A DNA stretch of 64,000 bases from Chloracidobacterium validum (GTDB taxonomy: Bacteria; Acidobacteriota; Blastocatellia; Chloracidobacteriales; Chloracidobacteriaceae). The notes under the pieces were generated by a model. That model was not told the origin of the DNA. It did no database searches and saw only the letters and a list, made by a program, of their open reading frames with translations. Below are positions 1-64,000 of the stretch, piece by piece. Position 1 is the stretch's first letter, and every line of letters starts with the position of its first letter. A program made the translations under genes and the position numbers. The stretch covers positions 1,161,501 to 1,225,500 of the forward strand of contig NZ_CP072648.1 of assembly GCF_018304825.1 (NCBI RefSeq), given 5' to 3'.

Positions 1-540
1 CGCATTGTCCACGTAGGGAAGCATGCCCAGATTGTTGTTGGCGGCCAGCGCACCCACGTCAATGATCATGATGATGCCCCGCGCTGCCGCGTAGCTTTCC
101 ATGAACTTGAACACCTTTTCACGCAGTGGGTTGAGGATCGTTTGCTGCTCGCGCTCGATGTCGGCACGGAGGTCTTCATCCTTGCGCTTGTATTCCTTTT
201 CAAGCGCCAGTCCTTGCTCCTGAGCCTGCCGGCGAACTTCAACCGAAAGTTTTTCGTCCTGCACCTTCTGGCTCAACTCCTGCAACCGCTTACTGAGTGT
301 CTCTAGTTCAGTCGTGCGGGGCTTGAACTTGTCTTCCAACTTCTGCGCCTGCCGCCGGAACTCATCAATCTTTTCGCCAAACGCTAGGGTGTTGACGATG
401 ACAACCCGTCCCGTTGGAATGGATGTGGCCTTGGGTGGGGCAGCCGGTTGGGCAGTCCCCGTCGGGAGCGCTTGCGCCGAGGCTGTCGTAAAGCCTGCCG
501 CGACGACGGCAAGCGCCCAGAGCGGAAAAGAAAACTTCAT
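1..540 (-). CDS. skp: Skp/OmpH-family periplasmic chaperone, 3' end outside window
   Basis: The start codon is at 540 and 180 codons are visible without a stop, so the C-terminus lies beyond base 1. Residues 1-23 form a signal peptide ending in an ASA-Q type cleavage site. A Pro/Ala-rich stretch and a short beta segment (GRVVIVNT) follow, then a long charged heptad-like helix (about 58-150), as expected for the tentacle of Skp, and a return segment (GIIMIIDVGALAAN). In the family, Skp holds unfolded outer-membrane proteins in the periplasm, so a diderm cell is implied. The gene is divergent from the GYF-RDD array, and pieces of its antisense sequence reappear in the array spacers. Confidence 0.85.
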   Translation of the reverse strand, partial: MKFSFPLWALAVVAAGFTTASAQALPTGTAQPAAPPKATSIPTGRVVIVNTLAFGEKIDEFRRQAQKLEDKFKPRTTELETLSKRLQELSQKVQDEKLSVEVRRQAQEQGLALEKEYKRKDEDLRADIEREQQTILNPLREKVFKFMESYAAARGIIMIIDVGALAANNNLGMLPYVDNA

Positions 541-837
541 GATCTGTAGCAGTCCTTAGAAAGTTTGGCTGTGGTTGGTCGTGTCTTGCGCAAAACAGAG
601 CCGACTACGCCGCGTAGTGGCAGATGCGTCTCCCACCAGGGAAGTTTGCCATTATACGGATGCCCGGTCAGAACGCAATCCGATGGTTTGTTCCGTCAAT
701 CTGGCGCCATCTCAAACGTATATCGTTGACAGGGCAACTTAGTGCGTTACGATAGCCGCCTGTATCCGTAGATGAGGCCTTCCTCGCTCTGAATTGGGTA
801 TCGCGCGACCACTCTCCCAGAAAGGCATTTTTCCATC
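541..837. other. Divergent intergenic region between skp and the first GYF-RDD gene
   Basis: This 297-bp stretch separates two divergent genes and carries no credible ORF. It holds the plus-strand promoter at 726-753. A purine-rich AGAAAGG ribosome-binding site lies about 10 bases before the ATG at 838. I see no clear skp promoter on the minus strand by eye. Confidence 0.6.
726..753 (+). promoter_or_regulatory. Sigma-70-type promoter of GYF-RDD paralogue 1
   Basis: A consensus -35 box TTGACA (726-731) is followed by 16 bases and a -10-like TACGAT (748-753). The same layout (TTGACA, 16 bases, TACNRT) occurs before paralogues 2 and 3, and this recurrence is the main support. The predicted leader is about 80 bases. 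Confidence 0.6.
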
Positions 838-1614
838 ATGACCTGGCGTGTCGTCGTTCAAGGGCAGACCTATGAAACAAGCCTTGAAGAACTCAGGCAG
901 TGGGTTCAAGAGGGTCGGGTACTACCTACTGACCAGATTTTTCAGCCTGGCGTGGGCTGGGTTGCGGCTGGTCAGGTTGCCGACCTCCAGGCGTGGTTTC
1001 CACCTGGAGCGGCGACGCTCCCGCCTCCCGCCGGCTTTTCTGGAAGCACGCCAGGCGGTGGTGACCTGGCTTCGTCCCCCTATGCATCGTCTTACGCGCC
1101 TCATACGCCGCCCCTTGACCCTTACACCCCGGCTTACGGACAAGTTGGGGGGTACGGGCCGCCAATGGCAATCTCCTTTGGCAGCCCCGCCAGCCTTGGC
1201 AAGCGTTTCTTGGGTGCTTTCGTGGACGGATGCCTAACGATGCTTTGTAGCTTGCCCGGTATAATTCTTTACATGACCGCCATCGCCGCTGGGGTCCAGG
1301 ATGGCGGGAGCGTGCCGGCTGGTCGAGCCGCCGGAGGATACCTTCTCATCTACCTTGGCGCGATTGCTTACGGGCTGTTGTGCGCCTACATGCTCAGCAA
1401 GAGTGGCGCATCGCCGGGCAAAAAACTCGCCGGGACAGTGGTTCTGCGTGAAGATGGTCAGTATCTCACATTTGGCATGGCCATTCTGCGTGAGTTCCTC
1501 AAAAACGTTTTCAGCAACATTTGCTTCCTGCTCATTTTGTGGTTGCTGTTCGACTCAGAGCGCCAGCAACTCTATGACAAGGTGGTGCGGGCGAACGTGT
1601 ATGAAGCTTCCTGA
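838..1614 (+). CDS. GYF_2 + RDD membrane protein, paralogue 1
   Basis: 258 residues. Residues 1-55 resemble a GYF_2-type module (MTWRVVVQGQTYE, then LPTDQIFQPGVGWVAA). Residues 55-115 are a Pro/Gly/Tyr-rich linker. Residues 118-258 form an RDD domain, with an Arg and Asp in GKRFLGAFVDG, hydrophobic segments near 135-155, 168-188 and 225-240, and the signature SGASPGKKLAGTVV. RDD proteins are small polytopic membrane proteins, some with transport roles, and GYF_2 modules are predicted peptide-binding domains. The substrate is unknown. It has its own promoter and an AGAAAGG ribosome-binding site, and is the first of four tandem copies. Confidence 0.8.
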   Translation: MTWRVVVQGQTYETSLEELRQWVQEGRVLPTDQIFQPGVGWVAAGQVADLQAWFPPGAATLPPPAGFSGSTPGGGDLASSPYASSYAPHTPPLDPYTPAYGQVGGYGPPMAISFGSPASLGKRFLGAFVDGCLTMLCSLPGIILYMTAIAAGVQDGGSVPAGRAAGGYLLIYLGAIAYGLLCAYMLSKSGASPGKKLAGTVVLREDGQYLTFGMAILREFLKNVFSNICFLLILWLLFDSERQQLYDKVVRANVYEAS

Positions 1615-1985
1615 ATTTTGCCTATTTGCCTTGTTCACCGTCGGACCGCGCTACCCACGCTAGCAGGAGCGCCTGGTAATGCCATTTTGGTTCGATTTGT
1701 CGGTGGCTGAGCGCCGGCCGGCTCGAACGCCTCTGCGCTTTACCCAAGCGTTTTTGCGCCCTTCTGACTCGACCCTCTCAAACGCTTCCCAGCGTCTCCA
1801 GTCAGGACTCCAGCGCGCAATTGGATGGTTGTCCCCCGGCCCGGCGCGGGTTGGCAAGCGTGCTGTTGACAGGGCAGAGCAACGCACTACCATGACCGCA
1901 TCTGTGCATCGAGTCGTTTTCATCACCTTCAGCCTGGCGGCCGGCAAGCTTTGGGCACGGCATCCCTTTGAAAGGTTTTCCCGTC
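1615..1985. repeat. Array spacer 1: repeated 3' flank, degraded skp-like remnant and promoter
   Basis: The 371-bp spacer begins with a block (about 1615-1760) shared with spacers 2 and 3, including ACCCACGCTAGCA and TTTTGGTTCGATTTGT. After it, CTTCTGACTCGAC (1761-1773) starts a poor match to antisense skp, weaker than in spacers 2 and 3. A promoter copy follows at 1866. The short ORFs here have no conserved product and look non-coding. Confidence 0.7.
1866..1893 (+). promoter_or_regulatory. Promoter of GYF-RDD paralogue 2
   Basis: TTGACA (1866-1871), 16 bases, TACCAT (1888-1893). The -35 box and the next four bases (TTGACAGGGC) are identical to those before paralogue 1, so this is a duplicated promoter. 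Confidence 0.55.
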
Positions 1986-2714
1986 ATGACGTGGCGTGTC
2001 ATCGTTCACGGGCAGACTTACGAAACAGACCAGGAAGGACTCAAGCAATGGGTTCGGGAAGGACGGGTATTGCCCACCGATCAGGTGTTTCAGCCTGACG
2101 TTGGCTGGGTGACTGCCGGTCAGATGCCAGAACTCCAGACCTTGTTTTCCCCGGAAGCTATGGCCCCGCCATCCGCTGGCGACGTTCCTGGGGACGGAAT
2201 AGCTTCGTATGTATCCTCTGATGTGCCGTCCCCTGAACCCGACCTGGCGACTTACGGGCAAGCCAGGGGATATCCGCCGCCACAAATGTCAACCAAGATT
2301 GGTGATATTGCCGATCTTTGGAAACGTTTCCTGGCGGTGTTAGTGGATGGCTTTGTGATGATGTCCTCTGGTTTCCCCGGAGTCTTCATCCTCACCACCG
2401 TCAGGGATAGCTCACAAGTCGGGCGAATGACGGGGGGACTGACCATCATGTACCTTGGCCCGGTGATCTACTGGTTGTTGTGCGTTTACCTGCTCAGCAA
2501 GACTGGCGCATCGCCGGGCAAGAAGCTCGTCGGGATCGTCGTTCTACGCGACAATGGTCAATATCTGACGTTTGGCATGGCCCTGCTGCGTGAGATACTC
2601 AAAAGCGTTCTCGGCAACCTGTGCCTCGTGATCAATTTGTGGTTCCTTTTCGATTCAGAGCGCCGGCAACTGTATGACAAGGTGGTGCGGGCAAACGTAT
2701 ATGAAGCTTCCTGA
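1986..2714 (+). CDS. GYF_2 + RDD membrane protein, paralogue 2
   Basis: 242 residues from the ATG at 1986. That start is preferred over a TTG at 1968 because it gives the N-terminus MTWRVIVHGQTYE shared by all four copies and has a GAAAGG ribosome-binding site about 10 bases upstream. It has an N-terminal GYF_2-type module, a short Pro/Ser linker (about 55-100) and an RDD domain with WKRFLAVLVDG and SGASPGKK-like (TGASPGKKLVG) motifs. The C-terminus VVRANVYEAS matches paralogue 1. The linker is shorter and more acidic than in paralogue 1. Function is unknown beyond a predicted membrane location. Confidence 0.78.
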   Translation: MTWRVIVHGQTYETDQEGLKQWVREGRVLPTDQVFQPDVGWVTAGQMPELQTLFSPEAMAPPSAGDVPGDGIASYVSSDVPSPEPDLATYGQARGYPPPQMSTKIGDIADLWKRFLAVLVDGFVMMSSGFPGVFILTTVRDSSQVGRMTGGLTIMYLGPVIYWLLCVYLLSKTGASPGKKLVGIVVLRDNGQYLTFGMALLREILKSVLGNLCLVINLWFLFDSERRQLYDKVVRANVYEAS

Positions 2715-2851
2715 AATTTTGCCTATTTGCCTTGTTCACCGTCGGACCGGCGCCACCCACGCTAGCACGAGCGCCGGTAACGCCGTTTTGGTTCGATTTG
2801 TGGACTGACGCCGGCCTGAGCGCCTCTGCGCTTCACCCAGGCGTTTTTGTG

Positions 2852-2973
2852 CCTTCTGACTCGACTCCTCTGCAACCGCTTGCCCAGTGCCTTCGGTTCA
2901 GTCGTGCTAAGCTTGGAATCTACTGCCAGCGTTTGCGTTGGCGCCAACGCCGATCGTCAAGCCTGCCGCGATG
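2852..2973 (-). pseudogene. Fossil fragment of skp in spacer 2
   Basis: 2852-2907 aligns with intact skp at about 263-317, sharing TGCAACCGCTT, GTTCAGTCGTGC and intervening bases with scattered substitutions and a 2-base indel. 2955-2973 aligns with the skp signal-peptide coding region (AAGCCTGCCGCGA). The two pieces are in the same order as in skp but closer together, so an internal deletion is implied. No reading frame survives. Confidence 0.7.
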
Positions 2974-3047
2974 GCACCAGAGGACTTCTGAACACAATCG
3001 GAGAGTTGGGGTTACCAAGCCCGGCGCACGTCAGCAGGTAAGAAGTG

Positions 3048-3075
3048 TTGACAAGGGAAAAAGAAGTATTACCGT
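3048..3075 (+). promoter_or_regulatory. Promoter of GYF-RDD paralogue 3
   Basis: TTGACA (3048-3053), 16 bases, TACCGT (3070-3075). Spacing equals that before paralogues 1 and 2 although the spacer bases have diverged to an A-rich run, so the boxes appear to be conserved. Confidence 0.55.
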
Positions 3076-3189
3076 ACGCGCATTACCCAAAAGTAGCTTT
3101 TTTTTCGCCTACGGCTTTCAAGAGTTCCAGTGGCTAGGGAGCCTTGAGTGGAAACCTTTGAAAGGCTTTTTTTGAAAGGTTTTCTTAGT

Positions 3190-3939
3190 ATGACTTGGCG
3201 CGTCATCGTTCACGGGCAGACTTATGAAACCAACCAGGAAGAACTCAAGCAATGGGTTCGGGGAGGACGAGTATTGCCTACTGACCAGGTGTTTCGGCCT
3301 GACGTTGGCTGGGTGATTGCCAGTCAGATACCAGAACTCCAAAGCTGCTTTCCATCTAGGGTGATGCCACCACCACCTTTTGGAGGCATGCCTGGGAGTG
3401 GAATGGCTCCGTCACCCTATGCTGCGTCTTACACGCCGCCCCTGCCTTATGCTCCCTTATACGGACAAGCCGGGGGATACCTGCCACAGCCAATTGTACT
3501 TCGTACGCCTGCCAGTCTTGGAAGACGGCTGCTCGGTTCTCTGGTGGATACCTTTATATCCCTGTTCTTTACTTCCCTTGGTTGGCTCACGATTCTTATC
3601 GCCCTTGAGGCATCTGCCAGCCGTTCACGGTCGTCTACAGATGGGGACATGCTCATGGTTGGATGCTTCCTTCTTTTCCTTGGTGGGTTTGTTTACTTGC
3701 TTTTGAACTCTTACCTGATTAGTCGGAGCGGAGCGACAATTGGCAAAAAATTCGCCGGGACGGTCATTCTGCGTGACGACGGTCGGTATCTCTCATTCGG
3801 CAGGGCCTTGCTGCGTGAGCTTCTCAAAGGTGTTTTCGGCAACGCTTGCTTTTTGTTCAATTTGTGGTTGCTTTTCGATTCAGAGAACCAGCAGTTGTAT
3901 GACAAGGCAGTGCGGGCAAACGTGTATAAAGCTTCCTGA
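3190..3939 (+). CDS. GYF_2 + RDD membrane protein, paralogue 3
   Basis: 249 residues from the ATG at 3190. A GTG at 3148 would add 14 residues absent from the paralogues. The protein has a GYF_2-type module (MTWRVIVHGQTYE), a Pro/Tyr linker (about 55-105) and an RDD domain beginning ASLGRRLLGSLVDTF. This copy has diverged most in the membrane part: ISRSGATIGKKFAG replaces SGASPGKK, and the end is ANVYKAS. Its product is predicted to be polytopic. The intact frame amid decaying spacers suggests selection on the protein. Confidence 0.77.
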   Translation: MTWRVIVHGQTYETNQEELKQWVRGGRVLPTDQVFRPDVGWVIASQIPELQSCFPSRVMPPPPFGGMPGSGMAPSPYAASYTPPLPYAPLYGQAGGYLPQPIVLRTPASLGRRLLGSLVDTFISLFFTSLGWLTILIALEASASRSRSSTDGDMLMVGCFLLFLGGFVYLLLNSYLISRSGATIGKKFAGTVILRDDGRYLSFGRALLRELLKGVFGNACFLFNLWLLFDSENQQLYDKAVRANVYKAS

Positions 3940-4294
3940 ATTCGCCTGCTTGCTTTGGTTGCTTGGTTGCCGTCGGACCAGTGTCACCCACGCTAGCACG
4001 AGCGCCGGTAACGCCGTTTTGGTTCGATTTGTCGGTTGAGCGCCGGCCGGCTCAAGCGCCTCTCACGCCGGAAACGCTCACGGGTTCGTTTGCACTTTAC
4101 CCAAGCGTTTTTTCGCCTTCTGACTCGACTCCTCTGCAACCGCTTGCCCAGTGCCTTCGGTTCAGTCGCGCGGGGCGTGGACTGTTCTGCCAACGTTTGC
4201 GCTGGGCTAATACTGTCGTAAAGCCTGCCGCTTAATTTTTTTGAGCTATGGCCAGTCTGGTCAATGGCGCCCCCCCAGAAAGGTGCCTCTCTGT
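3940..4294. repeat. Array spacer 3: repeated 3' flank and skp remnant, promoter deleted
   Basis: The 355-bp spacer repeats the 3'-flank block (about 3960-4110), with an imperfect hairpin TTGAGC...GCTCAA at 4036-4055, and has the best preserved skp remnant (4112-4231). Similarity to the array leader stops after AAGCCTGCCG (4221-4230). The next segment, up to the AGAAAGG ribosome-binding site, is unrelated and lacks the TTGACA-N16-TACNRT promoter. Confidence 0.65.
4112..4231 (-). pseudogene. Fossil fragment of skp in spacer 3
   Basis: 4117-4175 aligns with skp at about 263-321. By hand I count about 48 identities over 58 aligned bases plus a 2-base indel. 4211-4230 is nearly identical to the skp signal-peptide coding region at 481-500 (CTGTCGTAAAGCCTGCCG). 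The middle of skp is missing. The copy is non-coding. Confidence 0.75.
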
Positions 4295-5056
4295 ATGACG
4301 TGGCGTGTCATAGTTGAAAGACAAAGCTATGAAACAAACCTTGAAGAACTCAAGCAGTGGGTTCGAGAAGGCCGGATACTGCCTACTGACCAAGTTTTTC
4401 AGCCTAGAGTTGGCTGGGTTGCGGCTGGTCAGGTCCTAGAACTCCAACCCTTGTTCTCCCCTGGGGAGTCCCCGCGGCCACCCTCCGGTGATATTCCTGA
4501 TGACGGAACGGCTCCATCACCCTATGCATCCTCTTACACGTCTTATGCACCACCGCCTAAACCCTATGCTCCAGCTTACGGGCAAGTCGCAGGGGGATAC
4601 CTGCCAGAAACGTCAATCGGGCATGGTGGCAGTGCTACCTTGCTGAAACGTTTCCTAAGTTATGTTGTGGATCAAGCGCTGATGTGGGTCTGTACTCTCC
4701 CCGGGCTTGCCATCCTCCGGAGCATCGAGGATGAATCCCAGGCTGGGCGGGGGATGGGAGGAGTTATCCTTATGTACCTTGGCTCATTTGCCTACTGGCT
4801 GGCGTGTGCTTACATGCTCAGCAAAAGTGGCGCATCACCGGGTAAAAAAGTCTTCAAACTAGTAGTTGTGCGCGATGATGGTAATTATCTCTCGTTTGGC
4901 AGGGCTATTCTGCGTGAAATGATCAAAGCCGCTTTACTCAACGTTTGCTTCTTTTTTGTACTTTTCAAAGTAGTCATTCATTGGTTGTTCTCCAATGAAG
5001 AGTACCGGCAGCTTTATGACAGGCTTGTGGGAGCGAACGTATATGAAGCTTCCTGA
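4295..5056 (+). CDS. GYF_2 + RDD membrane protein, paralogue 4
   Basis: 253 residues from the ATG at 4295, which has an AGAAAGG ribosome-binding site. A TTG at 4241 would add 18 residues not found in the paralogues. It has a GYF_2-type module (MTWRVIVERQSYE), a linker (55-105) and an RDD domain (LLKRFLSYVVDQ, SGASPGKKVFKLVVV). The end, VGANVYEAS, keeps the shared C-terminus. A 4-residue insertion near the last membrane segment (FKVVIHWLF) distinguishes it. No promoter like those of copies 1-3 is visible, so it may depend on read-through or a different promoter. Confidence 0.78.
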   Translation: MTWRVIVERQSYETNLEELKQWVREGRILPTDQVFQPRVGWVAAGQVLELQPLFSPGESPRPPSGDIPDDGTAPSPYASSYTSYAPPPKPYAPAYGQVAGGYLPETSIGHGGSATLLKRFLSYVVDQALMWVCTLPGLAILRSIEDESQAGRGMGGVILMYLGSFAYWLACAYMLSKSGASPGKKVFKLVVVRDDGNYLSFGRAILREMIKAALLNVCFFFVLFKVVIHWLFSNEEYRQLYDRLVGANVYEAS

Positions 5057-5104
5057 AATCCGCTTGCGCTCATCTGCTGTGGTCAGGGGCGGCGCCGGCG
5101 CGGC

Positions 5105-6088
5105 TTAGGTTTCTGGACCAAGGTTGGGTGGTTTGAGCGCATCCATCTGCCGGGTGCGTTTCCAGGCTCCAGCTTCGTCCGTTTCTGGCGGCTGTACGCG
5201 CTGATAAATAACGTCTTCATCAACTTCTGCCAGGGCTTGGTCAAAGGCTACCCGCAGGTCCAAAGCGGAGGCAAAGCGCCCGTCCGGGTCTTTGGCTAAA
5301 GCGCGAAGCGCAACCGAAGCCACGGCCTCTGGAAGATGCGGTCGCCGCAGGTGAAGCGGTGGCGGTTCACCGGCAATGTGCCGGGCCATGATGTACTGTG
5401 CCGGGCCGATAAATGGTGGACGCCCCGCAAGCATGCGGTAGAGCACCACGCCAAGACTATAAATATCACTGGCCGGCGTCAGGTCTTTTTCGCTGCACTG
5501 TTCGGGACTCATATATTCCGGCGTTCCAACCGCAAGACTTTCGGTTGAAATTTCAAAGTCGTCGCTTTCCCAGTCAAAAAGTGGCTTGGCAATGCCAAAG
5601 TCAAGGAGCGTGACGTGTTCGCGCCCCTCTGAGGTTTTGCTCAAAAAGATATTTCCGGGCTTCAGATCACGGTGGATGATACCGGCTTGGTGAATCACGG
5701 CGACGGCATCGCACAGGGGGGCGAGTATCGCCTGAATGCGTGTGAGTTCGAGCTGTCCAACATGGTCGAGTTCGTCGAGTAGCGTCCGCCCGTTGAGCCA
5801 CTGCATCACGAAATAGGTAATCCCATACGGCGTCTCGCCACGGTCATAAATTTCGATGATGTTTGGGTGGTGAATGGTCGCCAGGATTTGCATCTCGCGG
5901 CGAAACCGCAGAACGGCCTCGTGATACTTCCCAAACTCGTGCTGCGAGATTGACTTGATGGCAACCAGGCGATTGGTCTGAAGGTCTCGTCCCTGATACA
6001 CGGTCGCGCCCGCGCCGGTATGAATGCGCGTTAGGATTTCATATCGGCTGTCCAGTGTGACACCGACGAGCGCGCTGCCTGAGATCAT
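5105..6088 (-). CDS. Cytoplasmic Ser/Thr protein kinase (Hanks type)
   Basis: 327 residues, essentially one protein kinase domain. Visible are the Gly-loop GAGATVY (25-31), the ATP-anchoring Lys45 (AIK), helix-C Glu65, HRDLKPGN with catalytic Asp141 and Asn146, DFG Asp163, and an activation segment ending GTPEYMSPEQ. All catalytic residues are present, so it should be active. The short C-terminal tail (about 285-327) has no membrane segment, PASTA or TPR repeats, which points to a soluble cytosolic kinase. It is the last gene of the maeB > pcp > S66 > kinase run, 39 bases after the previous stop. Substrates are unknown. Confidence 0.88.
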   Translation of the reverse strand: MISGSALVGVTLDSRYEILTRIHTGAGATVYQGRDLQTNRLVAIKSISQHEFGKYHEAVLRFRREMQILATIHHPNIIEIYDRGETPYGITYFVMQWLNGRTLLDELDHVGQLELTRIQAILAPLCDAVAVIHQAGIIHRDLKPGNIFLSKTSEGREHVTLLDFGIAKPLFDWESDDFEISTESLAVGTPEYMSPEQCSEKDLTPASDIYSLGVVLYRMLAGRPPFIGPAQYIMARHIAGEPPPLHLRRPHLPEAVASVALRALAKDPDGRFASALDLRVAFDQALAEVDEDVIYQRVQPPETDEAGAWKRTRQMDALKPPNLGPET

Positions 6089-6127
6089 CGGTTGTCCCTC
6101 CCACGACAGATTAGCCCAAGGCTGAGG

Positions 6128-7048
6128 TCATGCCACGGCGGCTTCCGTCACGGTCAACGTGCCCGCGCGCGCATCGAGCGTCACCCGGACGCCGCATGGC
6201 AGCGTCCGATTGCCCACGTCGCTGTGCCCGCTGCGCCAACCGTAAATGGCCGGGACGCCCAGCGGGCGAATCAGGTCATGAATCACTTCTGCCAAGTGGT
6301 AACCCTGCTCCGCATGCTGGACACAGTCACTCATTTCACCAAAGACAAAACCGGCCACACGGTCAAGCTGCCCGGCGAGGTAAAGTTGTTGAAGCAAGCG
6401 GTCAATCTGGTAGGGCTTGGTTGCAGTATCTTCAAGAAACAGCACCGTGCCAGCCGTATCGAGCTGCCACGGTGTCCCGACCAGGGCCGCCACGAGCGAC
6501 AAACACCCACCAACCAGTACGCCACTCGCGTGGCCGCCGATTAATGTTTCAACATGCGGAGAAGTCAGCGTTCCGGCCGGCTGGGCGTCCATCGTCAGGC
6601 GACAAAATGAATCCCAGTCGTAGTGCGCTGTTCCGGCTGAAAAGTCTTTGGCAACCATCGGGCCGTGAAACGTCACGAGGCGACAAGCCCGCCACAGGAA
6701 CAGGTGCAATGCTGTCAGGTCACTGTAGCCGACAAAAATTTTGGGCTGCGCGCTCAGCCGCGCCGCATCGAGATGGGGCAGCAAGTGCATCGTGCCGTAG
6801 CCACCCCGCGCCGCAATCACGGCCTTGACTTCTGGATTCATCCAGATTTCGTGAAACTCGGCGAGCCGCCGTTGCAGGGTTCCGGCCGTGTAACGCGCTT
6901 TGGCTCCAATGTCCGCCCGGTGGATGACGCGAAAGCCGCGCCGTTCGAGTTCGCGGGTGCCAGCAGCCAGCCAGTCGAGCTTGACATTGCTGGCCGGTGC
7001 AATGACGCCAATGAGGTCGCCCGGTTTCAGAGCAGGTGGTTTGACCAT
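6128..7048 (-). CDS. LD-carboxypeptidase, peptidase family S66
   Basis: 306 residues. The family cleaves the L,D bond of the terminal D-Ala in muropeptide tetrapeptides (LdcA) or acts on related amides (MccF). The catalytic triad can be placed: Ser109 in VGYSD, Glu206 in LFLEDT and His275 in SGHSDVGN. RGGYG (81-85) and the C-terminal LPCGV also fit S66. No signal peptide is visible, which fits cytoplasmic murein recycling. It overlaps the 3' end of pcp by 22 bases, so translation is probably coupled. LdcA and MccF-like members cannot be separated by eye. Confidence 0.85.
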   Translation of the reverse strand: MVKPPALKPGDLIGVIAPASNVKLDWLAAGTRELERRGFRVIHRADIGAKARYTAGTLQRRLAEFHEIWMNPEVKAVIAARGGYGTMHLLPHLDAARLSAQPKIFVGYSDLTALHLFLWRACRLVTFHGPMVAKDFSAGTAHYDWDSFCRLTMDAQPAGTLTSPHVETLIGGHASGVLVGGCLSLVAALVGTPWQLDTAGTVLFLEDTATKPYQIDRLLQQLYLAGQLDRVAGFVFGEMSDCVQHAEQGYHLAEVIHDLIRPLGVPAIYGWRSGHSDVGNRTLPCGVRVTLDARAGTLTVTEAAVA

Positions 7049-7650
7049 ACGTCCTGTTCAGTTGTGTCGCGCAAGGTTTCAAGCAACCGCTCGACGGCGC
7101 GAAGCTGTGTGCTGAGGGGCAGTCCGGCACGTCCCAAGTCAGGCGTTGGCGGCAGGTGCACAAAACCGAAGCGGCACCGGCCGGGCTGCCGTTGGAGAGC
7201 ATACTGGACTTGGTAGAAAAGGTGATTACAAACGTACGTTCCGGCCGAATAGGAAATTTCAACCGGGATGTCCGCGGCCTTGAGCGCCTTTTCCATGTGG
7301 CGAATCGGCAGGGTTGTCCAGAGGGTCGGCGGTCCGTCAGGCACAATCGGCGTGTCGTAGCGCAGATTCCCGGCATTGTCCGGGCGGCTGAAATCATCGA
7401 GGTTGACTGCGACCCGTTCGAGTGAAACCACGGCGCGCCCGACCGCGAGGCCGAGCGCGAGGACCGCTGCCGGACGCTCCGCCTCAATCGCCTGTAGCAA
7501 GCGTGTGACGCAGGTCTCAGCGACGACCGGCAGCACAAACCGCATCACGTGCAGGCCGACCGGCGTATTGACGGTCAGGGCAACCGTTTCGGTCGGATTG
7601 ATGGGAAGCTGGTCAAATGGCTCAAAGCCGGTGACGAAGACCTTCAGCAT
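7027..7650 (-). CDS. pcp: Pyrrolidone-carboxylate peptidase (pyroglutamyl peptidase I, family C15)
   Basis: 207 residues from the ATG at 7650, which gives the typical start MLKVFVTGFEPF. Upstream in-frame codons run into an unrelated leader. The enzyme removes N-terminal pyroglutamate in the cytosol. The triad is visible: Glu78 (SLERVAVN), Cys141 (AGTYVCNH) and His165 (FVHLPPTP). Length is typical of C15. It starts 22 bases after maeB and overlaps the S66 gene, so the two peptidases probably belong to one operon. Confidence 0.92.
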   Translation of the reverse strand: MLKVFVTGFEPFDQLPINPTETVALTVNTPVGLHVMRFVLPVVAETCVTRLLQAIEAERPAAVLALGLAVGRAVVSLERVAVNLDDFSRPDNAGNLRYDTPIVPDGPPTLWTTLPIRHMEKALKAADIPVEISYSAGTYVCNHLFYQVQYALQRQPGRCRFGFVHLPPTPDLGRAGLPLSTQLRAVERLLETLRDTTEQDVWSNHLL

Positions 7651-7672
7651 GGCCGGTTGAGGTAACGCGCCT

Positions 7673-9961
7673 TCACCACATGTTGCCGGCGGCGTAGGCG
7701 GCCGGTTGCCGTTGACGCTCCTGCGCGTCCACAACGGCAATGGCCGCCAAGTTGACAATGTCCTTGACTTCGGCGTTGTTGGGCAGGACGTGGGCCGGAT
7801 AGGCCAACCCCATCAAGATTGGGCCGACGGCCTCCGCGCCGCCCAGCGTCGCCAGCAGCTTGTAGGCAATGTTGGCCGACTGGAGATCGGGAAAGACGAG
7901 TACCGTCGTTCGTTTGTCACCCAGGGCCGCGAATGGGTAGTCGCGCGCAAGCTGTTCGGGCGACAGGGCGACATCGGCCATGACTTCGCCGTCAATCTGA
8001 AGCGCCGGCTGCTTTTGCCGCGCCAGTTCAACGGCCAGGCGGACTTTTTCCGCCTGGGGATGGCGAACGCTGCCAAACGTTGAAAATGACAGCAGTGCCA
8101 CCCGTGGTTCGATACCAAACTGTTCCGCCTTGCGCGCTGCCTGAATGGCGATGTCGGCCAAATCCTCGGCCGTCGGTTCGATGTTGACCGTCGTATCCGC
8201 AAAGAAATAGGCCCGATTTTTGGCAAGCATGAGGTGCAGTCCCATGGCGCGCTTGACGCCGTGGGAAGTGCCCAACACCCGCAGCAAGGGCTTGAGGGCT
8301 TCGGCGTAGGCGCTCGTCACCCCGGTCACAAGGGCGTCGGCATCGCCGGAACGAACCATCATGGCCCCAAAATAGTTGGCCCGCTTGAGCATTTGCCGCG
8401 CCCCAATGAGCGTCAGTCCCTTGCGTTGACGCAGGTGGTGCAAGGCTTTGGCGTAGCTCTCAACCTGTTCGGCCGCCCGTGGCGCAAGGATGTCAACGGC
8501 ATCGAGGGACAGCCGCAACGCCTCTGCCCGCGCGCGAATCGCCGCCGGATCGCCAAGCAGGATTGGGCGCGCAATATGGTCTTCGACCAGCGCCGCGGCG
8601 GCGCGGATCACACGGTCGTCGTCGCCTTCCGGGAGGACAACGCGCTTCGGGGCGCGCCGCGCCTTCGTGAACATGATGCGCAGCGTTTCGCGTGACTTGC
8701 CCAGCCGGTTGGCGAGCTGCTCACGGTATTCCTCGAGGTCGAGCTGGATTCGCGCAACGCCATCGCGCATGGCGGCTTCGGCGACGGCCGAAGCGACCCA
8801 GATCAGCACCCGGTAGTCAAAGGGCTTGGGGATGATGTAGTCGGAACCAAAGACCAAGTGAGAGACCCCATAGGCTTTGGCGACGGTTTCGGGTACGTCC
8901 TGCTTGGCCAGGGCGGCCAGGGCGCGGGCGGCGGCGATCATCATCCCGTCCGTGATCGTGCGCGCTCGCACGTCCAACGCGCCGCGGAAAATGAAGGGAA
9001 ATCCAAGCACGTTGTTGACTTGGTTCGGGTAGTCGCTTCGTCCCGTGCCCATGATGCAGTCGGGGCGGGCGGCGCGGGCTTCCTCGTAGCTGATTTCCGG
9101 GTCCGGGTTAGCCATGGCAAGCACGATGGGACGGTCGGCCATGGTCTTGAGCATGTCGGCCGTGACCATCCCTTTGGCCGACAGGCCAATGAAGACATCG
9201 GCTCCAACCATGGCATCGGCAAGCGTCCGCGCTTCGGTTTCCACGGCGAACTCGGCTTTGTGCTCGTTCATGCCTTCGGCGCGCCCGCGGTAGATGACGC
9301 CCTTGGTGTCGCACATGAGGATGTTTTCCGGGCGGACGCCGAACTTTTTGTACATGCGGGCGCAGCCCATCGCGCTCGCGCCGGCCCCGGAAAAGACGAT
9401 TTTGACCCGGTCGAGCGATTTGCCGACGAGTTCGAGCGCATTGATGATGGCGGCGCTGGAAATGATGGCCGTGCCGTGCTGGTCGTCGTGGAACACCGGA
9501 ATATCGAGTTCTTCACGGAGGCGCTGCTCGATGTAGAAGCACTCCGGCGCTTTGATGTCTTCGAGGTTGATACCGCCAAAGGTGGGTTCAAGAATCTTGA
9601 GTGTGCGGATGAGTTCGTCTGGGTCTTCGGTCGCCAGTTCGAGGTCAAACACGTCAATATCGGCAAAGCGTTTGAACAAGACGCCCTTGCCTTCCATGAC
9701 GGGCTTGCCGGCCAGCGCGCCGATGTTCCCCAGACCGAGGACGGCCGTGCCGTTGGAAACCACCGCCACCAAGTTGCCCTTGGCCGTGTAGGTGTAAGCC
9801 GTTGCCGGATCGCGGGCAATTTCTAGGCATGGCTCAGCGACGCCGGGCGAATAGGCCAGCGATAGATCGCGTTGTGTCAGACAGGGTTTGGTCGGGACGA
9901 CTTCGATTTTTCCGTGGCGTCCCTGGGCGTGATATTCCAATGCGGCTTGGCGGCGATTCAT
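7673..9961 (-). CDS. maeB: NADP-dependent malic enzyme with C-terminal phosphotransacetylase-like domain
   Basis: 762 residues, the standard length of the long MaeB form. It decarboxylates malate to pyruvate with NADP reduction. Residues about 15-150 are the malic N-terminal domain ([33 protein letters not shown]). Residues about 160-400 are the NAD(P)-binding domain ([13 protein letters not shown]). Residues about 430-755 match a phosphate acetyl/butyryl-transferase domain ([16 protein letters not shown]), which in MaeB is usually regulatory. The gene is first in a minus-strand run with two peptidases and a kinase. No frame problem is seen. Confidence 0.95.
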
Positions 9962-10133
9962 GACATCCCCTTTTGTGCATCAAGACATTCGGCTGACTCT
10001 AGCGCAGGCGCGTTTCACCCGTACACTCCCCTTTGGCAAGCCGGTCTGACCGGTTGGCTACTCTGAAGCTCTCGAGACGGCAGTTGGAAGGCTGTTCAAC
10101 GTCTTTCAGCTCACCAGGCGCTCACCAAGTCTT
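9962..10133. repeat. Short gap with a direct repeat at the 3' end of the ABC gene
   Basis: GTCTTTCAGCTC occurs at 10101-10112 and 10129-10140, 28 bases apart. The second copy includes the stop region of the ABC ATPase gene, so a short tandem duplication has copied the gene's end into its own 3' flank. Nothing else is apparent. Confidence 0.5.
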
Positions 10134-11090
10134 TCAGCTCGCCAGCCAACAGGCGACGTGGTGACCGTTACCGACATCGCGGAGCGGAGGCGCTTGGTGA
10201 CGGCATTCCTCAACCGCAATCGGACAGCGCGGGTGAAACCGGCAACCCGGCGGCGGCGCAAGCGGACTCGGTACATCCCCGGCCAGCGGCGCGTGGGGTT
10301 TCCTCCGCGTCGGGTCTGGAATGGGAATGCTATCCAGTAGCGCCTGGGTGTATGGGTGCCGTGGCTGGGTGAAGAGCTGCCGGGTCGGCGCGACTTCAAC
10401 CAACTTCCCAAGGTACATCGTGCCCACCTGCGCGCAAAAATGCTCGACAACGGCCAGCCCATGCGAAATGAAAAGGTAGGTCAAGCCAAACTGCTCGCGT
10501 AGGTCAGCCAAGAGGTTGATGACTTGCGCCTGTACCGAAACATCCAGCGCCGAAACCGGCTCGTCCGCAACGATGAACTTCGGCTCCAGGGCCAGGGCGC
10601 GCGCAATGCCGATGCGCTGGCGCTGTCCGCCAGAAAACTCATGCGGGTAGCGCGTCGCATAGTCGGGGTCCAGCCCGACCACCCGAAGCAGCTCGGCAAC
10701 TCGTTCGCGGCGGGAAGCCTTGTCACCAATCCCATGAATGACCAGCGGCTCGGCAATCGCGTCGCCAATCCGCATGCGAGGATTGAGCGAAGCGTAGGGG
10801 TCTTGGAAGACAATCTGCATGTCGCGGCGCGCCTGACGCAGTTCTGCCGGCCGCAGCCGCAGTAGGTCGCGGCCGTCAAATACAACCCGTCCGCCGGAAG
10901 GTTCGATTAGGCGCAAAATGGCGCGTCCGATGGTGGTCTTGCCACAGCCAGATTCGCCGACCAGTCCGAAGGTCTCGCCGGGATGCAGCGTGAAACTCAC
11001 GTCATCCACGGCTTTGACCACGCCGCCGGAGACCGGAAAGTGCTTGACGAGCTGCTCGACTTGAAGCAGGGGGCGGGCCGGAGTGTTCAC
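10134..11090 (-). CDS. Oligopeptide/dipeptide-type ABC transporter ATPase (OppF/DppF-like)
   Basis: About 318 residues from a GTG at 11090; a TTG at 11102 is an equal alternative, and longer in-frame starts lie inside the upstream gene. The ATPase motifs are complete: Walker [11 protein letters not shown]-loop VFQDPYAS, signature SGGQRQR, Walker [13 protein letters not shown] and H-loop ISHGL. The C-terminal oligo_HPY-type extension ([12 protein letters not shown], then CRFHPRCP) assigns it to peptide/nickel importers. It follows the SLOG gene by about 35 bases. No permease, binding protein or OppD partner is in the window, so it is an orphan here and its substrate cannot be inferred. Confidence 0.87.
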
Positions 11091-11125
11091 GGCAATTGTC
11101 AATGTGAAACCAAAGGTGGGATGGG

Positions 11126-11590
11126 CTACCGCAGCGCGACTTTCACCAAAGTCAAGACCTGCGTCAATAGGGCATGGCTGCGGGCGTAAACCCCAGGTTG
11201 CTCGCTTTCGCGTGGTCCGGCGATGTTGAGTCGTACCGGGCGCAGACGACCAAGCCACTCCGTGATGATCGCTGGGGCGTCGGGGAGTCCAAGCGTCACC
11301 AGCGCGCAGGGCCGGCGCCACGCCAGGGCATACTGAACTGTCAGGGCCGTGCCGCCCAGGAGCGCGTCTTCAACCAGAACCAGCGTGGCGTTGCTATCGC
11401 GCACATTCCAGGCGGTTCGCTGGGCCGGCGCGGCATCTGGTGTCTCCACCAGTGGATACGTCGCCGGAATCACGCCGTCCTCGGCCCACCGCCCGCGCGG
11501 ACACCATCCGGCGCGCGGCAGCCCAACCTGCCGGGCTGCATCCAGGGCTGCCCGATCCACACCGGTTTGTCCGCCTGAAACAATCACCAT
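11126..11590 (-). CDS. SLOG-superfamily protein, putative molybdenum-carrier-like (cpYpsA type)
   Basis: 154 residues. The N-terminus has a Rossmann-like nucleotide-binding signature, [16 protein letters not shown] (4-19), followed by [12 protein letters not shown], typical of the family annotated as 'putative molybdenum carrier' or circularly permuted YpsA-like SLOG. Later segments ([25 protein letters not shown]) complete alternating strands and helices. SLOG proteins bind nucleotides or nucleotide-derived ligands, and a molybdenum role is only a family label. It sits 31 bases after the VWA gene and 35 before the ABC ATPase, suggesting co-transcription. Confidence 0.75.
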
Positions 11591-11621
11591 GGCCCAGTTT
11601 GGTGGTTGGATTGGTGTGCGG

Positions 11622-13331
11622 CTAGGTCGTCAGCCGGCGGTAGATGCCCGGCAGCTTCTCCGGCAGGCTCAACACATCGTCAATCACCGTGTAGCCCACG
11701 TCGCCGTAAAGTTCCTTGAGTTCCTGGTCGGCATCGCGTTCAATCGTGATGCAGAATGGAACAATCCCGGCCTGGCGCGCGTCCCGTAGAGCTTGCTTGC
11801 TGTCTTCGCGGGCATAGCGGGCGTCGCCGTAGTCGTGGTCGTAGGGCCGTCCGTCCGAAAGCAGGATCAAGAGTTTCGTGCGGGCGTCGCGCCCTTCGAG
11901 TTTCTTGGCCGCATGGCGCACCGCCGCGCCCAGCCGCGTGTTGTTCTGATAGTTGATTCCGCCAATTCTCGCCTCGATGTCGGCGTCGTAGCGTTCATCG
12001 AAGTCTTTGACCACATAGAAGCGAACGTTTCGCCGTCCCTCGCTTGTGAACCCATAGATGGCATAGCTATCACCTACGGCTTCAAGGGCTTCGTTCATAA
12101 TCACAAGCCCTTCCTTCTCGATGTCAATGATGCGCTGTCCTGGGCGGCTGTAGGGCATCTTCGGGTGGCGCGTCATGGTGCGCGCCGTTGAACTCGACAT
12201 GTCGAGCAAAAAGGCCACAGCAACCTGCCGGTGCCGCCGAAGGTGCTTGATGTAAAACCGGTCATTGCCAGACAGCGCCGCGCGACGGTCAATACAACGA
12301 TCAATCACGGCATCGAGGTCAAACATTTCCCCGTCGAGTTCGCCGGTGACACGCCGCAACGCCTCTGGCTTCATGAGCTGGAACTGATGGCGAATGGACG
12401 AGATCAACCCCTGGTGCCGGGTGCGTGTCAATTCGACGAACGCGCGCGTGCCGGCCGTTGGGCGACGCTCAACCACCCGGCACCAATCCACCCGGTAATC
12501 ACCCAGTTCGCGGTCCCACTCGTCATAGAGAAAGGCGCGGTCGGTAGAGTCGAGCGTTTGCTCCTGCGCTGCCGAACCTTCACGTAGAAACTGGGCCGTC
12601 AAATCCTGGAGCGGAGGCGTCGAACGCTCCTGCGCCCAGGCCGCGAAACTTTCCCCAGGCGACGGCGGAGACGATGCCGGATGTGGCGTCTGTGGGTCGG
12701 GGACTTGCGCCGCGCCAGTTTCGCCTGGCGTTTCATCGCTGGACTGGACGGTTTCGGTCACGGCATTCAGCGAGGCATCCCCCTGCTGAAGCTGCTCGAT
12801 AAGCTCATAAATACACCGTGTCGCCAGCAGCGTGTCGGTGAGCTCGGCCGTTGGCGTATCCAGATAGCGCGTGGTGATTTGTTCGAGCGTGGCGACGATG
12901 CCAGGCAACTGCTGCCGCGCCATCGCATCTACGCCGCCACACAGCGCAATCTGAAATAAAATCTCGGTCCACTGCCGTTCGGGTGGCAACTGCGTCAAAT
13001 CTGGGCGAGCCGCACGGAGTCGTTCGGCAATGAAATCCAAATCCCGCCGAATGCCCCGGTAAGCACGCCGTAATCGCCGGTCAATCCGTCCGTTTTCGAG
13101 CGTCGTGAAAATACGGGTTGCCGTTGCCAGGTCGGGAAACTGCCGCAGCACTGTCCGGTAGGTGACCGGCTCACGGCGCAGCGGCGGTTTGGTCTGGAAC
13201 GCCTGGTGAAAATCTTGTTGCAGGGCAATGAGCGCCGGCGTGTTGGCGGCGTGTGTCCCGTATTCAATCTGCCCAGCCCCGTGGGCAGCCAGCACTTTGT
13301 AAAGGCGAAAGTTTGAGGCCTCATCCTCAAA
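11622..13331 (-). CDS. NorD/CbbO-like VWA protein, C-terminal part (after +1 frameshift)
   Basis: This frame continues the protein that begins at 14652. It starts to look protein-like at [21 protein letters not shown], exactly where the upstream frame stops, and its only upstream in-frame start (a TTG at 13418) lies inside the upstream gene's coding part. About 569 residues. The C-terminal VWA domain carries a [13 protein letters not shown] (DxSxS), a Thr in NNTRLG, and the Asp of [14 protein letters not shown]. The family (NorD, CbbO, CoxE) works with MoxR AAA+ ATPases to activate metalloenzymes. No MoxR gene is adjacent. It is unclear whether the break is programmed, mutational or an error. 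Confidence 0.75.
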
Positions 13332-14652
13332 GTCGCTGGACCCGGCTCGGCAACTGAATTGCTTGCCCGTCACCGATGACCGCCTGCTCGGATGGATTGG
13401 CCATTGGTGCCACGGCAACCGAGCGCCCGGTCAGCCCTTCAACATAAAGCCGCAAAATGGCCGCCACGGCGTCAAGCGCGACCCCTGACAGTTGCCGCCC
13501 GCCTCCGAGGACGTCGCGGCTGGCACGGGATTGCAGCCCGTAGTAAGCCTGTGCGGCTCGGCTGTCCTGGCGGTGCCGGGCGATGCCGGCCAGCGCCCAG
13601 TCGCGGAACTGCTCAAGGCTGCTCTGGCGAAGGGCAAGCGGCGCCGATTTGAAGCACTCGAGCGCGGCCAGGCGATCAATCCGATCAATCTCGGCTACCG
13701 TATCGCACAGCCGCCCAAACGCGGCCGATAGGTCGGCCGGTCCGGGTTTGGCGGCCGCCAGCGCTTCGACCACCTCTGGCGTGATTCTCAGAAATTGGTA
13801 GCTATTCGTGTTGCCCTGAGCGCACATCGTGAGCGCCAGGCGACGCCAGTGGTCATAACCCTGAGCCTGGGCTTGTCGGATGACGGCCGCACCGGCGCGC
13901 AGGTAGTGCAGCGCCAAGCTGCCGCCACGCTCTAAAAAGGCCTGGGTGTGATCGAGCAATAGGGGGAGGTGGGCTTGGGTATGGCGATCGAGCAGGCTGG
14001 GAATGGCGAGGAAAAACTCGGCCGCCGTTCCGCCTGCTCGATAGGCAAAGGCCGCCGTCATGTCAACCAGGCGGTTGAGGAGCGCCGGCTCAGGCGTATC
14101 AAACGTCCGAATATGGGCCACAACGGCCGGCGATTGGCGCAGCAGGTCTTGGCTATGACGCACGGAATGACGCGCAATTTCACTGGCAATCGAAAGCAGC
14201 CGGGGCAGGGCTGGCGTCTCACCCATCTGGGCAATGACTGTCGGAGACAGCTTGAATGTTTCGACGGCCGTGCGAGTGGAGAGCGTGGACTGGCGGGTGG
14301 TGAGGATGATGGCGCTCAAGCGATGGGCCGCTGGTAGCGCCTCGATGGTTTCCGGGCTGGAGCGGAAAAAGTCATGCGCGGCTTCGACGTTGGTTGCCGC
14401 CAACCGCTTTCCACACTCACCCCAGGCTTGAAGTTCAAATGAGGTGAGCCGCGCGGCTACTTCTGGCGTGACCCGGAAAAACTCCAGCGCCGTCCGGGGC
14501 GACAAACCGGCCAGCCCCGCGCCGATGCCCATCAGAAACAGCAGGCGCTCGGTGGGAATCCCAACCAGCCGCGGGGCAAGTTGTTCCACTTCGGTGGCAT
14601 CACTGCCTTTGAACAACTGGCGGAGCTTGGTTTTGAGTTGGGAGTCGCCCAT
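13327..14652 (-). CDS. NorD/CbbO-like VWA protein, N-terminal helical part (before frameshift)
   Basis: 441 residues from the ATG at 14652 (GTG at 14658 also possible), 17 bases after resB. It is almost wholly helical, with recurring units containing FF.. or FL...P ([47 protein letters not shown]) at about 35-residue intervals. The frame ends [10 protein letters not shown]-stop. The next frame carries on directly with [12 protein letters not shown], the continuation expected in one-piece NorD-like proteins. At the junction the sequence reads CGA CTT TGA G, the same CTT-TGA slip codons as in the RF2 (prfB) site. Joined, the product would be about 1009 residues. Confidence 0.72.
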
Positions 14653-14669
14653 GGCCACTTCACTTCAGA

Positions 14670-16331
14670 TTAGTTTGTTGCCGCAGACTCGTCTTCGGGA
14701 GCATGGCTTGTCGTCTGATGGTCGCTTGCGATGGGTGGGGAGAGTGTCGCGGCAATGGCTTGGAAGCGCTTTTCAAAAGCCAGCCGGTTGCGATTGGTAT
14801 TGCCGGCAAGGCTGATGCGCGCAGTGCCGTCCGGCATCGGTTCGACCAGAATCCACAGCCGCTGGTGCGCGAAGAAAAACACCAGCCACAGGGCAATGAT
14901 GAGCATCGCCGAGCCAAGGTACACCGTCGTCACCCCTGGGTCGTATTGGACTTGCAGGATGTGACCGCTCGAAACCTTCTCGAAATCGGTCATGACGATG
15001 CGCAGGTCGCCCACTTCCGTCTTGGCTTTGAGAAACGGGGCGTTGCCAAGGGTTTCAAGCCCCTCGGCCGGCAGGGCATAGAGTTGTCGTGGGTTGTCGC
15101 CCAAAACATCCAGCACCGCCATCGGTCGCCGATACTCGCCACTCGCGCTGCCAACTCGCCCGCCCTGAAAGGTGACATCCGGGATGAAATCTGCCAGCCG
15201 GACGCGCCCTAAGCCCGGAATATCGGTCGGCTCACGGCGAATGACGTAAGCCGTGCCGGTTTCGCTGCCCGCCGGACGAAGTTCGATGTTGACCGAGCGC
15301 GCGCTGCCAAAGTTGTCAAAGCTGGCCTGGAAGAAGCGATAACCCCGGTAGTCAAACGGATGATTGAGATGAATGTGAGCCGGGATTTCGACCTGGCGTT
15401 GCTCATCCTTGATGATGGCGCGGGTATGCCAGTCGAGCGTGTTCTGAGCGCTGAGGTCTGGCTTGCGCGGGTCGAGCAGGTTCTGTTCGATGTCGGTACA
15501 CACCAGCGTGAATGGCATCGCAAACGCCTGGGGTTGTTCGTCTGGCGCGCCAAAGCTGACGAAGGTGTTGGCCGACTGCCCCGGCACCATGCGGGTCGTC
15601 CCCTTATGTCCATACAGTCCACTCACGAGCGCGCCGCCGAAAATCGTGAGGAGCGCGATATGAACCCCGTAGGCCGTCAACCGGTTCCAGGCATGGCACT
15701 CCGTCAGAACCGTCACGCTGCCGTCGCGTGGATTCGTCGTCTCGATGGTTCGATACACCGCGCCGAGTGGCAGGATACGGTGCGCGAGTGGGCGCAACTG
15801 TTCGGCTGCCGCCGTCTTGAGCGCCTGAACCACGGCCGGGACATTGCTTTCCTGGGCAACCTGTTTGAACGGCTGGCGGCTGACGAACGCCTGATTGATT
15901 TTGACCACGGGCTTGCGCACATAGCGCCACGCTGCCGGAAAGTAATCAATCGAGGCCAGCACGATGTTGAGGCTGACCGTCAACAGCAGCAGGTTGAACC
16001 AGCGCGTGTGGTAAATATCGAGTAGCCCCAAAAACTCATACAGCTCACGCTCCGCCGGAAGCAGGCTGGCGTAATACTCCGTGAAGCCGCTGGTTCCTTT
16101 CTGGATGATGATTGTCCCCAGCGCCGAAGCGACGATCAGGAGCGCCAGCAGGAAAACACCCACCTTGACCGAGCTGAGGAAGCGGAGTGTTCCATCCAAC
16201 GCGCGTTCGAGCAGTGGTTTGCGCGGTCTTGACGCTGGTGGCTGCGGGGCCCGGGGTGGTGGCGTCGTTTTGGCGGTGGCGTCCACATTGGTGTCGGGCG
16301 CGGCGCTTGGTGCTTCAAGGGAAACTGCCAT
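14670..16331 (-). CDS. resB: ResB-like cytochrome c biogenesis protein
   Basis: 553 residues. ResB/Ccs1 works with ResC/CcsA in system II to deliver and ligate haem to cytochrome c outside the cytoplasmic membrane. The cytoplasmic N-terminus is Pro-rich (1-40). Membrane segments are near 55-76 (VGVFLLALLIVASALG), 111-128, about 220-240 and about 465-485. A large extracytoplasmic domain (about 250-460) precedes the last segment. The conserved starts FLSSVKVGVFLL and HTRWFNLLL fit ResB. No ResC homologue is in the window. It is the first gene of a minus-strand run leading into the VWA gene. Confidence 0.88.
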   Translation of the reverse strand: MAVSLEAPSAAPDTNVDATAKTTPPPRAPQPPASRPRKPLLERALDGTLRFLSSVKVGVFLLALLIVASALGTIIIQKGTSGFTEYYASLLPAERELYEFLGLLDIYHTRWFNLLLLTVSLNIVLASIDYFPAAWRYVRKPVVKINQAFVSRQPFKQVAQESNVPAVVQALKTAAAEQLRPLAHRILPLGAVYRTIETTNPRDGSVTVLTECHAWNRLTAYGVHIALLTIFGGALVSGLYGHKGTTRMVPGQSANTFVSFGAPDEQPQAFAMPFTLVCTDIEQNLLDPRKPDLSAQNTLDWHTRAIIKDEQRQVEIPAHIHLNHPFDYRGYRFFQASFDNFGSARSVNIELRPAGSETGTAYVIRREPTDIPGLGRVRLADFIPDVTFQGGRVGSASGEYRRPMAVLDVLGDNPRQLYALPAEGLETLGNAPFLKAKTEVGDLRIVMTDFEKVSSGHILQVQYDPGVTTVYLGSAMLIIALWLVFFFAHQRLWILVEPMPDGTARISLAGNTNRNRLAFEKRFQAIAATLSPPIASDHQTTSHAPEDESAATN

Positions 16332-16711
16332 GGAGGCTCACAGACTTGACAAGAAAAATACCGTCGCCAACGGGGGAGGCAACTGGCTGAGATGCAACCT
16401 AGCCCAAAGTATTCGCACTCGGCCGGGCATGGTCAAGGCAAGTGTACGCCCACAAACGTAGTCAGCCGTTGGCTCAAGATGGTGTAATCCCACAAGATGG
16501 TGTAATCCCAGAAGCGCGCTTCAAAAAACGTGGATGCATAGCCTCTTAGACTGGCCGAAAGACGCGCTCCCGCTAGGCATCGGGTTGGCTGATTGGTATG
16601 ATGCCGCGCAACCGTCGGCAGACCCCGAAAAAGTACAGCAATGCGGCCGTGTCCTGGTGTGCGTTGCGCGGCCGCCAATGACGACGTTATCACCTTGAGG
16701 AGAAATTTGGC
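16332..16711. other. 380-bp intergenic region with direct repeat and leader hairpin
   Basis: The gap lies between divergent resB and the small membrane protein gene. An 18-bp unit is directly repeated (16476-16493 and 16494-16511, differing at the last base). An inverted repeat GCGGCCG/CGGCCGC (16643-16649 and 16669-16675) precedes an AGGAG ribosome-binding site at 16698-16702. A 299-codon antisense frame that overlaps here has no conserved features. I cannot assign promoters. Confidence 0.5.
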
Positions 16712-17116
16712 ATGGGCGGATATTTCGTTCTGCGTCGTCCGACGCGCTCCACTGAACGCGGTGAAGGACAGGGACAACTCATTGCCGTTTTGAGTGTCGT
16801 GGCCATTGTTGGCTTCATCATTTTCAAAACCTTGCCGGTTTATTGGCGCGAGCAGAATGTCAAGAATGAAATCACCGATATGGCACGCAAGTTTGCCATC
16901 GGGGCAAAAGGGTTTGTTACTGAGAAAGAACTGGAGTCCCAGTGGTCGAAGATTAGCAACGAGTTCAACGTCCCGGAGGAAGCCAAGTTTACGGCGACCC
17001 GCCAGGGAGGCAAAGTTGTGCTCAAGGTCCAATACACCGAGCCGATCAACTTCCTGGTCTATACCTACGATTGGGAGGTCAACGCCGAAGTGTCTGACTC
17101 GATAGGTCGCTACTGA
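16712..17116 (+). CDS. Small single-pass membrane protein of unknown function
   Basis: 134 residues. After a short basic N-terminus (LRRPTRSTERGEG), residues 21-42 form one membrane segment (LIAVLSVVAIVGFIIFKTLPVYW). The rest is a soluble, likely extracytoplasmic domain of mixed helix and strand, ending DWEVNAEVSDSIGRY. The overall look (one anchor plus an about 90-residue exposed part) resembles DUF4845-like proteins, but I cannot confirm a family. A strong AGGAG ribosome-binding site lies 9 bases before the ATG. It ends 12 bases before lysA and is probably co-transcribed with it. Confidence 0.72.
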   Translation: MGGYFVLRRPTRSTERGEGQGQLIAVLSVVAIVGFIIFKTLPVYWREQNVKNEITDMARKFAIGAKGFVTEKELESQWSKISNEFNVPEEAKFTATRQGGKVVLKVQYTEPINFLVYTYDWEVNAEVSDSIGRY

Positions 17117-17128
17117 GCAGACCTCGCC

Positions 17129-18331
17129 ATGACGATGCTGCTTGACTATCAAAACCGACGCTTGCGCTTTGGTCTTGACGGAAAGGTTTGCTTGGCTGAG
17201 TTTGTCAGTGCGCGCGAAGAGCCATGCTACCTGTACGACCTGCGGCACTTCACCCAGCGCTACCGGCACTTTCAGGAAACCTTCGCCGACCTTCCGCACA
17301 TGATTCACTATGCGGTCAAGGCCAATGCCCATCCAACGTTCTTGCGCCGGGTCGTTGAGCTGGGCGGTGGCGCGGATGTTGTTTCCGGCGGCGAATTGCA
17401 GCGCGCGCTTGAAGCCGGCGTGCCGCCGGAGCGAATCATTTTCTCAGGCGTTGGAAAGTCGCATGCCGAGCTGCGGCTGGCAATTTCGCTTGGCATCAAG
17501 CAGATCAACATCGAATCGGTTGGTGAGCTGCGCCGCATCATCGCGCTGGCGGAAACACTTGACCGCCCGGCCAGGGTTGCCTTTCGGTTCAATCCCTCGG
17601 TGGATGCTGAAACGCACCCATACATCGCCACGGGTTTTCGGAGTCACAAGTTTGGCATTGACGCCGAAGCCGTCATGGCGTGCCTCGCGCTGGCGGCGGA
17701 AGCGCGTCAGTGGGTACGCATCGTTGGTATCTCGCTGCATATCGGTTCTCAAATCCTTGACGTGGGCAACTTCGCCGAAGCGTTGCGCAACACGCGCCCT
17801 TTGGCGGCGGCGCTGCGCGAGCAGGGCTTTCCGCTATCCACGCTGGATGTCGGCGGCGGGTTTGGCATCCATTACGACACTGGCGATGAGTCCCGTGAAC
17901 TGACTAATTTTGCCCATTACACAGAAGTCATTCGGCAAGGCACACAGGGCTTGGCTGATGAGATTCTCTTCGAGCCAGGACGATTTCTCGTTGCCCGCTG
18001 TGGTGTTTTGCTGGCGCGGGTCGAATACGTCAAGACAACGCCCTACAAAACATTCGTGATTGTCAACACCGGCATGCACCATCTCATTCGTCCGGCGTTG
18101 TATCAAGCAAGGCATCGTATCCTGCCGGTCGTGCTTCACAGTGAGCGGGTAAGCCGGGTGGATGTCGTCGGCCCGCTTTGCGAGTCGTCGGACTTCCTGG
18201 CTCAGGACATCGAGCTTCCTGAAGTCCACGAAGGGGACTGGCTGGCAATTGCTGATGCCGGCGCTTACGCCCGCAGCATGGCCAGTGAGTACAACTTACA
18301 TCCATTTCCCGATGAGCAGTTCATTGCTTGA
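17129..18331 (+). CDS. lysA: Diaminopimelate decarboxylase
   Basis: 400 residues, a fold-type III PLP enzyme that converts meso-diaminopimelate to lysine in the cytosol. The PLP-binding Lys64 lies in HYAVKANAHP. GGGADVVSGGEL follows, then the His of SLHIGSQI, the phosphate-binding DVGGGFG, EPGR, and the Cys of GPLCESSD near the C-terminus. Length and motif order are those of LysA. It starts 12 bases after the small membrane protein gene. No other lysine genes are nearby. Confidence 0.93.
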   Translation: MTMLLDYQNRRLRFGLDGKVCLAEFVSAREEPCYLYDLRHFTQRYRHFQETFADLPHMIHYAVKANAHPTFLRRVVELGGGADVVSGGELQRALEAGVPPERIIFSGVGKSHAELRLAISLGIKQINIESVGELRRIIALAETLDRPARVAFRFNPSVDAETHPYIATGFRSHKFGIDAEAVMACLALAAEARQWVRIVGISLHIGSQILDVGNFAEALRNTRPLAAALREQGFPLSTLDVGGGFGIHYDTGDESRELTNFAHYTEVIRQGTQGLADEILFEPGRFLVARCGVLLARVEYVKTTPYKTFVIVNTGMHHLIRPALYQARHRILPVVLHSERVSRVDVVGPLCESSDFLAQDIELPEVHEGDWLAIADAGAYARSMASEYNLHPFPDEQFIA

Positions 18332-18406
18332 ATCCTGGTTGGCTGTGATTCGGGTCACGCCAGGCAAGTTGTGGGGCGTGGTGAAGGTCGGGAGGGGCAG
18401 TTGACT

Positions 18407-19576
18407 ATGGTTCAAGTTCGGAAGCTGGGGTGGGTCGTTGGAGCCATCGTGCTTTTGCTGGTTGGGGTGGTTGGCGTTCCGACGGCGGCGCAGAGTGGGC
18501 GGAAGCGTGAGTCTCCGCCGCGGCAGTATGAGCCGCCCAGGCCCGTCCCGGAGCAGAAACCTGAATCTGATAAGGTTCCTTCACCCTCTCAACCACCGCG
18601 GCCGCGGCTGGCGCCGGCTGACGCGAACCGCATCCCCGATGCGCCAGACGGCGCGGCCCAGGAAGATGACTCGCAAGAAGACATCCTCACCATCAAAACC
18701 CAGCTCGTATCGGTGCCGTTTGCCGTCACGGATCGACGCAACCGGTACATCAATGACCTGACGGCACAGGACATCCAAGTGCTGGAGAATGGCAAGCCAC
18801 AGGAAATTTTTTCATTCGCCCGTGAGAACGATTTGCCGCTGACCTTTGCGTTGATATTCGACATCAGCGGCAGCCAGCAGTACAGCATTGCCGAGCAGCG
18901 CGCGGCGGCCCAAACGTTTCTGCGCCAAATCCTGCGCCCGGAAAAGGACCTCGCCGGGGTTGTCACCTTTCGCCGCGACATCGAGCTACGGCAAAAGCTT
19001 ACCAACAACCTTTCGGCGCTTGAACGGGCCATTGATGATGTCCGGTTCGAGTCTGGCGGGTATATCCCTGGCGGCACGCCGCCGATTGACCCGTCCATTA
19101 CCGGCACGAGTCTGTTTGATGCGGTCTATGTCGTCTCTGGCGAAATGCTGACGCGCGAAGCCGGGCGGCGGGTCATCATTTTGCTGACCGACGGCGAAGA
19201 CACCACCAGCCGTTACCGACTCAGCGATGCCATTGACATGGCCTTACGCTCGGATGTGCAGGTCTATGCGGTTGGCATTCCCGGCGGCGTCCCGAATGGC
19301 TTTGGCGGGGTTTCCATTACGGGACTCGATCGGCGGACGCTCGAACGACTGTGTGAGTCCACAGGTGGGCGGGCGTTCTTTCCACGTAGTCCGTCTGACT
19401 ACGTGACGGCGTTTCGACAGATCGAGACGGATTTGCGCCAGCAATACATTGTGGCGTACAGCCCGGCCGACCCGACCCGGGATGGTAGCTTTCGGACGAT
19501 TGCCGTGAAAATTATCCGTCCCGGTGAGGCCAAAGACTGGCGAGTGTTTGCCCGGAAGGGGTACTACGCGAAATAG
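18407..19576 (+). CDS. Secreted VWA-domain protein of the acidobacterial VWFA-related family
   Basis: 389 residues from the ATG at 18407, with a GGAGGGG ribosome-binding site 10 bases upstream; a GTG at 18371 is rejected. Residues 1-29 are a signal peptide ending TAAQ. A Pro-rich segment (30-90) is followed by LVSVPFAVTDRRNRYINDL and ENGKPQEIFSF, typical of the family described as 'VWFA-related Acidobacterial domain'. The VWA domain has a MIDAS-like FDISGS and a second acidic motif LLTDGEDTTSR. Function in the family is unknown. It is a useful taxonomic marker. The gene begins 75 bases after lysA. Confidence 0.85.
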   Translation: MVQVRKLGWVVGAIVLLLVGVVGVPTAAQSGRKRESPPRQYEPPRPVPEQKPESDKVPSPSQPPRPRLAPADANRIPDAPDGAAQEDDSQEDILTIKTQLVSVPFAVTDRRNRYINDLTAQDIQVLENGKPQEIFSFARENDLPLTFALIFDISGSQQYSIAEQRAAAQTFLRQILRPEKDLAGVVTFRRDIELRQKLTNNLSALERAIDDVRFESGGYIPGGTPPIDPSITGTSLFDAVYVVSGEMLTREAGRRVIILLTDGEDTTSRYRLSDAIDMALRSDVQVYAVGIPGGVPNGFGGVSITGLDRRTLERLCESTGGRAFFPRSPSDYVTAFRQIETDLRQQYIVAYSPADPTRDGSFRTIAVKIIRPGEAKDWRVFARKGYYAK

Positions 19577-19603
19577 GCTTGCCCGTAAACCACTGATTTC
19601 GAC

Positions 19604-20170
19604 TTAGTTGCGGATGACATACCGGATTGAGCCGTCTTCCTTGTCAAGCAGTGAGGATTGATACCGAATCCGCTTGACGCGGTCTGGACGGTGGGGCATC
19701 CGTGGTGGTAGGTTGACGACAAGCTCAACCGTTGGCCAGGTGTGAACGGTCACATCCGTGACCTCAACCGTCGTGAAGTCTGGGTGCGTGAACCGAACGC
19801 GGTACGTGCCCTCCGGTACGCCCACGTGCATGCCAAGTCCCTGACGGTCGGTATCGAAAGCCAGTCCAGGGCCGGACCTGGCAGGGTACAGTTCGACGTT
19901 GACACCTGCAATCGGACGCGCACCGAGGGGCTTCGCGCCTTCCGTGTGAACGCTCACGCGGAGTCGCCCACAGCAGCGCGACTGTCCGGCGGATGCCACC
20001 GCCGACAGCACCGGCATTACCGCTCCTTCGGTGAAGATGCCGGACACAACCAAACTGACGACAGCCAAAGCCAGGCCGCCACTGCGTCGTATCCAGTCTC
20101 CCAGAACCGGCGCGCTCGTAAGCGTCCTGGTAAGAAAGCGCGTGCTTCGTCGGGCGTCGTGCAGTAGCAT
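19604..20170 (-). CDS. Hypothetical exported protein with carboxypeptidase-regulatory-like fold
   Basis: 188 residues from the ATG at 20170. An ATG at 20242 is in frame but would overlap the divergent uppP start. A hydrophobic segment (about 33-55) follows a basic N-terminus, suggesting a signal or anchor. Residues about 75-160 (RLRVSVHTEGAKP, GVNVELYP, GMHVGVPEGTYRVRFTHPDF, VEVTDVTV) look like a transthyretin/CarboxypepD_reg beta-sandwich. It is convergent with the VWA gene. No function can be assigned. Confidence 0.6.
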   Translation of the reverse strand: MLLHDARRSTRFLTRTLTSAPVLGDWIRRSGGLALAVVSLVVSGIFTEGAVMPVLSAVASAGQSRCCGRLRVSVHTEGAKPLGARPIAGVNVELYPARSGPGLAFDTDRQGLGMHVGVPEGTYRVRFTHPDFTTVEVTDVTVHTWPTVELVVNLPPRMPHRPDRVKRIRYQSSLLDKEDGSIRYVIRN

Positions 20171-20234
20171 CGCCGACTTGGCGTGTCGCACCGGCCGCGC
20201 CGAGCACTCCTGACAACCATTGGTGACGTTCTCG

Positions 20235-21086
20235 ATGTCCATTTTACAGGCGATTCTCCTCGGCATTGTCCAAGGATTGACAGAGTTTTTGCCCATTAGC
20301 AGCACGGCACACTTGATTTTAGCCAGTAAACTACTTCAGCTCGATCAAAAGCTGACGCCGGAGCAACTGACCGGCTTTGTCGCCGTGATTCAGTTGGGCA
20401 CGGTCATTGCCCTGATTGTGTACTTTTTCCCTGACCTATGGAACATCACACGCGGATTTCTGGCTGATAATCTCGCCTGGATGCAGGGCACTGGCAAGCT
20501 TGGCGAACCAGCGCGTCTTGGTTGGCTGATTGTGATTGGCTCGATTCCGGTGGTGGTTTTTGGATTTGGCTTCAAGAAGATCATCGAGGGGGTACTGACA
20601 AAAAATCTTTACGTCATTGCCGGGGCGCTGGTTGGGCTGGCGCTCCTGTTGACTGTGGCCGAAGTCGTCGGTTCGCGTCGGCTCAAGCTGGCTGACCTGA
20701 CGTGGTTTCATGCCCTCATCATCGGCTTTGGTCAGTCGGTGGCGTTGATTCCAGGGGCGTCGCGGTCTGGCACGACCATCACCGCCGGTTTGCTGCTCGG
20801 TCTTGACCGCGCCACCGCCGCGCGTTTTTCATTTCTCCTGTGCGTGCCCGCGCTGACGGGGGCCGGACTACTCCAGTTCGTCAGGGAAGTGAAGGACTTT
20901 GACACGTCAATGCTTTTGGCCACGGCGATTGCCACCGTTGTGTCGGGCATCACGGGCTACGCCGCGATTGCTTTTTTGCTGTACTTTCTCAAAACACATA
21001 GCTTGTTTGTGTTCGTGGCCTATCGGCTCATCCTTGGGGGGCTGATTTTTCTGCTGCTGGCGACCAACCGTATTGCCCCGGTTTGA
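20235..21086 (+). CDS. uppP: Undecaprenyl-diphosphatase
   Basis: 283 residues from the ATG at 20235, giving the standard start MSILQAILLGIVQGLTEFL. A TTG at 20220 is less likely. The enzyme dephosphorylates undecaprenyl pyrophosphate for reuse as the peptidoglycan and polysaccharide carrier and gives bacitracin resistance. Both family motifs are present: GLTEFLPISSTAHL (Glu, Ser) near the N-terminus and PGASRSGTTI mid-protein. About eight hydrophobic segments are visible. It ends 5 bases from the convergent lytic transglycosylase gene. Confidence 0.95.
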   Translation: MSILQAILLGIVQGLTEFLPISSTAHLILASKLLQLDQKLTPEQLTGFVAVIQLGTVIALIVYFFPDLWNITRGFLADNLAWMQGTGKLGEPARLGWLIVIGSIPVVVFGFGFKKIIEGVLTKNLYVIAGALVGLALLLTVAEVVGSRRLKLADLTWFHALIIGFGQSVALIPGASRSGTTITAGLLLGLDRATAARFSFLLCVPALTGAGLLQFVREVKDFDTSMLLATAIATVVSGITGYAAIAFLLYFLKTHSLFVFVAYRLILGGLIFLLLATNRIAPV

Positions 21087-21091
21087 CGTTC

Positions 21092-23365
21092 CTAATCTTG
21101 AGCGGCGGTCGGCTCACCGCGGCGGTCATTGCCGTAAAGCCGCCGGTAATGCGCGGCATTGCGCGTGACGCCCTGCACATACAGCCGCGTTTCCGTAATG
21201 GGAATGGCGTCAATCCATACATCAAGCTCATCGGTGGGTAAGGTTTTGAGCCAGTTGACGACGCGCCCCGGACCGGCATTGTAGGCCGCAAAGGCGTATT
21301 CATAGCGTCCAAACTGGCGGCGCATGTCCGACAGGTAGCTCGTTCCCAGCACGATGTTGAGCTGGGGATTGTAAAGCTGTTCGGCCGTGATCGGTCCGGC
21401 GCCCTTTTTGTTGGCGACCAGTCGTCCGGTGGAGGGCAGCAACTGCATCAAGCCAATGGCATTGGCGCGGGAGCGGGCATTGGCGTCAAACACCGACTCC
21501 TGGCGAATGAGTCCGGCGACGATGAACGGGTCAAGTCCGTTGGCTTTGGCTTCACGCTGAATGGTTTCCCACTCACGGAGCGGAAAAAAGATTTCCCATT
21601 CCTCGCGGCTGATTTCATCCCCCTGGTAAGCCAGGTAATCCGGGTGGGCGCGTTGCAACGCCTGCACCGCCCGATTGGGTTGCCCAAGGTCACGGTACAC
21701 ACGCGCAATTTCGAGGGCTACCTTGGGCGATGTGGGAGCGGTTTGCCGCGCGGCCTCCATTTCGTTCAAGGAAAGCTCCATCAAGCCAATGATGCGCAGT
21801 TGGGATGCCCGCTCCAGCCAGGCATCACCTTCCGGTCCAATGCTTTCAGGCAGTGGTTGGGCCGGTGGAAGACCCGCCACGGCGCGCATCACCGGATGCT
21901 GCGCCGGCAGTTGCGCCGGCGGGACGGCGCGCAGGACACGGAGGCGTTCAGCGGCTTGCTGTCCGTAGTAGCCATAGCGATACCGCCGAACGATGGCTTC
22001 GTAAAGTGGCTTGGCTTCGGCGCTGCGTCCGGTGCGTTCGAGATTGCGCGCGCACCAGTAGGCAGACATGCCTTTGTAATCCGAGGACGGGAACAGGGCG
22101 ACGTGCTCCAGGAGCAACGGCACCGCTGCCGCGTATGCCCCCTGCTGGTGGGGCGTCCACGCCCGCTTGAAGTGCCAGCGCTGGCCGGCTTTGCGTTCTG
22201 GATACTGCCGAACGAGCTGGTCGTAGTAGCTTTCACCACCCCGTTTTTCGGCCCACTGAGCCAGGTTTTCGAGCGCCTCGCCGGCGCGTGGTGACGTTGG
22301 GTAAAGCTTCAGCAGCCGTTGGACCGTGGTTGGGTAGTTGGCGCTGCCACCGCGCCGCTGGGCTTCGGCCAGGTAAAACAGCGCCTCGGCGTGGCGCGAC
22401 GGGTCTGCGGTGCCAACACCGGCCAACTGGGTAGCGGCTTGGGCGAACTTCTGGGCAAAGTAAAGACTCACCCCATATCGAAAGCGGGCTTCATCGCTTT
22501 GCAGGGCGTTGGGATCAAGGGTAGCCAGTTGGGTGAAATCTTCGGCGGCGGCGGCATACTGTTTGACTTCATAGAACCGATTGGCGCGCCGCCGCAGCCC
22601 GGCCGCATCCGTGACCCGAAGCGCGGCGGCTGCCTCCAGCGGGTCGGGGAAGAGCGCCTGCTGGGCATTTTTGACTTCATCGCGGCTCAGGCTATCGGGC
22701 GCTTCAGTGATGATGCGTCGCCAGGTTCGGCTCGCGTCGTCCAGTTGTCCGGCGCTGTGGTAAGCCAGTGTCAAGATGGCCAGGGCGTTTCCATCGCCGG
22801 TATCGAGCAGGGGCTTCAAGATACGCTGAACGCCGGCCAGGTCGCGCCGCACGGCCGCCGCGCGTCCGGCCTGAAGGGTAGCCTCGCGGGCAAATAGCGA
22901 TTGTGGGTACTTGATGGCGACTTGAGCCAGGGTTGCCTGGGCCGCCTCGAACTTGCCGCTGTCGAATTGGGCTTTGCCCAGGTAATACAGTGCATAGTCA
23001 CCCAGCCGGCTGAAATCACCGATGAGGGATGTATCGAGCAGGCTGGCGGCCGTGGCGTAATTGCGTCCCTGGTAGCTGTCATAACCGCGCCGGAATCGGG
23101 CGAGCGCTGCGACTTCAGAGTTTGGATAGCGCCGCTCAAAGTTGGCGAGCACCCCTTCGGCGGGTTGGTTGCCGGCCCGCGCTACGGCTTGCCGGAGTTC
23201 GGTGAGGGCTGCGGTCTTTTCTGAGGGAGGTGCGGCCTGGAGGCAGTACCGCGTCGTGAAGATGCCGCCCAGTGCCAACCCAAAAATGAGCAACGGGAAA
23301 CCAACGCCAGCGAGCAACCGCGCGTGGCGGGTGTGGATCCAGTGCGAGAGAGACGATACGTTCAT
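21092..23365 (-). CDS. Soluble lytic murein transglycosylase (Slt70-like)
   Basis: 757 residues. An N-terminal hydrophobic segment (about 17-38) is a signal or anchor. Residues about 60-570 are a long array of TPR-like helical pairs, as in the doughnut of Slt70. The C-terminal SLT domain contains the catalytic Glu623 in LIRQESVFD, then GLMQLLPSTG and AYNAGPGRV. It cleaves the MurNAc-GlcNAc bond with anhydro-ring formation in the periplasm. It is slightly longer than Slt70. It is convergent with uppP, so two envelope genes meet tail to tail. Confidence 0.92.
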   Translation of the reverse strand: MNVSSLSHWIHTRHARLLAGVGFPLLIFGLALGGIFTTRYCLQAAPPSEKTAALTELRQAVARAGNQPAEGVLANFERRYPNSEVAALARFRRGYDSYQGRNYATAASLLDTSLIGDFSRLGDYALYYLGKAQFDSGKFEAAQATLAQVAIKYPQSLFAREATLQAGRAAAVRRDLAGVQRILKPLLDTGDGNALAILTLAYHSAGQLDDASRTWRRIITEAPDSLSRDEVKNAQQALFPDPLEAAAALRVTDAAGLRRRANRFYEVKQYAAAAEDFTQLATLDPNALQSDEARFRYGVSLYFAQKFAQAATQLAGVGTADPSRHAEALFYLAEAQRRGGSANYPTTVQRLLKLYPTSPRAGEALENLAQWAEKRGGESYYDQLVRQYPERKAGQRWHFKRAWTPHQQGAYAAAVPLLLEHVALFPSSDYKGMSAYWCARNLERTGRSAEAKPLYEAIVRRYRYGYYGQQAAERLRVLRAVPPAQLPAQHPVMRAVAGLPPAQPLPESIGPEGDAWLERASQLRIIGLMELSLNEMEAARQTAPTSPKVALEIARVYRDLGQPNRAVQALQRAHPDYLAYQGDEISREEWEIFFPLREWETIQREAKANGLDPFIVAGLIRQESVFDANARSRANAIGLMQLLPSTGRLVANKKGAGPITAEQLYNPQLNIVLGTSYLSDMRRQFGRYEYAFAAYNAGPGRVVNWLKTLPTDELDVWIDAIPITETRLYVQGVTRNAAHYRRLYGNDRRGEPTAAQD

Positions 23366-23474
23366 GGAAGTGGTGCCATTAGAAAAGACAGTAGAAAAAA
23401 ATGGACGAGCCGTCCGTTGCGCTCGTCCACATCACTGGCGATCTTTTGGATGCTCGTGCCAGGTTTAGCGTGGC

Positions 23475-25313
23475 TTACTCTAGCTGAACCAGTATCGGCC
23501 CAGGGCAGTCAGCGCCCAATCGAGATGAATCACCTTCCGCCAGCGAGGAAACAAGCTCATCGTAGAAGTAATCATACTTCGCCGCCACAATCGGGTTGAC
23601 GCGCTTGTCATACATCTGCCGTGACCGGTCAATGTCCTCTTTCAGCCGATCATACAAGTCACGGTTGGTGCGGCCTTCGATGACTTTGGCTTCATTGTAG
23701 AGTTTGATTTCCGAGACAAGCAGTCGCGCGAAGCGGCGGGCGTCATTATGCGCTTTGGTTTCTTCCTCGGTGGAAGGCTTGGGCGGCCCAGCCGGCATGC
23801 TGACGGCCACTGGCGGCGCAGGCGGCGAGGCTGTTTGGCTGAGCGGTCCGACCTGAAATACGCCGTTACTCGGTGGCGCGGTGGGTGTTTCCGTCCCCAT
23901 CGGGTCAAAGGACGGTGGCATCGAGGGCGGTGGCGGCCCACCTGGTTCCGCGCTGTCAGCCGGTGTGGTGTACTCCGAAGTTGCCGGTGGATTGATACCC
24001 GATGTGAAGTCAAAGCCGGTTGGCTCCGAAATCGTTGGTCCAGGCGGCACGACTGGGGGAAGCTGCACTGGCTCGAAGCTTGGTTCGCGGACTGAGGTCT
24101 CGGAGTCACTTGGCTCTGGGCGGAATGGTGTGAAGCTCACCTGCTCACCTTCTTGAGCTGGTGGCAAAGTTGCTACGTTTTCACCGAATGGTGGCGCAAC
24201 TGGTGGTTCCGCTGAATACGTCTCCGATACGGCAGCTTCTCCATTGACGGGTGACTCAGCCTGGGCCGTGCTCTCGGTTTCAGCCTTCGGTTCATCCGCG
24301 GGCGGCTCGGGGGCGCTCACCGTTGGCGGCGTCGCACTGTCCGGTGCAGCCTTGGCTTCATCATCTGCCTTGGCTGCCACCTCGGTTTGAGTTTCCGCCT
24401 TGGTCTCCTCCGTCGTGGTGACGGTCGGTGGGGGAGGGGGTTCCGCGGCTGGCGGATCCATGGTTTTGGTGGTGCGATCCGGTGGGGCAAGCGTGGTGGT
24501 GGCAAGGCGGTTGCGGGCATTGAGGAGTTCGACGGTCAAGCCGGCCACGTTGACGAGGATCTGGAGCGGGGCCAGCGTGATGCTGGCGACCGGCTGCTCA
24601 CCGGTATCGGCATACAGCACCGCGGCAGCCTTGCCCCGCACCATCAAGGGAATGCCGGCCATGGCTTCCGGTACATTACCTATCCGGTCGAGCAACAGTT
24701 GGTTTTCACTGTAGGCATAGGGACTGTCCAGGACGGCTGTTTGTTGTTCGACGGCGGCCAGAAGGGTTGTTTGGGCTTGGAGTGGAAGCATCAGCCCGCG
24801 CAGGGGAACCCCAGTCGCCTCGAACCCACGCTCGGCCCAGGCGACCACATTCCCCGATTTGACCACGAAGAGTGCGACCCGCGGCGCGTATTCTGCCGTA
24901 CGCATAACCAGCAGGTTGAGCACATCGGCCTGGGTGTGCTGGCCCTGAAGCTCGACGATGTAATGGTAAAGCGCCTGTAGATCAACGGGTTGGTCAGGGG
25001 TTGGCGGTGTATCGTTTGCCGTGGGGGGAGCGGCACTACTCTCGGCGTCCGGTGGCGCAGCCGGTGTCTCGGTTGCCATGGACGCCGGTGAAAGCACGGC
25101 AAGGTGCGACAGGGCACGCTCCGCGAAGTCGGCAATGGCCGCGTCATGGCTAACCGCCGCCAAGCGCGCCGCCGACTGCGAAAGCAACTGCGTGAAGGAC
25201 TGCTCGACCTGGTGGTGCATCCGGGCAATCTCAGATTCCATCTTGCCCAGTTCCGCGCGGACAATAGCCTCAACTTCTGCGCGCCAGCTTGCCTTTAAGT
25301 GTTCGTATGACAC
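23475..25313 (-). CDS. GAF-like protein with long disordered region and conserved C-terminal helix pair
   Basis: 612 residues from a GTG at 25313, preceded by GGAGAGG; a TTG at 25331 would add six residues. An N-terminal helical part (1-80) is followed by a GAF-like domain (about 115-275: YIVELQGQHTQADVLNLL, AGIPLMVRGKAAAVLY). About 250 residues of Pro/Glu/Thr/Ser low complexity come next, then a compact charged helical domain (about 530-600: DARRFARLLVSEIKLYNEAK, YDRLKEDIDRSRQMYDKRV). No catalytic domain is visible, so it may be a sensor or scaffold. It starts 86 bases after the FHA-kinase gene and is likely co-transcribed with it. Confidence 0.7.
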   Translation of the reverse strand: MSYEHLKASWRAEVEAIVRAELGKMESEIARMHHQVEQSFTQLLSQSAARLAAVSHDAAIADFAERALSHLAVLSPASMATETPAAPPDAESSAAPPTANDTPPTPDQPVDLQALYHYIVELQGQHTQADVLNLLVMRTAEYAPRVALFVVKSGNVVAWAERGFEATGVPLRGLMLPLQAQTTLLAAVEQQTAVLDSPYAYSENQLLLDRIGNVPEAMAGIPLMVRGKAAAVLYADTGEQPVASITLAPLQILVNVAGLTVELLNARNRLATTTLAPPDRTTKTMDPPAAEPPPPPTVTTTEETKAETQTEVAAKADDEAKAAPDSATPPTVSAPEPPADEPKAETESTAQAESPVNGEAAVSETYSAEPPVAPPFGENVATLPPAQEGEQVSFTPFRPEPSDSETSVREPSFEPVQLPPVVPPGPTISEPTGFDFTSGINPPATSEYTTPADSAEPGGPPPPSMPPSFDPMGTETPTAPPSNGVFQVGPLSQTASPPAPPVAVSMPAGPPKPSTEEETKAHNDARRFARLLVSEIKLYNEAKVIEGRTNRDLYDRLKEDIDRSRQMYDKRVNPIVAAKYDYFYDELVSSLAEGDSSRLGADCPGPILVQLE

Positions 25314-25399
25314 GGGTTCCTCTCCACTCAATGAGATACCTGGTGCCTGTTTGAATCAATCACGGCATCCGAGTTTGGTTGAGATTTCACTGCTGCCAA

Positions 25400-27076
25400 C
25401 TATGCTTGGCCCGTAACCTTCAAGCCATCGGGAGGTGGCGACAGTGGTAAGTGAATCGTAAAGGTCGTTCCTTCTCCAAGTGTGCTTTGGCAGGCAATAT
25501 CGCCATCGTGGCCTTCGATGATCCGCCGACAGATGCCTAGACCAAGCCCCGTTCCTTCGCTGCCCTTGGTCGTAAAAAAAGGTTCCCAAATACGTTGCAG
25601 GTTTTCTGGCGAAATACCGCAGCCTGTATCTGACACCATGATTCTGGCGCTCCCGTCAGCTTCGTCAACCCGCACGGTGAGTTCACCAAGCCTGTCTTTC
25701 ATCGCTTGCGCCCCATTGCGGAGCAAATTAAGCAGGACTTGCATGATCTTGTCACGGTTGAGGTTGACGAAAGGCGCGGCCGTCGCTTGAAAGTTGGTTC
25801 GGCAAATCTTCACCAAGGGGTCATAGCGCGCGAAACTGATGGCCTCTTCGACAATCGGGACAAGCGGCTGAACGGTTTTTTCATAGACTTTGGCTTCTGG
25901 GCGCGCAAAGTCACGAATTTCATTCACCATCGCCACCATGCGTTGCTGGGCGTTGAGAATGAGCTGGATGAGCTGACGCTGGCGCTGGTCTTCGGTATCG
26001 CTCATCAGGATTTCAGCGGCCGTGAGTGCCGAAAGCTGGTTCTTGAGTTCATGCGCGATGCCACTGGCAAACTGTCCGAGGGTGGCCAGCTTTTCATTAT
26101 TGATGAGCCGCTCTTGCGTGGCGCGCAACTCCTCGATGAGATGGAGATTTTCGAGGACAAACCCGGCTTGCTGGGTCAGGGCAAGAAAGTACTCTAGCTC
26201 CTCATCGCTAAACTGCGTGGTCGCCAGAAGGTTATCTATGTAGCACACGCCCCATACTTTCTGGGTTGAGCTAATCGGGGCGCACATGACCGAGTGAATG
26301 GCTTGCTGGATAATGCTCGAGGTTGGCGCGAAGCGCGTGTCAGCCATGGCGTCAAAGCTACGAATGGCAACATTTTGCTCAAAGGCCTGCATGGCAATCG
26401 AGAGACTTGGCTGCACCTGGCCTGTTTCAGAGCGAGTCCGCATGACGCGCATTTCGAGCGCACCGGTCGCTGGATCGCGGAGCAGGATGCCACCGCGTTC
26501 GGCGGGCAGTGTTTCCATAGTAGCGTCCAGTAAGCATTCCATGAGAGACTGAATGCTGCCGGCCGTCAGCATCTTGCGGTTGAACTCATTGAGCGCCTTG
26601 AGGCGATTGAGCGTGAAATCCGTGATGTTTTCCGCGCTATCGAGGAGCGATGTGTTGAGAAAGCGTGAGCGCGGGCTGGCGATGACTGTCGTCAGGCGGT
26701 CGGTTGTGCGTTGCTCCTCATCCGTTTGGACCATGCCATTGCTGTCTGGCGAGATGGGATGCGTCTCAAAGAGCAGCGTTACCGGGGCAACGTCGCCAAG
26801 CTGAAACTGGTCGCCAGACTGAAGCACATGACTCGTGATGCGCTCGCCATTGAGCAGGATGCCGCCTGTGCTTTGGTTGTCACGCAGAATGAACTGCCCA
26901 TCTTGATAAATGATTTCGGCATGGCGCCGGGATACGTATGAGTTGTTGATCTGGAGATCATTGGTGCGCAGTCGGCCAATGCTAAACACCGTGCGATTGA
27001 TGCGCACGGTTCGTTGAAATCCCTGGCTATCGAGGTAGCTCAACGTGGCATAGATGGCGACTGGGACTTCTGGCAT
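25400..27076 (-). CDS. FHA-GAF sensor histidine kinase
   Basis: 558 residues, no membrane segment, so cytosolic. An FHA domain (about 25-100: SIGRLRTNDLQI, SYVSRRHAEI) reads phosphothreonine. A GAF domain spans about 155-310. A HisKA dimerisation helix carries His342 in SGIAHELKNQ. The HATPase domain has an N-box (LLNLLRNGAQA), G1 (DTGCGIS) and G2 (GTGLGLGI). FHA coupled to a histidine kinase suggests cross-talk with Ser/Thr kinases such as the one at 5105. No receiver or response regulator gene is adjacent. The protein is intact. Confidence 0.9.
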   Translation of the reverse strand: MPEVPVAIYATLSYLDSQGFQRTVRINRTVFSIGRLRTNDLQINNSYVSRRHAEIIYQDGQFILRDNQSTGGILLNGERITSHVLQSGDQFQLGDVAPVTLLFETHPISPDSNGMVQTDEEQRTTDRLTTVIASPRSRFLNTSLLDSAENITDFTLNRLKALNEFNRKMLTAGSIQSLMECLLDATMETLPAERGGILLRDPATGALEMRVMRTRSETGQVQPSLSIAMQAFEQNVAIRSFDAMADTRFAPTSSIIQQAIHSVMCAPISSTQKVWGVCYIDNLLATTQFSDEELEYFLALTQQAGFVLENLHLIEELRATQERLINNEKLATLGQFASGIAHELKNQLSALTAAEILMSDTEDQRQRQLIQLILNAQQRMVAMVNEIRDFARPEAKVYEKTVQPLVPIVEEAISFARYDPLVKICRTNFQATAAPFVNLNRDKIMQVLLNLLRNGAQAMKDRLGELTVRVDEADGSARIMVSDTGCGISPENLQRIWEPFFTTKGSEGTGLGLGICRRIIEGHDGDIACQSTLGEGTTFTIHLPLSPPPDGLKVTGQA

Positions 27077-27212
27077 AGCTACTAAAACTGCGTGCTGCGC
27101 AGCTTGACAAACATAGAGTGTGACAAAAATGAAACCGGTGGTTGATTGGTGGTGTAGTGTAACACAGCCAACAAAAACACATCCATGCCCTGTACGGGAT
27201 GCTCATTGACTA

Positions 27213-28253
27213 TCACGACTCGGTCAGTGGCGGCCGCGCTGGTCGTGGGCGTCGTCGCCGGGCAACTGGTTCCGCTTCATCAGTTTCGGCAGTGATGGGG
27301 AGTCGTCGGCGAATCGAGCGAAGGGCTTTATGGAGCGAGAACCGTGGCTTGAAGCCAAATGTTTCACGGAACTTGCTCCCATCAATCACGCACGGAAACA
27401 TCAGGAAGTCATACTGTGGCGTTGGAAATGGCAGCACGCCGACCGTCCAGCCAAGTTTCATCAGCGGCGCGGCCATTTGGTAAATCACCGGAATAGCCAG
27501 TCCACCGGCTTCCTGGATGGCGGCTGAAAGGGGCAGCTCGCCCGGACCCGTGACGTTGTACACCCCACTTCGCTTCTGCTCCAGGACCAACAGCAACGCC
27601 TGAACCATGTCGCGCTCGTCAATTACCTGAATCATCGGATCGTAGCCCAGCGGCACAGGCACGACCCCAAACCGGAGGTAGGTCGTCAAAAAGTTTTGAA
27701 CGTGCGGGCCGACGATATGGCACGGACGAAGCAGCGTTGTCGTTGTGGACTGTGACCGATGCATCCAGGAGCGGCAATAGGTGTCAAACTCGACCTTGTC
27801 GCCCATATCAGCGTAGCGCTGGATGGCCTTGAGCGGGTAGTCCTCAGTCAGAAACGTTGGATTCGTCGGGTCGGCGCCATAAACATCGGCGCTGCTGAGC
27901 AGAACGACTTGTGGGATGCCCTGCCGCTCACAGCACGCCAGAAGCCGCATCGTAGCAATGACGTTGACCGTATGCCGAACGGCCATGGGCAACCGCGCGT
28001 CGTTGGCGACCGCCAAGTGAATGACGGCGTCAAAACGTTCGTTGCGAAAAAGGTTTTCCAGCGATTTCTTGCGAATATCGAGTTGGCGATAGGTAATATC
28101 ACGGCGAATGGGCAGTTGCGGCGGCCGTCGCCCAATGCCGACGACTTCCCAATCCAGTGGAATGGCCGAAGCCAGTTGGGTGGCCAGCCCACCGGCAATC
28201 CCGGTGATGAGCAAGCGTTTGCGATGAGGCGGCGAAGTGGCTTTTTTAGCCAT
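27213..28253 (-). CDS. NAD(P)-dependent epimerase/dehydratase-like protein (extended SDR)
   Basis: 346 residues. A Rossmann N-terminus LLITGIAGGLATQLA (14-28) replaces the usual TGxxGxxG with a close variant. DIR after the third strand, HLAV and VVLLSSADVYG also fit extended SDRs. The expected active-site YxxxK is not clear: the likely region reads RYADMGDKVEFD, with Tyr and Lys six apart. Either the loop has shifted or activity is altered. The basic C-terminal tail (RRRRPRPARPP) is unusual. It lies downstream of atpD, with an inverted repeat between. Substrate is unknown. Confidence 0.78.
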   Translation of the reverse strand: MAKKATSPPHRKRLLITGIAGGLATQLASAIPLDWEVVGIGRRPPQLPIRRDITYRQLDIRKKSLENLFRNERFDAVIHLAVANDARLPMAVRHTVNVIATMRLLACCERQGIPQVVLLSSADVYGADPTNPTFLTEDYPLKAIQRYADMGDKVEFDTYCRSWMHRSQSTTTTLLRPCHIVGPHVQNFLTTYLRFGVVPVPLGYDPMIQVIDERDMVQALLLVLEQKRSGVYNVTGPGELPLSAAIQEAGGLAIPVIYQMAAPLMKLGWTVGVLPFPTPQYDFLMFPCVIDGSKFRETFGFKPRFSLHKALRSIRRRLPITAETDEAEPVARRRRPRPARPPLTES

Positions 28254-28276
28254 GGCAGGGAATCAGCGGTCAGGGA

Positions 28277-28306
28277 CGGTGAACATCCACAAGCGAATGT
28301 TCACCG
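28277..28306 (-). terminator. Perfect 10-bp inverted repeat after atpD
   Basis: CGGTGAACAT (28277-28286) pairs exactly with ATGTTCACCG (28297-28306) around a 10-base loop. It lies between the atpD stop and the start of the epimerase gene. No T-run follows on the minus strand, so it may be a processing hairpin, a weak terminator or a protein-binding palindrome. Confidence 0.45.
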
Positions 28307-28339
28307 CGTAACCAGGCGTTGGCAGGCGGCAGGACGGCC

Positions 28340-31581
<3,242 letters not shown>

Positions 31582-31620
31582 GCTGGTGACACCCATCTTC
31601 TCGTTTTTTGTGAGTCGCTT

Positions 31621-32079
31621 ATGCTTGATACCCTCTGTGTCGCTTTGAAAGGCACGCCGCGCGTCGTAATCCAGACCCTCAAGCAACAAGGTCCACTGAC
31701 GCCAGCGCAACTTGTGGCTGAGACCGGGCATCCCGAAAAGTCGGTCAAGCTGGCGCTTGGGGAGCTTGAAAAGGCGCGCCTGGTCAAGCGCGACGGCGAG
31801 ACTTATGCCTATGCGTGCCGGGATGAAATGGCGCCGATGAGTCGGGTTCCCTTCAATACCGAACTTGGGCGCAAGGTGCATGCTACCGCTTGCGCGGAAT
31901 GCTGGAAAAAATGGCAAGCCCAGCAGCTTGTGCTGATGAATCACTTTGGCCTGAACCCGCTTGATCCGCAGGCGCAGAAGTTTTTGTTTGGCGCGATGGA
32001 GTCGTTTTTCTTTGGCGACGGCACGCCACCGATGATGGTTGACACGACGCTACAAGGCAAAATCAGCCATCTTGAGTAA
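31621..32079 (+). CDS. Winged-helix domain fused to a YggX/Fe(II)-trafficking-like domain
   Basis: 152 residues. Residues 1-70 look like a winged helix-turn-helix (VVIQTLKQQGPLTPAQLVAE, SVKLALGELEKARLVKRDGE). Residues about 78-138 follow the YggX pattern: an ELG block (NTELGRKVHATA), then CWKKWQAQQLVLMNHFGLNP, a D-x-A-x-x-FL helix and MESFFFG. YggX proteins are usually about 90 residues, contain only this domain, and protect Fe-S clusters from oxidative damage. Cys residues occur in YACRDE and ACAECW. A metal- or redox-responsive regulator is my inference. It overlaps convergent waaA by 17 bases. Confidence 0.68.
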   Translation: MLDTLCVALKGTPRVVIQTLKQQGPLTPAQLVAETGHPEKSVKLALGELEKARLVKRDGETYAYACRDEMAPMSRVPFNTELGRKVHATACAECWKKWQAQQLVLMNHFGLNPLDPQAQKFLFGAMESFFFGDGTPPMMVDTTLQGKISHLE

Positions 32080-33454
32080 GACTAAGGGCCGGAAGACGAG
32101 GAAAGACATGCGCTTCCAGGGCGTCCATCGCCGCCGCGACGGCGCCCGTCTCGGCGCTCCAGACTGACCGGGCGCGCTGCGCCAAGTCAGCGGCGCGCGC
32201 CGGTGTGGTCAGCAACGTCTCAACGGCCAGCGCCAGCGCCGACTGGAGGCGGTCGGCTGGACCTGGGGCAAGTTGCCAAATCGCGTTGGCCGCCTGGAAG
32301 CGGGCAATGATCGCTCGAAAGTTCTCCGTATGTGGTCCGGTCACGATTGGGCGACCTTCGGCAGCCGGTTCAAGGATATTGTGCCCGCCGCGCGGAACGA
32401 GACTCCCACCGACAAAGGCAACGTCCGCCCAGCGATAGGCGGCAGCAAGTTCGCCGATGGTATCGAGCACGATGATATCCGCCTGGAGGTCATCCGCCTG
32501 CGGTTGGCTTCGCCGCGCAACTCGCCACCCGCGATTTTGCAGGCTGCGCGCGACACCGGCAAAGCGTTCTGGGTGGCGTGGCGCGACGAGTAGGCGACAG
32601 GTGGTCAGGCGCTCCCTCTGCCGAAGTTGAGCAAAGACCCCGGCCAGAAGTGGTTCTTCGCCTTCGACGGTGCTCCCAGCGACAATACAGGGGCGCCCGT
32701 CGCCCAGGCCGTACTGCTGTTGGATGGATTGAGCGATGCGATCGCGGCGGGCGCGTTCGGTGGCGTCCGGCGGGGCATACTTCAAGTTGCCGGTGGTCAG
32801 CACTCGCGTGGCGGGTGCGCCAAGCGCGCGGATGCGGTCGGCATCTTCCGCAGACTGCATCAAGCAGAGCGCGAAGTGGCCCAGAAGATCGCCCATGCTT
32901 GAACCCAGCCGACGATACCGCCCAAATGAGCGATCAGACAGTCTTCCATTAGCCAAGACGACCGCAATGTGGCGGCGCGCGCAAGCTCGCAGGAAGTTGG
33001 GCCAGATTTCTGTTTCAAGGATAATGACGAGGGTTGGGTTGAGGCGCTGGAGCGCACGCTCCATGACCCAAGGCAAGTCCAGCGGAAAGTGAATGTGGGC
33101 ATCCATCCAGGCAAGCTGCTCACGGGCGCGCGCTTGTCCGGCGTCGGTGGTCGTTGAAATGGCAAAGCGAGTTGCTGGAAACCGCTCCCGCAGCGCCTGC
33201 GCCAAGGGCTGACCGGCAAGGACTTCGCCAACCGAAACGCAGTGAAACCAAATGGTCGGGGCCGGCAGGGATGGGAGTCGGTAGGCGAATCGCTCGTGCA
33301 GGCTGCGCCAACTCATCCGCCGCCGGAGCGCGCGCAACCCGTAGTAGCTCAACCACAGCGGCGCGCTTGCTCCGAGCGCCAGATTGTAAAGCCAGAAGGG
33401 AAAACGTGAAAACACGCCAGAATCGAGTCCCGTGGGCGCCGCGCCGGCACCCAA
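32063..33454 (-). CDS. waaA: 3-deoxy-D-manno-octulosonic acid (Kdo) transferase
   Basis: About 463 residues from a TTG at 33454; a GTG at 33415 is the alternative, and neither has a good ribosome-binding site. WaaA (KdtA) adds Kdo from CMP-Kdo to lipid IVA on the inner leaflet of the inner membrane. An N-terminal anchor (about 22-42) precedes the GT30 domain: RMSWRSLHERF, then FHCVSVGEVLAG with the catalytic Glu, ETEIWPNFL, and GGSLVPRGGHNILEPA in the donor site. It implies an LPS-type outer membrane. It starts 27 bases after the efp stop and may be co-transcribed. Confidence 0.92.
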   Translation of the reverse strand: MGAGAAPTGLDSGVFSRFPFWLYNLALGASAPLWLSYYGLRALRRRMSWRSLHERFAYRLPSLPAPTIWFHCVSVGEVLAGQPLAQALRERFPATRFAISTTTDAGQARAREQLAWMDAHIHFPLDLPWVMERALQRLNPTLVIILETEIWPNFLRACARRHIAVVLANGRLSDRSFGRYRRLGSSMGDLLGHFALCLMQSAEDADRIRALGAPATRVLTTGNLKYAPPDATERARRDRIAQSIQQQYGLGDGRPCIVAGSTVEGEEPLLAGVFAQLRQRERLTTCRLLVAPRHPERFAGVARSLQNRGWRVARRSQPQADDLQADIIVLDTIGELAAAYRWADVAFVGGSLVPRGGHNILEPAAEGRPIVTGPHTENFRAIIARFQAANAIWQLAPGPADRLQSALALAVETLLTTPARAADLAQRARSVWSAETGAVAAAMDALEAHVFPRLPALSLTQDG

Positions 33455-33481
33455 CCGCCGGACGTGAGGCTTGCGGATGAA

Positions 33482-34039
33482 CTACTTGGCGCGCTCGATG
33501 TACTTGCCTTCGCTGGTGTCCACCCGGATGACGTCGCCTTCCCGGATGAAGCCGGGCACGTTGATTTGCAGACCCGTCTCAAGCTTGGCCGGCTTGCTGG
33601 TTCCGGTCACGGTCGCGCCCTTGAGTTCCGGCTCGGTTTCAACCACCTTCAGCTCGACGACCGCCGGAAGTTGAATGGCGACCGGCTGCCCCTCGTAAAC
33701 CTCGACTTGAAGCGTCATGTCTGCCGTCAGGTAATTGAGTGTGTCGCCCAGGATTTCTTCATCCAACCCAATCTGTTCATAGGTTGTGATGTCCATGAAG
33801 TAGTGGGTCGGGCCTTCCTGGTAGAGATACTGCATTTCGTGCTGTTCGAGGGTGGCGCGCTCAACGTCTTCGGTGGCGCTGAAGCGGTGCTCAAAGGTTG
33901 TCCCGGTGATGATGTTCTTGAGCTTGGTCTGCATCATCGCCCGCAGGTTGCCCGGCGTGTGGTGGCGGCATTCGAGAACGCGATGGGGTTGCTTGTCAAA
34001 CAAAACAATCATGCCACGCCGAATCTGATTAGCTCGCAT
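33482..34039 (-). CDS. efp: Translation elongation factor P
   Basis: 185 residues from the ATG at 34039, with AAGGAG 10 bases upstream; the upstream frame to 34210 is non-homologous. All three beta-barrel domains are present, ending VIRVDTSEGKYIERAK. EF-P relieves ribosome stalling at polyproline. At the tip of domain I, where E. coli has the beta-lysylated Lys34 (and pseudomonads a rhamnosylated Arg), this protein has Asn31 in TPGNLRAMMQ. No EpmA/EarP-type modification gene is in the window. Confidence 0.95.
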   Translation of the reverse strand: MRANQIRRGMIVLFDKQPHRVLECRHHTPGNLRAMMQTKLKNIITGTTFEHRFSATEDVERATLEQHEMQYLYQEGPTHYFMDITTYEQIGLDEEILGDTLNYLTADMTLQVEVYEGQPVAIQLPAVVELKVVETEPELKGATVTGTSKPAKLETGLQINVPGFIREGDVIRVDTSEGKYIERAK

Positions 34040-34184
34040 GACGTAAAAACTCCTTGCTGCATGAGATCTCGCTGGATGAAATGACGCCACCAACCTCAAT
34101 AGGCAGAGACCGGACGCCGTGAACGGCCAAGCACCTTGAACGTTCAACAAAAGAGCGGAAGCTACCGGATACCCACCAGTCGGG

Positions 34185-35180
34185 TCAAGGCGATGCGTCG
34201 CCGTTGGCATCCTGGCTCGGAGGCCGGTAGGGAATGCCGTAGGCGCGCAGCTTTTCGTAAAGGTTCTTGCGGCTGATACCCAGAATGCGCGCCGCCTCGA
34301 CCTTGCGCCAGGCCACTTGCTGAAGAATCTCGCGGATGTAGGCGGCTTCGAGTTCCGCCAGCGTCGGTTTGCGGGTTGGGTGCTGCATCAGCGCCGTGGC
34401 GGCCGTCATCCGCGCCGGTAAGTGTTCCCGGTAAATGACCGCTCCGGCGGCAGTCAGTGTGGCGTAATCCATGGCATGCATCAGTTCGCGCGCGTTGCCT
34501 GGAAAGTCATACTGCTCCAGAAAGGCCAGTGTTTCAGGCGCGAGCTTTGGGCAGGGGAGTCCGTTGCGCTGGGCCGCGCGGGTCACGAAGTGCCGCGCCA
34601 GTGGCGCAATGTCGCCTGGACGGGCGCGGAGCGGTGGAACCTCCAGGGCGATGGTATTCAAGCGGTGAAACAAGTCCGCCCGAAACGCCTGACGCTTGAC
34701 AGCCGCGGCCAAGTCAGTGTTGGTGACGGCGACGAAGCGGACATCCAGCGTGACGGCGCGCGTTCCGCCCAACCGCATGACGCGCCGCTCCTCGAGCGCC
34801 CGCAGGAGCTTGGCCTGGGCTGCCAGCGACAGCGCGGCAACTTCGTCGAGGACCAACGTACCCTGCTGCGCGCCTTCAAATCGGCCAGCTTTGGCCGTCG
34901 CGGCGCCGGTGAACGCGCCACGCTCAAACCCGAACAGTTCGGCTTCAAGCAGGGATTCGGGGAGCGCGCCACAGTCAATGACAACAAAGGGTCCCACCGC
35001 TCGGCGGCTGTGCTCGTGAATCCACCGCGCCAGCAAGCTCTTGCCGGTGCCACTCTCCCCGGTGATGACGACGGTGGCGTCTGTGGGGGCAACCCGCGCC
35101 GCGTCCCGCAGCAGTGCCGTGAGGCTGGATGAAGCGCCAATAAAAAACTCAGAGCCTGAACTGGCGTCGGAACTAAGCAT
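34185..35180 (-). CDS. Sigma-54-dependent enhancer-binding protein lacking a receiver domain
   Basis: 331 residues from the ATG at 35180, chosen because the frame upstream runs into the preceding gene. The AAA+ domain (about 12-240) has Walker A GESGTGKS, the sigma-54 contact loop GAFTGA, Walker B TLVLDEVAAL, an RADLFHRLN sensor region and PGNARELMHAMDY. A Fis-type helix-turn-helix ends the protein (KVEAARILGISRKNLYEKLRAYGI). There is no N-terminal sensory domain. It starts 25 bases after the NtrC-type gene, so the pair is likely co-expressed. Confidence 0.88.
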   Translation of the reverse strand: MLSSDASSGSEFFIGASSSLTALLRDAARVAPTDATVVITGESGTGKSLLARWIHEHSRRAVGPFVVIDCGALPESLLEAELFGFERGAFTGAATAKAGRFEGAQQGTLVLDEVAALSLAAQAKLLRALEERRVMRLGGTRAVTLDVRFVAVTNTDLAAAVKRQAFRADLFHRLNTIALEVPPLRARPGDIAPLARHFVTRAAQRNGLPCPKLAPETLAFLEQYDFPGNARELMHAMDYATLTAAGAVIYREHLPARMTAATALMQHPTRKPTLAELEAAYIREILQQVAWRKVEAARILGISRKNLYEKLRAYGIPYRPPSQDANGDASP

Positions 35181-35205
35181 GGCGGTGTGGCGGATGGAGC
35201 GTCCG

Positions 35206-36540
35206 TTAGCCACGGAGGCTAATGCCAAGCGCCTTGATGCGGCGGTAGAGGTAGCTCCGGTCAATCCCCAGGGCCTCGGCCGCCTGCGTTACGTTACCAT
35301 CGAATTCAGCCAGCTTGCGGCGAACCAGCTCGCGCTCGAAGGCTTCGCTGCCCTCCCGGAGCGAGCCAAACTGAAAACTGGCCCAGATGGAGTTACTGGG
35401 CGCTTCCAATGGAATATGTTCGGCCGTGACCGGCGATGCCGATTCGGTGATGACGAGTCGTTCGATCAGATTGCGCAGTTCCCGGACGTTGCCCGGCCAG
35501 TCATGGCCGCGCAGCTTGTCGTAGGCATCTGCGGTCAGGGTCAGCGGGGGGCGGCCGTAGCGTTGGCTAAACTGCTGCGTGAAGTGCTCGACCAGCACCG
35601 GAATGTCTTCTAGGTGCTCCCGGAGCGGCGGCAGTTGAAACGGCACGACATTCAGCCGGTAAAAGAGGTCGGCGCGAAACTGGTTGCGCTCGATGGCTTC
35701 GTCCAGGCGTTTATTCGTCGCGGCGATGACGCGAACATCCACCTGGCGCGCGCCCTGGCCGCCGACGGGTTCAATCGTGCCGCTTTCGAGCGCGCGCAGC
35801 AGCTTGGCCTGCATGCGCAAGCTCATGTCGCCAACTTCATCGAGAAAGAGCGTTCCGCCATCCGCCTGCTCAAACTTCCCGCGGCGCGATTCCGTTGCGC
35901 CCGTGAAGGCGCCTTTGACGTGACCGAATAGCTCTGATTCGATGAGGTCTTCGGGGACAGCCGCGCAGTTGACTGCAACAAAGGTTCGGTCGGCGCGCTT
36001 GGACGCCCCATGCAGTGCCAGGGCGACCAGCTCCTTGCCGGTGCCGGATTCGCCGTAGATTAGCACGCGCCCGTCGGTCGGGCCGGTCAGCGCGACCTGT
36101 TGGCGGAGCGCCCGCATCGGGACGCTGTTGCCGACGATGAGTCCCCCAGGGCTGGGTGTCGGCGCCGGCCGGTGGGTGGCAATGGCATGGCGCACGGCCT
36201 GTAGCGTACGCTCGATGTTGAGCGGTTTTTCAATGAAGTCGCTTGCGCCAAGTCGAATGGCGCGCACGGCCGTGTCAATCGTGCCGTGGCCAGAAATCAT
36301 GACGACCGGAATGTGGGGGTACTGCCGGCGGACGCACTCAAGGGTTGCCATGCCATCGAGCTGGCTATTCGGCATGTAGATGTCAAGCAGGACGCAGTCC
36401 ACCGCCGCCGTCGCCAGCCGACGCAGGGCGGCATCGCCGCTTTCGGCTTTTTCGACCGCGAAGCCTTCGTCTTCGAGCACGCCACGCAGTGATTCCCGGA
36501 TGCCGCGCTCATCGTCCACAATCAAAACCGTTTCCGCCAT
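35206..36540 (-). CDS. NtrC-type response regulator (receiver, sigma-54 AAA+, Fis HTH)
   Basis: 444 residues from the ATG at 36540. The receiver domain (1-120) has the acidic pocket DDE (9-11), the phosphoacceptor Asp53 in LLDIYMP, and the conserved Lys of IEKPLN. The AAA+ domain (about 145-375) has GESGTGKE, KGAFTGA, TLFLDEVGDM, RADLFYRLN and WPGNVRELRN. The C-terminal Fis helix-turn-helix is DGNVTQAAEALGIDRSYLYRRIKAL. It should activate sigma-54 promoters on phosphorylation. No histidine kinase gene is adjacent. It is divergent from trmL, 49 bases apart. Confidence 0.93.
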   Translation of the reverse strand: MAETVLIVDDERGIRESLRGVLEDEGFAVEKAESGDAALRRLATAAVDCVLLDIYMPNSQLDGMATLECVRRQYPHIPVVMISGHGTIDTAVRAIRLGASDFIEKPLNIERTLQAVRHAIATHRPAPTPSPGGLIVGNSVPMRALRQQVALTGPTDGRVLIYGESGTGKELVALALHGASKRADRTFVAVNCAAVPEDLIESELFGHVKGAFTGATESRRGKFEQADGGTLFLDEVGDMSLRMQAKLLRALESGTIEPVGGQGARQVDVRVIAATNKRLDEAIERNQFRADLFYRLNVVPFQLPPLREHLEDIPVLVEHFTQQFSQRYGRPPLTLTADAYDKLRGHDWPGNVRELRNLIERLVITESASPVTAEHIPLEAPSNSIWASFQFGSLREGSEAFERELVRRKLAEFDGNVTQAAEALGIDRSYLYRRIKALGISLRG

Positions 36541-36589
36541 GGCGTCTGTCAGGATGCTACGGTCGCATAAAAAATCCAAGGGATAACCC

Positions 36590-37042
36590 ATGCACGTTGT
36601 TTTGGTCGAGCCTGAGATTCATGTCAATACCGGCAACATTGCGCGCACTTGCGTCTGCACGGGGACGCCGCTGCACCTTGTCCATCCGCTTGGTTTTTCG
36701 ATTGACGCGCGAGCCGTCCGCCGGGCCGGACTCGATTACTGGCATCTGCTCGACCTGCACGAATGGACGGATTTTGCGGCGCTGCGTCGGGCTTACCCAA
36801 CCCAGCGGTTCCTGTTCATCGAAACCGTCGGTCAGCGTCGGTACGATGAAGTGGCCTATCGTCCCGATGATTTTCTCGTCTTTGGCCGGGAGACGAAGGG
36901 GCTGCCGCAAGCTTTACTCGAAGGCGAATGCGTCGTGCGCATCCCGATGGTGTCGCCGGCCCGCTCGCTCAACCTTTCAAACTGTGTGGCGCTGGTTCTG
37001 TACGAAGCGCTTCGTCAGTGCGGCTTTCCACAACTGCGGTGA
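36590..37042 (+). CDS. trmL: tRNA (cytidine(34)-2'-O)-methyltransferase
   Basis: 150 residues, a minimal SPOUT methyltransferase that 2'-O-methylates the wobble base of certain leucine tRNAs. The N-terminus MHVVLVEPEIHVNTGNIART is characteristic. FGRETKGLP and the knot end IPMVSPARSLNLSNCVALVLYEALRQ complete the SAM-binding trefoil knot. The length matches the TrmL subfamily, which lacks extra RNA-binding domains. An AAGGGAT ribosome-binding site precedes the ATG. It is a single-gene unit. Confidence 0.92.
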   Translation: MHVVLVEPEIHVNTGNIARTCVCTGTPLHLVHPLGFSIDARAVRRAGLDYWHLLDLHEWTDFAALRRAYPTQRFLFIETVGQRRYDEVAYRPDDFLVFGRETKGLPQALLEGECVVRIPMVSPARSLNLSNCVALVLYEALRQCGFPQLR

Positions 37043-37183
37043 CGCCTGCCTGGCTGTGGAGCGCCGGCCTGCGCCTAAAACGTTTGGTGTCCGTGGTCAC
37101 CAAGGGTGGGGTTCAGTGCTCGGAAAGCTGACAATCGGCCACGGCAAGAACCGGACCCCAAGCCGAGAAGTCTGCACTTCCAC

Positions 37184-38374
37184 TCAGTTTTCACTCACCG
37201 TGCGGGCCGAGGTTTGCGGCCGGTGGATTGAAAGCGCGACGGACCGGCTTTCAGGCGACTCACTCTCTGGCATGGCCCGCGTGGCTTCGGTGCCGGCGCT
37301 GAGCACGAGCGCGCCGTGATGCTCCTTCGAGAACAGAAGCTTTTTCGCTTCCGGGTCATAGTCCACGAGCAGTAAATCGCCGGTGCTGACTTGCTTCGTG
37401 GCAACCAGGCTCGCTATCGGGTTGACCAGGAATCTTTCAATCGCCCGCTTGAGATGCCGCGCGCCGTACTTCAAGTCAATGCCTTCATCGAGCAGGAAGC
37501 GCTTGGTTTCCGGTGAGCAGCGAATGACGAACTTTTCCGCTGCCGTCTGGGTGATCCGTTCCTGGACGGCGCTCAACTCCAACTCAAGGATTTGCTCGAG
37601 GTGGTGATCCTTCAGGCTGCGAAAGACCACGACCTTGTCAATCCGGTTCATGAACTCTGGCGAGAACTTGCGGCGCGCCGCCTCGGTGGCCGTGCGGTAG
37701 ATTTTCTGATCGAGATCGTCACGCTGGGTTTCGGGGCGTGATGGCGCAAAGCCAATGCTGCCGGTGATGAGTTCGGACATTTCCTTGGCCCCCAGGTTGC
37801 TCGTCATCACGATCATGCACTTCGAGAAATCCACCCGCCGGTTGTCGCCGAGCGTCAGCGTGGCCTTGTCGAGAATGCCCAACAACAACTGCCACAGCGC
37901 ATCGGAGGCTTTCTCGATTTCATCGAACAACACGAACGTCAGTTTGTCTTGCTCAGTGTGGTGTTTGTCGAGATTTTCCTGCGTCAGGAGCGGCGGGGTT
38001 TCCCGGTGGCCCAAGTAGCCGGGCGGCGAGCCAATCAGCTTGGCTACTTCGTGGCTGTGCTGAAACTCGGCGCAGTCAATTTTGACGACGGCGTACGGGT
38101 CGCCAAACAGGGCTTCGGCAGCGGCTTCGACGACGCGCGTCTTGCCAGAGCCGGTTGGGCCGAGAAACAGCATGGTTCCGAGTGGGCGGCCGGGGTGGGC
38201 CAACCCAGCCAAGTAAATCTGGTAGAGGTTGGCAATGCGCCGGACAGCGCGCTCTTGTCCGACGACCCGTGCCATGAGCTTTTCTTCGAAATCGCGGGCG
38301 CGGGGACTCTTCAAGTCTGGGTTGAGTGAAATCCGCTGTGGAGCAGCTTCGCCAGGCGCGGCAGCAGTGGTCAT
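37184..38374 (-). CDS. Single-AAA Clp/Hsp100-like ATPase
   Basis: 396 residues from the ATG at 38374, with AAGGAG 11 bases upstream. It resembles only the second AAA+ module of ClpA/ClpB: VVGQERAVRRIANLY, Walker A GPTGSGKT, IGSPPGYLG, Walker B FVLFDEIEKA, sensor-1 MTSNLGA, and a ClpB_D2-small domain with sensor-2 GARHLKRAIE. The Clp N-domain, first AAA and middle domain are absent. The C-terminal 40 residues (after FSKEHHGALV) are Ser/Glu-rich and unrelated. It is probably an unfoldase or remodeler with an unknown partner. I cannot tell whether it docks ClpP. Confidence 0.85.
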   Translation of the reverse strand: MTTAAAPGEAAPQRISLNPDLKSPRARDFEEKLMARVVGQERAVRRIANLYQIYLAGLAHPGRPLGTMLFLGPTGSGKTRVVEAAAEALFGDPYAVVKIDCAEFQHSHEVAKLIGSPPGYLGHRETPPLLTQENLDKHHTEQDKLTFVLFDEIEKASDALWQLLLGILDKATLTLGDNRRVDFSKCMIVMTSNLGAKEMSELITGSIGFAPSRPETQRDDLDQKIYRTATEAARRKFSPEFMNRIDKVVVFRSLKDHHLEQILELELSAVQERITQTAAEKFVIRCSPETKRFLLDEGIDLKYGARHLKRAIERFLVNPIASLVATKQVSTGDLLLVDYDPEAKKLLFSKEHHGALVLSAGTEATRAMPESESPESRSVALSIHRPQTSARTVSEN

Positions 38375-38497
38375 CGAATGTTTATCTCCTTCAACGCTAT
38401 CGTTATCAAGAAGACCGGGACAGCGTTCGGCCCATCGGGGGAAGTGCTTTGGATAGTATGCGAAAGCCGGTTTTTTTGGCAATCGAGTGCTTGGAAA

Positions 38498-41400
38498 CTA
38501 CAGGCGGATGCCAACGATGGTCACGTCGTCGCGCAATCGCTCGGTGCCGGCATGTTCGCGCAACGCCTGTTGGAGCCGTTCCCGTTGCTCCGCGACCGGG
38601 TGGTGGCACAACGCACACAAAAGTGATTTGAAGCGGCGCGTGCCATATTTTTTGCCCTGTCCATCGTTTTGATCGGCAAAGCCGTCGGTGGCAAGGTAGA
38701 GCATCGCGCCAACTTCAAGCTGCACCTCGTGACCTGTGAACCGCCGTTCGCGGCGCGACCCGCCAACCGAGCGCAAATCGCCTTTGATTTCCGTCAAGAC
38801 CCCATCGTGTGCAATGTAAAGTGGACGCCGCGCGCCGGCATAACGCAACCGCTGCCGGCGTTGATCGAGGCACACAATGCCGGCGTCGAGGCCGTCATCC
38901 ACGCGACCGATGCCATCGCCGACGCCTTGGCTGAGGGCGGCGATGATGCCCGCATCCAGTTCGTTCAAAATTGCGGCCGGGTCGGTGATGCCCCGCTCGA
39001 TCACGATTTGGTTGAGAAGATCGTTACTGATCAAGGACATGAACGCTCCGGGCACGCCATGTCCGGTGCAGTCCCCAACGACGATGATGATGCCGTCTTC
39101 AACTGGCTGAACCCAGTAGAAATCACCACTGACGATGTCACGCGGCTCATAGAGGACGAAGCTCTCTGGAACATAGCGCCGCAGGTCTGCCGGCGTCGGC
39201 AATACGGCTTTCTGGATGCGCTCGGCGTAGCGAATGCTGTCGAGAATCTCATCGCGCTGGCGAGTGATTTCCGATGTCCGTTCGCTGACCAGTCGTTCGA
39301 GCGCGCGATTTCGCTGGACCAGGATGCGCTCTCGAAACCGGACGCCGGCAACGGCCAGTCCGCCGAGCACGACCGTCGCCAGCGTGTAGGCCCACCACGT
39401 CCGGTACCAGGGCGGCAGAATGCGTATCCTGACTGGCACCGCTGCCTGTAAGCGTCCGTACAGGTCCTGGGCTTCGACCTGGAGCGTATAGATGCCTTCA
39501 CGCAAGTTTGTGTATTCCTTGACGGTCTCTGTGCTCCACGCTGACCATTGGCGGTCACTGCCGTCAAGTCGGAAGCGAAACAGATGCTGGCGTTCTCGCG
39601 GAAAGGCAGTTAGGGCGACCTCACAGCGGAGTCGGTTGCTTTCATAGGGAATCACCAGTGGACCAGACGGTACATCACCATAGCCAGCAAAGAGCGCTTG
39701 CCCGTTACCGGCTTCGAGGCGTCGGAGTAGAGTGTGCCCCTGGTTCCCGAAAGGCTGCGCAGCGGTCGGTTCATAGCGAAAAAGTCCCTTGTCGCCACCG
39801 AGCCAGACAACCCCATCGGCTTCGCAGCGTATGGCGCGTAACAAGCCGGCCGGTGGAAGGCGCAACACCTGCGCATCCACCTGCGGCTTGCCATCCTGGC
39901 CCGGGCGGAGCCGTCCCCGTTCAGCGAAGTCTTTGGCGTACCACAGGTCGCCAGCGGCATCGGCTCCAATCCGAAAGACCGGTACTTCGCCAAGCGCCGA
40001 GAAGTCGCTGGCCAGCGCTAGTGAGCGTCGCTGTGGGTCAAAGACATACACACCCCGCTGAGTCGCCAAACAGGCCTTGCCGTTCACACTTGCGACGAAG
40101 GTTTCACGCTGCGTTGGAAGCCCGATCCGGTCATCAATGCGGAACGCCGGCGTGGCATCGGATTGGCGGTTGGACTGGAGGGCGTCGGTGGGAACAAGCC
40201 AAGCGCCTTGGTGCATGGTTCCGCACCACAGCCCGTCGTCAGTCACGACCAATGAGCGCACTTCGTCCTGAATCCCAAAGAGATTCATTTCCATTGTCCA
40301 GTCTGGCCCGCGCCGCGTCAGGCGGTGCAACCCGCGGCGCGCGCCGACATAGACGCGCTCAGGGCGGACCGGGTCCTGGCAGAAGGCATAGGCCCGTCCT
40401 TCAAAGTCGAGCTTCTTGACTTGTGACACGCCGTCCTTGCCCAAGGCAATCACATACAGACCGCCGCCGCCAGCCACGAGCATGTCGGGTCCATGTGTCA
40501 CCATGTGCCAGCAGTCGTCATTCAGACCAACAACGCGGACAAATCGCGCCTGCCCGCGCACCGGGGCCGTTGGAAAGGTGGTGGTGAGTTCAAAGAGTCC
40601 GCCAAGCGTTCCGGCGTACAGGCGACCGGCATGGCGGTGGAGCGCGAAGACCCGGCCTTCGAGGCCATTGGATTCATCAAAGTATGACAGCGGCGAACAG
40701 GCTTCGATGCGCGCGACGCCATTGCGGTGAGCGGCCCACAGTCCGCCCTGGTGATCGCTATACACCCAGTGCACGGAGGGCGATCCTAGCCCGGCCTGGC
40801 GTCCGATGACTTCACCTATGCGTCCTTCGCGGTCGCAGATAACAACGCCGACATGGTTGCTTCCGAGAGCGATGCGCCCATCGGCGAGCAAGCAGGCGTG
40901 GTTGATGTCGAGTGGGCGTTCCAGCCGTGGCGTCAGTGGAAAATCAGTGATCTCGCCCGTGGCTGGTTGGTAAAGCCGCAATCCGTCTTCTTGCGTGACG
41001 GCCAGAAGGTGGGTTGCGTCAAACGGTAGGAGCGCACACACCCGCCGCTCAGCAAAGTGTTCGCCACCAAGGGCGAGACGCAAGACTTCATCGTTGCCGA
41101 GTTGCAGGAGTCCGACATGGCGCTGGTGAACGTATAGCCGGCCGGCGATCCAGTGACTCCAAACAAAGTCATCCCGCGCAACGCTGCCGTCGGGTTCGTG
41201 TACGTGAACGTCCTCGCCAACGAGGTGAAAGAGATACCGATAGGACTGGAAGAACATGCCCTCCGGTGTCGCCCAAGTTCGCCAAACCGAGCCAAAGCGC
41301 CGCTTGGCAGGGGGGATGCGTTCCAGGAGCGAGACAAACTGCGCCGTCCCGTTTGGCGTGGCGGTGAGATAGCCAAATTCGTTTTCCGCGCCAATATAAA

Positions 41401-41767
41401 CCCGGTTGTCCGGAGCAATGGCCACCGACCGAACCGTGGCGCTGTTGGGCATCGTCAAGCGCTGCCAGCGGGCGCCATCATAGATAACCAGTCCGGCATC
41501 ATTGGCAAAGTACAGCACCCCCTGGGCGTCCTGAGCGATATGCCACATTTGCGGCAGGGACTGAAACTCATCTTGTCCATAGTTTTGGACAAAACGTGCG
41601 CCCCGTTCACTTGGTTGTTGGGCGAGTGGGGCAAGCGGCGGTGGAAGCGCGGCTGGGCGGCCAAGTTGGGCTTGGGTATGCCACCCCCAGCTAACGAGCC
41701 AGAGCAGCGTCCACAATCCGCCCCAGCCCAGCTTGCCTCCACCGCGGTCACTTCTCCGGCGTGCCAT
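38498..41767 (-). CDS. Periplasmic beta-propeller sensor with Y_Y_Y domain and cytoplasmic SpoIIE phosphatase
   Basis: 1089 residues from the ATG at 41767. A signal segment (about 15-35) precedes a large extracytoplasmic propeller region (about 55-690) with recurring units such as WHIAQDAQGVLYFANDAGL, VYIGAENEFGYL and VWLGGDKGLFRYEP. A Y_Y_Y-type beta-sandwich follows (about 700-790: FRFRLDGSDRQW, YTLQVEAQDLYG). One membrane helix (about 800-820) and a coiled coil lead to a PP2C-type SpoIIE domain (about 850-1085: PRDIVSGDFYWV, GDCTGHGVPGAFMS, LYLATDGFADQNDG). It resembles hybrid sensors with the kinase replaced by a phosphatase. No anti-sigma partner is adjacent. Confidence 0.88.
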   Translation of the reverse strand: MARRRSDRGGGKLGWGGLWTLLWLVSWGWHTQAQLGRPAALPPPLAPLAQQPSERGARFVQNYGQDEFQSLPQMWHIAQDAQGVLYFANDAGLVIYDGARWQRLTMPNSATVRSVAIAPDNRVYIGAENEFGYLTATPNGTAQFVSLLERIPPAKRRFGSVWRTWATPEGMFFQSYRYLFHLVGEDVHVHEPDGSVARDDFVWSHWIAGRLYVHQRHVGLLQLGNDEVLRLALGGEHFAERRVCALLPFDATHLLAVTQEDGLRLYQPATGEITDFPLTPRLERPLDINHACLLADGRIALGSNHVGVVICDREGRIGEVIGRQAGLGSPSVHWVYSDHQGGLWAAHRNGVARIEACSPLSYFDESNGLEGRVFALHRHAGRLYAGTLGGLFELTTTFPTAPVRGQARFVRVVGLNDDCWHMVTHGPDMLVAGGGGLYVIALGKDGVSQVKKLDFEGRAYAFCQDPVRPERVYVGARRGLHRLTRRGPDWTMEMNLFGIQDEVRSLVVTDDGLWCGTMHQGAWLVPTDALQSNRQSDATPAFRIDDRIGLPTQRETFVASVNGKACLATQRGVYVFDPQRRSLALASDFSALGEVPVFRIGADAAGDLWYAKDFAERGRLRPGQDGKPQVDAQVLRLPPAGLLRAIRCEADGVVWLGGDKGLFRYEPTAAQPFGNQGHTLLRRLEAGNGQALFAGYGDVPSGPLVIPYESNRLRCEVALTAFPRERQHLFRFRLDGSDRQWSAWSTETVKEYTNLREGIYTLQVEAQDLYGRLQAAVPVRIRILPPWYRTWWAYTLATVVLGGLAVAGVRFRERILVQRNRALERLVSERTSEITRQRDEILDSIRYAERIQKAVLPTPADLRRYVPESFVLYEPRDIVSGDFYWVQPVEDGIIIVVGDCTGHGVPGAFMSLISNDLLNQIVIERGITDPAAILNELDAGIIAALSQGVGDGIGRVDDGLDAGIVCLDQRRQRLRYAGARRPLYIAHDGVLTEIKGDLRSVGGSRRERRFTGHEVQLEVGAMLYLATDGFADQNDGQGKKYGTRRFKSLLCALCHHPVAEQRERLQQALREHAGTERLRDDVTIVGIRL

Positions 41768-41788
41768 GGCCAACGTTAGCCCGATGTC

Positions 41789-42835
41789 TCACGGGAGAAC
41801 GGCAAATTTGATGCAGTCCCCCCGTTGTAGCTCGTCCAGCGCCTCGCCAAGCCGTTCAAGCGGATAGTCGGCCGTGATGAGTTGGCCCCAGGCGACACGG
41901 CGTTCAATCAAAAGCTGCCGCGCCTGCCGGACAGCCCGCGGCGTCATGTGGAATGGACTCCGCAGTGTGATTTCGTCGTAATGGATGCGCTCGGTGTCAA
42001 AGGTCACGGTCGTGCCCCGCTTGCAACCGCCAAAGAAGATGACATCACCACCCCGCCGGACAAGTTGGACGGCAAGTTCCCAGATCTGCGGCTGCCCGGT
42101 GCATTCGATGACGAGGTCCGCGCCGCGTCCGTTGGTCAAGTCATGAACGTGTTCCGGGAGCGTTTCAGCTTCAAAGGGAATGGTCTGGGCCGCGCCGATG
42201 GCGCGCGCGACCGCCTGACGGTAGGCGCGGCGTCCGGCCACAATGATGTTTTCCACGCCCCGCGCCTTGAGTGCCGCCACGTGGAGCAGGGCAATGGCGC
42301 CGTTGCCCAGCACGACTACGGTATCGTCCTCGCGGGTAGTGACGGCTGCCAGCCCGTGAACGACGCAGGCAAGCGGCTCCATGAGGGCAGCTTCGCGGTA
42401 GGGAAGGCTGTCCGGCTTGGGATACATGTTGTGCCGGACGATGCGCTCTGGAATCCGAATATATTCAGCGTAGGCGCCAAGCACCATGGTGGACATGATG
42501 GTGTCGCATAGGTTCTCCTGCCCGCGTCGGCAGTAGTAGCACTCGCCACATGGCGCGGAGTGGGTGGACATCACCACGTCGCCTTCCTTGAAGCGCGTCA
42601 CGCCGGCACCCACTTTGGCAATCACGCCGGCGAATTCGTGGCCAAACAGGGTTGGGGTGGGAAACTTCGGATGTCCGCGGAGAAAGGCTTTCAAGTCTGT
42701 GCCACAGGTGAGCGCCGTCATGACCTTGACCACGACACCGCCCGGCTCTGGGTCAGGGATGGGGACATGCTGCATTTCAATCGTGCCGGGTTCGATGAGA
42801 ACGTTGGCACGCATAAGCGTCGAATGCTCTGGCAT
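41789..42835 (-). CDS. Zinc-dependent medium-chain alcohol dehydrogenase
   Basis: 348 residues from the ATG at 42835; ATGs at 42910 and 42814 are in frame and no ribosome-binding site decides. The MDR fold has a catalytic zinc site (TCGTDLKA, GHEFAG with the His-Glu pair), a structural zinc motif (CGECYYCRRGQENLC), and a Rossmann domain (VVVLGNGAIALLHVA). Closest in style to threonine/sorbitol-type dehydrogenases. Substrate is not predictable from sequence alone. It sits 21 bases upstream of the propeller-phosphatase gene on the same strand, so they may share a transcript. Confidence 0.85.
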   Translation of the reverse strand: MPEHSTLMRANVLIEPGTIEMQHVPIPDPEPGGVVVKVMTALTCGTDLKAFLRGHPKFPTPTLFGHEFAGVIAKVGAGVTRFKEGDVVMSTHSAPCGECYYCRRGQENLCDTIMSTMVLGAYAEYIRIPERIVRHNMYPKPDSLPYREAALMEPLACVVHGLAAVTTREDDTVVVLGNGAIALLHVAALKARGVENIIVAGRRAYRQAVARAIGAAQTIPFEAETLPEHVHDLTNGRGADLVIECTGQPQIWELAVQLVRRGGDVIFFGGCKRGTTVTFDTERIHYDEITLRSPFHMTPRAVRQARQLLIERRVAWGQLITADYPLERLGEALDELQRGDCIKFAVLP

Positions 42836-43086
42836 AAGTTTTCGAGGTTCGTGAATGTCGTCGGGAATGTCGTCGGATTGTTCGTGGGATGACTCGCGCT
42901 CCAGTATCATTCAGTATTCTGTTCGGGCAAGTTGAGACGGGCAAGCTATTTGCGCTGCACCCGTAGCATGAACGGGGTTGACCATGGTAGCGTCTGGGGC
43001 GTCCTGCGCATTGTTCCTGGTCTGCTTTGACAGCGAGCTTGAAGGGAGGCGTTTTGGGGAACGCCTCTCAAAGTTCTGGAGTTGGG

Positions 43087-44133
43087 ATGTCCACGTTACC
43101 AAAGCGTCGCCCGCGCCGCGCGACCAATCTAACGCCAGAGCCGCTCTATCGGTTGGGAACGGCCTTCTGGAGTAGCGGCGTTCTGTTCACGGCTCACCGG
43201 TTGGCTGTGTTTGAAATCCTGGAAACTCGTCCGCGAACCGCGTCTGAAGTCGCCGGTGCGTGCGGACTCATGGCGATAGGCGCTGAAAAGCTGCTGGCCG
43301 CCTGCGCGAGTCTGGGGCTGGTCGTCAGCGACGAGGCCGGCCGCTACCATAACAGTCCATTGACCGCTACGTTTCTGGTTCCCGGCAAGCCGGCTTACCA
43401 GGGACACCTGCTGGCTTACTTCGCCGACTTGTGGACGCGCTTTGGCGAACTGGATTACCTGTTGCGAACCGGCGAAATCGGCCCACGCGAAGCAGCGTTT
43501 ACCTTGGTCCGGCCGGACGACGAGCGGCAAACAGCCGAGCGCGCGTGGGTCCTGGCGATGCACGAAATTGCGGTCGGGGGGCAAGCCCTGGCTCTGAGTC
43601 GGGCCGTTGACTTGAGTGGCTACACCCGGTTGCTTGATGTGAGCGGTGGGGCTGGCTCGTACGCCGTGCGCTTCGCCGAGCAGTATCCGCAACTGACGGC
43701 CGAGGTGCTTGATCTCCCGGAAGTCATCGCCGTGGCGAGCGAGTTGATTCAGCAATCCGCGGTGAGCGACCGAGTCCACACCCGGTCGGGCGACTTCATC
43801 AATGCGGATTATGGGCAGGGCTACGATGTCGTATTGCTGTCAGGCGTTCTCCACGGCCTTGGCGAGCGCCACATCCAGCGCGTGCTCAAGAAGACCTATG
43901 CCGCGCTGAATCCGGGTGGCTGCGTCGTCGTCCAGGAGCTGACACCAGACGCCCCCTCACCGGCCGCCGCCCAATTTGCCACGCTTTTTGGACTCAACAT
44001 GATGTCTGGTGCCACATATTCGTCCGAGCAACTTGCCCTCTGGCTCAACCAATCCGGGTTTTTACGGATTGCCATGACGCCACTTGAGCAAGCGTGGTGG
44101 TTCGATCATGTGATTGTGGGCTACAAGCCCTGA
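43087..44133 (+). CDS. SAM-dependent O-methyltransferase family 2 (BchU/CrtF-like fold)
   Basis: 348 residues from the ATG at 43087, with GGAG 5 bases upstream. An N-terminal winged-helix dimerisation domain (about 15-95: FTAHRLAVFEILETRPRTAS) is followed by a Rossmann SAM domain (LLDVSGGAGSYAVRFAEQYP, LPEVIAVAS, VLHGLGERHIQRVLKK). This arrangement is shared by plant O-methyltransferases, CrtF and the bacteriochlorophyllide C-20 methyltransferase BchU. I see no residue-level reason to choose BchU over other members, and no other pigment gene is in the window. Confidence 0.82.
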   Translation: MSTLPKRRPRRATNLTPEPLYRLGTAFWSSGVLFTAHRLAVFEILETRPRTASEVAGACGLMAIGAEKLLAACASLGLVVSDEAGRYHNSPLTATFLVPGKPAYQGHLLAYFADLWTRFGELDYLLRTGEIGPREAAFTLVRPDDERQTAERAWVLAMHEIAVGGQALALSRAVDLSGYTRLLDVSGGAGSYAVRFAEQYPQLTAEVLDLPEVIAVASELIQQSAVSDRVHTRSGDFINADYGQGYDVVLLSGVLHGLGERHIQRVLKKTYAALNPGGCVVVQELTPDAPSPAAAQFATLFGLNMMSGATYSSEQLALWLNQSGFLRIAMTPLEQAWWFDHVIVGYKP

Positions 44134-44190
44134 GCCATTGTCCCTTGGGGAAACTTGCCAGGTCAGATTCTCCTGTGGAGTGTTTGTCGT

Positions 44191-45291
44191 ATGCCGCCAC
44201 GTAAAAAAAAGACACGGATTTTTCTCTATCTCAAATTCTTTATTCCAGCCATCGTTGTGGCGATTGCCGTTGCCGTTGGTTACACCGTCTATGCCGTCAA
44301 CGCCATTACCAAATCCAACCGAAGCCTGCTGGCTATCAAGGATTTCCCCAAAAAACTGCCGGATAACTGGGGAAAAGTCGTTAGCCTGACCTGGAAAGAC
44401 ATACAAATCAACGGTGACAGTGGGACGCTGAATGGATGGGTTCTCATTCGGGGTGCTGGGCTGCCAGGCGTCATCATTACACACGGACTGAATGGGTCGC
44501 GCGCGGACATGATGGACTTGGGCTACCGGCTCTGGGAACGAGGCTACAACGTGTTGCTCTATGACCTCCGCGCCCATGGCGAAAGTGGTTCGCTGGTGAC
44601 GACACTGGGCGCATCAGAAAAAAAAGACCTTTTGAAAGCTATTGAGGCTTTCAAGCAGGTGAAGGTGCCGGCCCCGAAAGGCGGTGGCGAGGAGCAGTTG
44701 ATCGATCCGAATAAAATTGGCCTCTATGGCGTGAATATCGGTGCTTATGCGTCTTTGATGGTTGGTGGCGAGCAGGACGCGGTCAAGGCCGTGGTGGCGG
44801 ACATGCCCTATGACTCAGTGCAGGAATTCGCCCACCTGCGCGCCCGCGAGCTGTTTGGTTTCGATAACTTTGTCACCAACGGACTGCTCGACATCGGCTT
44901 GCAGATCAATCAGGGCGGGATTTACGACACTGGCTCGGTGCGGAGTCAAGTGGCGAACTACCAGAGCAAGGGGAAAAGCGTCGCTGTTTTGGTTGCCGAA
45001 AATCAGCCGAAATCAGCCCAGCAAGTTGCAGTCAGGGTGTCATCACTGTTTGGGCCACCGGTTGGCGAGCGGATTGATGTTCCCAGGTCGCGTAATATCC
45101 CGCTCGCCGGGAAAGAAGCCGATACTTACAATGAGCGAGTTTGCAACTTTTTTGCGCAACGCGGATTTCCTGTGACCCCGTTGCCAACGGCTGCGTCCGC
45201 ATCGCCATCGGGCAGCAGCCCGCCTGACACGGCTGGAACAGACAGTGGCGCAAGCGCTGGCAAAGACACCGGGAAAGAGTCTGGCAAGTAG
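44191..45291 (+). CDS. Membrane-anchored alpha/beta-hydrolase-fold protein, nucleophile Ser replaced
   Basis: 366 residues from the ATG at 44191 with GGAG 10 bases upstream. A basic N-terminus (PPRKKKTR) and one membrane helix (about 13-36) anchor it, with the fold outside. The alpha/beta-hydrolase core is recognisable: GVIITHGLNGSRADM, LLYDLRAHGESG and IGLYGVNIGAYAS. The nucleophile elbow, normally GxSxG, reads GVNIG with Asn182 in place of Ser. The usual late acid/His region is also unclear. The C-terminus (about 330-366) is Ser/Gly/Lys-rich. It may be a non-catalytic member. The next gene begins 8 bases after its stop. Confidence 0.75.
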   Translation: MPPRKKKTRIFLYLKFFIPAIVVAIAVAVGYTVYAVNAITKSNRSLLAIKDFPKKLPDNWGKVVSLTWKDIQINGDSGTLNGWVLIRGAGLPGVIITHGLNGSRADMMDLGYRLWERGYNVLLYDLRAHGESGSLVTTLGASEKKDLLKAIEAFKQVKVPAPKGGGEEQLIDPNKIGLYGVNIGAYASLMVGGEQDAVKAVVADMPYDSVQEFAHLRARELFGFDNFVTNGLLDIGLQINQGGIYDTGSVRSQVANYQSKGKSVAVLVAENQPKSAQQVAVRVSSLFGPPVGERIDVPRSRNIPLAGKEADTYNERVCNFFAQRGFPVTPLPTAASASPSGSSPPDTAGTDSGASAGKDTGKESGK

Positions 45292-45299
45292 CGTTGGCC

Positions 45300-46256
45300 A
45301 TGGTGGAGATCGGCGTGATTGGCGTTGGCGCGCTTGGGCAGCACCATGCCCGGCTCTATGCCGACTTGCCTGGCGTGCGACTGATGGGCGTTTGTGACCT
45401 CCGTCCCGACGTTGGGCAGGCCGTGGCGCAACGGTATGGGGTCGCATACTTCGCCAACTGGCAAGACCTGGCCGCCCAAGTCACCGCTGTGAGCGTGGCC
45501 GTCCCAACCTGCGACCACTGTGCCCTGACGGTGGCGCTGCTAACCCAGGGCAAGCATGTGTTGGTTGAAAAGCCAATTGCCGTCACACTGGCTGAAGCTG
45601 ACCAAATGATTGCAGCGGCTGAACAAGCCGGCGTCGTGTTGCAGGTCGGTCACCTGGAGCGATTCAACCCGGCCCTTCAGTCCGCTCGCTCACTGGTGCG
45701 GACGCCGCGCTTCTTTGAGATTGACCGACTCAGTGTGTTTACTCCCCGGAGCCTGGATATTGATGTCGTTGCCGATGTCATGATTCACGATCTCGATTTA
45801 CTACGTTGGTTTGTGGCGTCTCCGGTAGCGACCATTCACGCCGTTGGCGTGCCAGCGTTGACGCAAAAGATTGACATTGCCAGCGCGCGCATTGAGTTTG
45901 CCGACGGCTGCGTGGCGAATGTCACCGCCAGTCGAGTTTCATTGGAGAAAGTCCGCAAGCTGCGCTGCTTCCATGCCGAGGGCTACGTCTCGGTGGATTG
46001 CTTGGCGCAACAGGTGACCGCGTTGGAGGTGCGGCACGCTTCCGGTGAGCAGGCTCAGCCGGTGATTGCCCCGCGCTCAGTTGTGGTGAGGTCGGATGAG
46101 CCGCTGCGCGCTGAACTGGAACACTTTGTCACCTGCGTTCGGGAGAAACGGCGTCCGCTGGTGGATGGCCCGGCGGGACGCGCGGCCCTGGAGCTGGCGC
46201 TTCAAGTCACAGCCGAAATTGCCGCGCACGCCCGCCGTGCCGGGCTTGCGCTGTAA
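45300..46256 (+). CDS. Gfo/Idh/MocA-family oxidoreductase
   Basis: 318 residues from the ATG at 45300; a TTG at 45294 overlaps the previous gene's end. The Rossmann domain has GVIGVGALGQHHARLYA (6-22), a V-C-D strand end (GVCDLRPDV) and the conserved EKPIAVTLAEAD with its active-site Lys. The C-terminal beta-sheet domain includes DVMIHDLDLLRWF with the conserved Asp-His. Sugar oxidoreductases of this kind include UDP-GlcNAc 3-dehydrogenase (GnnA), which is possible in an LPS-making organism, but no GnnB neighbour is present to support it. Confidence 0.85.
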   Translation: MVEIGVIGVGALGQHHARLYADLPGVRLMGVCDLRPDVGQAVAQRYGVAYFANWQDLAAQVTAVSVAVPTCDHCALTVALLTQGKHVLVEKPIAVTLAEADQMIAAAEQAGVVLQVGHLERFNPALQSARSLVRTPRFFEIDRLSVFTPRSLDIDVVADVMIHDLDLLRWFVASPVATIHAVGVPALTQKIDIASARIEFADGCVANVTASRVSLEKVRKLRCFHAEGYVSVDCLAQQVTALEVRHASGEQAQPVIAPRSVVVRSDEPLRAELEHFVTCVREKRRPLVDGPAGRAALELALQVTAEIAAHARRAGLAL

Positions 46257-46371
46257 TCTTCTTGGTAGCCATCTTGTCACCCGGCAACTGACCAGTATGG
46301 GCGCTCACTGGCGCGAGAGTCGGCTGAGATGATCGCCTGCGGTCATTTCAAGATTTGTGATTCAACAAAGT

Positions 46372-47412
46372 ATGGAACATGGCGAATACCGCAGGATGTT
46401 TGAGCTAGAAACGACCTACTGGTGGTTCGTCGGCCGGCGGGACCTGGTGCGGGATTGGGTGGCAGCCGCGCTGCGACGCTCTCCGCCGCCGGTGATGGAG
46501 CGAAAATCGTCGGATGTCCCAAAGTTACTCGATGCCGGGTGTGGCACGGGCGCGAATGCCGACATGCTCAAAGTTTTTGGCTGGGTCGTGGGGACAGACC
46601 TATCGTCCGAAGCCCTGTCTTGGTCACGTCAACGTGGGCTTCCCGCGTTGGCGCGGTGTCGGGTTGAGCAACTGTGTTTTGCTGACGACACATTTGACAT
46701 CGTAACCGCGCTCGACATGCTCGAGCATGTGGATGACGATCTGGCGGCGCTGGCGGAACTGCATCGGGTGTGCAAGCCGGGCGGCGCCGTCATCATGACC
46801 GTGCCGGCCTATGGGTTTCTCTGGAGTCCTCATGATGAAGCGCTTCATCACCGCCGCCGATACGCCCCACGGGAACTGCGCGACAAGCTCGATGCCATGG
46901 GGTTTGAGGTCGAGCGGCTCAGTCACTTCATGGGCGGACTTTTCTTTCCGGTGGCCGTCCTGCGTTTCTGGCAAAACTTGCGCAAGCGCGGCTTGCGCTC
47001 CCAGAGCGACCTCCGCCCCCTACCGGGCTGGCTCAATCAGTTTTTGATTTTCATTCTTGGCATCGAGCGACGGGTTATCAATCTTTTTGGCTTGCCTTTG
47101 GGAGTCTCCCTGATCTGCACGGCTCGGAAACGCGCCTGGGTTCGGGCGTCAGTGAAGCGTCGCCCGGAGTTCGCATACGATTTCGCTCAACGTGCGTTCG
47201 ACGATCTGTATATCAACCGGCTTGGGGATGAGTCGCACCCGCTGCGCTTGCAGGTCTCTGGGATGGAGACGGGCCGCCCACCCTGTGACGAGTGTGATCG
47301 AAAGGCCGGGAACGATGGCTCGTGCCTCGGCGATGAGCTGCCAGCCATTGATGTCAGGCATGCCAAGGTCAGTGAACAGAGCATCAAAAGACTCCGTGCG
47401 CAAGCGTTGTAA
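46372..47412 (+). CDS. Class I SAM-dependent methyltransferase with antisense C-terminal extension
   Basis: 346 residues from the ATG at 46372 (a GTG at 46357 is rejected). EYRRMFELETTYWWFVGRR at the start and LLDAGCGTGANADML, LDMLEHVDDD and GGAVIMTVPAYG define a family often found with sugar and lipid modification. Homology should end about ICTARKRA (47130). The remaining 88 or so codons lie antisense to the kinase gene ending at 47149 and have no fold-like character. The original stop may have been lost, or the true product may be about 257 residues plus a non-conserved tail. Confidence 0.78.
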   Translation: MEHGEYRRMFELETTYWWFVGRRDLVRDWVAAALRRSPPPVMERKSSDVPKLLDAGCGTGANADMLKVFGWVVGTDLSSEALSWSRQRGLPALARCRVEQLCFADDTFDIVTALDMLEHVDDDLAALAELHRVCKPGGAVIMTVPAYGFLWSPHDEALHHRRRYAPRELRDKLDAMGFEVERLSHFMGGLFFPVAVLRFWQNLRKRGLRSQSDLRPLPGWLNQFLIFILGIERRVINLFGLPLGVSLICTARKRAWVRASVKRRPEFAYDFAQRAFDDLYINRLGDESHPLRLQVSGMETGRPPCDECDRKAGNDGSCLGDELPAIDVRHAKVSEQSIKRLRAQAL

Positions 47413-49698
47413 TGCCTGGGCTGGATTCGTTTCAACAGTCGGTAAGTGGCCAACCGATGCAATGATGTCGCTGACTGTTTCGGCTACCGGTCGTTCATCA
47501 TCCACGATCAATATCCGCAGTTGACGTGGCGGTAACTGCGGTACTGATTCGACCACGAGTTCTTGCGCCAGTGAACGGGGCGTCAGGGGAAGGGTGAGAA
47601 AAAACGTTGTGCCCCGGCCAAGTTCGCTTTCGACCTCGATTCGCCCTCGGTGCCGGCTGATAATGTTATGTGAAACGCTCAGACCCAACCCCGTTCCTTT
47701 TCCCCCCTTGGTGGTATAGAAGGGGTCGAACAGCCGCTTCTTCGTTTCTTCGTTCATGCCAAGGCCGGTGTCGCGGACCACCAGTTTGGCCGACTCGTTT
47801 TGTTCATAAACATTGATGATGATTTCACCGCCATTGGGCATCGCATCCAGCGCATTGAAGACCAAATTCGTCACAACCTCGCGCAATTCGGTTGGATTGC
47901 CAAGAATATAGACTGGCGCTGGGGCTTGACAGGTAACGCGGACGAGTGTCCCACTGGTTCGCTCCATCCACTTCGGCTGGGTAGCCTCGATGGTTTGTTG
48001 CACGAGTTGGCTCAGATCAAGCCGTTCAAAGTCGGAGTCGTCCTGTCGAACACGGGCAAAGTCCTGGATGCGTTTGACGATGTTGGCTGCGTCTTTAGAG
48101 ACCGTATGGATGATGTCCAGCGAGCGAAGCAGGGTAGCATCCGTCACGTGGGTTTTGAGCAGGCTAATCCGCCCCTGGATAATGGTGAGCGCGTTATTGA
48201 AGTTGTGGGCCACGCCCGATGCCAGCTCCCCGAGCGCCCGCAGCCGTTCGGTTTGTTGCATCTGGAGGTGATGCTCCCGCTCTTGCTCGCGCAGTCGCTG
48301 GGTTTCAGCGAGTTGCTCCTGGAGTTGCCCGATGAGCCGTGAGTTGTGGAGGACAACCGTGGCATGATCAGTCAGTAACTCAAGAATTTCCACTTCTTCA
48401 GGCAGCGGGTCCGGGCCGTGCCGGTCCACGCTAAACGTGCCGAAAAGGCGGCCCTCAAGTGCCAAGGGGACAATAACAATAGTGCCTGGATGCCAGAGAC
48501 GCAGGGGCGACTCCGTATTGCGTCCGACGATAAACGAGTGGTCGCCAACCCGCCGGTGCACGCCGGAGATCCGCGCGCCAGGCGTGGTGGAAAAGCCGCC
48601 AACCTTGGTTCGTTGAGAGCTGAGAACATCCAGTTCGACGCGCTGGGCATCACTGAACGTTCCAGCAAAAGCGGCGATGAACGAATCATTGGCTGAAGTC
48701 AACGCTGGGTCGCGGAGGCAAAATATGGCCCGCTCCCAGCCCATATCGCAGGCCACTTCGCACATCCAACGAAGAATCTCTGAGACGCTGAGATAGCCAA
48801 TGTTCAGGCTGAGGTGATGTTTAACCTGATTGGCGACTTCAACGATACGGCGCAGCCGTTGCGACTCTTGCGTGAGGCGCTGGCGCAACCGGGTGTTGTT
48901 GATAGCAACGGCGACCTGCTCGGCCAGTGGTGTCACCAACTCAACGGTAGCATCACAGTAAGCCCCTACAGTTCGGCTGGTGAAGTTGAGTGTTCCAATG
49001 ACTTTGCTATCCAGGGTCAGCGGATGACAGAGCGTCGAGCGGTAGCCCTGCTCACTCCATTCGGCGTACGTGACAAAGCGTGTTTCTTGCCGAATGTCTG
49101 GCACGACAACCGGCTGCCCATGGCTGACGACCCAGGCGGTTACCGTCTTGTCACCAGGAACGATGGTGCCGGCCTGCACCGAACTGGAGCCATCCCCCTG
49201 AAGCGCGTAAACCTCGACTTCATTGGTATCGGGCTTGAAAAGCGTGATGCTCGTGCGGTCGAAGGGCAAGAACTGAATCACCTCGCGGGCTAACGTTTGA
49301 AAAATTTCCTCCATCGTGCGACCCGCGTGAATCGCACGGCTGACGGCGAGGAGCGAGGCCGTGGTTTGCGTTGGCTGGCAAGCTGGGGCATTTGGCGAGA
49401 TAACCAGCGCGATAAATTTTTCCTGATTGAGTTCGATTGGATAAAGCGTGGCGGTCGTTTCCGGGTCGAGGCTGACAATCTGTGGCAGGGTTGTTTCGCC
49501 ACGTGCCAGTGAATGAACATATGGCCGGAGCGATGCTGGAAGTTGAGGTAAGGACAATGCGCCAGACAGGTCAAAAGCGGTTTGCTCTGCTGAAGGCTCT
49601 GTGGTGCTGGACAGCGCCGTGGCCTGAAGCAGTTGACCGTTCGCATCGAAAAGGTAGTGTCCGGGCGCAAGTGACCCCGACTGCGCAGTAGAAGCCAT
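47149..49698 (-). CDS. Hybrid histidine kinase: two GAF domains, kinase core and C-terminal receiver
   Basis: 849 residues, no membrane segment. GAF domains at about 110-275 and 290-460 (PFDRTSITLFKP; FIVGRNTESP) are followed by a coiled coil (about 465-488) and a HisKA helix with His498 in SGVAHNFNNALT. The HATPase domain has NLVFNALDAMPNGG, DTGLGM and GTGLGLS. A receiver (about 730-845) has Asp777 in FTDLGMPDING and Lys in IPKPVD. HNFNN-type kinases often signal through intramolecular phosphotransfer. No separate regulator gene is adjacent. Its last 264 bases are overlapped by the convergent methyltransferase frame. Confidence 0.92.
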   Translation of the reverse strand: MASTAQSGSLAPGHYLFDANGQLLQATALSSTTEPSAEQTAFDLSGALSLPQLPASLRPYVHSLARGETTLPQIVSLDPETTATLYPIELNQEKFIALVISPNAPACQPTQTTASLLAVSRAIHAGRTMEEIFQTLAREVIQFLPFDRTSITLFKPDTNEVEVYALQGDGSSSVQAGTIVPGDKTVTAWVVSHGQPVVVPDIRQETRFVTYAEWSEQGYRSTLCHPLTLDSKVIGTLNFTSRTVGAYCDATVELVTPLAEQVAVAINNTRLRQRLTQESQRLRRIVEVANQVKHHLSLNIGYLSVSEILRWMCEVACDMGWERAIFCLRDPALTSANDSFIAAFAGTFSDAQRVELDVLSSQRTKVGGFSTTPGARISGVHRRVGDHSFIVGRNTESPLRLWHPGTIVIVPLALEGRLFGTFSVDRHGPDPLPEEVEILELLTDHATVVLHNSRLIGQLQEQLAETQRLREQEREHHLQMQQTERLRALGELASGVAHNFNNALTIIQGRISLLKTHVTDATLLRSLDIIHTVSKDAANIVKRIQDFARVRQDDSDFERLDLSQLVQQTIEATQPKWMERTSGTLVRVTCQAPAPVYILGNPTELREVVTNLVFNALDAMPNGGEIIINVYEQNESAKLVVRDTGLGMNEETKKRLFDPFYTTKGGKGTGLGLSVSHNIISRHRGRIEVESELGRGTTFFLTLPLTPRSLAQELVVESVPQLPPRQLRILIVDDERPVAETVSDIIASVGHLPTVETNPAQALQRLRTESFDALFTDLGMPDINGWQLIAEARAIVPGLSITLVTGWAARLHPRDLQAQRVRLIPKPVDIQIVERTLSEIVCELRATLH

Positions 49699-49840
49699 TG
49701 GTTGATTCCTTGGCTACATCGTTTGTTGAAGTCGTGCACGCTAAACCACCAGATGGCTTGGGGGAGGTGGTGGCGTTAGTGTTTTGGTAAATTCAGCCCC
49801 TGGTTGTCAAATGGTGGCGATGTTGCTAGCCGGTGTGACC

Positions 49841-50665
49841 TCACTTGGTCTGCGGGACATCTCCTGCGCAGCGAAATCCCAGGGTGAACGCAATTGTGCC
49901 CGGTGGCAGTCCGTAGCGGTGCGTGACCTTCAGGTACTCGGCGCGGTCATTCCATGAGCCGCCGCGCACGACGCGCCCGCGTCCAAAGTCGGGACCACGC
50001 GGGTTGCGTACGGCCCGGCCTACGTCATCCTCCGCGTCAAACCAGTCGGCGCACCACTCGGCAGCATTTCCGGCCAGGTCATAAAGTCCGAATGGGTTGG
50101 GTGGAAATGTCGCCACTGGGGTCGTTTGAATCCCACGCAGTGGCATGCGTCGGGGATTAACGATGACGTAGTCAAAGGTCGCCGCTCCAGGCAGAGCATC
50201 GCTGCCGGTTCCATACTGTGCCGCTGGTCGTCCGGCGCGTGCCGCAAACTCCCATTCGGTCTCGGTCGGCAGGCGCTTCCCGGCCCAGTGAGCATAGGCA
50301 GCGGCATCGTTCCAGGTCACCGCGACAACGGGGTGGCGGTCCCGGTCAGGTGTTGCGTAGAGCATCCAGCGTCCCTCGCTCTGATAGCCGGTTGCGGTGA
50401 CGAACCGCCGAAAATCAGCATTCGTCACCTCGGTTTGGTCAAGAAAAAATGGTGATACCGTCACCAAGTTACTGTGCGCCACATCGGGCTGACGAACAAA
50501 GGTGCCACCAGGAATGAACACCATGCCCGGCGGTGGCGCCGGGATGCGGTACGGTGGCTCAGGTGGGCGGACTTGGCAGCCAGTCAACCAAAACAGCAAA
50601 ACGGTCACCCATAGTCCGGTGCGGCGCAGGGCTACCTGTCTCCAAGCCTGGCTACGATGGAGCAT
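49841..50665 (-). CDS. SUMF1/FGE-like lipoprotein without the catalytic cysteines
   Basis: 274 residues. A lipoprotein signal ends in a lipobox LTGC (about 27-30). The FGE-sulfatase fold follows: GMVFIPGGTFV, TEVTNADFRRFV, VTWNDAAAYAHWAGKRLPTE, LAGNAAEWCADW, VVRGGSWNDRAEYL and LGFRCAGD. Formylglycine-generating enzymes need a Cys pair near the C-terminus; here the stretch between GGSW and LGFRC has none. It is therefore a surface or periplasmic FGE-like protein without expected oxidase activity. It is divergent from aceE. Confidence 0.82.
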   Translation of the reverse strand: MLHRSQAWRQVALRRTGLWVTVLLFWLTGCQVRPPEPPYRIPAPPPGMVFIPGGTFVRQPDVAHSNLVTVSPFFLDQTEVTNADFRRFVTATGYQSEGRWMLYATPDRDRHPVVAVTWNDAAAYAHWAGKRLPTETEWEFAARAGRPAAQYGTGSDALPGAATFDYVIVNPRRMPLRGIQTTPVATFPPNPFGLYDLAGNAAEWCADWFDAEDDVGRAVRNPRGPDFGRGRVVRGGSWNDRAEYLKVTHRYGLPPGTIAFTLGFRCAGDVPQTK

Positions 50666-50914
50666 TTCACAGTGTTACGTCGAGGCAGGTGTTGCGTTAC
50701 GGTGGATGATATACCACCTGGGCGGCACGTAAACTGTGCGCTGGGTCGCGCCACCCAACCCACCAACTGAGCTGGCTTGCGAACGAATGGCGGGTAGTCG
50801 GTGGCTTGCAGAACGATTGTATCTTGACGTACAAACAGTCTCACCCGCCTACGAGCTTACAAGGTGGCTTCCAGCGCAAGCCGGATCATGTCGTACGGAG
50901 GAGGTTCCCCGCCG

Positions 50915-53590
50915 ATGTACCTCGACGAGTTTAAGCAACAGTTGCCAGACGCCGATCCGCAGGAAACTGCCGAATGGCTCGAAGCTCTTGAGCAAGTGGT
51001 CAATCAAGAGGGTTCTGAGCGCGCCCAGTTTTTGCTGCGCAAATTGCTCAAGAAATCGCGCCTGATGCGGGTCGGACTGCCGGAGTTGGTGCAGACGCCC
51101 TACATCAACACCATTTCACCGGAGCAGGAGCCGCCATTTCCGGGTGACGAAGAGATGGAGTTGCGGATTCGGCGCATCGTGCGTTGGAACGCCGTCGCCA
51201 TGGTCGTGCGGGCAAATCACTACTACCCTGGCATTGGGGGGCACTTGGCAACCTATGCCTCGTCGGCCAGTCTGTACGAAGTCGGTTTCAACCACTTTTT
51301 CCAAGGGAAGGATGACGGACAAGCCGGCGATCACATCTTTTATCAGGGCCATGCCGCGCCGGGTATTTATGCCCGGGCTTTTTTGGAAGGACGCCTAACC
51401 ACCGAACACCTCGAACACTTCCGCCGCGAAGCACTTGGGCGGGGGCTGTCGAGTTACCCACATCCGCGGTTGATGCCGGATTTTTGGGAATTTCCGACCG
51501 TGTCAATGGGGTTGGGTCCGATCAATGCCATTTATCAAGCGCGCTTCAATCGCTATCTGCACAACCGGGGCATCGTTGACACCTCCCGGTCGCGAGTCTG
51601 GGCTTTTTTAGGCGATGGTGAGACAGACGAGCCGGAATCACTGGGGGCGCTCCATCTAGCGGCACGGGAAAGCCTCGACAACCTCACCTTCGTTATCAAC
51701 TGCAACCTGCAACGGCTTGATGGTCCGGTGCGTGGCAACGGCAAGATTATCCAGGAACTGGAGGCCGTGTTCCGGGGGGCTGGGTGGAACGTCATCAAGG
51801 TGATTTGGAGTCGGCGGTGGGACCCACTGCTGGCTAAGGACACCGAAGGGGCGCTGCTGCACATCATGAACACGACCCTCGACGGCGAGTTTCAGAAGTA
51901 TTCTGTCGAGACCGGCGCTTACATCCGACGGCACTTTTTCGGCAAGGACCCACGGGCGCTGGCCCTGGTTGAGCATATGTCCGATCGTGACCTGGAGCGC
52001 CTCCGTCGTGGCGGTCACGATCACTTGAAGATTTATGCTGCCTACAAGGCCGCCATTGAACATCAGGGGCAGCCGACCGTCATTCTCGTCAAGACGGTCA
52101 AGGGCTGGATGCTGGGAGAAAGCGCGACCGGACGCAATGCCACGCACCAACTCAAGAAGCTCACTGAATCAGAACTCAAGAAATTCCGTGACTTGATGGC
52201 ACTGCCGATTCCGGATGCCCAGGTTGGCGATGCGCCCTACTACCATCCCGGCGAGAAGTCACCTGAAGTTGAGTACTTACGCGAGCGGCGGCGGCAACTT
52301 GGGGGCGATCTCCCAAAGCGCGTCGTGCGGTCAAAACCGCTGACCTTGCCGGAAGCCGATCTCTACACGGAGTTTACCGTTGCCAACCAGCAGCCGGTTT
52401 CGACGACGATGGCCATCGTTCGTCTCTTGCGCAAGTTGCTCGATGACAAGCACATCGGACGCCGCATCGTGCCCATTATTCCAGATGAGGCACGGACTTT
52501 CGGCATGGATTTCCTCTTCAAAAAAGTCGGCATCTACGCCGCCAAGGGCCAGCTCTACGATCCGGTGGACTCCGATTTGCTCTTTAGTTACCGCGAGGCC
52601 AAAGACGGGCAGCTTCTCGAAGAAGGCATTACGGAAGCGGGCGCCATGGGGTCGTTTACGGCCGCCAGCACGGCCTATGCCACCCATGGCGAGCCGATGA
52701 TTCCGTTTTACATGTTCTACTCGATGTTTGGTTTTCAGCGAACCGGCGATCAGGCCTGGGCGGTTGGTGACGCGCGCGGCCGGGGCTTTCTAATCGGCGC
52801 GACGGCCGGGCGCACTACCCTCAACGGAGAAGGTCTCCAGCACCAGGACGGTCATAGCCACATTCTGGCTTCGACCGTTCCGTGCTGCGCGCAGTACGAT
52901 CCGGCGTTTCACTTTGAAATTGCTTGCATCGTGCGCGATGGGCTGCGGCGGATGTACGAGCGCGAAGAAGACGTTTTTTATTACATCACCGTTCACAATG
53001 AAAACTACGCCATGCCGGCCATGCCACGCGGCGTTGAGGATGGCATTTTGCGTGGACTCTATCTGTTCAAGCCCTGCCTTGATGCCAAGCGGCATACTGT
53101 GCAGCTTTTCGGGAGCGGGGCAATCATGATGCAGGCGCTGGAGGCGCAACGCATCCTGTCTGAGCGCTATGATGTTGCGGCGGATGTCTGGTCGGCGACC
53201 AGCTATCGCGCCCTCCGTGATGACGCCTTGGCAGTCGAGGCGTGGAATCTGGACAATCCGCTGGAAGCGCCCCGGATACCCTACATTCAGAAGGTTTTGG
53301 CTAATGCGCAAGGCCCAATCATTGCCGTCAGTGACTATGTGAAAGCCTGGCCGGATAGCGTTTCCCGGTGGATCAAGCAGCCATTCATCGCGCTGGGAAC
53401 GGACGGCTTCGGAATGAGTGATACCCGCGAGCAGTTGCGCCGTCATTTCAAGGTAGATGCCGCATCCATTGTTTATACGGCGCTTTACAAGCTGGCTGAA
53501 ATGGGACGGCTCGGCTTTGATGAAGTCGCGCGCGCCAAGGCCGAACTCTACGGGGATGCCGTGGTTTCCGAACCGGTCGCCAGCCACTAG
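50915..53590 (+). CDS. aceE: Pyruvate dehydrogenase E1 component, homodimeric type
   Basis: 891 residues from the ATG at 50915, preceded by GGAGGAGG at 10 bases. In-frame starts at 50864 and 50888 lie before that ribosome-binding site. E. coli AceE has 887 residues. The enzyme decarboxylates pyruvate with TPP and acetylates the E2 lipoyl group. Visible are ANHYYPGIGGHLATYASSA, the TPP motif GDGETDEPES...NCNLQRLDGPV, GKDPRALALV and, in the second half, IIPDEARTFGMDFLF and LNGEGLQHQDGHSH. No E2 or E3 gene follows in the window. Confidence 0.96.
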   Translation: MYLDEFKQQLPDADPQETAEWLEALEQVVNQEGSERAQFLLRKLLKKSRLMRVGLPELVQTPYINTISPEQEPPFPGDEEMELRIRRIVRWNAVAMVVRANHYYPGIGGHLATYASSASLYEVGFNHFFQGKDDGQAGDHIFYQGHAAPGIYARAFLEGRLTTEHLEHFRREALGRGLSSYPHPRLMPDFWEFPTVSMGLGPINAIYQARFNRYLHNRGIVDTSRSRVWAFLGDGETDEPESLGALHLAARESLDNLTFVINCNLQRLDGPVRGNGKIIQELEAVFRGAGWNVIKVIWSRRWDPLLAKDTEGALLHIMNTTLDGEFQKYSVETGAYIRRHFFGKDPRALALVEHMSDRDLERLRRGGHDHLKIYAAYKAAIEHQGQPTVILVKTVKGWMLGESATGRNATHQLKKLTESELKKFRDLMALPIPDAQVGDAPYYHPGEKSPEVEYLRERRRQLGGDLPKRVVRSKPLTLPEADLYTEFTVANQQPVSTTMAIVRLLRKLLDDKHIGRRIVPIIPDEARTFGMDFLFKKVGIYAAKGQLYDPVDSDLLFSYREAKDGQLLEEGITEAGAMGSFTAASTAYATHGEPMIPFYMFYSMFGFQRTGDQAWAVGDARGRGFLIGATAGRTTLNGEGLQHQDGHSHILASTVPCCAQYDPAFHFEIACIVRDGLRRMYEREEDVFYYITVHNENYAMPAMPRGVEDGILRGLYLFKPCLDAKRHTVQLFGSGAIMMQALEAQRILSERYDVAADVWSATSYRALRDDALAVEAWNLDNPLEAPRIPYIQKVLANAQGPIIAVSDYVKAWPDSVSRWIKQPFIALGTDGFGMSDTREQLRRHFKVDAASIVYTALYKLAEMGRLGFDEVARAKAELYGDAVVSEPVASH

Positions 53591-53598
53591 CATGTTCG

Positions 53599-54621
53599 GT
53601 GAGTGGACTAGCCTTTCCCCCGACCCAGCTCGATGTGGTTCAGGTTCACCGCTGGGCGCTTGCCTTGCGCCGGGCAGCCGAGCTGTTTCGGTCCGGGCGC
53701 TTTGCCGAGCTTTATTTTGGTCCGGCTGAACAGCTCGACGCCGACCGGTTTCCCGGTTTTCGTCCGGCGGTGCTCTACTGGGTCGCCACTGCGGAGCGTG
53801 AGCGTCTGACCTACGGGCTGGCGTTGGCGGAAGCCGGGCTGACGCTGGCCGACTTGCCGACCGTCGAGCCGCGCGTCGAGTGTCATCAGTCCGATTTTCT
53901 CAAGGACTGCCAGCAGCTTTGGGCTGCCCTCGCTTCAGAACTGCCCTTTGAACTGTCGCTCGATGAAGCCGCGCTCGCCGGCGTCACGGGCCTGCCCGAA
54001 GATTGGCTGACACGATTCAATGTGGCGACGGATTGGGCGCGCCGGCAGCCAGCGGCGCAAGCCACCTGGGCAGCCTGGAGTGACTTGGCGCTGGTGGCAC
54101 GGACGGCACAGAGCATGGAGACCATTCGGGCGGCACTCGTGCTGGCCGAACTCGACCTGCGAACCGATCTGTCTGCGCTCATCACGCGCATCAGCGCCGA
54201 TTTCGGACGCCGTCTCAACGAGTTTTTCTTTGCGCAAGTGCTTGGCGGCATTGCGGACGAGCCTCGCGCCACGGGCGAGCGCTTGGGACGCAACGGTGTC
54301 TTTGCCGAGCACGACCTTTCAAAGACGCATGTCCAGCCCCTTGCCGGCTTGCTGACCTTGGTTGGCGCCTGGCTGGGTGGTCCACCGCTCACCATTGAAA
54401 CCACCATTCGGACGTGCTCTTTTCAAACGCAGACCCGGGTTGTTTTGACGGCCGAAGGACGTGAGCCGGGGCTAGGACGGCATCTCTGCAGGCTCTGCGC
54501 CGCTTTTGACCAAGCAACGCTCGACGCCGTCCTCCCAAGGTTGCTCAACCCCCGAAGCCGATTGCATGCCAGCCTAGGTCGTGGTGATCCGGCCTGTCGG
54601 TTTAGCGCCGAGCTTGGCTAG
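53599..54621 (+). CDS. Hypothetical protein, Cys-containing C-terminal domain
   Basis: 340 residues from a GTG at 53599, only 8 bases after aceE, which suggests co-transcription. It has no signal peptide or membrane segments. The N-terminal 220 residues are helical and Ala/Leu-rich. The C-terminal part (about 225-335) has strands (TIETTIRTCSFQTQ, RVVLTAEG) and a Cys-rich pattern, HLCRLCAAFDQATL, then LGRGDPACRF. A C-terminal domain with this look occurs in V4R or amino-thiazoline-hydrolase-like proteins, but I cannot support a family. Function unknown. Confidence 0.65.
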   Translation: MSGLAFPPTQLDVVQVHRWALALRRAAELFRSGRFAELYFGPAEQLDADRFPGFRPAVLYWVATAERERLTYGLALAEAGLTLADLPTVEPRVECHQSDFLKDCQQLWAALASELPFELSLDEAALAGVTGLPEDWLTRFNVATDWARRQPAAQATWAAWSDLALVARTAQSMETIRAALVLAELDLRTDLSALITRISADFGRRLNEFFFAQVLGGIADEPRATGERLGRNGVFAEHDLSKTHVQPLAGLLTLVGAWLGGPPLTIETTIRTCSFQTQTRVVLTAEGREPGLGRHLCRLCAAFDQATLDAVLPRLLNPRSRLHASLGRGDPACRFSAELG

Positions 54622-54753
54622 CGAATCACTTGCCGCGTTCAATCGCGGCGCAGTGTGGGTCGCTGGGTGCGTTGGCGTTCGTGTCAACGTAAGGCACAGG
54701 ACGAAACAATTGAAAACGCCAAGGTAGCCAACTTCGTGCCTGAGGAGGTGCTT

Positions 54754-55725
54754 GTGACGCCAACCACTGACCACGACCGCCTGTTCAAGGAACTCTTCAC
54801 GCTATTCTTTCCCGACTTCCTTGACCTGTTCGCCCCCGATGCGGCCGCCCGGGTGGATAAAGCCTCGCTGGTGTTTCTCGACAAGGAACTCTTCACCGAT
54901 GTCACGCGCGGCGAACGTCGCCAGGCAGATTTGGTCGTCAAAGGTCGCCTGCGTGACCAGGACGCCTGCTTCCTCGTTCACATCGAAACCCAGGCGACAC
55001 GGCAGGCGGACTTTGCCGAGCGGATGTTTTTGTATGGGGCGCGGCTGTATGAAAAACACCGGCTACCGCTCTACCCGGTAGCGGTGTTGTCCTATGATGC
55101 ACCACGTGCGCCTGAACCGGACGCCTTTGAGCTGTGGTGCGGTGCATGGCTGCCATTGCGGTATGCCTTTCGGGTGGTACAGTTGAACCGGTTGAACTGG
55201 CGTGACTTCGTGAACCGTCCGAATCCGGTGGCGAGCGCGTTGATGGCGAAGATGGGAATGCGTCAGGGGGAGCGGGTTCGGGTCAAGGTGGAGTGTTTGC
55301 GGATGTTGGCGGGCTTGCGGCTAGACAAGGCGCGGACGCAGGTCGTGTCGGGTTTCGTGGATACATACTTGCGATTGAACGAAGTGGAGCAGGCGGCGTT
55401 TATGGAGGAAGCAGCGCAGCTTGAGCCGGAAGCGCGGGAGGGCGTCATGCAGATTGTAACGAGTTGGATGGAAGAAGGTCTCCAACAGGGTCTCCAACAG
55501 GGTCTCCAACAGGGTCTCCAGCAAGGTCTCCAGCAGGGGGAGCAAGTTGGGGAGGCAAAGGTCGTCCTGCGATTGTTGCGGCGGCGCTTTGGGGCGGCCG
55601 TCGAAGCCGAAACGGAGCGTATCCGGGCGTTGCCGACGACACGGTTAGAGCAACTGGCCGACGACTTGCTGGACTTCACCCAACTTGAAGACTTGACCAA
55701 CTGGTTGGATGCCAAAGCTGGGTAG
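54754..55725 (+). CDS. Rpn-family PD-(D/E)XK nuclease-like protein (recombination-promoting/'putative transposase' family)
   Basis: 323 residues from a GTG at 54754, with GAGGAGG just upstream. DHDRLFKELF at the N-terminus and the nuclease core Asp59 (RQADLVVKG) with Glu78-Thr-Gln80 (VHIETQ) fit the Rpn/PD-(D/E)XK family. Rpn proteins can nick DNA and are not transposases in the IS sense. The C-terminal region has five GLQQ repeats (residues about 242-261) encoded by a 12-bp tandem repeat, followed by a helical end typical of DUF4351-like tails. The gene stands alone after the hypothetical gene and is intact. Confidence 0.8.
   Translation: MTPTTDHDRLFKELFTLFFPDFLDLFAPDAAARVDKASLVFLDKELFTDVTRGERRQADLVVKGRLRDQDACFLVHIETQATRQADFAERMFLYGARLYEKHRLPLYPVAVLSYDAPRAPEPDAFELWCGAWLPLRYAFRVVQLNRLNWRDFVNRPNPVASALMAKMGMRQGERVRVKVECLRMLAGLRLDKARTQVVSGFVDTYLRLNEVEQAAFMEEAAQLEPEAREGVMQIVTSWMEEGLQQGLQQGLQQGLQQGLQQGEQVGEAKVVLRLLRRRFGAAVEAETERIRALPTTRLEQLADDLLDFTQLEDLTNWLDAKAG
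55477..55536 (+). repeat. 12-bp tandem coding repeat, five copies
   Basis: GGTCTCCAACAG occurs three times exactly (55477-55512). Two variants follow, GGTCTCCAGCAA and GGTCTCCAGCAG (55513-55536). Each encodes Gly-Leu-Gln-Gln. The period is a multiple of three, so copy-number slippage keeps the frame. Confidence 0.92.
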
Positions 55726-55813
55726 GCGGATTCGAGAAGCGCTCGGTTGCCTTGCGCTTTGCCACCGTTCATGAGTCCCGCCGGTCTTGGCGTCATCGGT
55801 CACGGGATTGCTC

Positions 55814-56404
55814 TTACAGCCGGCCTTTCGTCGAGGGAATGTCAGAGCGTCCGCTCAGGCGCCGCGTTGCTGTCCCAAGGGCGCGGGCAGCGGCTTTGAA
55901 GGTGGCTTCCAGAATGTGGTGCTGGTTGCGCCCGTAAAGAACGGCAATGTGTAAGGTGAGGCTGGCACTGAAGGCCACCGAGCGCCAAAAATGCTCGGCC
56001 ATTTCGACGGCAAACATGCCGATTCGTTCGCGTGGGTTGGCCACGTCGTACACCAGATAAGGTCGGCCAGAAATATCCACAACTGCGCGCGCCAGGGTCT
56101 CATCCAGTGGGGCGTAGGCGTCACCAAATCGAGCGATGCCCGCTTTGTCCCCAAGGGCCTGCGTCAATGCCTGCCCAAGCGTGATACCGACATCTTCGAC
56201 GGTATGGTGCTCGTCAATGTCGAGGTCGCCATCGCAGTGAATATCCAAGTCGATGTCGCTGTGCTTGGCAAGCTGCGCCAGCATGTGGTCAAAAAAGCCA
56301 ATGCCGGTTGTGATCCGGGAAATCCCGGTGCCATCCAAGTCAAGCGTGACAATCACGTTCGTTTCATTGGTGCGTCGCGTGAGCGACGCCGTGCGGTGCG
56401 TCAT
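55814..56404 (-). CDS. hisB: Imidazoleglycerol-phosphate dehydratase
   Basis: 196 residues from the ATG at 56404, giving MTHRTASLTRRTNETNV. An in-frame upstream start at 56464 overlaps the M1 peptidase region. The enzyme carries out the sixth step of histidine synthesis. Both metal-binding halves of the duplicated fold are present: FFDHMLAQLAKHS and DEHHTVEDVGI in the first, and EHFWRS and NQHHILEATFKA in the second. It lacks the phosphatase domain of the enterobacterial bifunctional enzyme. No other his gene is nearby. Confidence 0.95.
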   Translation of the reverse strand: MTHRTASLTRRTNETNVIVTLDLDGTGISRITTGIGFFDHMLAQLAKHSDIDLDIHCDGDLDIDEHHTVEDVGITLGQALTQALGDKAGIARFGDAYAPLDETLARAVVDISGRPYLVYDVANPRERIGMFAVEMAEHFWRSVAFSASLTLHIAVLYGRNQHHILEATFKAAARALGTATRRLSGRSDIPSTKGRL

Positions 56405-56430
56405 GGTCGTTACTGTCAAATCCTGAGTCG

Positions 56431-58401
56431 TCAAAGCAGGCTGACCGCGCCGTGGAGCAGCCACTGCATCACAAGCAGCGCGCGCGCCAGTAAGCTGGCG
56501 TTGGCTTGCGCCGATGACAAGCGCGTTCGACTGTTATTCGCCGGGTTCATGTCTAACCGCAGGGTGTCGTCTGGATCAAGGACGACGGCAACCAAGTCCC
56601 GGTCGGTGGTGATTGGGTAACGATCCGCTTGGCCGTCCCACGTCTCGCGGCGCACGCTGCCATCGGCAAAGCGTAACTCGATGCTGTGCGGCATCACTGC
56701 TTCGCCCTGGCGCGTGATGGTGACTTGGCGCGTGTCGAGCGATGTCACGGCGTAGTCGAGTAGCTTCGTTCCACGAAAATACTGGTCGAAAAACCAACTG
56801 AGGTCTTCTCCGGCAACTTCCGAAGCCACGTCGAAAAAATCATCCGAGGTCGGGTGTTTGAAGCGCCATCGCTCAAAGTAGGTCTTGAGGATGCGCTGCA
56901 TCGTTTCCGGCCCAACGTAGCCTTCGAGCATTTTCAGCGTGAGGGCCGGGCGGGCATAGGCATTGAAGGCATAAAGTGACGGGTCGGAGAACTGCCACGC
57001 CGGGGTGAGAATGGGATGGGTTGTCACGGCACGCGCCCCCAAGACAAATAACTGGGCGCGTTGAAACGACCAATCTGGGGCGCGAACCGGTAGGCGGAAC
57101 ACCGGACGGCCGCCAAGGCGCAGCCACTGGGCGCTCGAGTTCGGATAGTGGTCTGCCATGAGATTGGCTTCGCAGTAGCTATTGATGCCCTCATCGAGCC
57201 AGGCTTCCTCAAACTCATTGCTGGCGACCATGCCATACCAGTACTGATGCCCGAACTCGTGGATGAGGACCACTTCCGGCCCAAGCAGCTCATCGTCGGG
57301 CGATTGACGGCGCGTCCCGACGGTGATGAGTGTTGGGTACTCCATGCCGCCGGCGCCATCGGCCGCATAGGCCGGGTCAACGATGGTGAGCGTCTCGTAC
57401 GGATATGGTCCAATGCTCCGTCCATAGGCTTCAAGGGCGATCCGCGCTGCCCGCAGATGCCGCTCCCGTTGGTCGGCATGCTCCGGCTGAAGCAGCAAGA
57501 TCAACTTGACGGGCGGAAGACCGGCGGCTTCAAACCGTTCTTCGGTGACAAGAAAATACGGCGAACAAGTCCACGCGAAGTCGTGAACATCAGCTTGGGT
57601 GAAGCGATAGCGCGTCCGCCCGTTGGGTAGTGTCTGGCGTTCTCGTTCCACGCCGGTTGCGCCAACCTTGAAGTGGCCGGGCACGTCCAGTGTGACGTCG
57701 TATTCGCCAAAGTCGGCGTAAAATTCCGTTGTGGCGTGAAACTGGTGGCAGTTCCAGCCGGCCGTCGTCCGCCGGCGCATGCCGACTGGTTCATAGACGC
57801 CCAGTTTGGGAAACCACTGCGCAACCATGAAGAAATCCCCGTAGTAGCCGGTGCGGGCAAACACACGCGGGAGCTTGGCCAAAAATTCAATGTCCAGCGC
57901 AATGGTGCCGTTAGGCGGGACAGGCTGAGGTAAGACAACCCGCCATACGGTGCGATCCTCGGCGTTGTCATCGTCCGGGTGAATGAATTCCCCGGCCGGA
58001 AGCAGGTCAGTTCCATCGCTGAGGCGCATGCTCAACAGGTCAATCGCACCAGGAAACTGAGCATCCATCCGGTCTCCACGCAACTGTCCGCCATCAGAGC
58101 CACGGCGAAAGGAGCTTCGTTCATCCCGAAAAGCGTTCAGGTAAAGATGAAACTGCAAGTCCGGCACGGCATGGGACGCCGGATTGCGCCACACGAGGCG
58201 TTCCCGGCCGCGGATTTCCTTGTTCTCGGTATCGAGAATGGCTTCAATCTGGTATCGTACCCGGCGGTCGGAAAGTGGCGCATTCGCATCGCCGGGTGCC
58301 GCGGGCGTTAGACCAAAGTGTAGGACCAGCCAGAGCAGGAGACCGCCAAGTATCCTCCAGGTGCGCGGATGGTTTTTTGTTTTCCAGACAGCTTCCGACA
58401 T
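56431..58401 (-). CDS. M1-family metallopeptidase, exported
   Basis: 656 residues from the ATG at 58401, preceded by AAGGG. A hydrophobic segment (about 17-36) acts as signal or anchor. The M1 zinc site is HEFGH (His381, Glu382, His385) with the third ligand Glu404 in EAWLDEG. The aminopeptidase exopeptidase motif GAMEN is replaced by GGMEY. A beta-sandwich N-terminal domain (about 45-240) and a short C-terminal part ending at a hydrophobic tail complete it. Family members trim peptides from the N-terminus in the periplasm or envelope. It precedes hisB on the same strand, 26 bases apart. Confidence 0.9.
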   Translation of the reverse strand: MSEAVWKTKNHPRTWRILGGLLLWLVLHFGLTPAAPGDANAPLSDRRVRYQIEAILDTENKEIRGRERLVWRNPASHAVPDLQFHLYLNAFRDERSSFRRGSDGGQLRGDRMDAQFPGAIDLLSMRLSDGTDLLPAGEFIHPDDDNAEDRTVWRVVLPQPVPPNGTIALDIEFLAKLPRVFARTGYYGDFFMVAQWFPKLGVYEPVGMRRRTTAGWNCHQFHATTEFYADFGEYDVTLDVPGHFKVGATGVERERQTLPNGRTRYRFTQADVHDFAWTCSPYFLVTEERFEAAGLPPVKLILLLQPEHADQRERHLRAARIALEAYGRSIGPYPYETLTIVDPAYAADGAGGMEYPTLITVGTRRQSPDDELLGPEVVLIHEFGHQYWYGMVASNEFEEAWLDEGINSYCEANLMADHYPNSSAQWLRLGGRPVFRLPVRAPDWSFQRAQLFVLGARAVTTHPILTPAWQFSDPSLYAFNAYARPALTLKMLEGYVGPETMQRILKTYFERWRFKHPTSDDFFDVASEVAGEDLSWFFDQYFRGTKLLDYAVTSLDTRQVTITRQGEAVMPHSIELRFADGSVRRETWDGQADRYPITTDRDLVAVVLDPDDTLRLDMNPANNSRTRLSSAQANASLLARALLVMQWLLHGAVSLL

Positions 58402-58549
58402 GGTCAACCCTTCATTATCAAACCTTTTGCTGGGTGAAGCGTTCTAACCGTAAGGCGCTGGTAGTTTTTAGCGACGCGACAAGACGATGGGCGCGCTAAC
58501 GTGTACACTAGCGCGCAGGCTTGATTTCGTCACGGGAGGATTTTAGCTC

Positions 58550-59671
58550 ATGTTCTCGGTACGGTATTCTCGATGCGTTGTAAGCTGGCTGCTCGTCACC
58601 GGATTACTGGTCGTCCCCGTGTTTCCCACTCGTGTCTGGGCGGATGACAAGGATAAGCGAACCAACTCTCCGGTGACGCGCAAGTTGAGCGACAAAGAAA
58701 ACCCCTTGATGATCGGCAAACGCGACATCAACAAAGGCAGCCTCAACTTTTACTCAAAAGACAAGGAAATGGCGATTGGCGCGCAGTTAGCTGCCGATCT
58801 TGACCGTCAACTCAAGTTTGTCACCGATCCAGTCGTGGTTGAGTATGTCAACCGCATTGGGCAGACGCTTGCTCAGAATTCCGATTCCAAAATGCCTTTT
58901 ACCATCAAGGTCGTTGATTCACCCGAGGTCAATGCCTTTGCCTTACCGGGTGGCTATTTCTATGTCAACAAGGGATTGATTCTGGCGGCAGATAACGAAG
59001 CCCAGGTGGCGAGCGTGATGGCGCACGAAATTGCTCACGTCGCCGCGCGGCATGCCACCGAACAGGTATCCAAAGGCCAGTTGGCGCAGTTTGGCATGAT
59101 CCCGCTTATCTTTGTCGGTGGCGTGGCTGGCGTACTCGTCGCCAATGCCGCAAACATTCTCGTGCCGCTGACCTTTCTCAAATTTGGTCGCAATGCGGAA
59201 TTTGAGGCTGACATGCTTGGCGCGCAGTACGCGTGGGCCAGTGGTTACGACCCAGATGAGTTCATTGCCTTTTTTGAAAAGCTGAAAGCGCAACAGGATC
59301 CGAAGCAGAAAATCCCGACGGTGTTCTCAACACACCCGCCATCAGAGGAGCGCGCCACGAAAATGCGTCAGTTGACAGCGGCTTTCCCAGTGCGGGACGA
59401 ATACACGATCAGCTCTTCGGAGTTTGCGCGGGTCAAAGCCCGGTTAGGGGCAATTGCGCCGGATGCCGGGCGGCGGATTGGCCCGGGTGGCGGCAGCGAC
59501 ACCGGCCCGAGTCGTCCTACCCTGCGCCGCCGTCAACCGGATGCGCCACCCGACGATGACGACATGGGCGCTCCAAGCGACCGTCCACAGAAGTCTGAGC
59601 CATCCAACCGTCCAACCCTGCGGCGGCGTACCGACACGCCACCGAGCGATGACGAGCCGCCACTAAACTAG
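58550..59671 (+). CDS. M48-family metalloprotease, exported
   Basis: 373 residues with a GGGAGGA ribosome-binding site. A signal peptide (1-31, ending VWA) leads to an M48 domain with HEIAH (His159, Glu160, His163) and the third ligand Glu in NAEFEADMLG. FALPGGYFYVNKGLI matches BepA/LoiP/YggG-type periplasmic proteases. The C-terminal 75 residues are disordered and repeat the unit RPTLRRR (three variants) separated by acidic Pro-rich spacers. A role in envelope protein quality control is inferred from the family. It is followed by a strong hairpin at 59695. Confidence 0.9.
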   Translation: MFSVRYSRCVVSWLLVTGLLVVPVFPTRVWADDKDKRTNSPVTRKLSDKENPLMIGKRDINKGSLNFYSKDKEMAIGAQLAADLDRQLKFVTDPVVVEYVNRIGQTLAQNSDSKMPFTIKVVDSPEVNAFALPGGYFYVNKGLILAADNEAQVASVMAHEIAHVAARHATEQVSKGQLAQFGMIPLIFVGGVAGVLVANAANILVPLTFLKFGRNAEFEADMLGAQYAWASGYDPDEFIAFFEKLKAQQDPKQKIPTVFSTHPPSEERATKMRQLTAAFPVRDEYTISSSEFARVKARLGAIAPDAGRRIGPGGGSDTGPSRPTLRRRQPDAPPDDDDMGAPSDRPQKSEPSNRPTLRRRTDTPPSDDEPPLN

Positions 59672-59694
59672 GTTTTTTGTTCGGGCTAGGTTGA

Positions 59695-59732
59695 CCGCCT
59701 CCACATGTTTTGCAGCAAACGTGTGGAGGCGG
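59695..59732 (+). terminator. Hairpin terminator between the M48 gene and glpK
   Basis: A 16-base arm (59695-59710, starting CCGCCTCCACA) pairs with 59717-59732 with one G-T wobble, around the loop TGCAGC. CTGCCTGTTTT follows. The stem is long and G/C-rich and lies 24 bases after the M48 stop. The T-run is short, so termination may be partial. Confidence 0.72.
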
Positions 59733-59757
59733 CTGCCTGTTTTGAAAAGAAACTACG

Positions 59758-61266
59758 ATGACCACACGTTACATTCTTGCCCTTGACCAGGGAACGACCA
59801 GTTCGCGCGCGATTGTGTTTGACCAGGAAGGGGGCATCGTGGCGCTTGCCCAGCGACCCTTCGAGCAGCTTTTCCCACAGCCGGGTTGGGTTGAACACCG
59901 ACCAGAAGACATCTGGAACTCACAAATCGGGGCAGCGCGTGAAGCGCTCCGGCAGTCCGGATTAACCGCCCGTGACATTGCTGCCATTGGCTTGACCAAT
60001 CAACGCGAGACAACGCTGATCTGGGACCGGACAACCGGCGAGCCACTGGGCAACGCAATTGTATGGCAGTGTCGCCGCACGGCTGCGCGCTGCGACGCCC
60101 TCCGCGCCCAGCCGGTCGCGCAGACAATCCAAGCCAAAACTGGACTGGTCGTGGATGCCTACTTTTCGGCCAGCAAGGCTGAATGGCTGCTCGAACACTG
60201 GCCAGATGCGCGCCGCCGGGCTGAAGCCGGTGAGCTTGCCTTTGGAACGGTGGATACCTGGTTGCTCTGGCAGTTGACCGGCGGACGGGTTCACGCCACG
60301 GACGTCACCAATGCGAGCCGAACCATGCTGTTTGATATTCACCAACTGACGTGGGACGCCGAATTATGCTCGCTGTTTTCTATTCCCATGGCGATGTTGC
60401 CGACGGTTGTCCCGTCCAGTGGTTACTTAGGTGAAACCAGCCCAGAAATCTTTGGTGATGCCATCCCAATTTCGGGATTAGCTGGCGACCAACAAGCCGC
60501 GTTGTTTGGGCAAATGTGCGCGCGCGTCGGCATGGCTAAAAATACCTACGGAACAGGCTGCTTTTTGCTTTTGCACACCGGGACGAAGCCGTGCTTATCT
60601 CAGCAATCATTGCTCTCCACGGTAGCCTGGCGGTTGGGCGATGCCCCGGCTGAGTACGCCCTTGAAGGCAGTGTGTTCATTGCCGGCGCAGCCGTGCAAT
60701 GGCTCCGCGATGGACTCCAACTCATCGGTGGTGCGGCTGAAACCGAAGCCGTAGCGCGCTCGGTACCAGATACGGATGGCGTGGTGTTCGTGCCGGCCTT
60801 TGTGGGGTTGGGTGCGCCCTACTGGGACCCCCATGCCCGCGGTCTTATTGCCGGACTGACGCGCGGAACGACGCGCGCCCATCTCGTGCGCGCCGCGCTC
60901 GAAGCCATTGCCTACCAGACGCGCGATGTGGTCGAGGCGATGCTCACCGATGCACGGCAGGCGTTAGGCGCTGGATTTGCACTGACCGAACTCCGCGTGG
61001 ATGGCGGCGCCGCCGCCAATGACTTTTTGATGCAGTTTCAGGCGGATGTTCTGGGGGTTCCGGTGGTTCGCCCGACCGTGACCGAAACCACCGCAGCCGG
61101 TGCGGCCTATCTGGCCGGCTTAGGGTCCGGTTTCTGGCGCGATTTGCCAGAGGTGACAGCCGTCTGGCGGAGCGAACGGATATTTACGCCGTCGCCGGAT
61201 GGTTCGACAAGGCAGACCGGCTATGCGGCGTGGTTGGATGCCGTGCGCCGTACGCAGCGTCTTTGA
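59758..61266 (+). CDS. glpK: Glycerol kinase
   Basis: 502 residues, standard FGGY-family length. Converts glycerol and ATP to glycerol-3-phosphate. N-terminus [19 protein letters not shown] (phosphate-1), then [64 protein letters not shown] and the C-terminal [19 protein letters not shown] with [10 protein letters not shown]. All substrate-contact blocks are present. No glpF or glpD is adjacent. The gene begins 25 bases after the terminator hairpin, with only a weak AAAGAAA ribosome-binding site. Confidence 0.97.
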
Positions 61267-61277
61267 CAACAAACTGG

Positions 61278-61610
61278 TCAGCGCTTGTCACCATCCCCAC
61301 CGATCACGCCGCGCTCGGCCCGCGAGGCGAGCTTATCCAGGTTGGCGCGGGCAACTGCTTCAAGTGAGGTATCAAGCTCTGCGCAAATCGCAGCAACGTA
61401 CCACAACACATCTCCAACTTCGTCCAGTAAGCGAGCGCGTTGGTCTTCAGAAAGTTGTCCGCCAGTGTCGCGGATAGCCTTCTTGAGTTTACCGGCGACT
61501 TCACCGGCTTCGCTGGCCAGCCCCAAAACCGGATAGACAAGGTTATGCCCACGATTAGGGTAGGCGGCGGTGCGCTCGGCCGCTTGTTGGTACTCATCTA
61601 GGGTCAACAT
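61278..61610 (-). CDS. MazG-like nucleotide pyrophosphohydrolase
   Basis: 110 residues from the ATG at 61610 (a TTG at 61616 would add two). An all-alpha NTP-PPase fold is shown by LTLDEYQQAA, GLASEAGEVAGKLKKA (the EExxE/D metal site in variant form) and LLDEVGDVLWYVAAI. Such small single-domain MazG proteins hydrolyse nucleoside triphosphates or dCTP-like substrates; specificity cannot be read here. It lies between convergent glpK (11 bases) and the downstream end of the sigma-factor gene on the same strand. Confidence 0.87.
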   Translation of the reverse strand: MLTLDEYQQAAERTAAYPNRGHNLVYPVLGLASEAGEVAGKLKKAIRDTGGQLSEDQRARLLDEVGDVLWYVAAICAELDTSLEAVARANLDKLASRAERGVIGGDGDKR

Positions 61611-61634
61611 CGCCAAACCGTTCCAATGCCTGAG

Positions 61635-63161
61635 TCAGGTGTGGAGCGCGTCACGGAGTTTGCGACTGCGGCTGGGGTGACTCAGCTTTGCCAGGGCGCG
61701 CATTTCAATCTGGCGAATTCGCTCGCGGGTCAACTGAAAGTGCGCTCCAATTTCTTCAAGCGTCCATTCACGGCCGTCCGGCATAAGCCCAAAGCGCCGC
61801 ATGAGAACTTCCGATTCTCGCGCTGAAAGACGACTCAGGGCCTCACGCAGGTTCTGCGCCATTTCAACCGTCATGGACTCACGCAGGGGGTCCTGCGTGT
61901 TGTGGTCAGGCAGCAGGTCGCCGAGTGAGTGCTCCCCATCATCATCGGCCGTTGGTGTTTCAAGTGACACCGGTTCAGTCACGACATTGAGCACCTGGCG
62001 CACGTCATCAGGACTCAGCCCAACCAGTGGGGCAATTTCTTCCGGCGTCGGGTCTTCGTCACCATTGGTTGTCATTTGACGCAACACCCGCCGCACCCGG
62101 TTCACCCGATCTACCATATATGTTGGAAGGCGAATTGTGCGGGATTGATTCGCAATGGCCAGTTGAATGGCCTGCTTAATCCACCACACGGCATAGGTGG
62201 AAAACTTGATGCCGCGCCGCCAGTCGAATTTCTCAACCGCACGAATCAAGCCAATGTTGCCTTCCTGAATGAGGTCTTCCATGGCGAGTCCGCGTCCCAT
62301 AAAGTCGCGTCCGATAAACACAACCAGCTTGAGGTTAGACTCAATCATGCGGAGCTTGTAAGCTTCGGCCTTTTGCTTGGTTTCCGCGAACCGTTTCCAA
62401 CTGGAAATAATGGCATCGAGGGGCAGGGCATTGTCGCATTCCATCTTGCGAATCTGCGCCCGGACGGCCTTGAGCTGATGCTTGAGCAATCGAATGGTTG
62501 CGGCATCGAGCCGCGAATCCTTGAGCCGGTATTCAAGCCGCGCGCGTTCTGCCTTGAGCGTCAAGGCGTCATCCACGACATTGCCCCACGCGATTTCGAG
62601 CCGTCGCCGAATCGTTTTGTTGAAAGGCAGCTTGTAGAGCATGCGTCCGATTTGGACACGTAGCCGACGCACATCGAGGTTCGGGTGGTTGTGCTTGTAG
62701 TTTGGTTGCGCAACCATGGCCCGGATGCCGGCCTGGGCAGCTTCGATTGCGGCAAATTTCTCACAGAGCGCGCGTTCCTGGCGTTCGTCAAGGTCTGGCT
62801 TGAGCGGCGCTTCACAGCGCTCCCCATCGGCGTCGTCTTCTCCGCGGGGAAGAACCAGCAGGTCGGAGAGCCGTAGCCCTTCGGCTTGTAACCGCTGCGC
62901 CAATTGAACGACGTAGTCGGCAACCGCCATGGCGCGTGCTAGCAACCGTATGGCACGGCGTTCCTGGCGCTCCATTTCACGGGCGACAACCGTTTCCTCC
63001 TGCCGGGTCAGGAGTGTCGTGTGGGAGAGTGACTTGAGATAAACCGAAATCGTGTCACTCGCGTCGTCATCGGTGGCGTCTGGAGTTGAGTGGGTCTCTT
63101 CCGTGACGGAAAAGCTTTCTTCGCTAGGGTCAAGCTCATAGCGCATTGCGTTTTTACTCAT
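61635..63161 (-). CDS. Sigma-70-family RNA polymerase sigma factor (RpoD/SigA-like)
   Basis: 508 residues from the ATG at 63161, with GGAG 11 bases upstream; a TTG-type start at 63209 is rejected. No region 1.1 is visible. Region 1.2 (about 35-75: DTISVYLKSLSHTTLLTRQEE) is followed by a charged non-conserved insert (about 80-265), then regions 2.1-2.4 (MIESNLKLVVFIGRDFMGRG, EKFDWRRGIKFSTYAVWWIKQAI), region 3 and region 4 (LSARESEVLMRRFGL, TLEEIGAHFQLTRERIRQIE). It could be the primary factor or a close group-2 relative. The upstream gap holds no other gene. Confidence 0.9.
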   Translation of the reverse strand: MSKNAMRYELDPSEESFSVTEETHSTPDATDDDASDTISVYLKSLSHTTLLTRQEETVVAREMERQERRAIRLLARAMAVADYVVQLAQRLQAEGLRLSDLLVLPRGEDDADGERCEAPLKPDLDERQERALCEKFAAIEAAQAGIRAMVAQPNYKHNHPNLDVRRLRVQIGRMLYKLPFNKTIRRRLEIAWGNVVDDALTLKAERARLEYRLKDSRLDAATIRLLKHQLKAVRAQIRKMECDNALPLDAIISSWKRFAETKQKAEAYKLRMIESNLKLVVFIGRDFMGRGLAMEDLIQEGNIGLIRAVEKFDWRRGIKFSTYAVWWIKQAIQLAIANQSRTIRLPTYMVDRVNRVRRVLRQMTTNGDEDPTPEEIAPLVGLSPDDVRQVLNVVTEPVSLETPTADDDGEHSLGDLLPDHNTQDPLRESMTVEMAQNLREALSRLSARESEVLMRRFGLMPDGREWTLEEIGAHFQLTRERIRQIEMRALAKLSHPSRSRKLRDALHT

Positions 63162-63445
63162 GGATACTAAATCTCCAGAAGAAGCACCGCATTGGAAGCC
63201 CAGGGTCAACCGGTGAAGAACTGGTTAGGTGGCTTCAGATGTTGAACCAAGCAATGCGAGTTACCAATGAAGGGAGGTCTTCGTCAGGTCATCACGCTGA
63301 AGTATTTGTCCGCGCAACTCAATTCTTGTTACTAGGTAAAACACTGATGATTACCCAAGTGATTACCCAAGTAAACACTGTGCGTTATCATACGCTTCCG
63401 GGTGGTAAGCGTAAATCTGAGTTGCCGTACGTTATCCGTATAACC
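63162..63445. other. 284-bp gap with a tandem 12-mer and a small hairpin
   Basis: TGATTACCCAAG is repeated back to back at 63348-63359 and 63360-63371. A 7-bp inverted repeat TACGCTT/AAGCGTA (63391-63397 and 63407-63413) lies downstream of the glycosyltransferase stop and could be a weak terminator, though no T-run follows. The sigma-factor promoter should be here; I cannot place it. Confidence 0.4.
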
Positions 63446-64000
63446 TCAGCGAGCTGGTTGCCGTTGCTTGAGTTGCTGCTCGAGAAGCGCCGCGACCTCA
63501 ATAAAACGGGCATCCCAGGTTTTATTCCGCACCGCCATCTGCCGACGATCAGCGTCTGTTTCGGTATCGGCTACCAAACAGGCTTCGACTTGGTGGATAA
63601 AGTCATCCGGTGTTCGCGCGATGCGGACCACATCCGCCATTGGTTCAAACTCTGGAATGGGGACGATGACGACCGGTTTGCCCGTAGCCAAGTACTCCCT
63701 GACTTTGGTGGCGCTGGTGTATTTGACAATGTCATGCGTGGCGTCTTTCGGAACGACACAGACATCAAAGTTTGCCGCGAAAGCTGGAAGCTCAGCATAG
63801 GGCTGGGCCGGAATGAAGTGGACGTTGGGCAGCCTTTCAATCTGAAGAGGCGCGGTTTTGTTTCCAATGAATACAAACTGCCAGTCTGGACGATGCTCAC
63901 TCACGTGCATGATGAGCGACTGGTCAATCTGCCACCGTTCAATCGCCCCAAAAAAGCCCAGAATAGGCTTCCCAAGGCGCTTGATGGGGGCTAGGGGAGG
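63446..64000 (-). CDS. Glycosyltransferase, GT-B family 4-like, N-terminal part outside window
   Basis: 184 codons are visible and the frame is open to base 64000, so the start lies beyond the window. The visible part is the C-terminal nucleotide-sugar-binding half of a GT-B enzyme: PILGFFGAIERW, FVFIGN, VHFIPAQPYAELPAF, VCVVPKD and the donor-site region KVREYLATGKPVVIVPIPE. Such enzymes act in LPS, exopolysaccharide or glycolipid synthesis. The acceptor is unknown. The ATG at 63910 is internal. Confidence 0.85.
   Translation of the reverse strand, partial: PPLAPIKRLGKPILGFFGAIERWQIDQSLIMHVSEHRPDWQFVFIGNKTAPLQIERLPNVHFIPAQPYAELPAFAANFDVCVVPKDATHDIVKYTSATKVREYLATGKPVVIVPIPEFEPMADVVRIARTPDDFIHQVEACLVADTETDADRRQMAVRNKTWDARFIEVAALLEQQLKQRQPAR

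Follow-up and report, generated by a model that had tools for sequence, protein, structure and literature searches.

The window, a 64,000-nucleotide stretch of the Chloracidobacterium validum genome, begins inside an intact skp gene (its 3' end falls outside, about 83 bases further left; 73.1 bits against the Skp/OmpH profile PF03938, cut-off 32.4) and continues with four GYF/RDD membrane-protein genes in tandem (Table 1). A check of synteny and copy number in relatives bears out a single-copy state elsewhere: next to skp, all six sampled congeners (6/6) have a single close copy of the GYF/RDD gene, which in 5/6 has the kinase gene on its other side. This raises the question of how the array in C. 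validum arose and to what use its copies are put. We are confident that a lineage-specific tandem duplication, followed by decay of the co-duplicated skp fragments, re-copying, formation of mosaics and divergence of protein roles, explains the locus best.

Table 1. Features of the GYF/RDD array and its surroundings, in window positions
Feature	Position	Strand	Remarks
skp (OmpH-like periplasmic chaperone), intact	1..540	-	207-aa frame (L039); Pfam OmpH PF03938 E 3.5e-20
Probable skp promoter	651..678	-	-35 TTGCGT 678-673, -10 TATAAT 656-651; read by eye
Copy 1 promoter	726..753	+	TTGACA-16-TACGAT; promoter scan
GYF/RDD membrane protein, copy 1	838..1614	+	slowly evolving, ortholog-like copy
Tail D1	1615..1737	+	downstream part of duplicated unit; homologous to D2, D3
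skp fossil, spacer 1	1738..1805	+	~ skp 237-311, weak alone
Retained promoter before copy 2	1866..1893	+	TTGACA-16-TACCAT; promoter scan
GYF/RDD membrane protein, copy 2	1986..2714	+	mosaic
Tail D2	2715..2830	+	homologous to D1, D3
skp fossil, spacer 2	2831..2982	+	2831-2945 ~ skp 237-356; 2935-2982 ~ skp 468-522
Retained promoter before copy 3	3048..3075	+	TTGACA-16-TACCGT; by eye and alignment, absent from scan list
GYF/RDD membrane protein, copy 3	3190..3939	+	
Tail D3	3940..4093	+	includes 27-base insert 4065-4091
skp fossil, spacer 3	4094..4231	+	4094-4202 ~ skp 236-348; 4213-4231 = skp 483-501 (19/19)
GYF/RDD membrane protein, copy 4	4295..5056	+	without detectable upstream promoter remnant, without downstream tail
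Protein kinase gene	5105..6088	-	flanks single-copy gene in 5/6 congeners

Remnants of skp and of its divergent promoter in the spacers

Using the array spacers as BLASTN queries against window positions 1-837, we found two skp pieces in spacer 3 (skp 264-348, 78%, E 2.7e-16; skp 483-501, 19/19, E 5.6e-6) and two in spacer 2 (skp 264-325, 78%, E 3.4e-10; skp 468-503, 81%, E 9e-5), all with the strand and order that they have in skp. Under a milder mismatch penalty, local alignment widens the first piece to about 236-356, and in spacer 2 it carries the second as far as 522; the extents of 263-321 and 481-500 given in the sequence-only reading were slightly too short. The two alignments in spacer 2 share 11 bases, which leaves the edge of the deletion uncertain. 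As controls we used dinucleotide shuffles and real stretches taken from the window (n=448): the scores against skp of spacer 2 (57) and spacer 3 (78) were equalled by 0/500 shuffles and 0/448 real stretches, and the second piece by 0/2000 shuffles for each of the two spacers. Both spacers thus match skp better than shuffled sequence does, and it is confirmed that they hold genuine collinear skp pieces (window 236-356 and 468-522) with an internal deletion, as had been proposed. The match of spacer 1, from the outset described as weaker, has a score of 30 that is equalled by 1/500 shuffles and 6/448 real stretches. Unconvincing alone, this piece is probably tied in by the homology of spacer 1 with spacer 2 (86% over 182 nt, BLASTN), which extends into the beginning of the skp piece. 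Chance or compositional likeness might account for spacer 1 taken by itself, but for spacers 2 and 3 it is refuted by both sets of controls, and with two pieces ordered on one strand and promoter-side homology following the skp pieces in spacers 1 and 2 it is practically inconceivable as an explanation of the whole.

Both boxes of the probable skp promoter are kept in 7/7 aligned genomes, and the copy 1 promoter is conserved in the same number, reading TTGACG in one. Of the skp promoter, a remnant of the -35 side persists in spacers 1 and 2; the -10 box was sought in the three spacers and found in 0/3, and the skp start is likewise gone from every spacer. The tail end of spacer 1 resembles the original upstream region at a level equalled by 0/1000 shuffles and the end of spacer 2 at one equalled by 4/1000. 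Upstream of copy 4, the shuffle-controlled comparison with the original upstream region detected no promoter remnant. The earlier idea that the GYF/RDD frame and its promoter were what was kept therefore holds before copies 2 and 3, and for the promoter it does not extend to copy 4.

The downstream tail is present after copies 1-3 only. On both strands, tails D1-D3 were compared with the 700 bases that follow copy 4 and each of the six single-copy orthologs, and the tail was not found in these 42 comparisons, the strongest of which was still equalled by 5/200 shuffles. Against positions 1-4240 of L039, which begin about 4 kb before the window and end at the source of the fossil, the best E was 0.06. 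Neither set of comparisons yielded a source of the tail. Spacer 2 has no match at E 0.1 in its own genome outside the array and skp. Against the seven genus genomes (E 0.1) it gave, beyond the array and its own skp, short weak matches in four congeners, including two inside the tail (G005, E 0.03; G002, E 0.1) and one that straddles the border of tail and fossil (G004, E 0.06). In its own genome, spacer 3 matches nothing below E 0.05 beyond the array, skp and a cas3 segment from the second contig; to this segment the 27-base insert of D3 is identical, and the 27-mer has an exact match in 1/39 genomes, namely C. validum.

Conservation of the spacers and a possible terminator role

Tail and fossil differ at 13-17% of sites, compared with 31-39% at fourfold sites, which would be odd for neutral debris unless the spacers are homogenised or constrained. 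A constraint of this kind might come from transcription termination: tail and skp fossil could be the kept terminator of the preceding copy, with U-run and 3' arm supplied by skp. Apart from the conservation itself, this gains some weight from the hairpins on the skp-derived T-runs (1751, 2844 and 4108), which reach -19.1 kcal/mol in spacer 2 (equalled by 3/200 shuffles) and -10.4 kcal/mol in spacer 3 (14/200). However, the hairpin of spacer 1 is ordinary (67/200), a terminator scan of 500-5200 yields 2 sites compared with 6.9 expected, and recombinational homogenisation explains the conservation too, so that we regard a terminator as unlikely. The short stem of spacers 1 and 2 fails to fold in spacer 3. 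The skp T-run and hairpin arm are protein-coding in skp, on the opposite strand, and it is a still more doubtful suggestion that the fossils were co-opted, with T-run and arm ending upstream transcription and the cas3-identical insert serving as a new 5' arm in spacer 3. If true, units with a kept promoter would be promoter-gene-terminator cassettes, and co-option would account for the conservation of tail and fossil above that of fourfold sites.

A conserved RNA in the tails gained no support from folding z scores across the three spacers: only spacer 2 was unusual (-2.3 on one strand, -2.4 on the other), and the other four folds lay between -0.3 and 0.7. The one Rfam match on 1-6500 (E 0.92, 21.2 bits, gathering score 80) was taken as chance.

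Divergence of the GYF/RDD copies

Reading frames are intact in 4/4 copies, and all four match the RDD profile PF06271 (65.5-76.1 bits, cut-off 24.1). Their N-terminal domain should be called GYF-like only, as copies 1 and 3, tested against GYF_2 (PF14237) at a loose threshold, gave 18.0 and 16.3 bits, below the cut-off of 25.8. R123, D130 and D247 are invariant across the copies and, judged by position, probably represent the R-D-D residues of the family. NCBIfam gave no match for any of the four, and of six PDB sequence matches at E 1 or below, the best being a urease (E 0.0065), none bears the name of an RDD protein. The AlphaFold2 models of the four copies were poor (mean pLDDT 55.9, pTM 0.34). 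Within PF06271, the available text of PMC7568657 describes the RDD protein of Halobacillus andaensis as a cation/proton antiporter and SppI of B. subtilis as an inhibitor of SppA. The C. validum copies share with such proteins the RDD profile and the three residues; unlike them, they carry an N-terminal GYF-like domain and a Pro-rich linker and stand in four tandem copies. Among the papers listed for the RDD family together with a GYF domain, none was relevant by title.

The sequence-only reading had further implied selection for several copies of the membrane protein. Indirectly, the intact and constrained frames of copies 2-4 agree with this, but these copies diverge fast in protein. dN/dS is 0.34-0.63 among the copies and 0.11-0.15 for copy 1 against G005 (against G005, the YN00 values of copies 2 and 3 and the NG86 value of copy 3, with its undefined dS, were left out). 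Since the ortholog pair G003/G002 is as high (0.37-0.44), raised dN/dS by itself does not set the array apart. In protein relative-rate tests, 9/9 comparisons were significant at p 3.5e-4 to 7.5e-11, with amino-acid changes at 48-65 sites in copies 2-4 compared with 9-24 in copy 1, i.e. 2-7 times more, and dN peaks in the linker and the RDD-N half. Because of this excess, divergence seems to explain copies 2-4 better than dosage. Retention of the array to raise the dosage of a single membrane protein would fit the four intact frames and the promoters before copies 2 and 3; set against the number of changed sites and where dN is highest, we hold it to be improbable. The likeliest use is a small membrane-protein set with changed specificity: the ancestral role would stay with copy 1, and copies 2-4, constrained and presumably expressed, have changed most in the linker and in the first half of the RDD membrane domain.

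Age and assembly of the array

The fossils resemble the skp of their own genome most (spacer 2, 76.9%, next best congener 71.9%; spacer 3, 81.0%, next best 72.2%). Of 9 sites with a base unique to C. validum skp, this base recurs in spacer 3 at 6 and in spacer 2 at 4, while some other species is matched at 3 and 5 sites, respectively. In the DNA tree the four copies form one clade (support 100/99); in the protein tree this clade is supported only at 66/73. A search of genome contigs for related loci gave 53 pattern matches, 0 of them confirmed. An array older than the genus split and cut to one copy elsewhere would suit the protein identities to copy 1, which are lower for copies 2-4 (54-58%) than for orthologs (60-74%), as well as the 5/9 sites at which spacer 2 sides with other species. 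Against it stand the DNA clade, a dS among copies (0.78-1.10) below that of copy 1 and G005 (1.71, NG86), the overall affinity of the fossils and the tail found after the gene in 0/6 congeners; gene conversion within the array might produce some of the same signals, and even so we consider such an age very improbable.

Given the likeness of the fossils to their own skp and the single clade of the four copies, the unit most likely underwent tandem duplication once the C. validum lineage had split from the six sampled congeners. This unit would have measured about 1.5 kb, from about base 236 of skp through its 5' end, the divergent promoter region and the GYF/RDD gene to a tail of about 0.12 kb, ending some 120 bases past the gene. 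The core of the unit proposed earlier (5' part of skp, divergent promoter, GYF/RDD gene) thus stands on collinearity, congeners, own-skp affinity and the clade, and it had omitted the tail. Collinearity shows the head-to-tail arrangement, and the joining mechanism is one that we infer. Tandem duplication predicts a collinear neighbour fragment in each spacer, which is seen (in spacer 1 only via spacer 2), and a single-copy locus in relatives, as observed; it also predicts a tail after every copy including the last, and this fails at copy 4, so that a later deletion must be assumed there. Severed from the remainder of skp, the new piece would have decayed, losing about skp 357-467 in spacer 2 and 349-482 in spacer 3, along with start codon and -10 box, and the promoter facing the GYF/RDD gene would have been retained before copies 2 and 3. 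In later rounds the gene was probably re-copied together with an already mutated fossil: bases absent from all 7 skp genes are common to the three fossils at 4/64 sites and to spacers 2 and 3 at 10/105. Shared states and site patterns also suggest recombination between copies, giving mosaics; copy 2 is nearest to copy 3 at its 5' end and to copy 1 at its 3' end (Fisher p 9e-5).

Tandem duplications whose join retains a truncated flanking gene are an established kind of event. The C. validum array shares with them the head-to-tail copies, the join inside a neighbour and the decay of the fragment; in contrast to usual join fragments, the skp piece was apparently re-copied with the array, can still be read in two spacers or more and records a reticulate history. 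Among the matches listed for duplication joins, titles and abstract beginnings revealed no comparable case, and in the available main text of two Chloracidobacterium genome papers 'duplicat' occurs 0 times. As in the concerted evolution of prokaryotic paralogs, as far as described in the available text of PMC6053082, same-genome copies are closer to each other than to orthologs (DNA tree) and show mosaic stretches, but the C. validum proteins diverge fast instead of being kept alike.

The kind of event is thus ordinary and its legibility unusual: the start of the unit, the re-copying of the fossil, the lost parts of skp and the kept promoter can be read from the debris of a neighbour. A gene that is single-copy at this locus in six relatives has four copies in the hot-spring phototroph C. 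validum, where copy 1 remains static and three sister copies change their protein sequence fast, in a membrane family whose function is poorly understood.

Pieces of skp between the GYF/RDD genes

Spacers 2 and 3, which separate copies 2/3 and 3/4 of the four tandem GYF/RDD membrane-protein genes, contain pieces of the adjacent skp gene, found alike by repeat search, BLASTN and local alignment. Their control scores were matched by none of 500 shuffles and none of 448 real stretches, and in either spacer none of 2000 shuffles matched the score of the second skp piece. The pieces are genuine, as the sequence-only reading had it for these two spacers. The match also claimed for spacer 1 (between copies 1 and 2) is less distinct when taken alone (score reached by 1/500 shuffles and 6/448 real stretches), and this spacer is tied to the others because it matches spacer 2 at 86% across 182 bases (BLASTN).

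Layout of the skp-GYF/RDD locus in window coordinates
Feature	Position	Strand	Motif	Source
skp, OmpH family	1-540, extends ~83 bases past the left window end	minus		
GYF/RDD copy 1	838-1614	plus		
GYF/RDD copy 2	1986-2714	plus		
GYF/RDD copy 3	3190-3939	plus		
GYF/RDD copy 4	4295-5056	plus		
Kinase gene	5105-6088	minus		
Copy 1 promoter	726-753		TTGACA-16-TACGAT	promoter scan
Promoter kept in spacer 1 (before copy 2)			TTGACA-16-TACCAT	promoter scan
Promoter kept in spacer 2 (before copy 3)			TTGACA-16-TACCGT	read by eye from alignment
27-base insert, spacer 3	4065-4091			

In the alignment, each spacer opens with a tail, starting from the stop codon of the preceding gene, followed by an skp piece that begins at about 236. 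Spacers 2 and 3 then jump to skp 468 or 483, and spacers 1 and 2 jump to about 669, immediately to the -35 side of the promoter of skp itself, after which these two end with the promoter of the GYF/RDD gene and its leader. Compared with the original upstream region, the promoter-side stretch of spacer 1 beats 1000 of 1000 shuffles and that of spacer 2 beats 996 of 1000; that of spacer 3 is indistinguishable from chance (207 of 1000 shuffles reach its score). The box of the GYF/RDD promoter is conserved in 7/7 genomes aligned, reading TTGACG in one. The skp -10 box (651-656), likewise kept in 7/7, is absent from all three spacers. Besides, the divergent pair of skp and GYF/RDD promoters (651-678 and 726-753) is kept in all seven genus genomes aligned.

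Relative to spacers 1 and 2, only spacer 3 carries a 27-base insert. It is identical to a stretch within a cas3 gene of the second contig (C2:545020-545046, minus strand) of the C. validum genome (2,659,040 + 1,000,103 bases, 3,659,143 in total; the window is C1:1161501-1225500), and among 39 genomes searched an exact match was found in one, C. validum itself. It looks like a templated filler insertion.

A probable single join and possible exchange between copies

At 4 of 64 sites the three fossils agree on a base that no skp gene of the seven has, and six bases at 254-262 are missing from each of them; spacers 2 and 3 have such a novel base in common at 10 of 105 sites, together with a two-base insertion and an inner deletion whose edges lie a few bases apart. 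The simplest reading is a single join, after which the fossil was copied along with the array.

Copy 2 is a mosaic (Fisher p 9e-5): its codons 1-56 have 28 sites in common with copy 3 only and 11 with copy 1 only, its RDD-C part 10 and 29, respectively. In spacer 2, the tail sides with spacer 1 and the fossil with spacer 3 (p 6e-4). Both patterns fit exchange between copies. Two features sit badly with this history. No tail follows copy 4, and none was found downstream of the six single-copy orthologs. Compared pair by pair, the three spacers show differences in tail plus fossil at 13%, 14% and 17% of 179 sites, figures lowered by the exclusion of gapped columns, versus 39%, 31% and 39% at fourfold sites of the genes (p 1e-5 to 4e-3). 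This low divergence could stem from homogenisation of 3' ends and spacers or from constraint on the spacers, of which a terminator function is the boldest version. Of the hairpins that end on the skp-derived T-run, the one in spacer 2 is strong and that in spacer 3 moderate, with an ordinary one in spacer 1; at the corresponding place in skp there is next to no hairpin (-0.1 kcal/mol), and the terminator scan returned fewer terminator-like sites than shuffles did.

Timing and protein change

Spacer 2 is 76.9% identical to its own skp (123/160 aligned sites; best congener 71.9%) and spacer 3 81.0% (102/126; best congener 72.2%). At nine diagnostic sites, where C. validum skp has a base unlike every other skp, spacer 3 carries the own-skp base at six and that of other species at three, spacer 2 at four and five; spacer 1 has the own-skp base at 2/5. 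The four copies form a single clade in the DNA tree (support 100/99) and an identical one in the protein tree, there with support of only 66/73, and NG86 dS is 0.78-1.10 among copies versus 1.71 between copy 1 and the congener G005. Since the fossils are nearest to their own skp, the copies form one DNA clade and dS is lower among them, the duplication most likely occurred after the C. validum lineage split from the sampled species; gene conversion within the array could also contribute to that signal.

Each of the four frames is intact, with R123, D130 and D247 (copy 1 numbering) invariant among them. By two methods, dN/dS among copies is 0.34-0.63, versus 0.11 (NG86) and 0.15 (YN00) for copy 1 and G005; because the ortholog pair G003/G002 reaches 0.37 and 0.44, this ratio alone is no mark of the array. 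In nine relative-rate tests (three outgroups by three copies), the derived copy had 48-65 amino acid changes versus 9-24 in copy 1 (p 3.5e-4 to 7.5e-11); at third positions p was <0.05 in three of nine, one of these opposite in direction. dN peaks in the linker and first half of the RDD domain, which also change faster between species. Copies 2-4 combine faster protein change with remaining constraint, as would suit relaxed or positive selection alike.

The locus in relatives and the record of the event

The genus sample comprised seven genomes. In the fetched stretches, a single GYF/RDD gene adjoins skp in all six congeners, with the kinase on its far side in five; G006 gave no kinase match within 11 kb. 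A further, more distant GYF/RDD gene lies elsewhere in four (L023 1492-2388 in a fetched stretch, with matches in G001, G004 and G006; G005 is the fourth). It was not found in C. validum, G003 or G002; the last has a GYF-like stretch close to the end of a contig, and absence from this genome weighs little because it is a draft of 85% completeness. The lineage in which the array grew may have lacked the distant gene. Two adjacent GYF/RDD-like frames also occur in another genus of the family (L008/L025, G008:C676:2653-3840), perhaps an independent tandem duplication.

The sequence-only reading proposed that a unit of the 5' part of skp, the divergent promoter and the GYF/RDD gene was duplicated in tandem, and its core was right. 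As an event, a tandem duplication carrying part of a neighbour is clear but ordinary; what stands out is that its record is unusually readable.
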